Source of the DNA: Sclerotinia nivalis | Taxonomy: Eukaryota; Ascomycota; Leotiomycetes; Helotiales; Sclerotiniaceae | Direction: 5' to 3' | Assembly (NCBI GenBank): GCA_029531795.1 | Contig: JAPEIS010000007.1 | Coordinates: forward strand, 2,356,001 to 2,420,000 | Length of the DNA stretch: 64,000 bases | In this document: positions 1-64,000 of the stretch, in pieces | How positions within the stretch are numbered: position 1 is the stretch's first letter | Layout: the number at the start of each line of letters is the position of its first letter | Translations under genes and position numbers: made by a program | The notes under the pieces: generated by a model | Database searches by the model: none | What the model was told of the DNA's origin: nothing | What the model saw: only the letters and a program-made list of their open reading frames with translations

Positions 1-892
1 TTCAAGTTCTTTATCATTAGCGAGCCTTTAAGGAAAATAAATTGGAGCTAAGATAAGATTCATGGAGAAATTGGGAAATTGGAAAAAGGGGGAGAAGGTT
101 GATTTTGAAGGCTGACCTGACATACATATAGTTATTAAATAATCTTGAGTATAGAGTAGACATTCGTCTGAGTTTATTGAGGTAGAGATGATATTGCGTG
201 ATGTTATATCTTATTAGACTTAGATTAGACTTCTGGTTTTCACAAAGAGAATAATTAGTAATCGAGGAGCCTTCATTGATGTAACAAAACGCCAATCAGG
301 TACCCCTTGTTGCGACTGTCTATTCATTGTCATTAGAAGAATGATAACTTGGAATAGTTTCCATCTAACAAGACAACAAGTAAATCATTCTTTATAGAGA
401 AACAAATGATATCAACAAGAGTGTTGATACTTAGATTTTTGAGAAGGTTTTTGGTTCCTTGACGCTAGAAATTACTTGAAAGGACATTGTCACGAGGAAA
501 GTTTTTAAGAACAGGTCAAGCAGTATTGAATCATAGATGGAAACCAATTTTTGTGCGTTTCCTTACTTATCACCATTATACCCCGTCATAGATAATTACA
601 ATAGTAAAGCTACCCTTCACACGGGAAACGCCATACAACCCGATACTCCAAAGATGCTGAGCCAAATCCCTCAATAAATCAGCGAACACATACTCAAGTC
701 GCCAGAGTAAGATAATCAAGACCATCCCAATTTTACACCTTAGGTATCCATCCATTCTACAGCCATTCGTATAATCGTTGGTCGTTAAAAAATCGTCCTT
801 CCCTGTCACATTATCCAACCCCAAACCCTTGACCATCCATTACGCCTCGCTTTTGACCCAATTACTCAATATGTAGAGTTTCATTCAAAAAC
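1..892. other. Intergenic, no gene seen
   Basis: This is AT-rich DNA downstream of the RFX gene, which reads leftward and stops at 893. Only short open frames with no recognisable similarity are present. The 3' untranslated region of the RFX transcript must lie in the right-hand part. Confidence 0.6.
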
Positions 893-3556
893 TCAAGACA
901 TGGATCCTTGTGATATAGCATGAAGAGAATTAGATTCCATCGATGCATGCCCATCATCTTGGACGAATCCATATTTTCCCATTGAAAACTCATCATCAGG
1001 TGTCCTCATTCCAATCCCACTATCATCATGACCAGCAGCTGCATTCATTGCAGCCTCTCTTGCAAGATCCATTGGCCGAGGACCTGAGACGCTCCGCTCA
1101 CCGTTCGCCCCACGCCCAAGAAATTCATCACTTCCACTACTGTATCGGCCTTCTTGCTGACTATTTCTTCGATTCGCTGTGGGGTTTTTAGGCATATCCC
1201 CTATCGTTCCTTGACTGGTTTCTCGCTGCATAAAGCCCCCTTGCTCTGCCATGAATGCAATCATCTCATCTATCCAACATTTAGTTACCCACCAAGCACC
1301 AAAGCTTTTCCCTTGGGCGATAGTAAGATCTCTCATCACAGCTGTACCAATCTTTTGGACACACCAAACTATTTCTGCATGTGTAGCATACGGAAATTTG
1401 GCAGGTAGCGAGAGAAGCATGTTTACCCAACGATCGAGAACATTTTCCGTAGTTGGGTCGGCATGGACGCTCGCTTGTCGTTGACGGCCCATGCGCGCAA
1501 CCATTTCTCCAAAAGCGGTTTGTCCTTCTATCTCCCACGACACCTCGCTAGGATCGAGAAGATCACGTAGTTCTGTTATCAAGAGATTAACTACGTCATC
1601 CATCCCTCGCGTAGGCACGCTTTCCGCAACCTTTCTTATGTTGACCATGGTTATAAAGTCCTCGTACATTGAATCACGATTGAAAGGATTGGACAGCATG
1701 TTTGCTGCAGCATGAGCAGTTAGATTCACTCTTAATTCTTTGTCCAAAAGGCTAGCAAAAGTCGTAGCCGGTCCGACTTTCGCCTCAATGACATGTGCCG
1801 GTTGGCCGTGGAATGAGTTTTGAATATGTGTAACTAGACGGTCGGAAATGTTGCGTAAAGTGTCCAAAACTACTTTAGGCACAACTTGAAGTGTCAGAGG
1901 TGCCACGACACGCATCATACTTTGGTACATAATAATATCGCACTGGTTAATCCACGGTGCAAGGGCTTTGTCGGCAAACAATTTTTGCACGGGCATCGTT
2001 AGAGTGCCTTGAAAAGCCGTGAAAAGATGGAAGAATGTTTTCTCTTTACAGAAACGAACTTGTTCAACGAGAGAAGTGCAATGGGAGCGATAAAGCGCAG
2101 ATAATGCAAGTGCTGAATCTGAATCCGTGCCCGTGGGCAGAAATGGCTGGATTTTAGGGAGCAAAATAGCTCCATATTCTTGCAAAGAAGGTTCCCCTAA
2201 AGGTGCAAAATGAAGGACTTGCGGTGTCTTTGTTGTACATTCGAGATCTGCAAGCTTCGCGACCACTGGGTGGGTGTAGAGGCTGTGAGGTCTAATGAAT
2301 CCTCCCGATCGTTGTTTGCGTTGCTCAGGATCTTGAGCAATTGCGGGAGATGGGAATGGAGCTCTATCGATTGGATATTTGTCAACGGGGTACTGAATTT
2401 GCGATGTCATGCTTTGACTGCTCGATTAGCATTAGCAATAAATTCACATATGAGATAGTGATTAACCTACTTAAAGCTTTGCGCGAAATTCGCATCGTTG
2501 AAGTTTGTGATGGGCTGCTGAGTTTGAGTCTCATGCAATTGTGGCTGGTCATCCTTGAGACTGAAGTTGACGTAGTGATACTTTGATTCCCCGCGCATAC
2601 CAAGTCTCCGAGTTTTTAACCCTGGAAAAAGCACACGAACAAGTTTGCCGAAAGATGCCGGATTCAAGACCGTTACCTTCTCTGTGCCGCATCTCGAAAC
2701 ATAGTTTGCATAAACACGACCTCTTGGAACGGACCCTGTACCTTTATCGCAGACTTTGTTGATCCTAAAGGAATTTATTAGTGCGATTCAAACTCCGTAA
2801 CATGATGCACCTACCAGAGCATAGCAAATACTTGTCTCTGTCTTTCCGACTGTGGTCCTCTTTCATTTAAGAGAAGTTCCGCAGCAACTTCGGGTAAGGT
2901 GCGGTGTTTATTCGAGTGGAATAGCTGTCTCATTTCTAACTCATTGGCGGCGCTTGATCTCGAGGCCTTCTTTGTTGTTCCAGTTGCCCCCGCTACGGAG
3001 TCTACCTCGTCTTGCTCATCACTGCGACCTTCTAAGACTTGACTGTCACCCTCTCCATAATTTTGAGCATAATTGTCCATTGGTATGGATTGACGTCCGT
3101 TTTCAGGTCTATATTGCACTTCCGAATGATAAGATTGCATGTTGTGATTCGAGACGCCATTGAGGGAATGCTCCATATCATAAGGTCGGGGATTTTGTAG
3201 TTGCGAAGCACTATGCATAACCATGTCTTCGGCTGACAGCTGAGGAATATTGTTGTGTTGTGGATTGGAGTTGTGCTCATACCACTGCGCCGGGTCCATA
3301 TACTGCTGCTCCAATACTGGCTGTGCAAGTCCGCTATGAATACTTGTTGTGGAAGCTCGAGATTGAGGACGTTTGCGTGGTTTAGCGGACATCGCGGTGT
3401 TGGATCTCGATCGTTTGACAGGAATTTTTTCACCGGATGGTTGTTGATCTTCAATATTTCAAAGGGGTTAGAATCTATACACATATTGGAAGAATTCGCG
3501 CATTGCGGCGCGTCATATATTAGAGAAGGGTATCATCACTTACCCATAATTTCCAT
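893..3556 (-). CDS. RFX-family (winged-helix) transcription factor, CPCR1/RFX1-like
   Basis: Nuclear DNA-binding protein of the RFX family. Relatives include yeast Crt1/Rfx1 (DNA-damage repression) and Acremonium CPCR1 (a regulator of cephalosporin genes). My model has four exons: 3556-3544, 3448-2815, 2764-2471 and 2417-893. The introns are GT-AG and phase-consistent (95, 50 and 53 nt), giving 821 aa. The RFX DNA-binding domain lies at about aa 185-285. It spans the exon 2/3 and exon 3/4 regions and contains the diagnostic run RRLGMRGESKYHYVNFSLKD. The long C-terminal half carries the conserved fungal RFX region and ends in a Ser-rich disordered tail with SGIGMRTPDDEF. The N-terminus is Gln/Ser-rich. 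The first exon is only 13 nt (ATGGAAATTATGG) and ends in GTAAGT. If it is not used, translation would start at 3392 and lose about 24 residues. Family assignment is secure; the target genes here are unknown. Confidence 0.93.
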
Positions 3557-5577
3557 GCGAGGTTGTTGTTCGTGGAGTCGAAGAAAATGATCGGAAAAAG
3601 TGGCTGGGCTTTGTTTATTTTGCGATGTGTACCCTTTCTTGACTTGACTATTGGCCTCTATGAACTCCTAATACTCTGATGCCAATCTGATCCTGGGATA
3701 TGGATACTTACCGATTGAAAGGAGAGCGAGTCGTTTCCTGTTGTCGTCCTTTGTGGTGATATGTATTTTGAAAGGTTGATTTCAATTGTTTACCAAGTCT
3801 TGAGGTATTCCGGTTAACGGGGAAGCAGAACCCAGTCTAAATTAGGCTTAGTTCAACGATTGATGATGATTGGAGGATTCACAACAAAACAAACATCAAT
3901 CATAATAAAAGTTGGATTGAAAAATTGGTGAAACTTTCAATTCTTCGAATGGGCGAAAGTACTGCACAGATACTTTTTTGAATACTGGATATGGATTTAG
4001 AAATAAATCAACTTGCATTATTTATATCATCATTATTCGCATTCTTTCAAATTTTAATTTCCCTTATGTTGGCGGTGAACTCGGAGACTCGACTTTTCGC
4101 AGCTAGCGCATGCAAAGTAATGGAAATGTCTTGAATGAAAGTATGCATCTCATATTATTGGGAGTTGTCAAAGTTATTCCAGAACTGTATGACAGAGTTT
4201 CACTAGCCTTCATCAGCTATTGGACTTTAGTAACGTACGGAGGAATGGAAAAGAAGGAAAGAAGGAAAGAAGCAGATTGAAATATAAGAACAGCCCTCGA
4301 CCACCGACCAAGTAATATCACCTGTTCATGCTCTACAAACTGTTACTGCAAGCTCAATGTAAAAGGTAGTAGGTGCCTAGGTATTCGTTCTATTCTGTAT
4401 TCTGTAATCTGTAGATTAACTAGCATTCATATATGTCATTAATCTTTTCCAATGTTCTAATCTACTCGTGCTCTTTCCCAATATTTAGGTATATGTTTAT
4501 GTATCAAGGTATATTATAATGTCCAAGTCTATTTTGTTACTCTAATCTATTCCAGTGTTCACATCTGTTTTGCTATTCTGATGTATTTAGATGTTCGAAT
4601 GTATTCCATCGTCTGAAGGACTAATCCGTAATTTTGTTTGACGGGATTTGGTATTCTTCATTACCATGAAGAATGTTGGCTGATCTTGTCCTGTTACTTT
4701 CCAACAGCAAGCTATCACTGTGTTTAACTCAACACTCAGCTCTCATCTTACGTACAGCTTGGATTATGGTTTGTAGATGACTATGATCAAGGCCATTGGC
4801 TCATTGGTAGCTCGACGACTAGATGGCTATGAAATAACTCAATATACATTCATCATTTATGTCTATTCATCTTATGTATATTTTGGATTAACTCGAGAAC
4901 TGAAAATGAAATGACTCGATCTTCTTTCACCACCACTGATATCGAAGCTTACCATCTTAAATCTTAAACCTTCGTTGGCTTGTTCTGGTCCGCGGCTTTT
5001 TCTTCTCTAGGAAGAAGTGCAAAGTTATTGATTGTACAGTTGGCATATTCAAATCTTCCCGGTCGGTATCTACCAATAAAAAGGAGACAAAATGTAAACC
5101 CTAATCCCCCCCCACCAGTCTTTTCCACATTCCTCCGAGGTTTTCTACCAGCTTCCGCACTGAAGAAGAGGAAGACAAGAACTTTCAAGAACTTGATACA
5201 TACAACAGATTATCTGAGTAGATCCTTTAAAGTACCTTTAAACAAATCTCTTTGTGATGAGTAGAAAAGAATTCCTTGAGTGCATTCATAAATTCCAGTA
5301 TATTTCTACCAATTTGCTCTTTGTGCGTGGAGTTTGATGTTGACCCCGGCTCCCCGATCGGTTGTCCAAGCTTCTCCGGTTCGTCATAGTAGCGTCAGAC
5401 AAAGAACACTTTCTGCCCAACCATAGAATCTTCCTTCCTCACAAACTGTCCCACAAACACAAACAACACAAATAACAATAAGCTCCTCCAAATTTTGCAC
5501 TCACAATATCTCTACAACACACCCATACAATCTCAACAACCTAAGTAATAGCTTTGCGCAACATATATCTTTTCAAA
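3557..5577. other. Divergent intergenic region between RFX gene and YOP1
   Basis: This 2.0-kb AT-rich stretch must hold both promoters, since the two genes are transcribed away from each other. A C/A-rich tract (about 5440-5560) just before YOP1 looks like a typical 5' untranslated leader. Open frames at 4964-5264 on both strands look like noise. No further gene is seen. Confidence 0.6.
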
Positions 5578-6308
5578 ATGTCGTTCCAAGACAAAGTTCA
5601 GGGAATCATTACCCAAATTGATAAGGAGGTAAGTTCCCGCACACTCCGGATCTAGATGCGAATCTCTCGAAGACTGATGGTTTTCCGGCTATGATGGACG
5701 TGCCAAACTCTGTTGATGTATGAACCGTTTGGCTGATTGTGTGACCCCAGCTCTCCAAATACCCAACCTTGAACAACCTCGAAAAGCAAAGCAACGTTCC
5801 CAAGGTCTACGCTTTCTTGGGTGTTATCGCATTTTACTTCTTTTTCATCTTCTTCAACATTGGAGGTCAACTTCTTACGAACCTTGCTGGATTTGTTCTT
5901 CCAGGATACTACTCTTTAGAAGCTTTGTTCAGTGTTGGAAAAGCGGACGACACTCAGTGGCTCACGGTAAATAATTCGCAAATGATACTTGATCGAACTA
6001 TTGCTAATATATCTAAACCTCCAGTACTGGGTTGTCTTCGCCTTCTTGACTGTGTTTGAGAGTGTGTTCACCGTTGTATATTGGCTCCCTTTTTACTACA
6101 CCTTCAAGTTCATCCTCGTTTTGTGGCTCGCACTCCCAGTCACCAGGTAAGATTCATATGACCCCGACCACGCACGCATCCTCAGATAGGGCTAATACTC
6201 TTTATTAGCGGTGCCCAAGTCGTCTTCCGCTCCTTCATTTCACCAGTCTTTTCCAGATACTTCTCTGGTGCTAGCAAGGTCAACGCTACTGTAAACAAGT
6301 CCTTGTAA
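5578..6308 (+). CDS. YOP1: YOP1/DP1/REEP5-family ER membrane-shaping protein
   Basis: Hairpin membrane protein that generates and stabilises high curvature in tubular ER and works with reticulons and Rab (Ypt) partners. Four exons are supported by clean splice sites: 5578-5628, 5751-5966, 6025-6146 and 6209-6308, giving 162 aa. That is close to the usual length of about 170-180 aa. The TB2/DP1/HVA22 domain covers most of the protein. Two long hydrophobic hairpins are visible (AFLGVIAFYFFFIFFNIGG, and VVFAFLTVFESVFTVVYWLP with FILVLWLALP). The conserved aromatic/proline pattern PGYYSLEALFSVGKADDTQWLTYW links them. The ATG context (ttcaaaATGtc) is good. Expected location is the ER. The neighbouring genes share no obvious pathway. 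Confidence 0.95.
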
Positions 6309-7091
6309 TGGACTAGCAAGTGTGTACCACTATCGTGCTGCCGAAATCGTCCATCTCAGCAATACATGGGCAGAATGGTGGGAACATGCGTAGAGCCACG
6401 AATGATAATTGTAGGCGTCAGACTATGAGGGGGCCGGGGTCTTGAGCCGTGGGCGTAGAGGGTGGAGCAGAAACTGCCAGGCATGAATGATGTTAGTGGA
6501 ACATTGCAACGAACTTCTTATCATCTGTGGGACAATTCGAGTGCTTTGTTGATATTACCTGAAATTCACCAATAGTCTCGTATTTTTTTGGTTCAAATTG
6601 ATGGGATATGTGGTAGGGGACATTTTGTTGATGGTTAATTTAGGTAGTGGTACGTATGATATGACAATAGGAAGGCCGAATTGATAAAATTCGTGCCACA
6701 ACTACCTCGAAATACTTAATGACAAATCTACATTTGATATTTTCACGTTTTACTTTAAATACCATCGTGATTGCCATACCGGGACTCGTAAATTGTAAAC
6801 CATACAATATAGGGGTAATTACGGCATCAACTAAAATTAAAGCTCTATCATTGGCCAAGAGATCAGTACACAGTAAGGTTAGAGGAGCTTGAGACTTCAC
6901 TCAAACACCAAAAGTTACTCCCCAACGGTCTTCAACGAACAACCCACTTTCTTTAAATATTGGGTCGATTGCAGACATGAAATTCGCAGGCCGGATCCAC
7001 TATCAACTGAAATAAATAAAACTGATGCTTAAACTCTCCAGCGACGAGATTTGCGACTTTCCAATGGGCATTCTCCCATACCGCAATTGCA
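6309..7091. other. Intergenic between YOP1 and MID1
   Basis: Holds the YOP1 3' untranslated region and the MID1 promoter. No convincing gene is present; the minus-strand open frame near 6640-6900 has no recognisable features. Confidence 0.6.
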
Positions 7092-9168
7092 ATGCCTCTG
7101 CCAAAGCTCAGTCCGCTGCAATCGCGGCTGGCTGCGTCTCTCATGGGATCAATCATGCTACTGATATTATATCTGACTTTTTCATCCTCTCAATTCGCAT
7201 ATGCCGCCGATGTTGATTCGATACGACCAGAAGATCATAACCATGAGAGGTTGATGGATATAAATATCTTGGAACCGGATAGTGAACACGAGGTTATAGA
7301 ACTAGGAGTCGAAGGATATGAGGCCGAGTTTGTAGGATTTGATCGGAGCATAATTGGGAGGGTTGCATCGGAGACTGATCCCGTTCCATTGCTTAACAAT
7401 CGCGCTGTAACGACAAACATTGAACAAGGACAAACGATATCGTTTTCGTTCCTAAACTCCTCATTATGGGGTGCCCTTTCTCCACAAGCAAGCGGTCTAC
7501 CTTCTCCTGTTCGGTTTCGGAAAAGGAATGCTGAGAGCGTCGCTGATACGGGTGAGGCGGCTTTCGAGATTTCGGACCGTGAGCTTCTTGGAGTCGAAGC
7601 CGGGGAGCAGATTCTGTCCGAAGATAAGGGTGCAGATTCCACTCTGTGGCCTCGACAATCTAGCTCCGCGAGTACTAGGATGCTATATATCACGGTTAAT
7701 ACCTGCACGCAGCCCGAAGCTAAAGGGGCAAACATGGAGGCACCCTCGCAGCTAGAACTCTACATATCACAGTCTGGGGAGAACAAGAATCCGGGACCTG
7801 GACAGGACGACAGTCTGCAGCAATCTTACAAATTGAATGGCGGAGCCGCAGTGGTCACTTTGAATGCTACCGGGGATGTTTACATTGGTCTGTCGGGCTC
7901 AAATATGAGCGCAGACTACACAGGCATATGGAACGCGCAGATTGCTGCGTCGATTGACGCGCCTTACCATTATTACAACAGCGATGAGTCAAATCTCGTC
8001 CTTGTGGATAGCGATAGTGGGTCAGCTCTGCTTGTTACCCATGATCTCACCACAGATAATGGCTCGATATACAATGATTGGGTTAATCTGACACCTCCTT
8101 TCACCATGTTCGCCAGCAAAACGGCCAATTCTTCCATGACAGGCTTGCAATATTCGTATTGTGGATTGGAGAACAAGGCGGAAATAGCAGGAACCATTAA
8201 TGGAGGTCAGAATACTGGCAAAATCCAAGTGTCGATGACTACAAGAGGGGAAGATGACTATCCCAAACAGCAATTATTCTTTGACGGGTTAACTGCTGGC
8301 ACATCCTACTATGGTATTCTCGCAATAAATGGTAACGCAACCGCTCTTGGGCGCGAGGGAGTAGGCGGTGGTGGACAAGTCTGGAAAGCCATGACCTTTT
8401 CCACAATTTCGGGTATGTGGTTGTGATGATTGTTATTTACCTATTAAGCTAATTCCCCGTATAGCCGACAATTGCGCTCTCGTGTATAATCTCACATTCT
8501 GCGATCAGGTTGCCTGGACAGTTCCGTCAAATCCCAACAACTTTCCAAACACTTCCGCTCTTGCAGAATGGTACGATAAATCAACCTACGAGTCTTACAA
8601 GTATTTCAAGAAGGCTTTAGCACAGATTCCTTGCAACACTACTTCGTCTGCTCAGTATTCGCTTGCTCAAAATTGCACTACTTGTGATGCTGCGTATAAA
8701 AACTGGCTTTGTTCAGTCACCATACCAAGATGTACCGATTTTTCAAATGATCTTCCATGGTTACAGGAACGAGCTATGGGACAGCCGTTTCCAAACCATA
8801 CAACGCTTAGTCCCGAGCAACTCAGCCTAGCAAACTCTTCACTGGCTATGAACGGTTCTCGAAATGTGGCTATCGATACACAGGTCCAACCCGGGCCTTA
8901 TAAGGAGATCTTACCCTGCGATGATCTATGCTATGGAATTGTCCGTGCCTGCCCGGCCATCATGAACTTCGCGTGCCCTACCCCAGGAGATACGGGCTTC
9001 GATACAAGTTATGGCATACGAAGAACGGCAAATGAAAGCGGGCAAGTTACGTGCAATTATCCCGGTGCTGTACATGATCGGTCGGTTGGGAGTATAAGCT
9101 CGATACCACAAACAATGGCATTTGGAGCGGCAATGTTGAGTACGATGTTCATGTTGAGTGGCATCTGA
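7092..9168 (+). CDS. MID1: MID1 stretch-activated calcium channel subunit
   Basis: Regulatory, glycosylated subunit of the high-affinity plasma-membrane calcium channel, which acts with Cch1 in Ca2+ uptake during mating, stress and hyphal growth. Two exons, 7092-8412 and 8465-9168, are joined by a 52-nt GTATGT...TAG intron (phase 1), giving 674 aa. An N-terminal hydrophobic segment (about aa 18-37, SLMGSIMLLILYLTFSSSQF) ends in AYA and looks like a signal sequence or anchor. The middle holds many N-glycosylation sequons. The C-terminal quarter is the Cys-rich module typical of Mid1/FAM155 proteins (DNCALVYNLTFCDQVAW ... CTTCDAAYKNWLCSVTIPRC ... LPCDDLCYGIVRACP). A final hydrophobic stretch could be a GPI-like tail or membrane segment. 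An alternative in-frame start at Met18 would shorten the signal region. Confidence 0.93.
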
Positions 9169-12100
9169 GCAATTTTAAAATCTGGATAAGGTAGCATAGG
9201 CGGCGTAAAGGGAAACGGATCTGATTTAAATGGCACTTTTGAAATACCCCTACAAGAGGGGGTCGAATGGCATTCGAGGCTATTGGACGGCATTGTATGA
9301 CGCTGCATTTTTTGTATGACCATGAAACTACATAGACTTGTGCGATATATGAAGTGTATGACAATGATCAACCAGTCCTCCTGCTCCACGTGATTGATAG
9401 TGAAACAAACGAGCTGCATCAGGGGAGCATTCCGTCTCGTACTTCTTCACCGCCTCTCCACGAATCAAAGTCACGTATAACACATGTGCATGAACATCGG
9501 GCGTTGGGGCAGGCTCCATCTTCGCCGAAGATCTAAAGCCCTACTACAATCTCACCACACCTATACCTAGTAACTTCCAGAACGACTTTCAATGCTAAGA
9601 AATAAGTCCCAAGATAAAGTATCTACATATTCACGCTGATACTCATATAACGCAAAAATATCATATCGACTTCATTTTCCAGAAGAGGAAGGCCGTAATG
9701 GGTAACGTCAATTTAATAAGGATTTTAAGGATTTTAAGGATGTGTGCTCCGGCCAGACCGAACGTTTCCCATCATATTCATCAAAGTCAGCCCTTTTCGC
9801 TCTTTGCTAGGATTGTTTCGTCATGGTGGTCAGTGGTTCACTGATGCTCCGATTGCGATATAGGTAAAGAGTGACAGGCATTGTGAGGGGTCGTCGCTGA
9901 TTATCCAGGGATAAAGGGTGAAGGGTATGGATTGTATGGATGGAATTCATGAAATAGATTGGCATGTGAGTCGAAAGCGAAAGAGTTAGGGTTGATTAGG
10001 GTTGTCCCAACGCTTTTAGGTCTAGCTTTTGGTCTGGGGGGGGTTAATGTCACGATGAGTTGTACTAAATGTAATTTTAAAATTTGGACGAGAAGGGTTT
10101 GGTCTTGGTGCCACAGGCATACCTCGTCTACAAATTTGCCTTTTCTTCCCGTTTCCTGCAAATGATCTGCTTCCTATCAGCGTCACCGTGGGGTGCAGAA
10201 AGCTTTGGGTTGGCTTGTGGTTTTCGGTGGTGTGGTGGAATGGAAGTGGAAGAATATTTTTAGATCTTCATGATTGAACCCAGCAGAGGATGTCTACTCC
10301 GAATCTTTTTATGAAAAGAATTTTTTCATTAAGGTTATTAGATGGGAATGGGGAAAGATGAAGAGAGTTTATTTATGGGACGAACTTGGTAATGCATCAT
10401 ATATGATGACCCTTGCAGATATTGATTGGGGATTGGTTTGATTTATCTTTCATGGCTTCATGGTTTTCAGCTCACATTTGACAAGTTCATACTCCGTACA
10501 TAGCTGGCATCCATCTACCGGTATTCTATCCATCCAAGGTTTCGTTTGCTTTGCTTTTCGTTCCGTTCCCTCCCAAGTTCGTTTTTAATTGGCTGGTGAA
10601 TTTGAAAATGACACGCTAAAACGCGCTTTTTAGAAAAATGTAAAATATAAAATGTAAACAAGAAACTCTTTTAGGTCGCGAACCACCTCGATTTCTCTCT
10701 TTTTCCCCCTCCCTCATCTTCCCCTCCTCTTTGCCTTGCTTTCATCCTTTTTGATAACTTTCGATCTCGATTCAATTTTGCGACCGATGATGATCTTCCC
10801 TTACCTTGTAATCAATCCTTTCGATATTCTACCACAAAGTTGCCTTTTTTGATTGTTACCTGGAACTAGAACCAGAACCATATTCCACTTTTGACAAAGC
10901 CTCAACCCGATCCAATCCAAATCAATCCAACAAAAATCAAAATCTACGACTGGACAAGAAAATCAAAGATCAAAATTTGATCCATCCGAAGCGCCAACAC
11001 CCCAGAAGTTTAAGACGCCCTGGCCATCTTTGAGCGACCTTTGAACCACCTTTGAGCCACCTTGGAAGAATTACTTCACATCCAATCGATTTCATGTCAA
11101 TTCCATTACAGTAACACTCTTGGTATACTAAGACGCCAAGTTACCCTCAAACCCTTTACAACTCTCATAATCAATTCGATATCGATATCAATACGGTATC
11201 GTCCCGTGCTGTACTTACTGTACTATCCTGACCATCGGGAAAAAGTACAACTAACAAACAACACTCTTCGCATCTTCACTACATTGTTGCACTCAATGCA
11301 TACAGAAGGAGGTACCTTGCTGTTCTGTGAAATCATCACTACATCTCTTGCCTTACTACAATTGGAGTAACTTTTACTTCTATACCCATACCTGCCATAC
11401 TACTCTACCAAACTTTGTAGGTTGATCAAACGAAGTCAATCTAAAAATTCGGCAAAATTTAATCTCAAAAAGAAAGAAAAAAAAGACCTCGAACTTTAGC
11501 TCAGGGTTTCCTTTTTTTGCTTCTATCAACTTATCAAACAATTCTGAAAGGATCATACAGACCTATTCGACTTCTTTTTTTACCTGATACATGCCGGTCT
11601 ACTATAGCTCGAACCGGACCTTTTAGCCAAGGCATACATACTTTCGGGCCACTTCCTTGCTTCCACACATCCTTTTTTTTCTCGTGCTCGGCATATCACC
11701 CATCTTACAATTCCCATCCTTTTCCTCCCCGCTCAGCCTTCGTACAGTTACGTACAGTACAATTCCATCACCTGCTTCCGCTCTCTTCCTTCTATTGCTG
11801 TGCCACGATCTTCCCCACGCAACCACAACGCATCTCAATACATCTGGCTTTCGTCTTCAACTTGTCGATTTTTCGATAGCATTAAAAACTTCAGTCTCGG
11901 TACCGATATCTTCGCAATAATAATTTGATCATAGTGGCAGCAATCCAGACCATTTGCCCTTGCGTCCTCGCTTTTCCAAACTTGGAATCCACCGTAATCT
12001 CGCTCCACAATCCGATCCGTGGTCGATCCTGGACAGCACACACACTTGAGCACCCACTCCCGGTATGCACGCCCTTAGATAGTCCTCGTTATCCCATCGA

Positions 12101-12266
12101 GCGTTTTTCTCCAGAATGACATATTTTCCATAGGGCTAACATCAAATGCTCCAGCTTTTTCACACTTACCGGTTCCTATTCAAGATTACCACATCATCAT
12201 CATCAGATCACGCGTTGATTGAATATATCTCATCAATACTTATCAGCGCGTCGTTGACACTCTACA
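9169..12266. other. Intergenic and long leader of the fork-head gene
   Basis: About 3.1 kb without a convincing gene. The right half (about 10660-12266) is pyrimidine-rich and resembles a long 5' untranslated leader, with many short upstream ATGs and open frames (for example around 11062-11370 and 11517-11879). These have no protein-like composition. Left of that are the MID1 3' region and the presumed promoter. Confidence 0.5.
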
Positions 12267-14561
12267 ATGTCTTCGTCGCGTTACACGCAGCAGCCGCTGC
12301 AAATTTATCAAGACCCCGTCACATCTTATGATAGCGCACCAATGCCGTCGACGAAAAATTCAAGAAATTCAAAAAAAACTTCGCCCTTGAGAACAATCAA
12401 GAACAACGGCTCGAAACGAAATGTTATCTTCAACCCACCTCAAAATGGACCTAGCAAACACTCACCGCTGAAGTCGAATAACCACATATCAAGTTCGCCT
12501 TCGAGAGCACCATTTGGCAATAAGTTAAACATGGTACCGATGCCACCACCTTCAGGATCACGATACACTACCGACTCGATTGCGAAGAAACAACCCTTTC
12601 AACCTAAATATAAGAGTGCCCCACAAAAGGCACTATTCACCACTTTCATGAACACTCAACCTCAAGGAAAAGAGAACTATCCACATTCTATGTATTCGTC
12701 GCATTCGCAACCACATTTTCGCGACGATTTTTCGAGCAGCAACTTTTCCTTGGAAGGATTGTATGGTCGAAAACCTTCACTGAAGCGCTCTTTGATGGAC
12801 GCAGCCCCCATTCAGGAAGCGAAAGTTCAGAACAAGTCGAAAGCAGAGGAGGGAAATGACACATCAGGACCTCGAGAACTTCCGGAACCGGACTCATTCC
12901 CGCCCATTCACGATGATGGCTTCAAACCTTCTCACAGTTATGCTCAGTTGATTGGCATGTCGATTTTAAGAGCTCCGAAACGACGCCTCACTTTAGCGCA
13001 AATTTACAAATGGATATCTGATAACTACACCTTCTACAATGCAGCGGACGCTGGCTGGCAAAATAGCATTCGTCACAATCTTAGTCTTAACAAGGCTTTC
13101 GTAAAACAGGAGCGACCAAAGGATGATCCAGGAAAAGGCAATTATTGGGCAATTCAACCAGGAATGGAATATCAGTTCATCAAGGAGAAGACTACACGGA
13201 AACCTGCAGGTCCCAACGAGAATCTCCCGGTCTTAAATACAGCCCTGACACCTGTCGACCCACCAGAGCCTACACCACCCACGCCAATGTTTAAGGATCT
13301 ACCATCGTCTAGCCAAGATGTATCATTGCCAAAATCAACGTTTACCTTGCCAGACAACGAAGTTCCTCTTATCCCAGAGTTATCCTCAGATGCTACAATT
13401 CCTGCTTCAGAATTCAATCAAGAAGTTGACGAGGAGGAAGACGCCCCTCCATCTTCCCCGCAAATGCAATCATCCCCACCAACAGGATTGATGCATTCTT
13501 CTCCTCCTGTGGTTCGCCATGCATCGAGACGTAATCATACACCACCTCCTGTTCCACGCTTTCCATCTTCATCACAGGCTAGATCACACAAACGAAAGTT
13601 TGCGTCCATGGATGATAGTGGGTACTTTTCATCACTTGAATCTTCGGCTATGAGACCAAATGGTGTCAGTCGGTTGCTAACATCTGAAGCTGATCGACCA
13701 AGGATTAAGCGTGGCCGAGCTGAGGAGGAAATCGCTCGTCTTCGTGGTTCCTCGTACGATAGCCCCAGCAAAGGCAGGTCGTTTAGTGGATTCGTTCCTC
13801 CATCATCTTCTCCATTACGTCGAGCTCAGCCACATGACAACTATCAGATGCTGCCACCCCTTACTCCTGCTGTCAAGTTAAAGGCTCCTGTGAAACCACC
13901 ACCATCAATATCTCCAAACACAAACCTTCGCATGCATCGTGATAGGGTTAGGGAACTCGTTGGCTCGCCAATCCGTGGCCTAACCGTTCTCGAAGATAGT
14001 GCATGGAGTCCAGCTTTCAATCTTGACAATAATTCCTACATGTTTTCCGGTTATGTACCAGACTTTGATATATTCCAAGATTCTACAGCATCCTTTCCCG
14101 GTACAAGCAATGGATCACCAGAGAAGCGATCTGCTAGGAGACCTCGTTTGGATCGATCGAGGTCTGCAAATATTTTGTCCGATGTGACAAATTCCAACTT
14201 GAACAAGAGCGTCACCTCTACACCAATTCTCAAACTTACACCTTCGCTTGGTGGACCTTCAACATATCTATCCCCAACGAAAGGAGGTTTGAACTTCATG
14301 GATTCTCCATGTAAACCAAACAACAACTCTCCTTTAAAATTCGATTCCCCAACCTTGAACCTTGGTAACTTCGACCTTCCTCAGGATGATTTGTTCAACT
14401 CCGAGTTCCTCACTGAAGATTTATCGGATTATGCAGGTTTTGATATTACACAGCGCTTCCCAAAAATTGGATCCGGAGCTCAGCAACAACAATCAAGGAA
14501 TACATCCAAGAATCAACCACCTCGACCATCGATGGGCCGAAGTTCTACTTCACGCTTCTAG
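12267..14561 (+). CDS. Fork-head transcription factor, HCM1/Sep1 type
   Basis: Nuclear winged-helix regulator. The single exon encodes 764 aa. The fork-head domain lies at about aa 222-312, with recognisable helices and the recognition-helix motif [15 protein letters not shown], followed by [11 protein letters not shown]. No FHA domain is seen. That argues for the HCM1 (S. cerevisiae) / Sep1 (S. pombe) branch, which controls late cell-cycle, spindle and septation genes, and against the FHA-bearing FKH1/FKH2 branch. The rest is disordered and rich in Ser, Pro and Asn, with many SP/TP dipeptides, as expected for a CDK-regulated factor. An N-terminal [19 protein letters not shown] stretch precedes the domain. 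The start context (ctacaATGtct) follows a long leader. The branch assignment within fork-head proteins is inferred; the family is certain. Confidence 0.93.
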
Positions 14562-15639
14562 GCTACTTGAACAATAGTGTATTAGGTGCACGCATAATGA
14601 CTTAATGAATGTTACGACATTATGAAATTTGGGCCATCAACTTCTACTCTTCTTTCTTCAAGGGTAGGACAAGTTGATTTTTGCTCAGGGGACTCGATAG
14701 GATATTGGTAGAGTTTGGCAAAGCCTCAGGGCCTTTTGTTAATGATAATGATGTTTGGGTACATATTGTTTTGATTAACAGGTCTTTTTATTTATTTGTT
14801 TTTGTTTTTGATTTGGTTTGCGTTGTCTTGCGTTTTTGCGTTGCTATCTTCGGAATTGGGAAACAAGTGTGGGTGGACTATTTCTGTGCTTGCGTTTGGA
14901 GTAGGTACTTAGCAATTAGGGTGGGCGGTAACTTCTCGGTCTTTGATTTTTTTGTACTCTCTGACTATATCTGGTACTGGACCTGGACATGGATATGGAT
15001 TTCTCATAATGCATGGCGCTGTAGGGGGAATATTCACACGTATTTCTACAATAGGGTTTGCATATAGGTATGGGTTGGTGGATATCTGGGAAGGAAGGAC
15101 AAACGGACGGATGAATAGGAATGAATCTGGCGATTGAGGAGTTTCACAAATTCTTACAGTGATAAGAATTGATTGATGATTAGGTTACTCTTGGCTTGCT
15201 CGTTGTTAGACGGGAAAATCATTCATTGAGAGTATCAAGTTAGGAAAGGATAATGATGTGAAGAAATGATGGAATGAGGGAATTCCTTCAATATATGAAA
15301 TGCTTAAGCTTACCCTTAAATCTATTTTTTTATTGTTGTGAATATGATGTATAAGTGAATGCAAGAGTAGATAAATGAGTCGATAAGTTACAAGTCAATA
15401 AGTAAATGGATATTTAAATAAGTGAATGAATGATACATTGATTGAAGTATATATCTCATAATATCTGACAACCTACCTACTTAATCATTCTTTCAATATC
15501 TAGATATCTAAATTATATTTTTACTCTGATATTTTCGCCTAGATAGATCGATGGATGGATAGATAGGTATATATATCTTCTCATCTCCTCATCTCTTCAT
15601 CTCTTTACTTTTTGATCTTTTGATAAATCTTATTGGGAA

Positions 15640-16340
15640 AAAGGAAGAAAAGGAGGGGAAGAGGGGGGGAGAGGGGGAGAGGGGGAGAATTTAAAGATTG
15701 AAATTTGAGTGATGTTGATTGGGGTGTGGGGTGTTTGATGGATGATTGATGATTGATGGATGATTGATGGATGATGATTGATGGATTTTAGAGGTTGTGA
15801 TAATGGTAATTTGACTGGGATGGGGTGGGATGGGATGAATTGGGGGTGAAAGTGGAGTTGGAGTTGGAGTTTATGAATTATTGGATTATTGGATTGGGGA
15901 GATAGAGGGGGAGGGAAGAAAGGAAGGAAGGAAGAAAGGAGGGGTGATTGGATGATTAGTAGAAAATGTAGGAGATGTAGGAGATGTAAGTGAAGAAGGA
16001 GATGTATTTGGATATTTGGGTTTGTAGAAAGATATGATGTATATGTATATGATTAGTTGGTATTTTGGTATTTTAGTATTTTATTTGAAGATTTTTGGAG
16101 GAAAGGGAAACGGGCTAGAGGTTGGATGATTAATAGAAGATGTATTTATATATGAGGGTTTGTAGAGATTTATAATGTATTTTAGTATTTTGTTCGAAGG
16201 GTATATTTGGAGATTGAGAGATTAGATTAGGTTTAGAGGGTTTTGAGTGGATTGCTGGATGTATTAATATTATTGTATTGGGTGATTGGATTGGGGAGAG
16301 GGAAAAGGGAAGAAGGTAGAAGGTAGAAATGATTAGAGGG
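15640..16340. repeat. Purine-rich low-complexity block with degenerate internal duplication
   Basis: Long runs of GGGGAG, GGAAGGAAGG and GATGATTGATGG make up this block. Similar strings occur twice: GGATGATTAGTAGAAAATGTA (15949 on) and GGATGATTAATAGAAGATGTA (about 16123 on), each followed by GGGTTTGTAGA and TATTTTAGTATTTT. GATTGGATTGGGGAGA-like strings also recur near 15890 and 16285. This looks like an old tandem duplication blurred by slippage. Confidence 0.5.
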
Positions 16341-19300
16341 GAGGTAATTAGATTTATTTGAATATCTATCAACAATCGAATCAATGGTTATTTTCGGTTA
16401 GAAATCTATATCCCTTTTCTTTGTATTTCATTTTATTTCATTTCATTTTTTTATTCCTTTAATATTTCCTCTATTGTTTCTCTACTATTTCCTCCATCAC
16501 TTCCTCCACCATCTCCTTTCAAATTTTCCCCTTCCCTTTCACCCTTCCTCTCCCTCCAAACTCAACTCAAAACCAACGTATTATAACTTCAACTCGTTTA
16601 TTCAAATTAGATACACATATACACATATATAATATATAAATGAAAAAACAACATTCATCTATCTTTCACATATTCCTTTAGAGAAAGTTTAAAACCAGAT
16701 CTTTGTAATTTGTCACGGTGAAGAGAGAAAATGAGACTGATAGTATTGATATATTATACCAACCCAGAGGAATTTCTCTGTATACAAATATATTCCAGTA
16801 TTGCACGTTCAGAGGAATTGAGATATGGTGTTTTCGTACGTATATAAATAAGTATAAAACCCTCCCCGCATCTCTCAAGACAAGTATCTCTGATAAATAC
16901 CTTCAGCAAAAATCATTCTCAAAAATATATATTTATCTTTATAGTATATTCTTATAGTACAATCTTTTTAATTCATATATATAATCCGAATCTAAATCCA
17001 AAGCTATTATTTCCATTCAGGCAATTCATTTCATTCTCTGTCAGATCTTCCTTCTTTTTCTTCTTCTTCCTTCTGCTCTTTCCCCTATCCTTTCTACTCT
17101 TCTCTTTACTATTTTTTTTGTTATTTTTTCTATTTTTCTTCTTCCTTCTGCTCTCTACTCTCCTCTCCTCTCCTCCTTTACCCCCTCTCCTCCTTTACCC
17201 CCCCTCCTTCCCTCCCCCTCCTTCCATTCCCTACACATCGATTCGCGCATACAATATAAGAGCAAAAAAAACAATATGTATACATTTAAATAAAATTCAC
17301 ATATATAACATCACGAAAGATCATTCATTCAAGTTTATATTCCTGGGTATATGATAGTATAAATATAGACGAATGATATACATATCTACGCATCTGCATA
17401 CGGGAAGATCATGGACTTTAGCTTGAGATTACTTTGAGCTCAGCTCACGAGAAGTTTTATAGATGCCTAGATATCACCATCTAGTTTCTCGGGTGGAGCA
17501 CAATTAGATAGGGTGATATTGCCCATACCCGATGAATTCAAAATTTTATAATAATATATTCATACATGTATACCACAACTTTTGATGAATAACCATTCAA
17601 GCCAAGCCCAGAAAAGACAAGCCAAGCCAAGCCAAGAAAAGAAAAGCCAAGCCAACCCAAGCTCAAGCCATGGCACCTCATATTCGTATTCCGATCTTGC
17701 ATTCCATAAGATATAATGAGATGATGCAGTCGAAAATTCAGGAATGATGTGAGCATCACCTCAGGTAAGGCATTATATGATGGTATATTCAAATTTTTAT
17801 CTCACCATAGCAACTACAAAGCAACGACAGACCGCTGCTGAAAAATATGCCCGGTACCGGATGATCTACATTGGCAGCCGGCACATACGCATCCGTTACA
17901 CATGCGAATGTACTTCATGCTGTAGCTAGATTGCCAATCGCCAATTGCCAATGATGATTCTTGGAATGGTGGCTGAAAAGAAATGTGCATCGCATTTTGA
18001 TACTCACATGTGCTTGAGGGGAAATCTAAGGGGAAGAAAAGAAAAATACTTTTCGGAATAGAACAGTTTCCAGCTTTCAATATTCTAAAAGTTGTAGATG
18101 TTTAAACGTAGCTTAAAATAAGATAGATTCAATGTTCAAAGACTTTAATACTTCAAGTGATTTTGGTGTCCCAAATGAATGTCCCAGATGACTTCAAAAT
18201 CTCGAATTGAATAAATACAAACATATGAATTGGGGGTCAACAGTTAAAAATATCTCATCTTCGGATACAGTCCAGGCTCTTGGAACTCTCGTAAGGAACA
18301 AACAAATATTCATTTGAGATACACCATGGTGGCATTTGCGGGCATGCGCTAGTGACGGTCATACTCGTGGTATCTCACTTCAATGCCTAAAACGCCTCAA
18401 CTTGAGATTACTACTGTAAGTGCCGTCCTTGTGTAGCATGTAACAACTTGTACGTGGGGGTATAAACTGTGGTGAACATCTTGCGGTGAGGAATTGAAAT
18501 TGTGAATATGGGTTTAGTGATATGTATTTGAGGTACACAGAGGATGGCTAAGTGGTGCCTGTAACTATGTGAAAATTGCACATGAAAATTAATATACTTC
18601 CCATCAATTGAGAGTTGAATATGCTTGGGTTAGGTGTGGTTGTTGAGAGATGTGGCGCTCACCGGGGAGCCGGATGCATTGATATTAAGCCATGAAATGG
18701 CAGGTTGTTATGGTACTCTCACACGTGTGTCCAGATAAGCTTGTGTGAGGTTAGATGACACGATTTATAAACTTAGGAATGAGAGATATTGTGTGGTGAG
18801 ACAGAAATGTGATATCTTGAAAGGAATGTACTGTCCGTCGATCCATTCAAAGTGCTTACTTTTGATATGAAAATCATCTTGGATACACATGCTAGAATGA
18901 CCATAGCAACCTGCCAATATTGTATTGGTCAATTCTCACTCAGCAATCTATGTATTGTAAGTTCACAAGTCATGATGATGTGACGGTAGATGCCAAGGTA
19001 CCGAGAAATATGAGGAATTGATCTATGAGGGATTTAAAATATATATGAAATGTAAATTAAAAAAGCTTATTTTGAGGTACTGTGTAATGGTAACACAACG
19101 TCGGAATAACCAGCAGGTTGGAAGAGGACTCAGTTTCAGGTGATGGAATGAAGAGGTTCAAAAGTGTGAGAATGTAAAAGGTCGACAGTTGTGATGGGAG
19201 TGACAATTATGATTGGTTAAAGATGGAATGCAGGGAATGCAGTAAAGAGGTCGGTTTGATGCGGAGAAACAAGGTATAACTATATGCATGGGACATGGGA

Positions 19301-19768
19301 TATATTTGGAAATGTGAAATATGAAATTCGAATGCACTTGCGGGAGATAATCCTAAGAGATATAGCCTAGTAGATGTTGAAGAAATGGCAGGCCAAAGCA
19401 GGGAGGTGATAATGCTGGGTGTGTTGGCATAATTCTGGGTACTGTACCGTCCGAACTATTTAGGTATATGGCTTGTCTTTTCCCGCATATTTAGGTGATA
19501 AAAATGTAGCTGAAATGGAGAACTTTCCAGAGGTGCAGTGCAGCACATACATTAACCTGAGCTACTTCCATGTACATATGTAAGATGCTCCGCGTTAGGT
19601 AAAAGAATATCTGGGGTACAAGATAAGGAACCGGAATAGATTTGGAAGAAAAAAAGGAAAGAAACAGCGAACTATTCGTAAACACATTGCAAACTATGTA
19701 AATGGAGTGAGGTTGCGTGATCGATATGATATCTCTGGAGAAAAGAATGAGGTAATAACAATGATGGC

Positions 19769-19800
<32 letters not shown>

Positions 19801-19802
19801 GA
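19769..19802. repeat. (GATA)8 microsatellite
   Basis: About eight perfect GATA units in a gene-free stretch. Confidence 0.95.
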
Positions 19803-20384
19803 TTGGTATTTGTACGATAGCGGTACATAATAATGATTTGACAAATTGACGACAGTCAAATTTGCATACAACTTCTGGCAATGTTCTGTTTAGGCGGAGG
19901 AGGAGTAGCGGGAGCGGGGTAATGAAGACTTTTGATCAATGTAACGTCGGTTGATTTGCGGATAAAAAGATAAAAAGAATCCAATTTGTACAGATTACGA
20001 GTAGTGCTTCTGCTCTTTTGCTTCTGCTTTTGCTTTTGCATGGACAAGAAACCTCGGGTCAGAACTCTTGGTTTCATATAGGGCTGAATCTGAAATATAT
20101 GCACATGGAGGCCTATATATTCGTATCTCGTATTGAAATTATTTTATTTGTTTGAGGGATGAAGATATTTAAAATATTGACATGGATAATTTTAAAGGTT
20201 CTAATTTCTAGTAAGACCAAACAATCATTCCGTCTTAGTCGATTGATAATTTGATGGTGGCGGTAATTGATTGAGGTTGGTAGGTTTTCTTTGTTGTTTG
20301 GCCATGGACGAGTAAATAAATAGTATGGTTATCGATGGTTTCATGAATTAAACGAAGGAAAAGAAAATTAAAATGCTCTGCCCC

Positions 20385-20423
20385 CATAGGGTTCATAGGG
20401 TTCATGGGGTTCATAGGGTTCAT
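20385..20423. repeat. 9-nt tandem repeat CATAGGGTT
   Basis: Four consecutive 9-nt units, CATAGGGTT with one CATGGGGTT variant. On the minus strand they would read as a repeated Asn-Pro-Met motif, but the surrounding frame shows no other sign of coding. The unit resembles but is not the telomere hexamer. Confidence 0.9.
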
Positions 20424-20617
20424 TAAAAGACCGTCAAGAATCAGGTAGTGAAGTAATAATAAAGTAAGAGCCAAGAATCGTGACCACTGGTGTATCTATA
20501 CGAGCGTAATAAGGGGGAGGGGGAAGAGGTAAGCCAACTTGATACCTTGATGCCAAGTGGAACTTAGCGACACGATTTCTGTAAGTCAGCCTTCACACCA
20601 TTTCAATTATTCCAATT

Positions 20618-20644
20618 CATGCTCATGCTCATGCTCATGCTCAT
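20618..20644. repeat. (CATGCT)4 hexanucleotide repeat
   Basis: Four perfect units of CATGCT followed by CAT, in non-coding DNA. Confidence 0.9.
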
Positions 20645-21127
20645 ATTAACATCCATCTTTCGGAAGGAGCGCCTATTGCTTACTGCTTATTAAAACTGTT
20701 GTATCCTTCTTTAACCGATGTGGTGAGAGCTGCGGCAACAATATAAAATCCTTTGCTGAAGTTCCTCGGAAGTTCCTCTGAAGTTCCTCTGGAAGTTATT
20801 ATGTATGCTTAGCAATCAACAACACACCAGGGCAAATGCGGGAAACAGGTGAGTCTCAAAACAGCAAGTTGATAGAGAAGATTTGATGCGGCAATTATGA
20901 CGATCGATGCTTGAACTTTCTTTTCATTTCTTTCCTTTTTGAGATCTTCCATCTTCCATCATCACATATCCATCCATCAATCAGGTGTTGTAGTCTCGGG
21001 ATCTTTTGAGGTGGAGTGGAATCTTTGAGTTGGCTAACCTTGGCAAGATGACTTGTTATGAATTGATCTTTGGACTTGAAGTTGATGGGAATGAATCATG
21101 ATTCTTGATCTGTTGAGTAAGAGCGAC

Positions 21128-21161
21128 AATTGATTTATATATCACTCTATATAAATCAATT
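21128..21161. repeat. Perfect 14-bp inverted repeat, 6-nt loop
   Basis: Left arm AATTGATTTATATA (21128-21141), loop TCACTC, right arm TATATAAATCAATT (21148-21161). All 14 pairs match. It could form a hairpin or cruciform. It is not followed by a T-run, and no neighbouring gene explains it. Confidence 0.9.
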
Positions 21162-22364
21162 TCTCTTGAGAAATTTCAAAAGATTCGCCTTTCAAGAAAT
21201 TTTACAAAATATTGGACTGTCGAAAAATATGATAAGGGGCACATTATCTTGCCGACTTTTGATAACAACTCCAGCATGGTGATCTCATTGCACTTGATAC
21301 GATAATGCTATACTGCCGCCTTGTATATAGCTAATCCCACAAATTCTAAATGCTGAAGAGTAGCAAAAATCCACATACAAGGGAGAGACAATCAATGATA
21401 CATGTAAGACTTAGCAATAGTTCTGCTAACCAACAGAAACCAAAGGTCGGTCAAAAGAGAGACCCTGGCCTGATCAGATTTCCACATACCGAGTAACGAA
21501 ACGACCCGTACTACACCTTGCTCCGTACACCTACACCTAATATGAAAACGGCCTTGAAATTGTTCCCCTTTGAATGAAAAGTCACCCACCCCTAGTCTAG
21601 TATGTTCCAACCGTTCAACGTCAGCATTATGCAACTAATGAATTAATCTGCATGATGCACCTCTGAAATCGGGAGGTTGTTGACCAGAGACTAGGATTAC
21701 ACTACTCTAACTCCCATTCTCAGCATTCATTTTGTCGAAGGTATGAGTGAGTATGATGTACTTTAAGCATGTAAGTATGTAACTAAGTAAGTATGTATGT
21801 ATGTATCTTTGTAGGTACGGTAATGGATATATATATAGATATATATGTATGTGTGGAGTATGTATATGAGTAAAACGTCTAGTCAGTTTATTTGCACACA
21901 ATATTCACCAACCCAGCCATTGAAAATCCAACCGGGATAACTTGAGATTAATCCCTCATAGAAACCCCCTTTGCATAGAATTTTTTGGGTGAAAGAATTT
22001 TCTTCATAGACCTACCTGTTGGACCGAGGAACTTTTAATCACAACGTTTTTGACATACTTGTACTCCGTATAGAGGGGAGTTATTTTCATAATTATTCTC
22101 ACAACAGATAGATAACCTTACCATTTATAGAAATAACTTAGTATTTAAATGAAATTTATTCACCAACATTATCAAATCTATCTATTCTGTATACAACTTG
22201 ATTAAATCCTTGAATTGAATCCAGGGAGTGTGCGTCCACAGGTAACTGTAATAAATAGTGAGGAGAAGTACTGAAAGCGGACCGGCCTTCTTTCCAAGTT
22301 TGAAAATAAGTCAAAATAAGTTCATAAGTCGGTTACTTACTAGGTAGGTAGTTATTAGATATAC

Positions 22365-22401
<37 letters not shown>
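22365..22401. repeat. (AAT)12 microsatellite
   Basis: About twelve uninterrupted trinucleotide units in the upstream region of the HAL-type kinase gene. Confidence 0.95.
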
Positions 22402-23504
22402 TCTAAGGAATCCCTTTTCCCACTCTTCAAATTTTATAGCAAAGGTTCGAAATATTAAAGAGGCAAAAGGGTCCTCCTCCTCTTTCATTGAGAATCTTTT
22501 TCTCGATTTCTTCCACCAGCCAGTTATACCTCACCTACCTAGGACCTTTCCTATCATATCATACCTACATACCTACATACCTAGTACTTTGTTGTACTTG
22601 ACTTTTTATTATTAATTATAATTATTTCCAAGCAAGGCTGTGTGCTGTGTGTTGTGTGCTTTAACTTACTTGTTTGTACTCAAGCCGCAACCATCAGCTG
22701 CTACTTACTCCCTCCTAAACTACCTACTCCCTACTTACAATACTTATTACCCACATAGGTATTCGATATTCGATATTCGATATTCGAGGTATTCGTACTC
22801 CGTCCTCCGTCCTCCGTACACTACCCTAAAGAGTAGAGAGAAGGGTAGAAAGCACTACAGACAGAAATTACTACGGAAATTACCACTTCCTTCATACATA
22901 CAGAAATTACTACGAGTCTCAAAGCCTGCTCCTCCTACTACGTACAAAACCTACCAAAACTATCCGCACGGGATCCATAACTACATTTTTCAAGTCTACC
23001 GGTGAATTAGTCTCCAAATCACCTAGCACCCACCACACTGCCAAGTTAGAACGCCCACTATCGATTCGGACATCACATAAGCTTTTTTTTGGTGGCAGAG
23101 AAATCAAAATAGAAATAATTCCAATTTCCTAATAATTCGAGATTCCGACTTCCTTCCAACTTCATTTCCACTTCAACGAAAAGTTTCAAATAAAGATTCG
23201 ATATTTTTTAAGGCAACCCAACAACAATATAAAGAGTCAACCTATTCACTTCAACAATTGAATCGACATAGTTTGATTTATAATTACTCAAACGGACTTT
23301 CCACTTTCAATCTTTTTCCCGCAGACGTCCCACAAGTCACAACTTACAAGCCCACACGCCCACACGCCCACACAAAAACACGAAAACACAAATTTCCAAC
23401 AAAGCACGGGCATTGCCCGCTACCTCCGCCTTTGGCGGATATCTTTTTACTGATTGCAATCGATACGAAGCGCATCTCAAACTCTTCAAGAAAACAGAAA
23501 TATC

Positions 23505-25153
23505 ATGGCTTCAGTCGCGGTACCAAGAGATCTCGTCGTAGAGAAGGCACAACCCTCACCCACGCCCTCTTTACCTTCTTCACATGGATCACCTCAATCT
23601 CGCCCTACAACCTCAAATATGAGCGCTATCACAAGTACCGAAAATCTAAGTATGAATGGAACTCTTACGCCACCTCCTCCGGCGGTTCTCAAGGCAGCAC
23701 CTATGCCTACGACTGCTGAGAAGCCCTCTATGACGAAACGTCTGACAAGAATGTTCTCCACAAAGGATCCGATGAGGTCGGAAAGTAACATCTCGTCTAG
23801 TGCAGCATCTGCCTCTTCGACCCCAAAGCCTGCAGATGGTGCCACATCCCCATCATCGTCGAGGCCTGGCTCCCTGTCTCGAAAGACTTCCTCACAAGAA
23901 AAGAAGAACCCCTCCGATAAACCTAGTCCCCCATCTACGACGAGGGATAGAAATGGTTCGACAAAGGACAAAAAGGCACCAGCAAACCATCAACGATTCC
24001 TTACCATGCCTGATGTGCAAGGAGGTCATGAGCATCATCTGAAGAGTGCCAAGAGACAAGAGAAACTTGGGGAAATGCTACGAGGTTTGATTAGCGGGAA
24101 GGCGAAACAATCCGAGGCCCATGAAGGCGAACAACAACTCTCACTAATGTCAAACTGGGTGGATCAGCTAAAGCGTGAGAAAGAATCATTGGCCACGGAA
24201 AAGAAGGGTGGACCCAACGCGACAGCGACATTGGTGGATAAATATGGAAAATGTACTGAAGTTATTGGCCGTGGTGCTTTCGGAATTGTCAGGATATCTC
24301 ACAAAAGATCCGAACAGGGAACAGAACAACTCTATGCCGTGAAGGAATTCCGAAGAAGACCCGAAGAGAATGAAAGAAAATACAGCAAAAGACTGACTTC
24401 CGAGTTCTGTATATCTTCCTCATTACGGCACCCTAACGTTATACATACGCTCGATCTCCTCCAAGACTCGAAAGGGGATTATTGTGAGGTTATGGAGTTC
24501 TGCGCAGGTGGCGATCTTTATACTCTAGTCCTTGCAGCTGGAAAGCTCGAAGTTGTAGAAGCGGATTGCTACTTTAAACAGATGATGCGTGGCGTCGAAT
24601 ATATGCATGAGATGGGAGTTGCCCATCGAGATTTAAAACCAGAGAATCTTCTTTTGACTACACACGGCTCTTTAAAAATAACAGATTTTGGGAATGGCGA
24701 ATGTTTTCGAATGGCGTGGGAGAAGGACGCACACATGGTAACTGGGCTTTGTGGTTCCGCTCCTTATATCGCCCCCGAAGAGTATATTGACAAAGAATTC
24801 GACGCAAGAGCTGTCGACGTTTGGGCAACAGGTGTGATTTACATGGCAATGCGTACAGGTCGTCACCTTTGGAGAGTCGCGAAGAAAGATGAAGATGAGT
24901 TTTATGAGAGGTATTTAGAAGGACGAAGGGATGAGGAGGGATATGCTCCCATCGAGTCATTACATCGGGTATGTCTCCCATTTGCAAAATCTCGTACCTA
25001 CATGAGCTAACATCAAACAAGGCACGCTGTCGTAATGTTATCTATTCGATCCTTGATCCTAACCCTCATCGTCGTATCACTGCTTCGCAAGTTCTCAAGT
25101 CTGAATGGGGCCGTGAGATAAAACTTTGCCAAGCCGGTGAGGAAGGACTCTGA
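23505..25153 (+). CDS. HAL4/SAT4-type serine/threonine protein kinase
   Basis: Protein kinase of the fungal HAL (halotolerance) group. In yeast, Sat4/Hal4 and Hal5 stabilise potassium and nutrient transporters at the plasma membrane. Exons 23505-24968 and 25022-25153 are joined by a 53-nt intron (GTATGT...AAG), giving 531 aa. The kinase domain begins near aa 245, with glycine loop IGRGAFGIVR, Lys in YAVKEF, catalytic loop HRDLKPENLL and DFG replaced by DFGNGECF (DFG intact). APE is present as APEE, followed by DVWATGVIYMAM. All catalytic residues are intact. The N-terminal 240 residues are a Ser/Pro-rich disordered region ending in a short charged helix, usual for this group. I chose ATG 23505 (tatcATGgc). 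The frame is open further upstream but has no ATG there. The substrate is inferred from the family only. Confidence 0.92.
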
Positions 25154-26974
25154 CATTATGTGCTGGATAGTGGAATTACATGTAGAAAGAGCATGTTCAA
25201 GAGCATGATCGAACAAGCAAATCTCCAAGGAGGTATGAAACCATGTAGGACTGAACATAAATTCCGCTCAACCAGCAACTTCGAATGTCATGAGTGTGGT
25301 TTCATTTGTCATTACGACCCAACTGGAATGGGAGCATATAAGGAACTTAAAGACGACACTGGTGTCTCTTAAACAAGCATTGCGCAACGAGGGGTGGCAT
25401 ATTTCACATGAGCATTGCATTACAGCAACAAGTTCGGCGTTTCGGGAATTTTTACAAGCAGCACAGCACAGCACATTTTCGTTTCTTCAAAACCCTGGCT
25501 GCTTTACTTTTTAAGCCTCAATTTTAGCCATGGGTCTATTTCCTTTTCTAGGGCGAATTGGTGGAGCAGCGATACAGAAGGGGTCTTTTCTTCTTTTACG
25601 AGTACCCATGATACAATCCGACTATGGCATGATACAGTCGTTTTTCTTCTTTTTTGGACAATTACAATTTTTATTCTCTTCTTTCGAGATTACTTGCCTA
25701 AAGTATTTTCCTTTTGGCTCGCTCTCTCATAGTCATACTTTTGGTGGATGGATGAGTTAAAATTAGCTTGCTCTTCATAACTGTAGCTTTTTGTTACATG
25801 TGTGCGGATTTTTTCGGTAGAGGGCGGAATGGTTGTGCACAGCTTGCTGGTTGGCTGGTTGGTTGGGTGGGTGGAAGGAGGTTTTTGTGTATTTGAGCGC
25901 AAGAGAAAGAGGGAAAGGAAGTTTGCGTGATGAATGGGTATGGATGGGGGTAGGTGAAGGGAAAATGGAAAGTTATCGATTGTGGATCCTGCGATACTGT
26001 AAATAAATGATGAGATTGGCTTGATCACAAGCTGTGGATGGATCGAGATGGAGATTGGGGAATGGGGAATGGGGAATGGGGAATGGGGAATGGGGAATGG
26101 GCGGAATGAATAGGTTGAACTCGAACTCAAACTCAAACTCATAAGCATAGGAATTGTAAAGAGTCAGATGGAGTGTGTGAATAGAGATTAAAGATTAAAG
26201 ATCAATTGAGATATTCAGATGTTGAGATGTTGTGTACTTGCTCTTGTTCTTACTCTTGCTCCTGTTCTTACTCTTGCTCTTGCTTAGATTCTAACATCCA
26301 TATCCCCATCCCCATCCCTATCCCTATTCGACCATTCGCCATTCAATTCACAACGCCCTCGCTGCTACCCTCTTCCTCTTCGAATTCTGCACGCTTTGCT
26401 TTTTAGTTCCCCGGTTCTGTTTTATGACCAGCCAGCAATATCATCATACTGTACTGTGCCGTAGTAATTGTACCAAAACCAAATCATCACATCCCAAAAA
26501 ACACAACACAACAATAAGAAGAAGAGAAATATTAGAGAGTTATTTTATTCGTATGGAAAAGAATAGAATAGAATCCATTCATTCATTTTCTGAAAGTTTC
26601 CCATCCTATAACTATCCCCCCCACCCTCAACTTTCAAAGGCACCAAAAAACCCTCATGGAAAATCATTGTATACCGTTCCTTTTTCCCATCCATCCGTTC
26701 AACCCCAATTCACCCTGTACCACTTTCATCAACCCTAGCGAATTAAATATAATGGTCCATTATAATGACCATGAATCAATGTATCAATCCTATGAAGAAC
26801 TTAAATAAACCATGAGATCATAATGGCTCAAGAAAGTATACTGACAGGCACGTACAACATGCTCTGCCACCATAAAACGCAAAAGGAGTATTGCCGTTCC
26901 AGAAATAAAAGTGAAGCTCCGGTTATAGCATTATTGTTGGATAGACAAAAGAAAGAAAGATCACGAGAAATTAA
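25154..26974. other. Convergent intergenic region
   Basis: The HAL-type kinase gene and the next gene converge here, so both 3' untranslated regions fall in this stretch. Several open frames of 60-150 codons overlap each other on both strands. They include one built on the GGGGAAT repeat and one on CT-rich hexamers near 26227-26287. None has a recognisable domain, and I treat them as chance. Confidence 0.5.
26057..26101 (+). repeat. (GGGGAAT)6 G-tract repeat
   Basis: Six consecutive 7-nt units of GGGG plus AAT, then GGG, all on the plus strand. Seven G-tracts with 3-nt spacers fit the intramolecular G-quadruplex pattern. Confidence 0.95.
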
Positions 26975-28388
26975 CTAAGAATGAAAAAGATCCCAAGCCC
27001 GATTACACAGGCGCATGAACTCTTCCTTCTTCTGTTGTGTGGTCATTGGACTATCTCGTCCTTCGCCAAATGGACCAGTTCTTCTTGAAGTTGGAGGACC
27101 TTGTCCGAGTGGTGGACTAGCTCCCTCCTCGTACTCTGCTCTAAGTCTTCTTCTACCACTGCCTCGACTAGCCTCTGAAGTTCTTGAGTTGACGTTTATG
27201 GGCGAAGGAGGTGTAGGTGGTTGGTGACCTCCATAGTGTACGAGCTTAGGTAAAAGTTCAGGGCGACCACCCGCCAAATCAGCCTGTGCATCCTCAGCAG
27301 AACGATATTCTCGAGGACGCTGATGGCCTGCAGATGCAGGTGGCTGTGGAGCATGCCCTGGAGATGGGAAGCCTGGCCTCGAGTTGGAATGCGATGAATT
27401 TGAATTCGAGTTGGAATTTTGGTACATGTTAGCTAGTGGTGATTCACGGTGTGCGCCTAGACGTTCCGCCGCGAAGACATCTGTAATTGGCGGTAGTCTG
27501 TTGGTAGTTTGAGTAGCAGGTACGTGGTGAATGTGAGATGTATTAGAAAGATTCGAAGGTTGGTTGGCGACGTGACGGGTCAAAGGTTGTGGTTGATGTC
27601 TGCCGGGAAAACTGTGGTGCATAGGAGCGGATTGAATTACTCTTTCGTTTGCGAATTGCTCGTGGGACGGTGCGACAATGCTTAATCCTGGCGGCGCCTT
27701 TCTCCTCGATGTACCTGGTGTCTTCGCTGGCAACCCACTCAATTCCCTTTCTTTAGCGCTTTCCATTGGCGCATCACCTGGCTTTGCAGTTTGTTGTAAT
27801 CGCGACTCAATGATATGTCTCTGTTGTTCACGGACAGATAAACTTCGCTGTAATTGTTCTCGCATCGTTGGATCTTGTGTGACGAAGCCTGGCGAGAGAC
27901 ATGCTAATCCGACGTCTTGAATACCCAATCCACCAGACTCAGCACCTCTACCTGTCAATTGACTAGCTGATGGTCTTCCAGTACCCGGATTGACACTTGA
28001 AGTGTTTTTGGTGAGATCGAGCTTTCGAGGTCTATGGCGGGAAGAAGCTGTTATTTCAGGTGAGGATGGTTCCTTTTTCACAATTATCTTGGGTGGTGCA
28101 CCATTTCGAGAACTATTGAGATTATAATGTTAGTATAATTGTATTTAACAATCAATGAATTTAATAATAAATCGAGAAAAGTACGTACGTAGTGGGTGAA
28201 GGTTTCGCTGGAGTTGATCTTGGACTTCCGCTCCCTGTACGTTGTGCCGCCATTGTTACGTTCGGTGTGGCCGAGGTAGGTATTCTTTGCGCCGGAGGAG
28301 AATTTGAAGGTTTCGAAGGTGCAATATCAACATATGATGATCTATCGTGAGGTACAGGTGAAGGAGCCATTGCAATAGCTGTACTCAT
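26975..28388 (-). CDS. Conserved-looking disordered protein of unknown function
   Basis: I do not recognise this gene. Exon 1 (28388-28189) and exon 2 (28112-26975) join cleanly in phase across a 76-nt intron with donor GTACGT, branch-like CTAAC and acceptor ATAG, giving 445 aa. Composition is Pro/Ser/Arg/Gln-rich, with little hydrophobic core and no membrane segment or signal peptide. It appears mostly disordered. Recognisable islands are a basic segment near the exon junction (APPKIIVKKEPSSPE, HRPRKLDLTK), a predicted helix MREQLQRSLSVREQQRHIIE, the segment RLPPITDVFAAERLG, and a compact helical C-terminus KKEEFMRLCNRAWDLFHS. A regulatory or scaffold role in the nucleus would fit the basic patches and short motifs, but that is guesswork. 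The splice signals and 445 uninterrupted codons make it very likely a real gene. Confidence 0.8.
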
Positions 28389-31300
28389 TTTGATTGAGGT
28401 ACGAATTTGTATGAATGAAGAAGAAAAGAAAAAGGTTTGGTGTGGGAGATGGTGAAACTTGCTGATGTTTGAAAATGAGGGAGCTTTCTCGCTTTCTCGC
28501 TTCCTCGTCTCCAATCAATCGCTTGTGAGTAAAGTAAAAGTCTTGCTCGAATCACTCTTTGCTCTTCGCAATGCAAAGAGTAAATAAAATAATGCACACT
28601 TTACTTGTTTATGTGGTGTAGTGCAGTAGTAAATGGCTTCTCTTTCCCTTTTACCTCTTTCCTTCCGATTCTTGTACTCTCCCTCTTCCCGTATCTTTCG
28701 AGATTCGGATTCGTGCGTCCGTCGGTCGGCGTATTTCCACAAATTCGGCGTAGAATTTGATTACTGCAGTTTCGTTGCGTGACACGAGCGAAGTGATGTC
28801 GCGAAGTAAAGTTGAGAGCTGATGCCCAGAGCTTGCAGTAATAAAGTGAGGTTTTTGCGTATTTTTGATGGTGAGTTGAATGGTGGTTTGACTCAAGTTT
28901 TGACCCTCTACCAGTTACGTAGTGTAGTAGGGAATGAATAACGGCGATGGGTATTTCCAGGTGTACTGTTATTGTGATGAGGAATGAATCCTGGTGAGAT
29001 GTAATATGTATGCGTACTTCAAAGGGATTGAGGTTTTGGGGTTGAGATTCCTTTTCGAATATTTCGACACGTAAGAGTGTAATACTGATATGGTGTTGCG
29101 AATGTAGTCGAAAGAGGAAGGAAGCTTATCGAGTGATAGTAGTAGTGATATCGATAGCTCTAATTGATGGGGGTGAAAAGGATCTCTCTATAACTCTCTA
29201 GATGTTGTTGTTATAGATAATCAACAAAACTAGTAATCTTACACGATGCTGTAAGATATAAAAAGCTCGAAAAGAAGAAGAAGAAATAGTAACAGATGCA
29301 ATTGAAGAGGGGTTCCTTCTTCATAAAAGAGGTCGCAGCAGTTTGAGAAAGGTCACATTGGTGGGTCAGGATGGGTGGCGGTGAGGTTTTATGTATCAAT
29401 TGAAATCGAGGCTTTTTTCAGGCTCTCGAGGTAATCGAGGTTTGTTAAGGTGGGTGTTGTTTCAGGTTATTTCGTATACAGGATAAGTTAAGACTTCTTA
29501 AGACTTCTTAGCGGGATCCTGTGTATTTATTACCCAGGTAGTATAGGTTTTAGTAGAAGTAGGCTAAATCTATATTGATAACCCAAACAATTCATTCGAT
29601 ATTAAAATGCTTTTTTTCTTCTTCTTCTTCTTCTTTTTTCCCATTTATAAAGCCTACCGTTCTCAAATAAATTGGCTCGATTGGATTAATTGAACTAATT
29701 GGATTGGAGGCGCAAAAAGACCACCTCCACCTCTTAAAATGATCAAGTTAAGTAGGTAGTAGATAAGTAGATCAAAAAGAAAGAAAAGAAAAAGAGGTTC
29801 AAACACCCGTGCTAGTACTAAGGAATCGTGGTGCACTGGTGTCCGAATACTAGTTAGGTTAAGGGACAGGGTGGGAATGGATTCATTGGTTGTCCAGGCT
29901 GTGATTCAAGGTTCTTTCGGCTGTATGGGATGGGCTGTATGATTGTTTGAATCCAATGGGTATTCGATATTGTAATGGTGATACGAGTTTACATGCGTGG
30001 GTATCGATTTGTCTGGATATTGAAAGATTGACAGGAACAGAAAGATTGACTTCCAAGATGAGATCCTTGGGATCTGGATACAGGAGCCGAATATTAAAAG
30101 AATAGATAGATGTTGGATAGATGTTGGATACTGGGTGTAAGTATAATAGCGTGGTATTCCGTCAAACATGAAGCATCGTTGAAGGATCCTTGGTTAAGAG
30201 TCAATGCGTTACTTCCCACTCATGTCGATTTCAAGATTTCAATTATATATAGTCCGACAATTGAAGTTTGGCCTTTTTGGCTTCTTCCTAGGAAAAGACA
30301 TGAGAGGGGTTGAAGTTTTGATAGAGATTAGGGAAAAGATGAAAAGGAGGGGAGATGATATGTTCCAGTCAAATCACCAGTCTCATGTATTTTTGAATGC
30401 AAAAAAGGTCCTTTCGTATGTATTCGTCTGGATTCGTGTATCCAAAGACGTAACTGTTAGTTGTGATCCATAAAAGTAGATGGATTTGAAGATCACTCTT
30501 GCAGGAATTCCCAAAGGAATAGAAAATTGGAGAAATATGGAGTTTCATTATGGAGGGAGGGACTGGGAATTTGATGAAGATCCAAATTATCCATTATCGA
30601 CACCACTTTTGACGTTTTCGTTTCTATGCTTGGCTCGATTTACTTGCTCTGATGGGTAAGGATTTCATTAAAGTTGAAGATCAATGCTGTTATCGTTAAG
30701 CATTGAGATCATAATTCAAGATGGGATGAAGGATGAATTCGCATATATGTGTACATGCAATTTCTTGATGTGTGAATAGTTCCTATATTTGATACCGAAA
30801 CATACCTAATTAACGACGGCGATGAGTTTACCTATGTGTTGCGATACGAGACTCCCTCTATCAATTTCTGATGCACACACAATATATTATATCGTATCAT
30901 ACTCCCAAGAGAGAAGAGGCTCATCTCAGGAAATGAAGCTCACAGGGAAGCTTGGACTTCATGGTGATGAACTATTGTTTTAGATTCAACTCCAAGGGTA
31001 GAGAAGTGTGGTACCTATAATAGGATCTGGCGGGATTCGGATAAATAGAGTTATTTATTATTCTTGGAGAAAATAGCAGATTAGATCTGGGCAGCTTGTG
31101 TTAAAGTGGTGGATGCGGTTGGCCATCAAAAATAATCAAAGCATGAATGAATGAATCCAATCCTAAATGTCTTTGGCCATTACTATTTTCTCTCTCAATG
31201 GATATAAGACATGATCAGAAACCATCACTATGGTATGGATCGCCGTTGAAAAAGTCTCAGCTAGATCTTGAATGTGTGAGTTTCAATTTTTGCGTTCTTA

Positions 31301-32905
31301 AACCATCCCAAAAATCCAAGATTTTCATCAAAACTCCAAAAGATGGTTTTTCATGGTTTTTCATGCTTTTTGAGTTTCAACCTTTTCTTAACCCCTGTAG
31401 TCCTGATCTGCAGGATCTAGAAATCAATAATTTCATAAGTGCTTTAGTGAAACCCTTGCTAGTCTTGCATCAGGTTTTATTCAAATTGCATTATCCATAT
31501 CATCATCATTCGTTTCAATGATAATTTTATGAGATGAGGTACAGTCCTGATCTGGCGAATATTTAATATATATCACACGAATTTGAAATAATCGTTAGAT
31601 CTTTGCATGCATGTGAATATTGTAAGTAATAATGCTTGTCTCTATCACATTCATTCGGATAATTGCATCAAAATATCTGATTTGATTTATATAGGATGTT
31701 CTCGATGATCAATTTTCTCGCTTGCCGCCCTGGCGATCAATCGTGTGTTAATCGTGTGCACTGAGGATATGCATGGTCTGTGAACACGAACCCCTCTTCT
31801 TCCATACAGCACATCGTTGTGAAGAGCTGAACTTGAGCCATGAGAAAGGGTATTCCAGCTTGAGATGTTTGTGATGAGAATGATTGATCCATTTCTCGCA
31901 TCGCCCGCCCTCAATTAGATTCGTATTCCGTATTCCTCCTTAATAGCTACGAATAAGCACATACAAGTACTTATAACGGGCCCCTTATGACCGACTGATG
32001 ACCTTGGAGCCACAAAAGTGTACATGACACAACCAAGCTGACTTGGCTTTGTCAAGCCCAATTGGTGATGGAGAACATGAACATCAAACAATCGACAGCT
32101 TCAGATCTGACAGCTCCCATTCGTTGAACAACGAATTTAGCGAAATTTCCCACAGCCAGTAAAGAAAGGCAAGTTAAGAACCGAAGCCAGCTTTAAGAAG
32201 AAAAAAAAAAAAACCAAGCCGAACCCCTCATAATATTGAATGAAGTATGAAGTGAAGTGAAGTGTGTGGTCCATGCGGATGCGGACATGGCCTAAAAGAA
32301 CCCCTGTTACAGCTGCGACGGTTTCGTTTTACAAAATGACACCCTAGCTAAAATACAACCAACCAACCAAATGGCTCCATGAATAATTTTCCTTGAAACG
32401 CGCCTCACATCCCCCTCCAATCAAACTTCTCCACATGAAGAAAGATGCTGTGAAAGAAAAGAGTTGGCCAAGATGATTCCGATAGTGACAGCGCAGATAC
32501 GCAAGCTTTTTACCAGCAAAATGAAACACGAAGAAAAACAAATGGATTTCTTATTTCGACTCGGTATATTAAAACACACTACCCTCTGACTCTTATCGCA
32601 TTACAAGCCATCGTCTTTGACGGCATGTTCCACACACGAAGTCTGGCCATGCTCCGTTAGAGTATATCTCGTTTATTGCATACGATCCGATCCTTGTACA
32701 TTTTTGCTAGAGCAATTTTGTATATGAATCTTGGTGGAAGTCTGTCATTTCAAGAAGCTGGTTCTTCTATGAATATGTATTGGAGTTTATTAGTTGAATC
32801 CTGATGCATCGATTTTGAGACTTGGATTCTCTGAGTGCTTGGAAGCGCACTCATCCATCCTTACAGGGGTTGCTGTAGCCTGATAACGTCTAAGCAGATG
32901 CAACC
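28389..32905. other. 4.5-kb AT-rich intergenic, no intact gene
   Basis: Upstream DNA of the preceding minus-strand gene followed by AT-rich sequence. Contains TTC runs (about 29616-29635), a poly-A tract (32200-32213) and scattered open frames up to 124 codons (31147-31521) without recognisable similarity. The promoter of the disordered-protein gene should lie at about 28390-29000. Confidence 0.5.
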
Positions 32906-33384
32906 TCAGTAGCGCTTGTATCCAGAACAACCTTTGTCCGCCAAAGCCTGGATGGTTTCATTGGTTCACTTCTGACAACTTCTCAATTGCTCACTAGGCG
33001 CAATTCTCTTCGACCCATCAGTGATCAAACTGTTTTCTTTTGGGATGGAGGAATTCCTCCGAAAACACCGGCGATACCAGAGTGGTTCTTTGGGATACGA
33101 TGCCGAGAAGCCTTTTGAGATTTTCCGAAGCCGATGGATATATCTCTGACTGTTTAGCCTTTTTGTGCTCATGCTTCATACCAGCTTGAATATTGCCGAG
33201 GCCTTGATGAAGGAAACCGGTTCGGTATCCGTCCTCATAAATCTTGAGAAAGATGACATGATGGTTTCTTGGCATATCGGAGTAATCAACCAGACAAACG
33301 GTTCTACGGTCCCAGGGATGGGAGGATAACCGTACTCTACTAAAGGGGTTGGATTGGGTGAAGGGTCGAGGATTGAGGCCATGA
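32906..33384 (-). pseudogene. Relic of a small uncharacterised fungal protein family
   Basis: Three minus-strand frames together read like one protein. An N-terminal piece (from about 33382) ends near VEPFV. A middle piece carries MPRNHHVIFLKIYEDG and GNIQAGMKHEHKKAKQ. A C-terminal piece carries KRKQFD, then in another frame DGSKRIAPSEQLRSCQ and, after a TGA where Trp is expected, TNETIQALADKG. From recall, this matches a family of short fungal proteins of unknown function ending in a (R)RCQEWTxxAIxAL motif. At least two frame changes and one nonsense codon break it, so it cannot encode the family product as it stands. Introns might explain one frame change but not the TGA. I cannot give a family name with certainty. 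Confidence 0.5.
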
Positions 33385-34317
33385 GTGGATACTTTGATTG
33401 ATATATGGGTTCAAATATTAAGACTTTCTTCTAACATTCAACGTTGCTACACCAACAAGTTGTTGCAGGTGCCTGCCTCCCATACAGAATCTCACTAAAA
33501 AATTTCCAAAGCATGAGCCATCTTACATATTCTGAAAATGTTACAGGATACGAATGGATAAAACAATCAATCAATGTAGCAATGAGAATCACCATGAGAA
33601 TTCCTATAACCAGAAGCTCATACAAAACATCTACATCCATACATACTCATTATAGAACGGACTCCACTTTTGCCAATCCATTTATACCAACCATCACTCC
33701 AAATACTATACACAAACATAGCTATAACAAATTCCCAGTACATCAGACACCAACCAACCGCCACCCTCCCAATCGATAATAACTATATAAAAATTATCAT
33801 CCTCGAGCTTCCAATCTTGGATTTCAGTCGGAGCTTTGTTCCTGATAATGATCTTCTAGCGTTGAGAATCGTTATATATAAAAACAGATGCCTGATAATT
33901 CGTTTTCTTAACTATCATTGAATTGTTATATATAGCTTTATTATATATAGTCTCATTGAATGAGTTATTTAGATTATCAGCTATATTACTGTTTATCAAG
34001 AATATATTATTACATCGACTGTATCTTTATATACTATTATAATAATCTAATAAAGAAAGTAGTCACATTTGAAGTGTTCTCACGCTGGTAGCTTGATGGA
34101 AGGTGATCCATCGAAATCATACAGGCATGCGCGGATTTCAATGTATTCTATTCATTTTCAACTTCAATAATAAGCGTGGAATGTTGCGCTGCATGACTCA
34201 CACAATTGTGGGAAATTTAAAAGCAAAAAGCAAAAATCATTACCACATCAAAAAATTCTTCAATCCCAGTCCAGAGATTTCAACTACAACTACTTCGACC
34301 GCTACGGGTTCCTCTGA
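33385..34317. other. Intergenic, very AT-rich
   Basis: Nothing recognisable; TATATA-rich strings at about 33920-34050. Separates two relic genes. Confidence 0.6.
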
Positions 34318-35610
34318 TCAGCGCCTAGCAACAACCTCATCACCCTTTACATGCATCACCAAACGTTGCGCCATAACCAACTGTCCAAGCCCCGCTTTTT
34401 TCGCCTCAGCAAACCAGAACAACGGATTCATACTCTGCAAGCCCCTTAATTCTTCGTCGCCCATAATCAAACTCGCAAAATCCTCGACATATAGCCGTAT
34501 TTGCCCTTCGTATTCAGTGACATCGGCGCCAACTTCACAAGCTTTCTGTTTGATACAGTACTCGACCATACTATTGGCGACCTCTATGACAGGTGCGACA
34601 TCTATATACCCACTGAATGATGCAAAATCTGGTCTCTTGCCCATCGCGCGCACGATGTTTATGAGCTCTTCTTTAACAATTACTATCTGGGCTGAGACGA
34701 CGTCCGACCATGCTGGGTGCCTACCTCCACCCTCAAATGGAACTGGGAGCGGACGGTGTATATGAACCTCCAAACCTAGACTTGACGCCGCGTTCTGTAA
34801 AATTCGTTCCGCGGCCCACTTGCTTGCCACGTACCCGTCGCTTCCATCTATTGGCGGCATTGACTCGTCGTAGATTCGAATGGCTCCCGAGGTGACCACA
34901 TGAATTGATGCAGTGTTAGTAACACACAGGCGTATGAGGTCTTTCACGGCATCGACGTTGACGGGACGCATTATCTCGTAGTTGTCCCAGAAAGGAGCGG
35001 TTTACGGCGCAGTTTATAACAACGTCAGCCTTTTGTGATAAGAAATGAAAGCAGTTGAAGAGAGACCAAGATTTGGTTGAGCGAGATCTGCTGGCAAGTA
35101 ATGGACTTTAGGATGTGAAGAAAGGGGCGAATTGGAGAGCGTTTCAGACCGGACGAGACAGTGTACCTCCTTCACTTCATGGGCTTCGATGAGTCGAGAC
35201 AAGATGTGACGTCCCGGGTAGCCAGTTGCGCCAGCCAGGATAATAATGAGATCATTACTCTTCTTTGCTCCGTTTAATGTTTTCTCTTTGTCAATGTATC
35301 CACTTGAATACAACGGTAAAGTCGTTTCTACCTGCCAATCAATGGCAGGCGCGCCTTCGGCGCCATTGACGATCCGTGCCATACCTCCGAGAGTACTCGA
35401 GTTCATTAATTCAATTAGTCGTGGCTCTGAATCCAGAGTACGTTTCATGGCCGCCTTCAATTTAACAAGTAAAATCGAGTTTCCTCCCACGTCGAAAAAG
35501 TTGGTGTCAGAATTCAACTCATGAAGGCGAACTCCGTGAGGGATTATCCCGCACCAAAGTTCTGCCAACTTTTTCTCTGTTTCTGCAAGTTGGGTCAAAT
35601 CTACATTCAC
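34318..35610 (-). pseudogene. PKS-NRPS relic: thiolation and reductase domain block
   Basis: The thiolation domain keeps FFDVGGNSILLVKLK with the carrier Ser. The reductase domain starts with the NAD(P)-binding motif IIILAGATGYPGRHILSRL and keeps YVASKWAAERIL (Tyr and Lys of the extended SDR site). The two halves are out of joint near 35000, where TAA at 35014 and another in-frame stop occur. Reductase domains at this place normally release the product as an aldehyde, or by Dieckmann-type cyclisation in R* variants. Confidence 0.85.
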
Positions 35611-35742
35611 AGTAGCTTCCGGCAGCGCCAGTGCTTGTATGGCCTTTCAGTCAAACTTGAAGTTGATCATCACTGATACGTTAGCAAGTGCAACTATGAC
35701 AGCTAGCTGCATATATGTAGGTAGGGGCAGTCTGCATTCAAG

Positions 35743-37782
35743 TTAGCTTATCATAGCTGCATAGTATTGTTCTAGATATTCTAGTGCAAACACGACGTGA
35801 GCAGCCAAGAAGCGCTTCTCTCCAGCCCCTCTCGCGGTGACGACAGCACGTGAGAGTGCTCCTTTCGCACTGTCGAGAAGAACCATCTCTATTTCGCCCA
35901 GCTCAATGCGAAATCCTCGAATCTTCACTTGAGAATCGCCGGAAATGCGACCGTCGACATACAACGCCCCATCTTCACGTAGACGACCGCGATCACCCGT
36001 GCGGTACCAGGTGTCACTATTGTTAGCAGCCAAGTTGTGCATTTTATCTCCAGAGATGAAAGCTTCGCTGACCACTCCTTCTAAGCCCAAGTATCCAGCG
36101 GCAATACCCGGCCCTCCAGCAATGATTTCACCAGACGCTTCAAGAGGCACTGGCCTTAAGGCTTCATCGACGACAGCAACACTGTAATTTTGCAGAATAA
36201 AGCCAGCTGCGACGTGATCTTCAAAGTCAGAACTGCTGTGGCTCACCTCTCCCTTTGCGATTGCCAGTGTGGCCTCCGTGGGACCATAGTTGTTGAACAG
36301 CCTCAATTCAGGAAGATCTTGTTCCGCGAGACTAGCAAACTCCTCAATGAGCCTTTTGTGGAGGTGCTCACCTCCTCCAAAAGCATACCGCCATGATTTG
36401 CACGAGGAAAGGTTTCCACGAGCGTATCTGAACCACATTTCGTACTCTGATGGCGTGGCCACTGTGTATGTTACGCGTTCTTGTGCCATCACTTCGGTTA
36501 TCGCTTGTGGATCGCCCCTTTTATTGGACGGGACGACGTAGAGACAGCCACCTTCAGTCAGGGCGGCAAAAATCTGATCGAGAGAGACGTCGAAGTTGTA
36601 ATTGGTTTGTTGCAGAACCACTGACACCATTGAAGGAAGGTTGCAGAATCGGGAATATCCCTCACATTGTGCTCGCCAATTATTGCGAGTTAAAATGACT
36701 CCTTTTGGTTTTCCCGTGGTGCCGCTTGTAAAGAGAATCACAGCACTACAATCTGGTCTTGCTTTGTTTGCTAACAAAGTGTTGGGGGCTGAGTTTGCCA
36801 CTTTCGCAGCTACTATTTCAATGACATTGGCAGCGCCGATTTCGTAGACTTTCGAGCTGGTGCTTAAATCGGTCAAAATAATGGTTGGTTTGGCCGCTTC
36901 CACGATGCTTTTAAGCCGGGCAACAGAATTGCGAAGATCTAGAGGTACATACACTCCTCCGACCTTGAATACTGCGAGCATGGAACATATCCAGTCTGCG
37001 GAAGGATCTTGAAATACACCAATGGGCGACTCTATGATCACGCCGGCGGCGATGAGAGCGCTGGCAATTCCATTAACACGATCTCGCATTTGTTCATATG
37101 TGAGACTGTTGCCAAATCCATCTTTTAATGCTATCTTCTTGCTCTGTTCTTTAATTGTCCGGCCAATTCGATGAGATACAGTGGCTGGCCAGTCGAGTCG
37201 CATAGACGGTCCCAGATCGTGGTCAGTTCCAAATGATCGTTTCAAACTCCCAGCTGTTGATTTCAAGCACTTACCTCTACCAACCCTCATGGCGGTTTCG
37301 ATATCGCTCGGGGCCCATTGTAGCAAATCTCTTATGTCCAGGTCGAGACCCTCGGCCATAGTCTCTAGTACGTTTACATAGGACCGAAGAAATAAGTTGG
37401 TACTATTCTCAGAGTATAGCTTTTTTTGAAAGCGCAGGGAAAGCAAGGATTCACCAGTTAGATTATCCGTGATACCTAGCGTAAGGTCGTAACCATTTCT
37501 AGCGTTTAGCCAATCTTCGTCACTCAACTTCCACCCGCACCATTCCGATCTCTCTCTGGCAATTTGACGATAATCCACAAACAATTGAGATATCGGGGCA
37601 TGCGTGTTACTGCGTGGGATTTTCAATTCATGAAGAAGCACATTCCACGGCACGAAGGAATTTTCGAGGGACTTGTTCGCCTTCTTACGAGTATCCTTTA
37701 CCATATCACTTATCTTCGTACCTGGCGGACTTCTGGCGAAACGAATAGGTAAGAGGTTAAGAAAGAAGCCCAAACTTCCCAT
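35743..37782 (-). pseudogene. PKS-NRPS relic: uninterrupted adenylation domain frame
   Basis: 679 codons without a stop, the longest intact piece. The C-terminal end of the condensation domain (MGSLGFFLNLLPIRFARSPP) runs into the adenylation domain. Core motifs are intact: LFTSGTTGKPKGV (A3), NNYGPTEAT (A5), YRTGDRGRLREDG (A7) and VKIRGFRIELGEIE (A8). The frame ends at TAA 35743, shortly before the A10 motif, whose remnant (NFKFD) lies downstream and is followed by another stop. As a stand-alone product it would lack A10, which carries the catalytic Lys, and would probably be inactive. Confidence 0.85.
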
Positions 37783-39136
37783 AATCTCTTGTCGAGATGA
37801 TTCGCATCTGCAACGCCTAAATAGAAATCATTCTCTACGGGTAAAAGACGTAGGACTAAGCCTTGGAGAGCAGCGAGAAAAGATGGAACATGGTTGCATG
37901 ATTTTTTCGGGCGAGCTGCTTCAGCTTCGATACGAGTGCTGGTTTTAATGTTGCCTTGGCTTCAAATTGTGCAAAATGGTCAAGAAGGGGTCATGTTTGA
38001 GACTTGGCAAATGAGAAGAGAGGAATGGGCTTCGCATGTGGATCGATCATGGGACGATAGTAACTTTCGATGGCGGCTTTCATTGCACTGGCCTCATACA
38101 TTTCTTTTTTTAATGAGGCGAAGGTACGATATTGAGAGTCGAGGCCTAGACGGGGTAATGGGCGTCTAGAATATGCAGCATCAAGATCGACAAATAGAAC
38201 AGTGAAACTGTAGCCATCCCAGGAGATATGATGACCCCCAACAAGGAAATAATGCTCGTTGTCTGAGATGGAAAGAAGGGCCATTCGTGCCGCTTGCCAG
38301 GAATTGAGATCCCAGGTGCGATCGTGCATCTTTTTTAGTTCTTCCTTCGCATCGGCTTCCGATCCCAACCGCTTATATTCCAAATGGATGGGCGACTTAG
38401 ATGATATGCCTTGCAGGAGTCCGTTGGTCGCCATTCCCGGACCAGAAATAACGAGTCCTCAATGCTTCGTGACGCTGTGCAATAGTTTGAACAGCGGCCT
38501 CTAGACAATTGACTTGAATCATCCCGGTGAGTTTGAACATAACGGTCATATTGAAGCTTTTCTTGTCTGCAAGATAGTCATTCAAAAACCAGAAACGTGC
38601 CTGACCATAAGATATCTCGCAAGAATACCCTTTACCAGAGATAGTTTGAGCTTTCGTACTCGCCGAAACAACCTCAATTTGGTCATTAGTTTTGGGGATA
38701 TTGTTCATGCTGTTCCCAATTTCAGTCAGCGGTGTATGTGCCTGCGTGGCTGGGGTCGTGTGGGGGTTTGTCGGCGAACTTTGCGATCCGAAAGACGGAG
38801 TCTCAGCAAGACTTTCTCGTATCTTCGATTCAGGTCGAGGTCGAGGAGCGACTTTGGGCGTCTCAGTTGTATCTGGTTTACACTTCAGGATAAATTTATC
38901 GAAATCCACGACCGAAGCCGGCACTCGCTCCATTGCTTCGGCGAGAGGATCTTCTATAGAGCTGCCTCCCAGAATTTTGAGCACTGGTATGTCGACGTCC
39001 AGCTCCTTTAAAAACCAAGTGCGGACCTCGACTGCCATCAAAGAGTCAATACCTTGTTCAATGAGAGAAGCCTTCTCGTTGATATGATCATCCTGAGAAA
39101 TCATCAACGTGCGCTTGAGCCGTGTACAGAAACCTT
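37783..39136 (-). pseudogene. PKS-NRPS relic: ACP and condensation domain block
   Basis: The ACP keeps its phosphopantetheine Ser in LIEQGIDSLMAVEVRTWF. A Ser/Thr/Pro linker follows, then the condensation domain with SYGQARFWFLNDY and the catalytic HHISWDG. A frame change near 38415 splits the first half from the HHxxxDG part, TGA at 37991 interrupts the second half, and two frame changes follow between 37900 and 37783. The condensation domain therefore cannot be made. Confidence 0.85.
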
Positions 39137-40216
39137 CTGCGGTGAAGTTAGCTTTGTATGTTCTTTTCCTACAAAAGGTGGTCCTGTAGTGCATCGTTTT
39201 TCTCACCTGTTATAATCGCTTTGGCCTCCTCTCTAGTCTTAGCCTCCGCAAGCTGTACTCTTACAGGCATGGAGGAGAGCTCTCCCCCAAAGCTCTGAGC
39301 ATCTTGATGCTCTAGAATGAAATGGTCAAATCCAATGTCGTCGAAAAACTGAGCTTTGACATTCCTCTCGGGATAGAAGGGTTCCAGTCCAATTGCGATC
39401 TCGGAGCTTTCGGCACAATCAGGGCGGCCAACCAGAATAGCCTCCGCAAATAGTTGGTGCAGATCTTGTTCCGAGATATTTCTGTACCCTATCTTCTCGA
39501 AGTAGTCACTGCTAAAATTCTCAGAACGCTCAACATAGCCGATACCTATCAGGGAACTGATTGCGATGGAAGACCCAGCGACACCGCGGTTTCTGCGTTG
39601 TTCTGCCAAAGCTACCATGAACATGTTGGCCGCTTTATAATTACTCTGGCCACTGTTACCGACGATTGAGGTGAGAGATGACATAACTATGAAGAAATCA
39701 AGAGGGGCATCATGGAAAAGCTCATCTAACAACTGGGTGCCAGTGACCTTGGACTCCAGAACCTTGACGAGGTTTTCAAATGTTAAACCTTCAAACATGA
39801 AGTCTTCCAGAACCATGGCTCCTTGTGCCACACCGGCAATAGGGGGCATTTTTCGGGTGATTTCCTCGTAGCAATTTCGAAGAGACTCCTTGGTAATATC
39901 CCTTCAATAGGTTAGCGGGTCAGCTTCTCATTCTTTTCTAATAGATGGTGTAGCGCTGCAAATTTACTTACAGCGGTAGAATCTTAATGGTTGCACCCAT
40001 CTTCTCCATCAGTTGAATGAACTTAGGATGTACTTGCGGTCGTCGACTTATCAAGACCACATATTTTGCGCCATGTTCCCCCATCCATTGGCATAGTGAG
40101 TGCCCGACCTGTCCTGACAGGCCAACTAAAAAGTATGTCTTATCGGCTCGAAATATAGTCCCCGAATCTATTGCCTGGACCTTTACCGGAACCGCGAAAT
40201 CTGAACATTCAACCAC
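39137..40216 (-). pseudogene. PKS-NRPS relic: ketoreductase block
   Basis: Starts in the Rossmann motif YFLVGLSGQVGHSLCQWM and, after the intron 39971-39902, shows GVAQGAMVLEDFMF, FFIVMSSLTSIVGNSGQSNY and AANMFMVALAEQRR. The Ser and Tyr of the KR active site are visible (MSSLTS, SNYKAAN). This part has no lesion over about 1 kb. A further intron with GTGAGA donor (39206-39137) leads into the carrier domain. Confidence 0.85.
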
Positions 40217-40854
40217 TGTAAGAGGAGAGCCTCAGTCACTGTCAGACTGGAGATGATTGACAGTTGAACGAGGGACGGACTTTCAACCCGGATTTGGTTT
40301 TCACAAGCATTATTTCATGCTTCCTCGAACGCTTTGGCTACCCCACTGGGAGAGTTTACCGGACGAATCTCGGTCATCGTTCCAAAAAAAATGTTCGAAG
40401 CGCAACCTGGTGCATAACTGAGGGATACATTCCCCGATAAGCTGCCCAACCTTCGCCGATCCAGGGGCCTGTGACAGATCGACGAATGCCGAAGGGAAAC
40501 CGGCAATATTTGCTTAATTTGCCTTCGAGAAAAGTTGCCTTGTTTGAATTCGAAGCGCGAGCAATTACCTGCTTGGCTCTTAATTGTGGTGGTGATCAAG
40601 ACTTTGATCGAGTATCGTTGGGACTACTGGACCAAGGCTGATCTGATGAAATGGTCTGGCTCATGTACAAGTATCGTACTTCCCTTCGGTGCGAAGTTGA
40701 GAATGTTACACGGTTAATTTGAGCGGTGATGACTGTCAGTGCTTTGACCGGATCAGTATTTCCCATTAAAATCGGCAAATTCCAGTCAACCGAAACCGTT
40801 GGTCGGGATTCTGTCGTATGTGACAATGCAAGCAATTGTTCCCCGATGGTTTCA

Positions 40855-42449
40855 TCATTTCCAGCACAAAGCATGAGCTTCCCCGTAAGAGGCAACTTCG
40901 ATTGTCTGCAATAAGAAATGGGAAACACGAATAGTTCTTGTTCTAGTGAGAAAAGGTGGTTTGGTGGAGATATAGAGAGGAGAAGGACCGTGAAGCTCAT
41001 ACAACTTACCCTCACCAGCGAATATCACCGGAGATGCTTGAGGATTGATTTCTTTGGTGACTGCGCGGCGATAACTATTACACCGCTTATTTGCTTCGTC
41101 GCACTTGTAGAGTCGTGGCACAGTGCGAGCGCCTGTCTCAAAGCACACCTCAGGCTCGATGGACCAAAGAAATTCTTCACTCTGACCCTCGTTCTTCCAC
41201 CTCTTCAGAACCTCCAAGCGCAAAAGTTCTTCCACAAGTATTTGAGCAGTCTTCTCATCGTCGACGAGTTTTTCAAGGTCCAGTACTTGCAAAGTGATAT
41301 TGGGATATTCATGTATCATAGCTCTACCCAGTCCATGCGTAATGGCCGAGAAAGGCTCCTCCAACCTCGCCCCTCGAGTGACCCATAAGATTGTGCCTGC
41401 CTGTCGCCATAAAGTTTTTAGAGCATCGAGTTTTCTGGGAGTGATGTTTTTGAACAAAGGCTCATCAAGCTCCGTAAGGGATAGAACTGTGCTCGAATAT
41501 GGAAGCGTTTCTTCATCCAGGTTTTCAAAGGAGGTAACGCGTATAATATTTTTGAATCTGATGGTAAGAACATCCATGGCGATTTGTGAGATGCGGTGAG
41601 TTGAGAGCATCTCACCGCCCACAATAAGAAGACACGGGGCACTTGTCGGCGGGAGCGCCATTATCGAAGATAAGGGAGACCGTAGCATACTCACACGATC
41701 ATCGACTGCTTGTGCGGCAAACACAGTCGAAACATGTAACTGGTGCAGCATGGGAGTGCTCGTGTCTATTCCACCAAAACCGCATTTGCGTAGCAAGGCA
41801 TCCCACTTGGGTAAAGTTACTGTCGGGCCCATAGAACGTCCATTTTCAGCTCCAACCCGCCATCCAGGCAAGCTTCCCATTGGCAATCCAACGCGCATGG
41901 TATCTTTAGTTGTAAGTTCCAAGGCTATGAGATACCCACCAGGCTTGAGAAGTTGGCGTGCGTGCTTCATCATTCCCTCCGGTTTGTCTGTTGCATGTAA
42001 TACGTTGGAAGCCAGCACTAGATCGTAGGATCCTTCGACGAACCCCTGAGCTGTGGGGAGTAGCTCCATGTTATAGGTTTTGTAGATCATGCGATTAGAG
42101 AAATTTTTGAAGCGCTCCTGAGCAGCCTCGAAGAAACCACTAGAAATGTCAGTATAGTTATAACTGGAGAACATTGAACCTAAATATGAAAGAACAGTTT
42201 TTGTTGACCCTCCAGTTCCGGCACCTATGAATTGTGTGGCCAGCATCAGTCAGACGCAGCGGGAGTGCGACACATGTCCATACCAATTTCAAGTATCTTC
42301 ATTCGTTGATAGAGATGAGCTACTTGAGCAACCATGCGCGCCAAGTGACGATTTTCCATATCCAGACCTAAGCCTTGATCGTAAAATTCGAAAAGACCCT
42401 CCATGTGTTCGAGAATTCCCGTTCCCTTGCGAATAACTTCGTTTCCCAC
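40855..42449 (-). pseudogene. PKS-NRPS relic: C-methyltransferase block
   Basis: Open across the 59-nt intron 42283-42225. The SAM-binding motif is intact after splicing (ILEIG joined to AGTGGSTKT), with YTDISSGFFEAAQERF, DLVLASNVLHAT and LLKPGGYLIALELT, the usual fungal PKS methyltransferase signatures. It continues into the structural pseudo-ER linker (HGLGRAMIHEYP, EPEVCFETGARTVPRLYKC) until the frameshift in a run of four G near 40881. Confidence 0.85.
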
Positions 42450-42740
42450 GGAATCTATGAGACGAACATCAACTCTATCTCTATATCTATATCGAAACGG
42501 TATTTGTTAGCAATGTCATGTAGTCAAGGACCAGCATACTCGTCAAAAAGAGCATTAATCTGCTCTTCCGTGTCTAGCTTAGCACTTGAAGGAACAAATG
42601 GATTTTCTCCACTTTCACCAGTGCCAACCACATGAGATGCCCAAAAGCAGATGCTGATAATGCGGCAATGGTTTTGCTTTTTCTTCTGGAGTAGACTCTA
42701 CCAAGCGACGCAAATAATAACACAAATTGTTATATAAAAT

Positions 42741-45270
42741 ATCAAAAGTTAAAAAGTTATTAATTGAGATATTTACATTCCAAATAATCAGCTAAAGCAG
42801 AGTGAGAGAAGGGCGAAACCAAAAGAACAAAAAGCCGAAAAGTAAAGGCATTCAGTGATATGAGGCATCTTGCTTCGATTTTCCTCCTCGGGGTTCCCAA
42901 CAATCCAGACGGCAGTCAACCCCGTGGTACTTTATGCTAGGAATATTGACAGCCAATTGCCGCCACATGTTTCTCGATATTTCACAAATTATTTGAAGCC
43001 TTACCCACCCATCCTTCTCCTCGAAACTACAACTAGCCACTCTTTCCACAGACAAAGATTTCAACGGCCCCTTATCGTGGATTTGTTGTGAGGCCATAAA
43101 AGGAGTTTCCCCCCGATTCCTGAAGTTTTGGATAACCTTAAGTTCTCGTTCTAAGATAATGGAAATGGAATGAATAGTCTTCATGCCAAGTGACGACACT
43201 TAGCGACTTTAAAGATCTCCCCGCTTCGTGTCATCATTCATGGTCTTAACCCACTATTGCGTGCATATACATTGGAGAAGACCAAGAAAAAACCAAAAAG
43301 AATCCAACTAAAAAAACGGTGATGAAGAAAGAAAACAAACCAAAAGGTACTCGCCAAATTTCATCACCCCCACAAATCCCCATCCCACGACATTCAAGTC
43401 CCGGAAACGTAAGAAAGAAGACAATTGCATCAAGAGATAATATATTGTACCGACTAATTACTAATTTATAAATATATACATAATTAACATCGTTTCCATT
43501 CATCATATTTCTTCTATAAAGAAATGAAAGTAGGGAACTCGGAGTATCTAGACACTAACAATACAAACTTGATATCGAAAGGAGATTGAAACATACTGAA
43601 AAAATGAGAGGACTTTTAGACATATATAAACGAGAATTGTGTACCTGTATCTGTCAAAGATTGAAGTGCGTGCTATATCGAAAATTTTAGATTCAGGGAA
43701 TGATAATGTTGGCAAGATGAAAATACTACATTAGATGGCAAGGAAGAATGCGATTCTAGTTTCATAGCAGCATTGAGTAAGAGTTTTGTTCTGGGATTCT
43801 TGATATATCGTCCGAGTCTTTATGATAGTGTTTGAGGAGAAGGAATTGTTGTCCTAGGTCGTTGGTTTCGGGATCTTCGGTGGTTGATGGTAGTGTTAGA
43901 TATCTTTGGCTGAGAAATATAAGGGGTAGATGGATTGATCTGAAGGGGGTGGGAAGCGGAGAGGAAAGAAAAGAGGGGAAGAGGTAATGGCACTCACGGT
44001 CTTTCAAAAGCGAAGGGCACAAATGTCTTCGCATCTCTGCACTGGGGATGAAATAGCTAGTATTATGATGTTGGAACTTTCGAAATGTTGACATATCGAT
44101 GGCGAAAATAGTCGGAGAAATAACTGGGTTGGGTTGAAAATACCACTAAATACAACCTAGAAAAAAGAAGAATGAACACAGAAATCCAATTCCGAAATAG
44201 AATGAGACGAAGAAAGCAAGCTACAGGATGCACCGAGATGACAGTACCAAAGTCTTCAACGGTCCAAATACCCCAAGTTCCCAAAATTGGGCTACCAAAA
44301 ATGGCCACCCCAAATACAACCCACCAACACTCCAGACATAATACACCTCAAATTCTTAAAGTCAATAATTGAACCATGCCTTAGCATAAAGATCATATGT
44401 GTCCCCAACCTGGCTAGCAAGAACACTTGGGCCTAGACTTGCCAATCACAAGTAGGGATGAAACCAATGAGGTATATCCGAGCAGAGCGCGGAAGAAATG
44501 GGATGTGGCCGGTTGAGTAATATCTATCGCTCGGCTGTAAATGAGTGCCGCTGTTCAGACCATCCGATGCTTCCGGATACGGTAATATTGAACTATGAGA
44601 CGTCTCTCCGATCCGATCGCCTCGATGCTTATGGCAACTGCTAACACGATGTATTCTATTTAGGATTAGGTGTTTCTTCCGAGAGTTGCGACTGCTGAGA
44701 TGTGGGATAGCCTGACTTTGTTGAATACCGCATTGATTAGTTACATGATAATAGCCACATGAATCATGTTTTGCAAGTATGTACCTAAGTCATCGCACGC
44801 TGAAAGCGGATAACGAAGCAGTCAATTATGAGCACTCTTTTGGACTCATTCTCCGGAGTACATTCTCAAACCGAGGGAGAAAGTAGTTGCATCACCTAAT
44901 GTATCATGTACACATGATGAACTCCATCAATTGACAGAACAAAAGGGTATCCTCAGTTAAGTAAATCTAGAACAGGAACTCGAGTTAGCTCATCAGAAGT
45001 AAACCAGCCGAAAGCTAACTTCGAATGTAAGAGCATAGAATCGTGTGCGCTTCTCGGCCATATGGAGGATCCTCATTTGGTAAGGATATCTTCTGGTTAA
45101 GATTTGTATTTCTTTCCCTTGCCAGGTAAATCATCAGAAACATTTGCGAGGAAATCAAAATAAATCCCTACATCGCCTGACTTGAAAGTTGAATGAGAAG
45201 TAGAAAAACATGAACGATGGATAATTTCACAAGTATTGTTGCTTAAAGTAAGCGTAGAAGAGACCACGTC
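42741..45270. other. Intergenic beyond the PKS-NRPS break
   Basis: The first 100 bases are strongly AT-rich and mark the end of PKS homology. A minus-strand open frame at 42852-43199 (115 codons) is the only sizeable one; I see no family in it. No transposon ends or transposase could be recognised that would explain the loss of the 5' half of the synthetase. Confidence 0.5.
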
Positions 45271-46160
45271 AAGTTGTAAGTAGAAAAAGACAACGACATT
45301 CCAATATGCCATCTGACAATACAACCTAAGTTACCCAACGGCCCAATATCCGAGTTCAAAATAGAAGACCTCAAGAGCTGTTGGAACATCAGCATTAGGA
45401 GATCAGAATTGTATAATGACTCTCCTATGCGACAAGGCAAGCGAAATTCTTATGGGCACATTGAAATTTCCAGTATCAATTGTAGAACTTTTCTGATGTC
45501 CATGCAGGAAGACTCGATTTCGTTTTCCACGGCGATTCAACTGCCATGTACTATTGCCGCAAGTCCTGGAGATATAATAGCGAAGGGAATTTTTGTTGCA
45601 CAACACAACCAACTCCAAATCGACGTTTCTGAACCAGTTAACTCCATGTCAATCGTACGAGACATGTACCGTACCATTCATGTAAGTTTTGTTCCTATGG
45701 CTAGCAAAGAAGATTTTGATCAAGTCGACAAGAATCTACGGACGCAGTTTCCGATACCTTGCTGGCTGCAATGATAGCTGGCACATTAGTCAAAGGTCAA
45801 CACGCATAAATTTGTAAGTTCAACGTGACTGATGGCAAAGTAAACAATGATTCATCTGGTGATGTCAACATGCCTCGGCTTAAGTCTGAAGCTTCAGCTC
45901 TCTGAGTTGTTTTCACAGCAAAGACACTGACTGCATCACTGATGGAGTCTCTTGAAGAATGGGTCGACTCCACCTCACCACACCGCGCAAGGTACGACGA
46001 CGTGTTTATGGATCCTCGGGTATCGCCCGACATCGTGCAGACCTTGCGACTCGCTTCTCAAGCTGGCACGTCAACAAACGGTGATACCGAGTGCTGGGTA
46101 TATTGTTGTGGCCGTGCCAGTTTTGTGCCACGAAAGCTGACGGATCTTAACACGGTGAGT
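45271..46160 (+). other. Unassigned coding-like stretch
   Basis: A plus-strand frame stays open for about 168 codons (45271-45774), unusually long for this AT-rich DNA. It has protein-like composition (for example IQLPCTIAASPGDIIAKGIF, DMYRTIHVSFVPMASKEDF) but no good ATG near its left end. A second frame (45942-46158) starts at an ATG, contains EEWVDSTSPHRARYDDVFMD and ends in a consensus GTGAGT donor. The two might be pieces of one gene, possibly decayed. I recognise no domain, and the minus strand also has moderately long frames here. Confidence 0.25.
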
Positions 46161-46837
46161 AAAATAGGATGGCTGTGGATAGCAAAAACAAATACGTGCA
46201 GATGAAGCTATGGTATGGGAATAGTCCCAGCTTGTATTGCATATTCAGACTTTCCGAGCGAACCACTCTTTGAAAAGGGCGGGGTTGGGGTCGCTACGCC
46301 TGAAGAGTGGTTGAAACGAAACGAAAAAAATATTCATTCGAGGTACAGAAAAAGTGCAATTGATCCGTGATGTTAATGTAGCTGTAGCCCTTGTACCGCA
46401 TCGGCGGCACCGTCCTGCAATTACCGGATAAGCACTTATGGAGATTTCCTGCCACCTTTCGAAGTTTCGGTACGTGTTCAATGATACATTGATACAACAC
46501 CGACGAAGAAAAGATGGCTGGAGAGTTACGCTCGGTCAATAGGAAAGAAAGTAACATGATTGATTGTTTCCACTTGAGAAACTTCGGTTGGATCAGAAAA
46601 ATTCAGAAGGTCGGATATTTGCCAAGAATTTGCGGAGTAAGGTAGGTTTGACGCTAATGGATAAACTAGTCTCGGACGGGAGTCGGAAGCGGCGCTGTGT
46701 CAGAAAGGACAGAAATTTAAAATGAGGTCGAACAAGGTACCTGAACTTTAACAGGGTTTACCATGGCAACTAATGAGATAGCTTGATAACTTTGATAGCA
46801 ACCCCTTACTAATTGGAAGCTTGGACGGTGTGAGTGA

Positions 46838-46912
46838 AGAAGTGTGAGTGAAGTGTGTGAGTGAGTGAAGTGTGTGAGTGTGTGAGTGAGTGAAGTGTGT
46901 GGGTGAAGTGTG
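46838..46912. repeat. GTGAGTGAAGTGT imperfect tandem repeat
   Basis: Interleaved GTGAGTGAAGTGTGTGAGTG units, at least five partial copies, purine/T-rich, in non-coding DNA. Confidence 0.8.
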
Positions 46913-47891
46913 AGGGAAAAAAAGAAGAGGAGAACCGAGGTGCAAATTAAAGGAAGCTTTCAGATCACCCAAATTGCGTCTTTTTCCTTATCAACCAACT
47001 CGTATCGGTATCAATTCTAATGATGTAAGATGTTATCAAAATTATCTAATGAAGCTTACAAGTGTGGCAGCTTCGTATGCAGCTTGATATGAATAATTGA
47101 ACTTATCCAAATCCAATTGATTGATTGATTTATGAAGCTCTGGATTCATGTTCCTTCTGCATCATGCCTACTGAAATCTGATTCGAGTTTTTGCTGTCTT
47201 TTACACATGTGAGAACTTTAGAAGCTCGGGTAGAGAGAGCTACAGCAGGCAAGCCTACGTTGAGCTTACCGAGCTTACACAGCTTACACTCCATTTCATC
47301 CCATCATCCAATGAATTGATTCCACGACACGAGTCACGTCAAGGATGTTACAAATTGTGAGGAGCTGAAGCTCAAGGGAGATTGGATTTGATTTCTTAAC
47401 AGACCACTTAAATTCTTAACCTTCATGTCGAAAAGTTATTGAAACTTTGACTTATCCACATTAGACATGGTCCGAGGTACACGGCCAAATTGTGAGGCTA
47501 CCTAGATTCTTTTTTTGCTGGTTGTTGTTGTCGTTTTGATTTGCAGAAAGTTGACTAAGATATCCAACCGGAGGATTCCTTCTATCGGAAACTTACAGAG
47601 CACAGTTGGAAGTAAAAGCTGCGAATCTACGATGGCTGGGGGCCGAGAACATGAACACGAAGATCCACTGATGCCCCATACCACATTCAGCAGGGAAGCG
47701 GAGTCTAGGATAGTGGAGAGCTTGTCGATAATGGAAGGACAAGAAAAAGTCAAGACTTCAAGATGAGACCGATTACAGCAGAACCAAAGAAATTCATGAG
47801 AAGATCTGATACTGTATGCTTTACACATGATATTAGTGAACAACTGAAGAACCTCTGTAAATCCATAGTCGGAATAGTTTAAAATGTACCT

Positions 47892-47921
47892 AGTTGAGTT
47901 GAGTTGAGTTGAGTTGAGTTG
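47892..47921. repeat. (AGTTG)6 microsatellite
   Basis: Five perfect AGTTG units followed by AGCTG. Confidence 0.9.
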
Positions 47922-48445
47922 AGCTGTGTTCACGAATGGATCCAACTCCCAACTCGGTGTTCTGTTGGTACTGATGTTTAGACTATCTGGGGTAGCTGAG
48001 ATACCCGGTACAGACCATACCATACATACCATAAAGAGAAGGTACCTAAGAAATCAAAAGAAAAGAAATTGGAGCCTACCAAACTTCAACCAGTTTCCTG
48101 ATTCCATTCATCATTCAAATCAAAAATTCAATAGATAAAATGAAATTACCGGTACCTCAAAAAAAAGAACAGCGTGACAAATATCATTTTTCTTTATTTC
48201 CGTCTCATCACACGAAAAGTCACTTTTATCACTCTTCAATCCATCCATCCCTCATCCATCTATTCGTCTGTTCATCCATCATAAAACAACCCTCTTCCCT
48301 CAGTTTCTGCACTGTAACTTGGCTTCCCTTCGATGTAACTATCTGAATCAGTGAGGTAATTACTCAATATAGTTAGTAATAAATAATACCATCCAAAAAA
48401 AACAAAAGTGAATGTAAACAAACAAAGAAATAAAAAAAATAAAAA

Positions 48446-48899
48446 TGCCCGTATAATTTAAAATTGAATTACCCTGCTGCATCGATTACACCAGATTGAA
48501 CATCCAACCACCTTGATTTTCTAAAAAAAAAAAAAAAAACTTCTCCCACCACCACCACCCTTCCCTCTCAGTCTTCTTTTCCCACCTCCACCCCACATCT
48601 ACACAAATACAACCTCAAAATCGCAATTCCCAATCCCCAATCAACTTTGCATACACACCTCTTCATACCTACACTACTTTTTTGCACATCGCAATAACAA
48701 TATACTCTTGCTACTTTTTGTTCAATTTGAAAGACCTCAATAATTTTTTGAAATTTGAAAGTCGAGTAAAGAAACGTTCAACCAAAAACGTTTTCTTCCC
48801 TCTTCCTTCTACCTCAAGAAGTAGAGATCCTTCTTGTGATATCCTTTCGGCACGCTGAAAGGTATTCGAGAAGTGTTCTCGCATTGAAAGGTCGTCAAC
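48446..48899 (+). promoter_or_regulatory. HEX1 upstream region / ATG-free leader
   Basis: Contains a 17-nt poly-A run (48523-48539) followed by a C/T-rich tract, the common look of a fungal core promoter and transcript start. From here on no ATG occurs in any frame until an intronic one at 49632. The transcript start cannot be placed exactly. Confidence 0.45.
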
Positions 48900-51064
48900 C
48901 TGGACTTTGACGCTCGAGTACCGATCCCCTTCAGCATCTTCCCGTCGTCGTATAGAAGCGACGCCGCTGCCCAACCCATACATATCACCGAGACTCACGT
49001 CGAAGGTGAAATTACTTTACCCCATCATCACGAGCGCGTCGGACGGGAAGGTCAAGAAGAGGACGCTCAATCTTCTTACTCTCAACAGCAACATCATCAA
49101 CTTGAACAACAACACGCCCTTCCTCATCCCCCCCCTCCTCAACGACCACAGGAGTACTTAGAAGAAGAAGAAGAGATTCATATTATCCGTGAAGAAGACC
49201 GACGTTCTGAATACCGTCCGAGCCGACAAGAAGAAGAAGAAGTTTATATTCGTGAAGAACGCAGGTTAGTAGTAAAAATCCATTTCTTTACAATTCAATT
49301 CACCATTTCCCCCAAAATCCACTATCAATAAATCAAAAGGAGAAAGAAAAAAAAACACCTACACTTTCAAAATCGACTTGCCAAAAAACACCCACAAAAT
49401 CTCTACACCTACATTTTCACCCCTTCACCTCTTTTTCACATTTTTTGTACCATTTCCTATTTTACTCGTTATACAACATTTTAAGATCTGGCCATATCGG
49501 AAGGTCCCAGTCCCCAATTAACAATTAATTGGGTCCTTCTGAGACAAATTTGCCAGCTTTCTTGTTTTTTATTACGACGCACAGTCCAACGATCTTCGGT
49601 TTAGTCCCAGCCCCCCTTTACCCCAAAATACATGGGCTATTTTTTCTTTTAGTGTTGACACAGTAACGCTCACCGTTTAATTTTCTTCATTAACTGACCT
49701 TTTGTTTTCTTTACCTTCTTTTAGACCAGAACACAAACACAAACACCACTCTGCTTCCTTCGATCTTAACACCCCACACCATCACCGACACTTCGAAGCT
49801 TCTTTCGATAGAGAAAGTGATCATCACCATAAACACACTGAAGTTAATAAACACACTGAAGTTAACATCGAACTTCCTAGTCGTGAACATCATCATCATC
49901 ACCATCATCAACGTCGTCCATCTTCTGAGGTAGACTTCCAACTTGAACGTACACGTCAACCTCGTTACGAACCTTCCGAAGTTGAATCTCAATACTCTGA
50001 TCCTTTAAAGAGTCCTACCGAGACCAACATCGATTTCGTCGAACGTCAATATCGTTCCCGAACTCAACCAAGCTTCAAGGAAGACACTGTCATCGTCGAC
50101 CCTCCCAAATCTCGTGCTTCTGAACCAAGATACATCGAGGAGACCCGCATAACCGAAACTACTATCGTCCCACCAGCTCCTAGATCTACTCACTCTCACG
50201 AACCCAAGTCAACCTTCCACGAAGAAAAATTCGAGGAAGTCGTTCACGTCAAGCAACCTCGCACACCAGCTAGATCTACTTTCACTGAAGAAGTTCGTGA
50301 AAGTCAACTCGTCAAGTACTCTCCACCCGCACCCAAATCCACCACAAGTTTCAAACCAGTCAATATCGAAATGGGTTACTACGATGATGAAGGTAAGCTT
50401 CTTGTTTGTTTTTTTCTCTAACCCCCTTATGTACCCTAAGCATCATCATCAGGGAACTACCACTCCTTGCGTGGGGAGTATTTCCATGGACACGGGAAGG
50501 ATATTTACCAGGACCCAATTGACTCTCTCGATTTAGCCGGAGCCCCAGCCGTTGCTGCTCCAAAGCAACCTGCCAATACCGTTACCATCCCTTGCCACCA
50601 CATCCGTATGGGTGACCTCTTGATGCTCCAAGGACGTCCTTGCCAGGTTATCCGTATCACCACCTCCGCTGCCACTGGCCAACACCGTTACTTGGGTGTC
50701 GACCTCTTCACCAGACAATTGAATGAGGAGTCGTCTTTCATCGCCAACCCAAGCCCAAGTGTTGTCGTCCAAACCATGTTGGGACCAGTTTTCAAGCAAT
50801 ACCGTGTTCTTGATCTCCAAGACCACAGCGGTAAGTTTTCTCCATCCTACACAAGTATCTCATTCTAACGTTGAATCAGTTGTCGCCATGACCGAGACCG
50901 GAGATGTCAAACAAGCCATTCCCGTTTTGGACCAATCCAACCTCTGGACCCGTCTCAAGGAGGCCTTCGAAGGTGGACGTGGTAGCATCCGCATCATGGT
51001 CGTTGCCGATGGAGGTCGTGAGATCGCCGTTGACATGAAGACCGTCCACGGATCCCGTCTATAG
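48900..51064 (+). CDS. Putative N-terminally extended HEX1 isoform (non-AUG start)
   Basis: Model: 48900-49264, 49725-50392, 50453-50830, 50880-51064, giving 531 codons in one frame. The first intron (460 nt, donor GTTAGT, acceptor TTTTAG) joins in phase 2 and keeps the frame open on both sides; the frame then passes straight through the canonical HEX1 ATG at 50371. The last upstream in-frame stop is TGA 48885-48887. There is no ATG in any frame of the spliced sequence before 50371, so initiation would have to use a near-cognate codon. CTG at 48900 (gtcaacCTGg) has A at -3 and G at +4. The 337-residue extension is hydrophilic, rich in His, Glu, Arg and Ser (a seven-His run, EEEEE, STF/PPAPKST repeats) and has no recognisable domain. 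It might tether or regulate Woronin bodies. The coding frame is seen directly; its translation is inference. Confidence 0.5.
50371..51064 (+). CDS. HEX1: HEX1 Woronin body major protein (short form)
   Basis: Self-assembling core of the Woronin body, the peroxisome-derived organelle that plugs septal pores after hyphal wounding. Exons 50371-50392, 50453-50830 and 50880-51064 give 194 aa (Neurospora HEX-1 has about 176). The first exon encodes MGYYDDEG, matching the classical HEX-1 N-terminus. The body shows the eIF5A-like fold signature TIPCHHIRMGDLLMLQGRPC, then STS-type AATGQHRYLGVDLFTRQL and VVAMTETGDVKQAIP. The C-terminus is Ser-Arg-Leu, a peroxisomal PTS1 signal, as in all HEX1 proteins. 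ATG 50371 (cgaaATGgg) is the first ATG of the transcript downstream of the ATG-free leader. Compared with the Neurospora protein, the linker after the first exon (YHSLRGEYFHGHGKD) is longer. Confidence 0.97.
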
Positions 51065-52083
51065 ATTTCCTGTACCAGTCATACCATGGCGTCCTACCGA
51101 CAAATATCCAGTGGCCTTCCAGGGTGGAGTCTCTTTTCTTTTTCATGATTTCTTTGTGCATTTTCGGAGGGAAAATTTGAAACGTATGATGGGGGTAGAT
51201 ATGGATTCAGATTGATTAATGAGGGATGAAGTTTGGATGATCGGGTTTTATCTGGTCTTTCGGATTATTTTAGTTTAACGATGTATTCAAGTGGTTCCTT
51301 GATGCCATTCATGTTGATACTACTTCGGTGGTATTAGCATGATGGTTGAGAGGGTTCTTGATGCTGAGGTCTTTTTCTACTTTGTAATTGTGTAAATAGG
51401 AGAAGACCCAGAATGAAAACACGCTGCTTGTCTTTTACTTAAATTTTTACTTTTGATGATTGAATTCCATCGTGTGACTGGTAATATTTGAAAGAATGTG
51501 ATTTCGGGAATGTACTCAGCCATGATCAAAAATGTACACACCGATTCCCGAGGGTGACAATCATTCAATCTTTCATAAATAAAACCTGTCATGAAATCGG
51601 AGGGTGGGGGTTACCCAATTCCACCCATCAAGGTATTGGAACCTATTCAGGTAAGTAAGTCTTGAAGAACACAAGGTACATGTACACGAGGTACACCTAG
51701 GTACCTTCTTTATCTAGATAGATATGCAATCATACACATGATACCATGATACCATTTAAGTTTTAACTCTATTTCCCCGCTATTTGTATAGATAGATAAG
51801 GAGAGCTTATGTGAGGGAACTTTAGCTAGATTGATTCATTCAATTTGTCTTTTTTGGTTTCTATATTGATCGTGCTCTTGCGCTTGGTATTGATGCTTTT
51901 TTTAGATTTGCTTTGTGTTCTAAACTCCTTTGAAATCTTGTCTTGGACGTTCCTGGTCTTGCGTTCTTTTCTATATTTCAACTCATATCACAATCATAAA
52001 TCCCGCACCTCACCTCCCTAAATCATAAATCTTAAACCTCACCACAAACCTCACCCTCGCAAACCAAAAAAAAATCCCCCAAA
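51065..52083. other. Intergenic between HEX1 and bleomycin hydrolase
   Basis: HEX1 3' untranslated region followed by the promoter of the next gene. An A/C-rich leader ending in an A-run and ccccc lies just before its ATG. No gene is seen. Confidence 0.6.
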
Positions 52084-53848
52084 ATGGGCTCAACACACTC
52101 AACCCCACAATCTACCTCTACTTCCCCAGCAGAAGCTCAACGTATCCTCCTCGAAAAGATTCAAAATATGGAACTCCGATCTGCTCAGGATCAGGAGGAT
52201 GATTATGTTCATGTTGATGAGAAGGGTGCTGGGGGCCAGACTTCGCGCGCACACTGGACTCCATTAAGTGCTGCACGGGTTGAGAAATGGGAAGAGGAAC
52301 TTTTGAGTGATCCTAAGAATCGGTATGTTTGATTTATTTAAGTGTAAGCTTAGGTTGAGTTGAGGGGAAGGGGAAGAGGAAGAGGAGGAGGAAGAGGAGA
52401 TGGAAATTAAGAGGAGAGGGGAGGAGAGGATCAGGGGAAGGGGGTATCGGCTGTTTCTGCATACTCCAGCTTCAATATACTAACAACTCAAACCCAGACT
52501 TGCTCTCAGTGCTCTCAGCGGTGCGGACCCCCGAACCGTCTTAACATCCCGCACAACCCTCAATCAAGACCAACAAATTTTCTCCGTTAAAATCCCCTTT
52601 GAAGGAGCACCCATTACAAATCAAAGACAATCTGGACGATGTTGGTTATTTGCTTCTACCAATGTTTTTCGAGTTGCGATCATGAAACGACATAATCTTA
52701 AGGAATTTGAGTTATCCCAAGCGTACCTGTTCTTTTGGGATAAATTGGAAAAGGCGAATTGGTTTTTAGAACAGATTCTTGATACAGTGGGAGAGGACTT
52801 GGATGGAAGATTGGTGCAGAGATTGATGGAGAGTCCAGTTAGTGATGGTGGGCAGTGGGATATGTACGTTTCTCACTAAATGATATTAACCTTGAGCTAA
52901 GATTTTAATAATTTTGCATATAGGGTTTACAACCTCGTCCATAAATATGGACTCGTACCACAAGTTCTCTATCCAGATAGCTTCAATGCTCAATCATCCT
53001 CTGTGATCGACAGTATCATCACAACCAAACTTCGAGAAGATGCTCTCAAGTTAAGAGTTGCTGCTGCCTCAAAGTCTACACATACCTTGAACAACATGAA
53101 GGAAAATATGGTTCGCCAAATTCATCTCATACTTACTCTTGCTCTTGGTCCACCTCCCCCTTCTGATACTGCTTTTACATGGCAATATCTAGACAAAGAT
53201 GGCAAAGCTCAAGAATTAAAGACTACACCTATCGAATTCGCAGAGGAATTGAATTCTCCAAAATCAATTCGAATCACCAATTCTACCGTCCATGATATGT
53301 TTTCTCTAGTCAATGATCCAAGAAATGAATACAATACCCTCCTCACCGTTGATCGTCTCGGCAACATCGTAGGTGGTCGTCCCATCACCTATGTCAATGT
53401 TCCTATGTCCACCATGAAAAACGCCTGCATCTCCATGTTAAAAGCCGGACTCCCAATATTCTTTGGATCCGACGTAGGAAAATACAGCAATTCCCAAAAA
53501 GGAATCATGGATCTCAATCTCATCGATTACGAATTAGGCTTCAATGTTAAACTCGGCATGACGAAAGCACAACGTCTCATGACGGGCGAAAGTGCAATGA
53601 CTCATGCGATGGTTCTCACGGCGGTGCATCTCGATGAGCAGGGAAAGAGTGTAAGGTGGAGAGTACAGAATAGTTGGGGTGAGGGCGCGGGAGATCACGG
53701 TTGGTTTGTTATGAGTGATGGGTGGATGGATCAATTTGTTTACCAGGCGGTGGTGGAACCGAGGTTTGTGGGGAAGGAGGTTAGGGATGTTTTGGGGATG
53801 GAGCCGAAGGTTTTGAGGCTTTGGGATCCGATGGGTGCTTTGGCTTAG
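52084..53848 (+). CDS. Bleomycin hydrolase (C1B cysteine aminopeptidase)
   Basis: Cytosolic papain-like cysteine aminopeptidase of the Lap3/Gal6/BLMH family. It forms hexameric barrels, trims peptides and hydrolyses homocysteine thiolactone and bleomycin. Exons 52084-52322, 52498-52863 and 52924-53848 join in phase, giving 509 aa (yeast Lap3 about 480). The catalytic triad is intact: Cys in NQRQSGRCWLFAS, His in ESAMTHAMVL and Asn in QNSWGEGAGDHGWFVMSDGW. The C-terminus ends in MGALA. In this family the last residues project into the active site and set the exo-peptidase mode. The N-terminal 60 residues are hydrophilic (MGSTHST...) with no mitochondrial presequence. MGS could be a myristoylation site, but that is speculative. 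The first intron (175 nt) is longer than the others and purine-rich. Confidence 0.95.
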
Positions 53849-55881
53849 GTGGGGAGGGTTTGAGGGGGATGGGAAGATGGGAAGGGTTATGAGATATGAA
53901 ATGATGATGGTATGCACGTTTTGATGCTAGGGTTGACTGGTGGTTATGAGATTGAGACTAGGGGTGGAATGGAATGGATTCTTTGTTTTATCCTATAAAT
54001 GTCGGTTGAAATTGCTTGTTTACTTTATTGCATTGGTTGTTTTTTTCTTATTCTCATTCTTATCAAGATTGTTTGATCGCATTATACGTTACATGATTTA
54101 TATACCTATTCTTACACCTATACCTAACCCCGCTCTACCTATATAAATTCCTATACCTCTCTCTACCTCATTTTCTTATCGTTGAATCTATATCTATATC
54201 TATATCTACACTCTACCTAAACATATATATACTTCTTCATTTCCATCCCTTCTTAATAGATAGCCCGTCTATAGAAAATCGTATTTATAATCAAATGAAG
54301 ATTTTATAAGTATGAGAAATAGCCATATTTTCAACCTATCAGAGGAGCAATCTCACAAACCCATTCATATATTCCAAGTTCTATTTTGATGAGATGAAGT
54401 TCGAAAGAGGCAAAAATACCACGCATGTGAACATCCATTCAAAATTTATCATTAGAATTAGAAAATGCATGTCAGAAGTTGTCACCAAAACTCATAAAAA
54501 TCCATCTTGAACGTAATTTTCCCGAATAATGAGAGGTGCATTTCCGGTTCATCATTTTGAGTAATAGGTAAGATAGCTTCATCCTTTAAATATGGACTAG
54601 AAGCATTCTGTTGCAAATTGGTTTTGTACTATCTTTTGATCTGTAGTGATTGGCGAGAGAACCGAACAAATGTGTCTTTTCAGGGGCGGTGCTGATTGAT
54701 GTTTATAACTCAGGACTCCTTTCTCGAATGGAGATGATCTTCTTCAGCTTCTCCACCAGAAAACCTATTTTGTGCTTGATATTGAGGGGTGAGCGGCGAA
54801 ATCTCGATTCCAGCCATCGGCTTTGCAGGTTGATCGATGAGTGCGACTAGAAGCCCAAAGCCAATTTATATCCGGGTGATATAAGCGTCGCCAATAGAAG
54901 AGTCGACGCATTGGGAAATTTTACCGTTCAGAAAGGACTTGAATAATAGTAAACACAAGTTGAGAATATTTAATCGCTCAAGACTATCTAAATTCGGGTG
55001 GACAGCATCACTTCAACCCACCTCGTACAAATCAATCTTAGTAATGCTGTAATGGAACGATGAGCACTGTTCCTCACAGATAATTGCTAAGGCCTAAAAA
55101 TGCCAGGAGCGGATTACGGCTGGATGCAGCTGCTACCACAGCTTTCCATAAAATTGACCTTTCTAATTGAAATTGACGAGGCGAGATATTCGAAGGTATG
55201 AGAACAAAGGAAAGCATGACGCCGTATCACTTCGGAACATTATTATCAATGCATATGCATAATCATTACCAAAGATCGAATAGAGTGTTTAACCTTGACA
55301 GTGATGAGCAGTAGAATGGAAGTCTGTAGTCCGCCATTACTAGTGGATGTTGACTTGAGATCACTACCATAACTCTCTGGTATCTCATCGTTAACACGAC
55401 ACAGAAAGTCCGGTAGGTAAATGATATTAATTTGACTGGATATCAGTCTGGCGATTTACATGGTATATGATTTAAAGTACTCGGAATAGTGAACAATATC
55501 ATCTAATTTCTTCTCGAGTCCAGCCACGGAGCTGATACATATGTACGTTAGTAGCGAGCACAAAGCTTCTTTTATGTCAACGAAGCTTTAGGTCGTTTCT
55601 AGGTAAGATCTTACATTTGAAGGCGACATTCCCTTCAAAGTTTTCAGACGCTTGAAAATCGGCTTGATATTCAGGGATGAAAAGAAATTTGTTCTCGAAA
55701 TTATTCTTGCAATATGATGTGGAAAATAGCAAGCTTGTCTGTATCCAATGGTCTCCACAAATCAAAACATCAAATCACAAGAATGAAAAAAGTTGAAATA
55801 TTGCAGGCAGTCAGAAAAATTATCCCGCTACATATGGATTAGAGCATAACATCAACTATACGAACTAATGACAATCTTTTC
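53849..55881. other. Convergent intergenic, AT-rich
   Basis: The bleomycin hydrolase 3' region, TATATCTA repeats around 54187-54230 and AT-rich DNA. No gene is seen; open frames are below 70 codons. Confidence 0.6.
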
Positions 55882-58530
55882 TCATTTCCTCTGCTCCAGT
55901 GACGCTGAAGCAGCTCTTAATCCAGATGTAGTCTTGAGATATACATTCCTCGGCGTGCTCTTACATTGATGATATGCCCAAACAGGTTGTGGAAGGTTGA
56001 TGTCTGCCCCAAATTCAAGTAGCAAATCAACTATCTCGTGAAATTTCAGCTGCATTGCTACTTGTATGACTCTCCCACATGGTATATCCGTTTTTAACGG
56101 CCTTCCATGGTCACGACCAATATCATGATAGCCAACATTCACATCCGCCCCATTTACGAGCAGCACTCTTGTGAGCTCTATGTCGCCCATAATTACTGCG
56201 CGTACAAGAGGCGGTGTGAATGCTCTTGCTTCTGCAGATTCCTCTGTACGCCAATCGCTAGCGTCTTTAGATGGCTGTTGGTCTCCATCAACGAAATCAC
56301 AGCAAACACCATGTTCTAGCAAGATGTTGACAATTGCAATGTTCTTTCGACCCACAGCGAGACATAATGCTCTTGTAGAAAGCACTCGGTTTGTTTTGGG
56401 CACTAATATTTTGACCAATCTCTCGTTTGCTTTCTCCACGGCTTTTATCAATGCTGGATTTCGGGTGAAAGTAGCGGACGTAAAATCGGCTTCAGCCCCT
56501 TTACTCAGGAATAATTCTACTAAATTAAGATCTTCATGCTCAGAAGCCCATTCGAGTGGTGTTTGAGTCTTGGCGTCACTGGAAAGTATAATGTTTAAGT
56601 CTATGCTGTATTCTAGGAGCTGCGAAATCGCGGATTTACAACCTTTCCTCAAAGCCACCTCAAGTGCATCTTGCATCTGAGAGTTTGACTAGGCAAGTCT
56701 CGTATTGGAAGAGAATTAATCCGAATCTCATTTTCTGGGGACTGTGAAGTTATGAGGGCGGGTTTGACTTCGAGCTCTGGGACTCGGATGTTTCCTGATT
56801 GAATAGCACCCGTGTAGCGGTTACGGAAGTGAAAGTTTTGGGATACATCTTCCCATATTAACTCCCATCCCTCACTTCGGTCCGTGCTTATTTGAGCGTG
56901 AGATGATGAATCTGCTCTATCTAGCCACTTGGATAATTGAGTTGCTTCATCCTTCTTTGAGCTGGGATTTTTCAAGGGGATTGCTCTCCAAGCAGCCTCA
57001 CCGGAGCGTCGTGCATCTTCTCGAAAGACCTCTTTGATATAACTGGGTCGAAAAATGGGCTCATATTCTCGTTGAAGTACTTTGTACCAATCTATGCCAT
57101 GGAAGAAAGGATGGTTTTTTATTTCGGAAACACCCTTTGTCCCGAGTCTTTGCTCGGGTTGCGATTGAGAAGCTTGTTCAGTACGTCTTGGGCTGCTGGA
57201 GGGATGAGGTTTGGTCCTGGGAATTCGAGGGGCTCGGAAAGTATTTTGCGATGCTTTTTAATAGTGTCTTCATCGTAAAAAGGGGGTAGTCCTGTCAGAA
57301 ATTCGTAGAGAAAGATTCCCAATGTCCACCAATCTACAGCCTCCGTGATTTCTTCACCACGCAGTTGTTCAGGTGCTGGATACTCCAAAATTCGTAATTC
57401 TGGAGCAATCGTAGATTTTGACATCAAGAGGCTAAAATCGCAAATAGCAATATGTCCCAGAGTGTCCAAGGGAATATTCTTGGGTTTTATGCGAGTATAA
57501 ATGATGTCGAGGTCGTGTAAATGATCGAATGCGCAAAGAAGCTCGGAGCAATAAAATTTTGACCTGTTGATATTGAAACGCCGCTCCTTTTGAAGATGGT
57601 AGAATAAATGTCCACCACTGGCAAATGGTGAACAGAGAGTCAAACCGTTTGAATCCTGGAAAACACGTATGAGTGGTATAACAAAAGGGTCCATCTTAGT
57701 AGAAACAAGCGCGTGATTCACACCAGCCACAGAATTATGCCCCTTTCTAACCTGTCTAACAGCGCAAGATCTACTTGTTTCCATCATTCCAACCCTAGAC
57801 ACGGTAAAGTTGATTCCGCCTCCAATAATTTCCCTGTAGTTGAAATTGTCCGATGGATGGAGATATCCCACACTTGGATGTTTCCACTCCTTGAAATCAA
57901 CTCCGATAAGGATTTTAGCAGCCTCATTCTGAACATTCAGCCATTTTGGAACAGCAGCGTAACTTTCTTGGCCCAAACTCGCTGTGACATTCATTTCATC
58001 ATATTTGTAACTCTCATTAGCCCAAGGGTGCAATTTTACGGCACCAAGGAAGAAGTCCTGATGCCCCATGGAAGCTAGTGGATTCCTGAGGTAAAGAAAA
58101 ACCGTCAACTCAGCGACCCTAGACACTTCAAACCCGTATGAAGTCTCCTTTCCTGCCCATAAAGGACTCTTCGTGGTTCCTGAAACTGCGTCGACAATCA
58201 CTTGCGAATGGTCAAAGTCCAAAAGGGCATATGGTAAAGACTGATGGTTTAAGGTTGAACTGCGAAACCCCCATTTCAGATCTTCCTCATATTCATGAGA
58301 AGGCTCGTGCTCCAGCCCATGGAAGATATCGCAATATTGACCTACCATGGAGATACCGGAGCCTTCATAAAGAGTAACTTTCAAAACGCCATATTGACAA
58401 TGGTTCTCCATTTGAGCCAGAAGATCTGCAGAAACTATCAGAACGATAACAGCAAAGTTCAGTAGATGGATCCCATTTACATACGGCTGCTGTAACCGAA
58501 TGTATGGGTATCTTGATTAGGTGTCGACAT
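55882..58530 (-). pseudogene. Decayed SCH9-like C2 / pseudokinase / ankyrin gene
   Basis: The 5' end is well preserved. Exon 58530-58485 (MSTPNQDTHTFGYSS) joins in phase across a 57-nt intron to 58427 onward. The N-terminal part matches the C2-like region of SCH9-type AGC kinases (GVLKVTLYEGSGIS, SLPYALLDFDHSQVIVDAVS, LWAGKETSYGFEVSRVAELT). The kinase-like domain keeps APEQLRGEE and VDWWTLGIFLYEFLTGLPPF. However, the ATP-binding Lys is Arg (CAVRQVRK), the HRDLKPEN loop reads YTRIKPKN and DFG reads DFS, so it cannot be an active kinase. A one-base loss near 57155 breaks the frame; the next frame continues the AGC C-terminal sequence (NHPFFHGIDW, YEPIFRP). A second frame change near 56690 precedes the ankyrin region (LEWASEHEDLNLVELFLSKG, VLLVNGADVNVGYHDI, LLLEFGADINLPQPVW). 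From recall, fungal proteins with this architecture exist and may be natural pseudokinases; the frameshifts argue that this copy is dead. Confidence 0.75.
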
Positions 58531-59938
58531 CTCCCTGAATTCTATGGGTGATCAATTGTGAATATTGAATCTAAGAAGGGTCGAACCGTCAATATCCTTA
58601 AGCTGATTTGTATGCACTTAAGCCACGATTACTTGTCTCACTTGGGAATTGGAGGGTAGTGCTTCGACACACACCACACCACACCACACCACACTCCTAT
58701 GATTACACGCGCAGGCACGTTGGCTCATTTTTATCCCGAGAGACAAAATGAGTTGATGCTTAATGCTAACGAAAGAAGGGAGAGATAATGGCAATGAGAC
58801 TTTCGCCTTTACAACATCGAGCTATATGAGTCAACATGTAGACATCTACTTTGAATGGATTGAGAACTAACTCGAATACTTCTCCAAGGTACCGAAAACG
58901 GCATCACTCTCAATATGGTTAGCGTGCAACCGGATCTCGGCTTCAATTTTGTACAAGGTTGAGGAAAACAAATCTGAACTTCTCTCTTCTCATGCTTCTT
59001 TTCGGAAACTTTTCTTCTTACCAACAAATCGTTGGATGATTCGCCTATGACACTGCTATTTTCAAGGCACTTGAGTATTCCTTCCTATCTCATACCCATA
59101 AAAGAAGCTACAAGAGCCGTTCACCTGTCAGTTTAAGATCTACACCCGTTATCCTTGGCAATCAGTCCCTTTTCAATATCGGTTTACATGCTCCATCTGC
59201 TACTTATAGTGGTTTGTTAATTGAGTTTATATGTGGTAATACTTGTTAAGTATGACAGTCCATTATAATTGAGCTATTGGAAAGTTCCAACTACTGTATG
59301 AATCGAGACAAACGAAGCTTGCATTTCAGCATTATCCCTCAAAACACCAGAAGAATAATGGAGATATCCGAGGTTGCTTTGTCGCGAATATTTGAGACAT
59401 ATGAGCTCACTAGAGATGTTTACTGCTGTCAAGTTACTCTAGAAAAATTTATGACATAGCACATCTGCTATTAGCCTTCCGATTTTCAGCTCACTTTAAT
59501 ATCGGCTCGATCTAGAACCGGTACGAAGGACCGATATGATCGTCTCCTGATGCTAAAAAGTTACATGGCACTCACGGTATGACGAGCACAATGTTACTTC
59601 CAGAGGCGGGGTTGTTGTAGGATTGCGAGCTGGAGTAGTACCACCGAGAATATGTGTGCCTTTGCAAGCATTTGATTATGTCCTCTACTCGCGGCACAGC
59701 ATGTGTGATCAAGATATCTTCGATCATAGAGCTACTTGACAAAAACCAAACCATATCAAGAAAGCTTTAGTATTGTTCACACTAGTGATATCTATGTATC
59801 GTCTTTATACATAAATACCCCCACATATATCTTTAAAGATACTTCCAATCATCATCATCTACTCACTTCCTCTTCTCAGTATCTAATAAACCTGTCTACT
59901 AATCCCCCTTTTATTATCATTTATCTCAAATCGACACA
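58531..59938. other. Intergenic between kinase relic and HsbA gene
   Basis: No gene is seen. Includes a CACAC repeat (58671-58694). The right end (about 59780-59938) has the C/T/A-rich look of a leader before the HsbA ATG. Confidence 0.6.
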
Positions 59939-60510
59939 ATGGTTGCTATTAAAAACATTATCCTCTTCATATCCGCAGTTTCTGCCGCCGCTATTTCTCA
60001 GCGTACACCGGCAACCATTCTCTCTGATATAACCACAATTGATACCGACGTCAAAGCTCTTACAACTGCTGTGGACAACTACAATGGTGGATTCTTGGGC
60101 TTGATTTCAGTCAGCAGTGCTGAATCAACTCTGGAAACTTGTGAGTATTAAGCCGAGATACCCCAATATCAATGAAACTAACTCCTACCACAGCTATCGA
60201 AAACGCTGCCACCGATGCCAGCAACACATCTCCTCTTTCCTCGACCGACTCTGAAAGCATCCTCGTCGGAATCAACAATTTAAAGCCCGATATCGATCAG
60301 GCACTCAATGCACTAGTAGGAAAGAAATCTACATTCGCCTCCGCAGGGGTCGATTCAACTGTTGCGAGCGACCTAGCAAATTTGAAAAAAGAAACTGATG
60401 CTCTTGGAAAGGCACTCCTTGCCATTTTTTCTTCTGATGTAAAGCCAAGATTGGCTGCGGATTTAAATACGATTGATACTTCTTTTACCAATGCACAGGC
60501 TCAATTTTAA
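59939..60510 (+). CDS. Secreted HsbA-family (hydrophobic surface binding / cell-wall galactomannoprotein) protein
   Basis: Small extracellular protein. HsbA of Aspergillus binds hydrophobic surfaces and recruits cutinase-like enzymes; relatives are cell-wall mannoproteins. Exons 59939-60140 and 60194-60510 join in phase 1 across a 53-nt intron (GTGAGT...CACAG), giving 172 aa. There is a classical signal peptide (MVAIKNIILFISAVSAAA, cleavage probably before or near ISQR). The rest is an Ala/Ser/Thr-rich helical repeat-type sequence typical of HsbA (ILSDITTIDTDVKALTTAVDNYNGG ... LNTIDTSFTNAQAQF). It has almost no Cys (one candidate only in an unspliced reading), as expected. No GPI signal is seen. 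Substrate and partner are unknown here. Confidence 0.9.
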
Positions 60511-61269
60511 GGGGCTCATGGATTCAATGATAGCATTCAACAATTGTATTAGGGAATGGAGAAGTTAGTGGTTGGATTTGAAATTGACTAGTTTTGAGTC
60601 AGAGCTTTGGCATGGCTGGTAGTTATGGTGATACTTTAGTGAAGAGGGGACATCATTAAAAACTTGGCAATGTCTCAATCAAAACTGATTCTACTGATAT
60701 TGCACGGTAACCATGAAACCATGATCTTGTGCTTGTGAAGCATAACCTCCATTGTCCCCCCAAAAAGTTGAACGTTCAATACCTAGGTAGCGGTAGCCGT
60801 GTCGATACATCCTTATAATCTACATCCTCATAATCTATTACGATAGTCTGAATATTCAAATCAGCATAATGCTCACTTTCTTCTCTGAATCATTCCTCAT
60901 TCCACATTATGCCAAAAATCCATATATTGAAGAGTACGGCCACCAGCTCCAAACTTGAGATAGTTCTAGAAGAAATGGTAAAGCTAGGTATACAGTACAA
61001 TGTCATTTTTACACTTGTTAATGTCGTAAAATCATAAACAGCAGTCCTAGAATCTGTGAATTACAAATAAAACTCATTTTGGTATTAAATCTAAAACACA
61101 CATCGTATTTAAGGGGTCCATTCAGTGAATTATCATTGGTTTAACTGTATTACATAAGCCGAGGCTGATGACATCGGAAGTTGAGAACTGGATGTCCCTC
61201 AACTCAACTGGATTCTAAAGAACCAAACTTCTACAAATAAAGCTGTATTACCAGCAGATACCATGAACA
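60511..61269. other. Intergenic between HsbA and TBC gene
   Basis: HsbA 3' region and promoter of the TBC gene. No other gene is seen. Confidence 0.6.
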
Positions 61270-61316
61270 ATGTTCAATTTCTCAAGTTTTGTGCAGAAGG
61301 CTCAATCATTCATTGA
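61263..61316 (+). promoter_or_regulatory. Overlapping upstream ATG / short uORF of the TBC gene
   Basis: An ATG at 61263 (ataccATGaac, A at -3) lies 7 bases before the main start in another frame and opens a 17-codon frame that ends with TGA at 61314-61316, inside the main coding region. If the mRNA includes it, it should reduce initiation at 61270. Otherwise transcription must start between the two, or an unseen 5' exon exists. Confidence 0.5.
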
Positions 61317-64000
61317 CCCAACTCAAGCTCTCAATATTTCTGCTTCTGATCGAAACCCTGCCAAATCTACCCTTTTCCGCAATCAATTCAGATTACCAGA
61401 TTCCCAAACCCCTCTACAAGAAATCACCGCCGAACTTACAATAGCCCCACCGAATCAATACTCACCAAATGCCACACAAGGAGAGAAGGATAGGGATAGG
61501 GATAGAGGCTTTCATTATGCTGGAAAGTTGCACTTGAGTGAAGCATACCTATGTTTCTCAACACAACCCACAAGTTTCCTCCAAACAGCAAGTACAGGTA
61601 TATCTTCTGGATTCAATGGACAAACACATGGTGCTGGACCTGGAGGAAATGGCTTCACTTTACCTTTATGTGCCATAAGGCGAGTTGAACGGCTTCATAG
61701 TCAATCCTATCAGGTATGCATCCCTTGTTTTCGTACGATTTACTTGCTGACATCGACCGAAGTTCGCCTTAGCTATTACTACCTGGAATGGAATCGCAAA
61801 TATGGCAGCAAAAGATGGCTCGAAACAACCCTCATATCAACAAAAAATTACAGTAAATCTTGCCGGAACGCGCCAAACTTGCGAAAGGTTTTGCGATGGT
61901 TTAAAGAAAGGACTGAAATCAGGAGTGGGCGAAGTCGCGAAGATGAAACGTGTTGTCGCGGAGTGTTATTCGGAATATCTTCTACAAGGCGACAGCAAAA
62001 CGGGAGAAATTCCAGATGCGGGACTTGGAATGTTGTTCAGGTATCCTGGTGATGTTCGGAAATTACGGGACAAAAGCAAAATGAGACTATGGGGGGAGTA
62101 TCTTCGAGAGAATGGGCGAAATGTTACATTGATACGCCAGCCTACATTTCATAAGTTGATTAGAGTTGGTTTACCGAATCGACTGCGAGGAGAAATATGG
62201 GAGCAAACATCCGGATCATTATTTTTGCGCCTGGAAAATCCGACGCTATATACAGACACCCTAGCAAAGTTTGAAGGACGAGAGTCTCTTGCAATTGATG
62301 AAATAGAGAAGGATCTCAATCGAAGTTTACCTGAATACCCTGGATTTCAGAGTGTGGAAGGTATTGACCGGTTGCGGCGAGTTCTCACAGCATATAGTTG
62401 GACCAACGAAGAAGTCGGATATTGCCAGGCCATGAATATCGTTGTGGCAGCACTCTTGATCTATATGTCTGAATCGCAAGCTTACTTCCTTTTATCTGCG
62501 CTTTGCGACAGATTACTACCGGGATATTACTCACAAACCATGTACGGCACTCTACTAGACCAGCGCGTATTTGAGTCTTTAGTAGAGAAGACCATGCCAA
62601 TATTATGGGATCATTTGGTTAAATCGGACGTTCAGCTATCAGTCGTTTCTCTTCCTTGGTTTTTGTCTCTGTATATTAATTCTATGCCCCTCGTATTTGC
62701 ATTTCGTGTTTTAGATGTTTTCTTTTTAGAAGGTCCAAAGGTTCTGTTTCAGGTTGGGCTCGCTATTTTACGCATAAACGGAGAAGAACTTTTAGACGCT
62801 ACTGATGATGGCGCTTTTATTTCTGTGCTGAAAGGTTATTTCTCGAAACTCGATGAATCTGCGCATCCAAAATCCGAGAACGCCAAATTGCGAGCTGTCA
62901 CAAGATTCCAGGAGTTGATGGTTGTTGCTTTCAAGGAATTTTCGGGAATCACACAAAATGCCATTGCGGAGCAACGCATGAATCATAAAGATGCTGTCTT
63001 GAATAGTATTGAAAGTTTTGCAAAACGAACCTCGATACGAAACTTAGGCCCGGACAGCAAGAAGTTGAGTGTTGACGAATTGGGCGCTTTGTATGACAGG
63101 TTTTATGGCGTACTATATGAAAGACAGCAAAGAAGTCAGATGATACAAGAAGAGAAAGAAAGAAGAGCAAAAGCCAACAGAGCCAGCTTTATTGCTGGTT
63201 TAGGGGAGAATCAAAATATTGAAAAAGGTAGAGTGGGGCTTGGTCCAAGTCCTACTCTGATGGATTATGATTGCTTCCGAGAATTCCTTGCTGGAATAAC
63301 TAGATGGGCTGTGTCAGATTCGCCATCACCACAAGAAAAGGAACTCGAGAAGGAAAAGCATTCCTACTTTGGCAATTCTTTCCGGCGTAAAGATATTTCC
63401 CTTTCTCCTTGGGGCTTTGGTAACCCCGAACCGGCCGATCACGAATTCATGCAACGATTGTTCCGGAGATGGGATGTGGATATGAATTCCGCATTGACAC
63501 TACAAAATGTTGTAACGGGATTGGCTCACATCAAGGGCAAGGGTGATATTATGGGAAGCATTACTTACTTTTTTGAATTGTATGATGACGATGGAGATGG
63601 AAAGGTGGATAGGGAGGGTATTCTACGGATATCTGAAGCTTTACTATTTCTCTCTCGAAGAGGTTTAGATGGATCTTTAACGCCTTCGCCATCTATGGCT
63701 GGATTGAGTGAATATGAGGCTGGTAACCCTGCACAATTCAATAGTCCGCATACAACAACACAAGAAAGGTTTTTGAATAGCGTGAGCGCATTCATCAGAC
63801 GTTGTTTTGAGTATGCTGATCCAGATCATCCACAAAATGTTGAGGATGAGGAGGAAAATGCTGAAATTGAGGGAGAAAGCGAAGACAAAACAGAAGATGC
63901 CTCATATGGTACAAATGGTCTCGTCGATCCTAACTCATTTGCTGTTGGTGATTCGGATGACGAAGATGAAGAAGAGGAAGAAGATCTCTTAGATCTCGGC
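61270..64000 (+). CDS. GRAM-TBC-EF-hand Rab GTPase-activating protein, GYP2/MDR1-like (3' end outside window)
   Basis: Rab/Ypt GAP of the Gyp2/Mdr1 (TBC1D8/9) type, acting on membrane-trafficking GTPases in the cytosol. Exon 1 is 61270-61713. A 49-nt intron (GTATGC...CGAAG) follows in phase 0, and exon 2 from 61763 is still open at the window edge, so at least 894 aa are encoded. The N-terminal GRAM region is at about aa 80-210 (HYAGKLHLSEAYLCFSTQ, FTLPLCAIRRVERLHSQSY, FALAITTWNGIANMAAKDG). The TBC domain has both catalytic fingers: Arg in IEKDLNRSLPEYP (about aa 333) and Gln in VGYCQAMNIV. An EF-hand loop DDDGDGKVDREG lies near aa 750. The visible end is highly acidic. Yeast Gyp2 is 950 aa, so little may be missing. 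Start chosen by the conserved opening MFNFSSFVQKAQSFIDP. Confidence 0.93.

Follow-up and report, generated by a model that had tools for sequence, protein, structure and literature searches.

The HEX1 locus of Sclerotinia nivalis raises the question of what is encoded by a long reading frame that contains no ATG and runs into the HEX1 start codon. HEX1 is the textbook self-assembling organelle core, and how the number, size and membrane attachment of Woronin crystals are set is, to our knowledge, an open matter. In the window, meaning the whole stretch of 64,000 nucleotides that was analysed, every feature of the locus lies on the plus strand. HEX1 begins with the codons for MGYYDDE (50371-50392; ATG context ATCGAA-ATG-G), continues in a core exon (50453-50830) and closes with an exon (50880-51064) that ends in SRL, followed by the stop codon TAG at 51062; translation of the exons gives a protein with the MGYYD start and the C-terminal SRL signal. 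The exons match the close relative P0002 at 94-98% (over the core and the 3' part of the extension described below), and the core of P0002 matches the Hex1 structure PDB 1KHI with an E value of 7.1e-80. The eIF5A-like core is recognized in P0002 by PF21485 above its cut-off, PF01287 remaining below cut-off. The HEX1 locus was the sole match when P0002 was used to search the 50.3 Mb genome to which the window belongs at E≤0.001. In the region 50393-50536, intron 1 of HEX1 has a second usable acceptor, an AG ending at 50536, with the product MGYYDDEAGAPAVAAPK; P0002 and a second close relative, P0003, bear this shorter MGYYDDEAGAPAVAAPK form, in agreement with known alternative splicing of Hex1 (PMC7762394). 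The next gene downstream (52484-53848) encodes an intron-split peptidase C1-like protein (PF03051), and a short run of GAGTT repeats (47896-47925) lies upstream of the HEX1 leader.

Upstream of ATG 50371, removal of one intron leaves the HEX1 frame open over 341 codons, the first of them at 48888; the last in-frame stop is TGA 48885-48887. The 460-nt GT-AG intron (GTTAGT...TTTTAG, 49265-49724) separates the first coding exon of the extension (48900-49264) from its second part (49725-50370), which is in frame with HEX1; both parts have homologues. In P0002 and P0003, which are spliced, the intron is missing and the protein is joined at the same place (YIREER...RPEHKHKHH), and another homologue, P0025, reads through it. 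The nearby ATGs are at 48445, just outside the region, at 49632, within the intron, and at 50371, the HEX1 start itself. The preliminary description of this DNA thus holds for the single 460-nt intron, for the open frame since TGA 48885 (which it put at about 342 codons), and for the absence of ATG from all frames of 48446-50370 outside the intron, a total of 1,465 spliced nucleotides that includes a leader (48446-48899) upstream of the candidate start codon.

Judged by its conservation, the extension is a real protein, homologous across Pezizomycotina. A search with the spliced 535-residue reading, which scored only the 7,992 candidates with the most shared words, found 883 homologues at E≤0.001; many of the best 120, which were listed, align over the full query, with identities down to about 40%, and the nearest named matches among them are from Botryotinia, Ciborinia and Monilinia, the last a genus of the Sclerotiniaceae. 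A search with an Aspergillus HexA core produced 841 matches among proteins whose length was 0.55-1.75 times 558 residues, and of these the best 120 are chiefly from Aspergillus, Penicillium, related Eurotiomycetes and lichen fungi, and many of these 120 have the N-terminus NLDFDARVPIPFSVFPSSYRSDA or a close form of it. Thirteen N-terminal segments used as queries gave 87 matches, including Aureobasidium and Hortaea. The extension is thereby found in five classes, each checked by one genus: Leotiomycetes (Monilinia), Sordariomycetes (Bombardia), Eurotiomycetes (Penicillium), Lecanoromycetes (Teloschistes) and Dothideomycetes (Aureobasidium). These homologues, drawn from the best 120 of 883 and the best 120 of 841 matches, are related to one another, so counts made on them are not independent. 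An LDF motif is near-invariant in alignments of 20 and of 39 sequences, and the exchanges between classes are conservative (D/E, I/V, S/T, R/K). No domain above cut-off was found by Pfam in the extensions of P0002, P0012 and P0082, and the composition (R, E, S, P, V and T each at or above 8%) suggests disorder. The extension of some species contains repeats some 21 residues long, built around TVDPP, the copy number of which varies (seven in P0012, four in P0082, three in P0031, one in P0002 and none in the other four counted). Neither a profile search nor the pattern DF[DE]AR[VI]P[VI]PF detected a relative in viral contigs or genome contigs.

The exclusion of ATG is beyond chance. Dinucleotide shuffles of the 1,465 spliced nucleotides contained a mean of 9.5 ATGs, and not one of the 2,000 made was free of them; for the extension alone 5.6 were expected, and 0.1% of dinucleotide shuffles had zero. 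The depletion that had been claimed is therefore upheld, but the expectation of 15-20 ATGs that accompanied it is too high, since the shuffles give about 9.5. When codons were swapped among identical residues, which keeps both the protein and its codon set, 4.3 out-of-frame ATGs were expected in the extension and none is present (P 0.0016-0.0017). The choice of codons has a corresponding bias: NAY codons (Tyr, His, Asn, Asp) before G end in C in ten of ten cases, and in 26 of 52 when another base follows (Fisher p 0.0035). Out-of-frame ATGs are not depleted in the HEX1 core (six, with 4.2 expected), nor in any of 13 control frames from the window, each at least 250 codons long, for which the lowest P is 0.155; these are stop-to-stop frames rather than known genes throughout, with Pfam domains confirmed for three. 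Forkhead and protein kinase domains are found in control frames at 12258-14558 and 23454-25007.

The same exclusion is seen in relatives as a lack of methionine. Among the matches listed, 240 proteins were considered and 46 without one of two motifs (LDF and MGYY) were set aside; of the 194 that have both, 192 have no Met in the extension. In total, the 194 extensions contain three Met in 45,573 residues (two in P0025, one in P0184), and the cores of the same proteins contain 703 in 39,803. In the variable segment that directly follows the HEX1 AUG, 74 of 10,637 residues are Met (190 proteins), a rate of 0.70% from which about 317 would be predicted in the extensions; disorder bias alone as the cause of the Met absence was rejected on account of this neighbouring segment. 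Part of the scarcity may nevertheless be a matter of composition, because the extension is poor in Cys and Trp as well (0.03% each). Among the 42 left-out proteins with MGYY and no LDF motif, four have a single Met within the 100 residues that precede MGYY, and each time it is the residue with which the model begins. We take the avoidance of AUG in every frame for a trace of ribosomes that would scan across the extension towards the HEX1 AUG.

The start of the extension can be placed. From the last stop, the codons of the window are TGA AAG GTC GTC AAC CTG GAC, and the CTG at 48900-48902 (context GTCAAC-CTG-G) is the only near-cognate codon of exon 1 past TGA 48885 that has A at -3 and G at +4. 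It is also the only in-frame CTG, TTG, GTG or ACG among the 337 codons of the extension, in which CTG accounts for one of ten Leu codons, compared with none of 16 in the HEX1 core. The leader has six in-frame near-cognates (CTG 48474, 48477 and 48855; ACG 48774 and 48852; GTG 48873), all separated from the extension by TGA 48885. Conservation begins at the same point: in the 194 proteins, columns 4 to 15 residues before the Leu of the motif hold 0.3-1.1 bits each, the third, second and first residues before it hold 1.96, 2.71 and 4.12 bits, and values are high thereafter, the motif being fixed by the search pattern and the residues before it free.

The residue that precedes this Leu was scored among the matches listed in 259 homologues (327 proteins, less 61 without the motif and seven without a scorable preceding residue), and it is N in 239, T in 10, K in six and I in four. 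The codons for N, T, K and I all have A as first base. Predicted splicing could alter this residue in named gene models, and the contig-derived set agrees with them (57 scorable proteins from the N-terminal segment search: N 44, K 5, I 4, T 4). As the residue varies and the first base of its codon does not, the base at -3 of the CUG looks as if it is under nucleotide constraint, with relatives read here as residues and not as codons. At the start position itself, 264 of 266 motif-bearing proteins have Leu; the exceptions are P0283, which starts at that very position with M, and P0312, which starts one codon earlier and has Q. Gene callers may open predicted proteins at ATG, GTG or TTG, so these two proteins support the position of the start and not the codon. 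CUG 48900 is the likely start of the long form.

An interrupted long hairpin (48821-48882) lies in the leader 17 nucleotides before the CUG. RNA of 48820-48920 folds into it at -32.4 kcal/mol (z -2.55), which two of 200 shuffles equalled, and it persists in the fold of 48540-49264. The leader of P0012, read in another frame, has SFRHVERHSRRDLA where the window at 48842 has SFRHAERYSRSVLA, with 10 of 14 positions identical, which suggests that the leader is conserved as nucleotides and that the coding frame begins near the CUG. Rfam has no gathering-level match at 48700-49100 (at E≤10, one sub-threshold minus-strand match to GP20-a), and at 46000-53000 (E≤1) gives one sub-threshold minus-strand match to MIR815; both are taken as chance. 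In fold and position the leader fits the text description of the hexA RNA motif (PMC5640933), in which a long hairpin, interrupted by two small internal loops, precedes a tail with variable third positions, the comparison being made by description and not by alignment; the authors of the motif report at least seven of 19 examples in the opposite orientation. The leader hairpin resembles the hexA motif and may be the same element, in which case the coding tail of the motif would be the start of the extension.

Taken together, these features make it very probable that one mRNA encodes two proteins, a long HEX1 started at CUG 48900 and ordinary HEX1 started at the first AUG by leaky scanning. Of the ribosomes that scan the message, a minority would initiate at the CUG, possibly helped by the leader hairpin, and make a product of 531 residues (337 of extension and 194 of HEX1); the remainder would scan about 1 kb that is free of AUG in all frames and initiate at 50371. 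A dual-start gene had been proposed in the preliminary description, and the proposal gains from the conserved frame and the loss of ATG in relatives, which are seen at the protein level and far beyond the Leotiomycetes, as well as from a start that can be placed at CTG 48900.

The explanation that best survives beside leaky scanning is that two transcripts with separate start sites are made, the long one started at the CUG and the short one translated directly from the HEX1 AUG. Pairs of promoters that give long and short transcripts are common in fungi. If each protein had its own transcript, however, neither the avoidance of AUG in every frame along the entire extension nor the near-total absence of Met from relatives would be needed, and we regard this arrangement as improbable.

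Initiation at an ordinary AUG in an upstream exon, joined at the acceptor AAAG ending at 48890, just before GTC GTC AAC CTG, is a less probable explanation still. Named gene models do reach the motif through such lead-ins, and the hexA hairpin is reported to contain a sequence like a 3' splice site, splicing control having been considered by its authors (PMC5640933). The AUG-bearing lead-ins nevertheless vary from model to model (for example MKVANLDF in P0087), and at least 16 of the listed models are deposited as partial (eight from the search with the 535-residue reading and eight from that with the HexA core). One shared AUG exon that is missing from the models was considered and rejected, because the lead-ins differ, although some of the lead-ins in named records could be real. 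Against an upstream exon there is also the evidence of contig-derived proteins. Among the matches listed, 11 of 12 that bear the motif run unbroken from leader through extension to the end of HEX1, on contigs of 1.4-2.5 kb, with no Met before MGYY other than the called first residue; as they have no introns, we infer that their source is cDNA-like assemblies. The twelfth is P0025, which reads the intron. In the intron-less P0002 and P0003 the leader runs directly into the extension, so in those molecules no intron ended at AAAG|GTC. Both proteins have W at the position of TGA 48885, and P0002 also at that of TGA 48837, the simplest reading of which is that the gene caller of the source read TGA as Trp. 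Finally, an upstream AUG would not require the purging of AUGs from the extension. A study of Verticillium put forward inaccurate annotation as a possible reason why Hex1 is predicted to have hypervariable N-terminal extensions (PMC7762394); by the present data it is the AUG lead-ins, and not the extension, that appear to be the error in annotation, which implies that many deposited HEX1 and HexA models would carry a wrong first exon.

That the whole region is a conserved, untranslated RNA element is scarcely credible, for although the leader upstream is indeed structured and shows conservation at the nucleotide level, the extension is conserved in the manner of a protein across classes, with conservative exchanges, and its frame is unbroken into HEX1.

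If translation does start at both codons, both forms keep the core and the SRL tail, and should therefore reach peroxisomes, where they could co-assemble. The long form might then be a minor subunit of the Woronin-body core, its extension limiting the growth of the crystal or linking it to the membrane and tether machinery. WSC, once recruited by HEX assemblies, forms an envelope around them and brings in LAH-1 (PMC2690989), and the extension could act at the recruitment of WSC and LAH-1 or in limiting crystal growth. In its broadest form the proposal is tentative, and we would not bet on all of it: that Woronin bodies of filamentous ascomycetes contain two HEX1 species from one mRNA, in a ratio set by the CUG and the conserved hairpin, with the rare long form as a doping subunit that, through its Met-free extension, restricts the growth of the crystal or anchors it to the membrane and tether machinery, the true start having been missed by the databases. 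A low-level second form of HEX1 from the same mRNA would, if real, be a direct candidate for setting the number, size and attachment of crystals. A limited literature search, with older papers outside its scope, found no report of non-AUG HEX1 and no paper on ribosome profiling of Neurospora hex-1, and no HEX1 band near 60 kDa, the size estimated for the long form, is described in the literature covered.

Known systems resemble parts of this arrangement. The hexA motif and the hairpin described here each place an interrupted long hairpin in a Hex leader ahead of a conserved stretch with variable third positions, but the authors of the motif thought of splicing control (PMC5640933), whereas our reading is of a non-AUG start. 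The isoforms of HEX1 and HexA that arise by alternative splicing (PMC7762394) are likewise two HEX1 forms from one gene; as described there, they differ by about 20 residues within the AUG-started protein, whereas the form proposed here adds 337 residues before the AUG. Fungal 6-phosphogluconate dehydrogenase has a peroxisomal isoform with a non-AUG start (PMC7214817), and in that enzyme, as proposed for HEX1, such a start leads to an N-terminally longer protein. The part added to 6-phosphogluconate dehydrogenase carries a peroxisomal targeting signal, whereas HEX1 has its SRL tail in any case and would gain an extension that is long and in part repetitive. The closest precedent is cpc-1 (CPC1) of Neurospora and other Pezizomycotina, in which an N-terminal extension is made from conserved near-cognate codons (PMC5487733). 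Both genes have a long, stop-free, in-frame extension that is deeply conserved in Pezizomycotina, both have starts that automatic annotation fails to resolve, and the cpc-1 near-cognates have A at -3 and G at +4, as does the HEX1 CUG in the window. The differences are that cpc-1 encodes a regulator and has two AUG uORFs, whereas HEX1 is a crystal-forming structural protein with no AUG in 48446-48899. Conserved non-AUG extensions are thus a known kind, of which HEX1 would be a new member; it would add a long and deeply conserved fungal case, and the signature of AUG exclusion by which it is recognized could reveal others.
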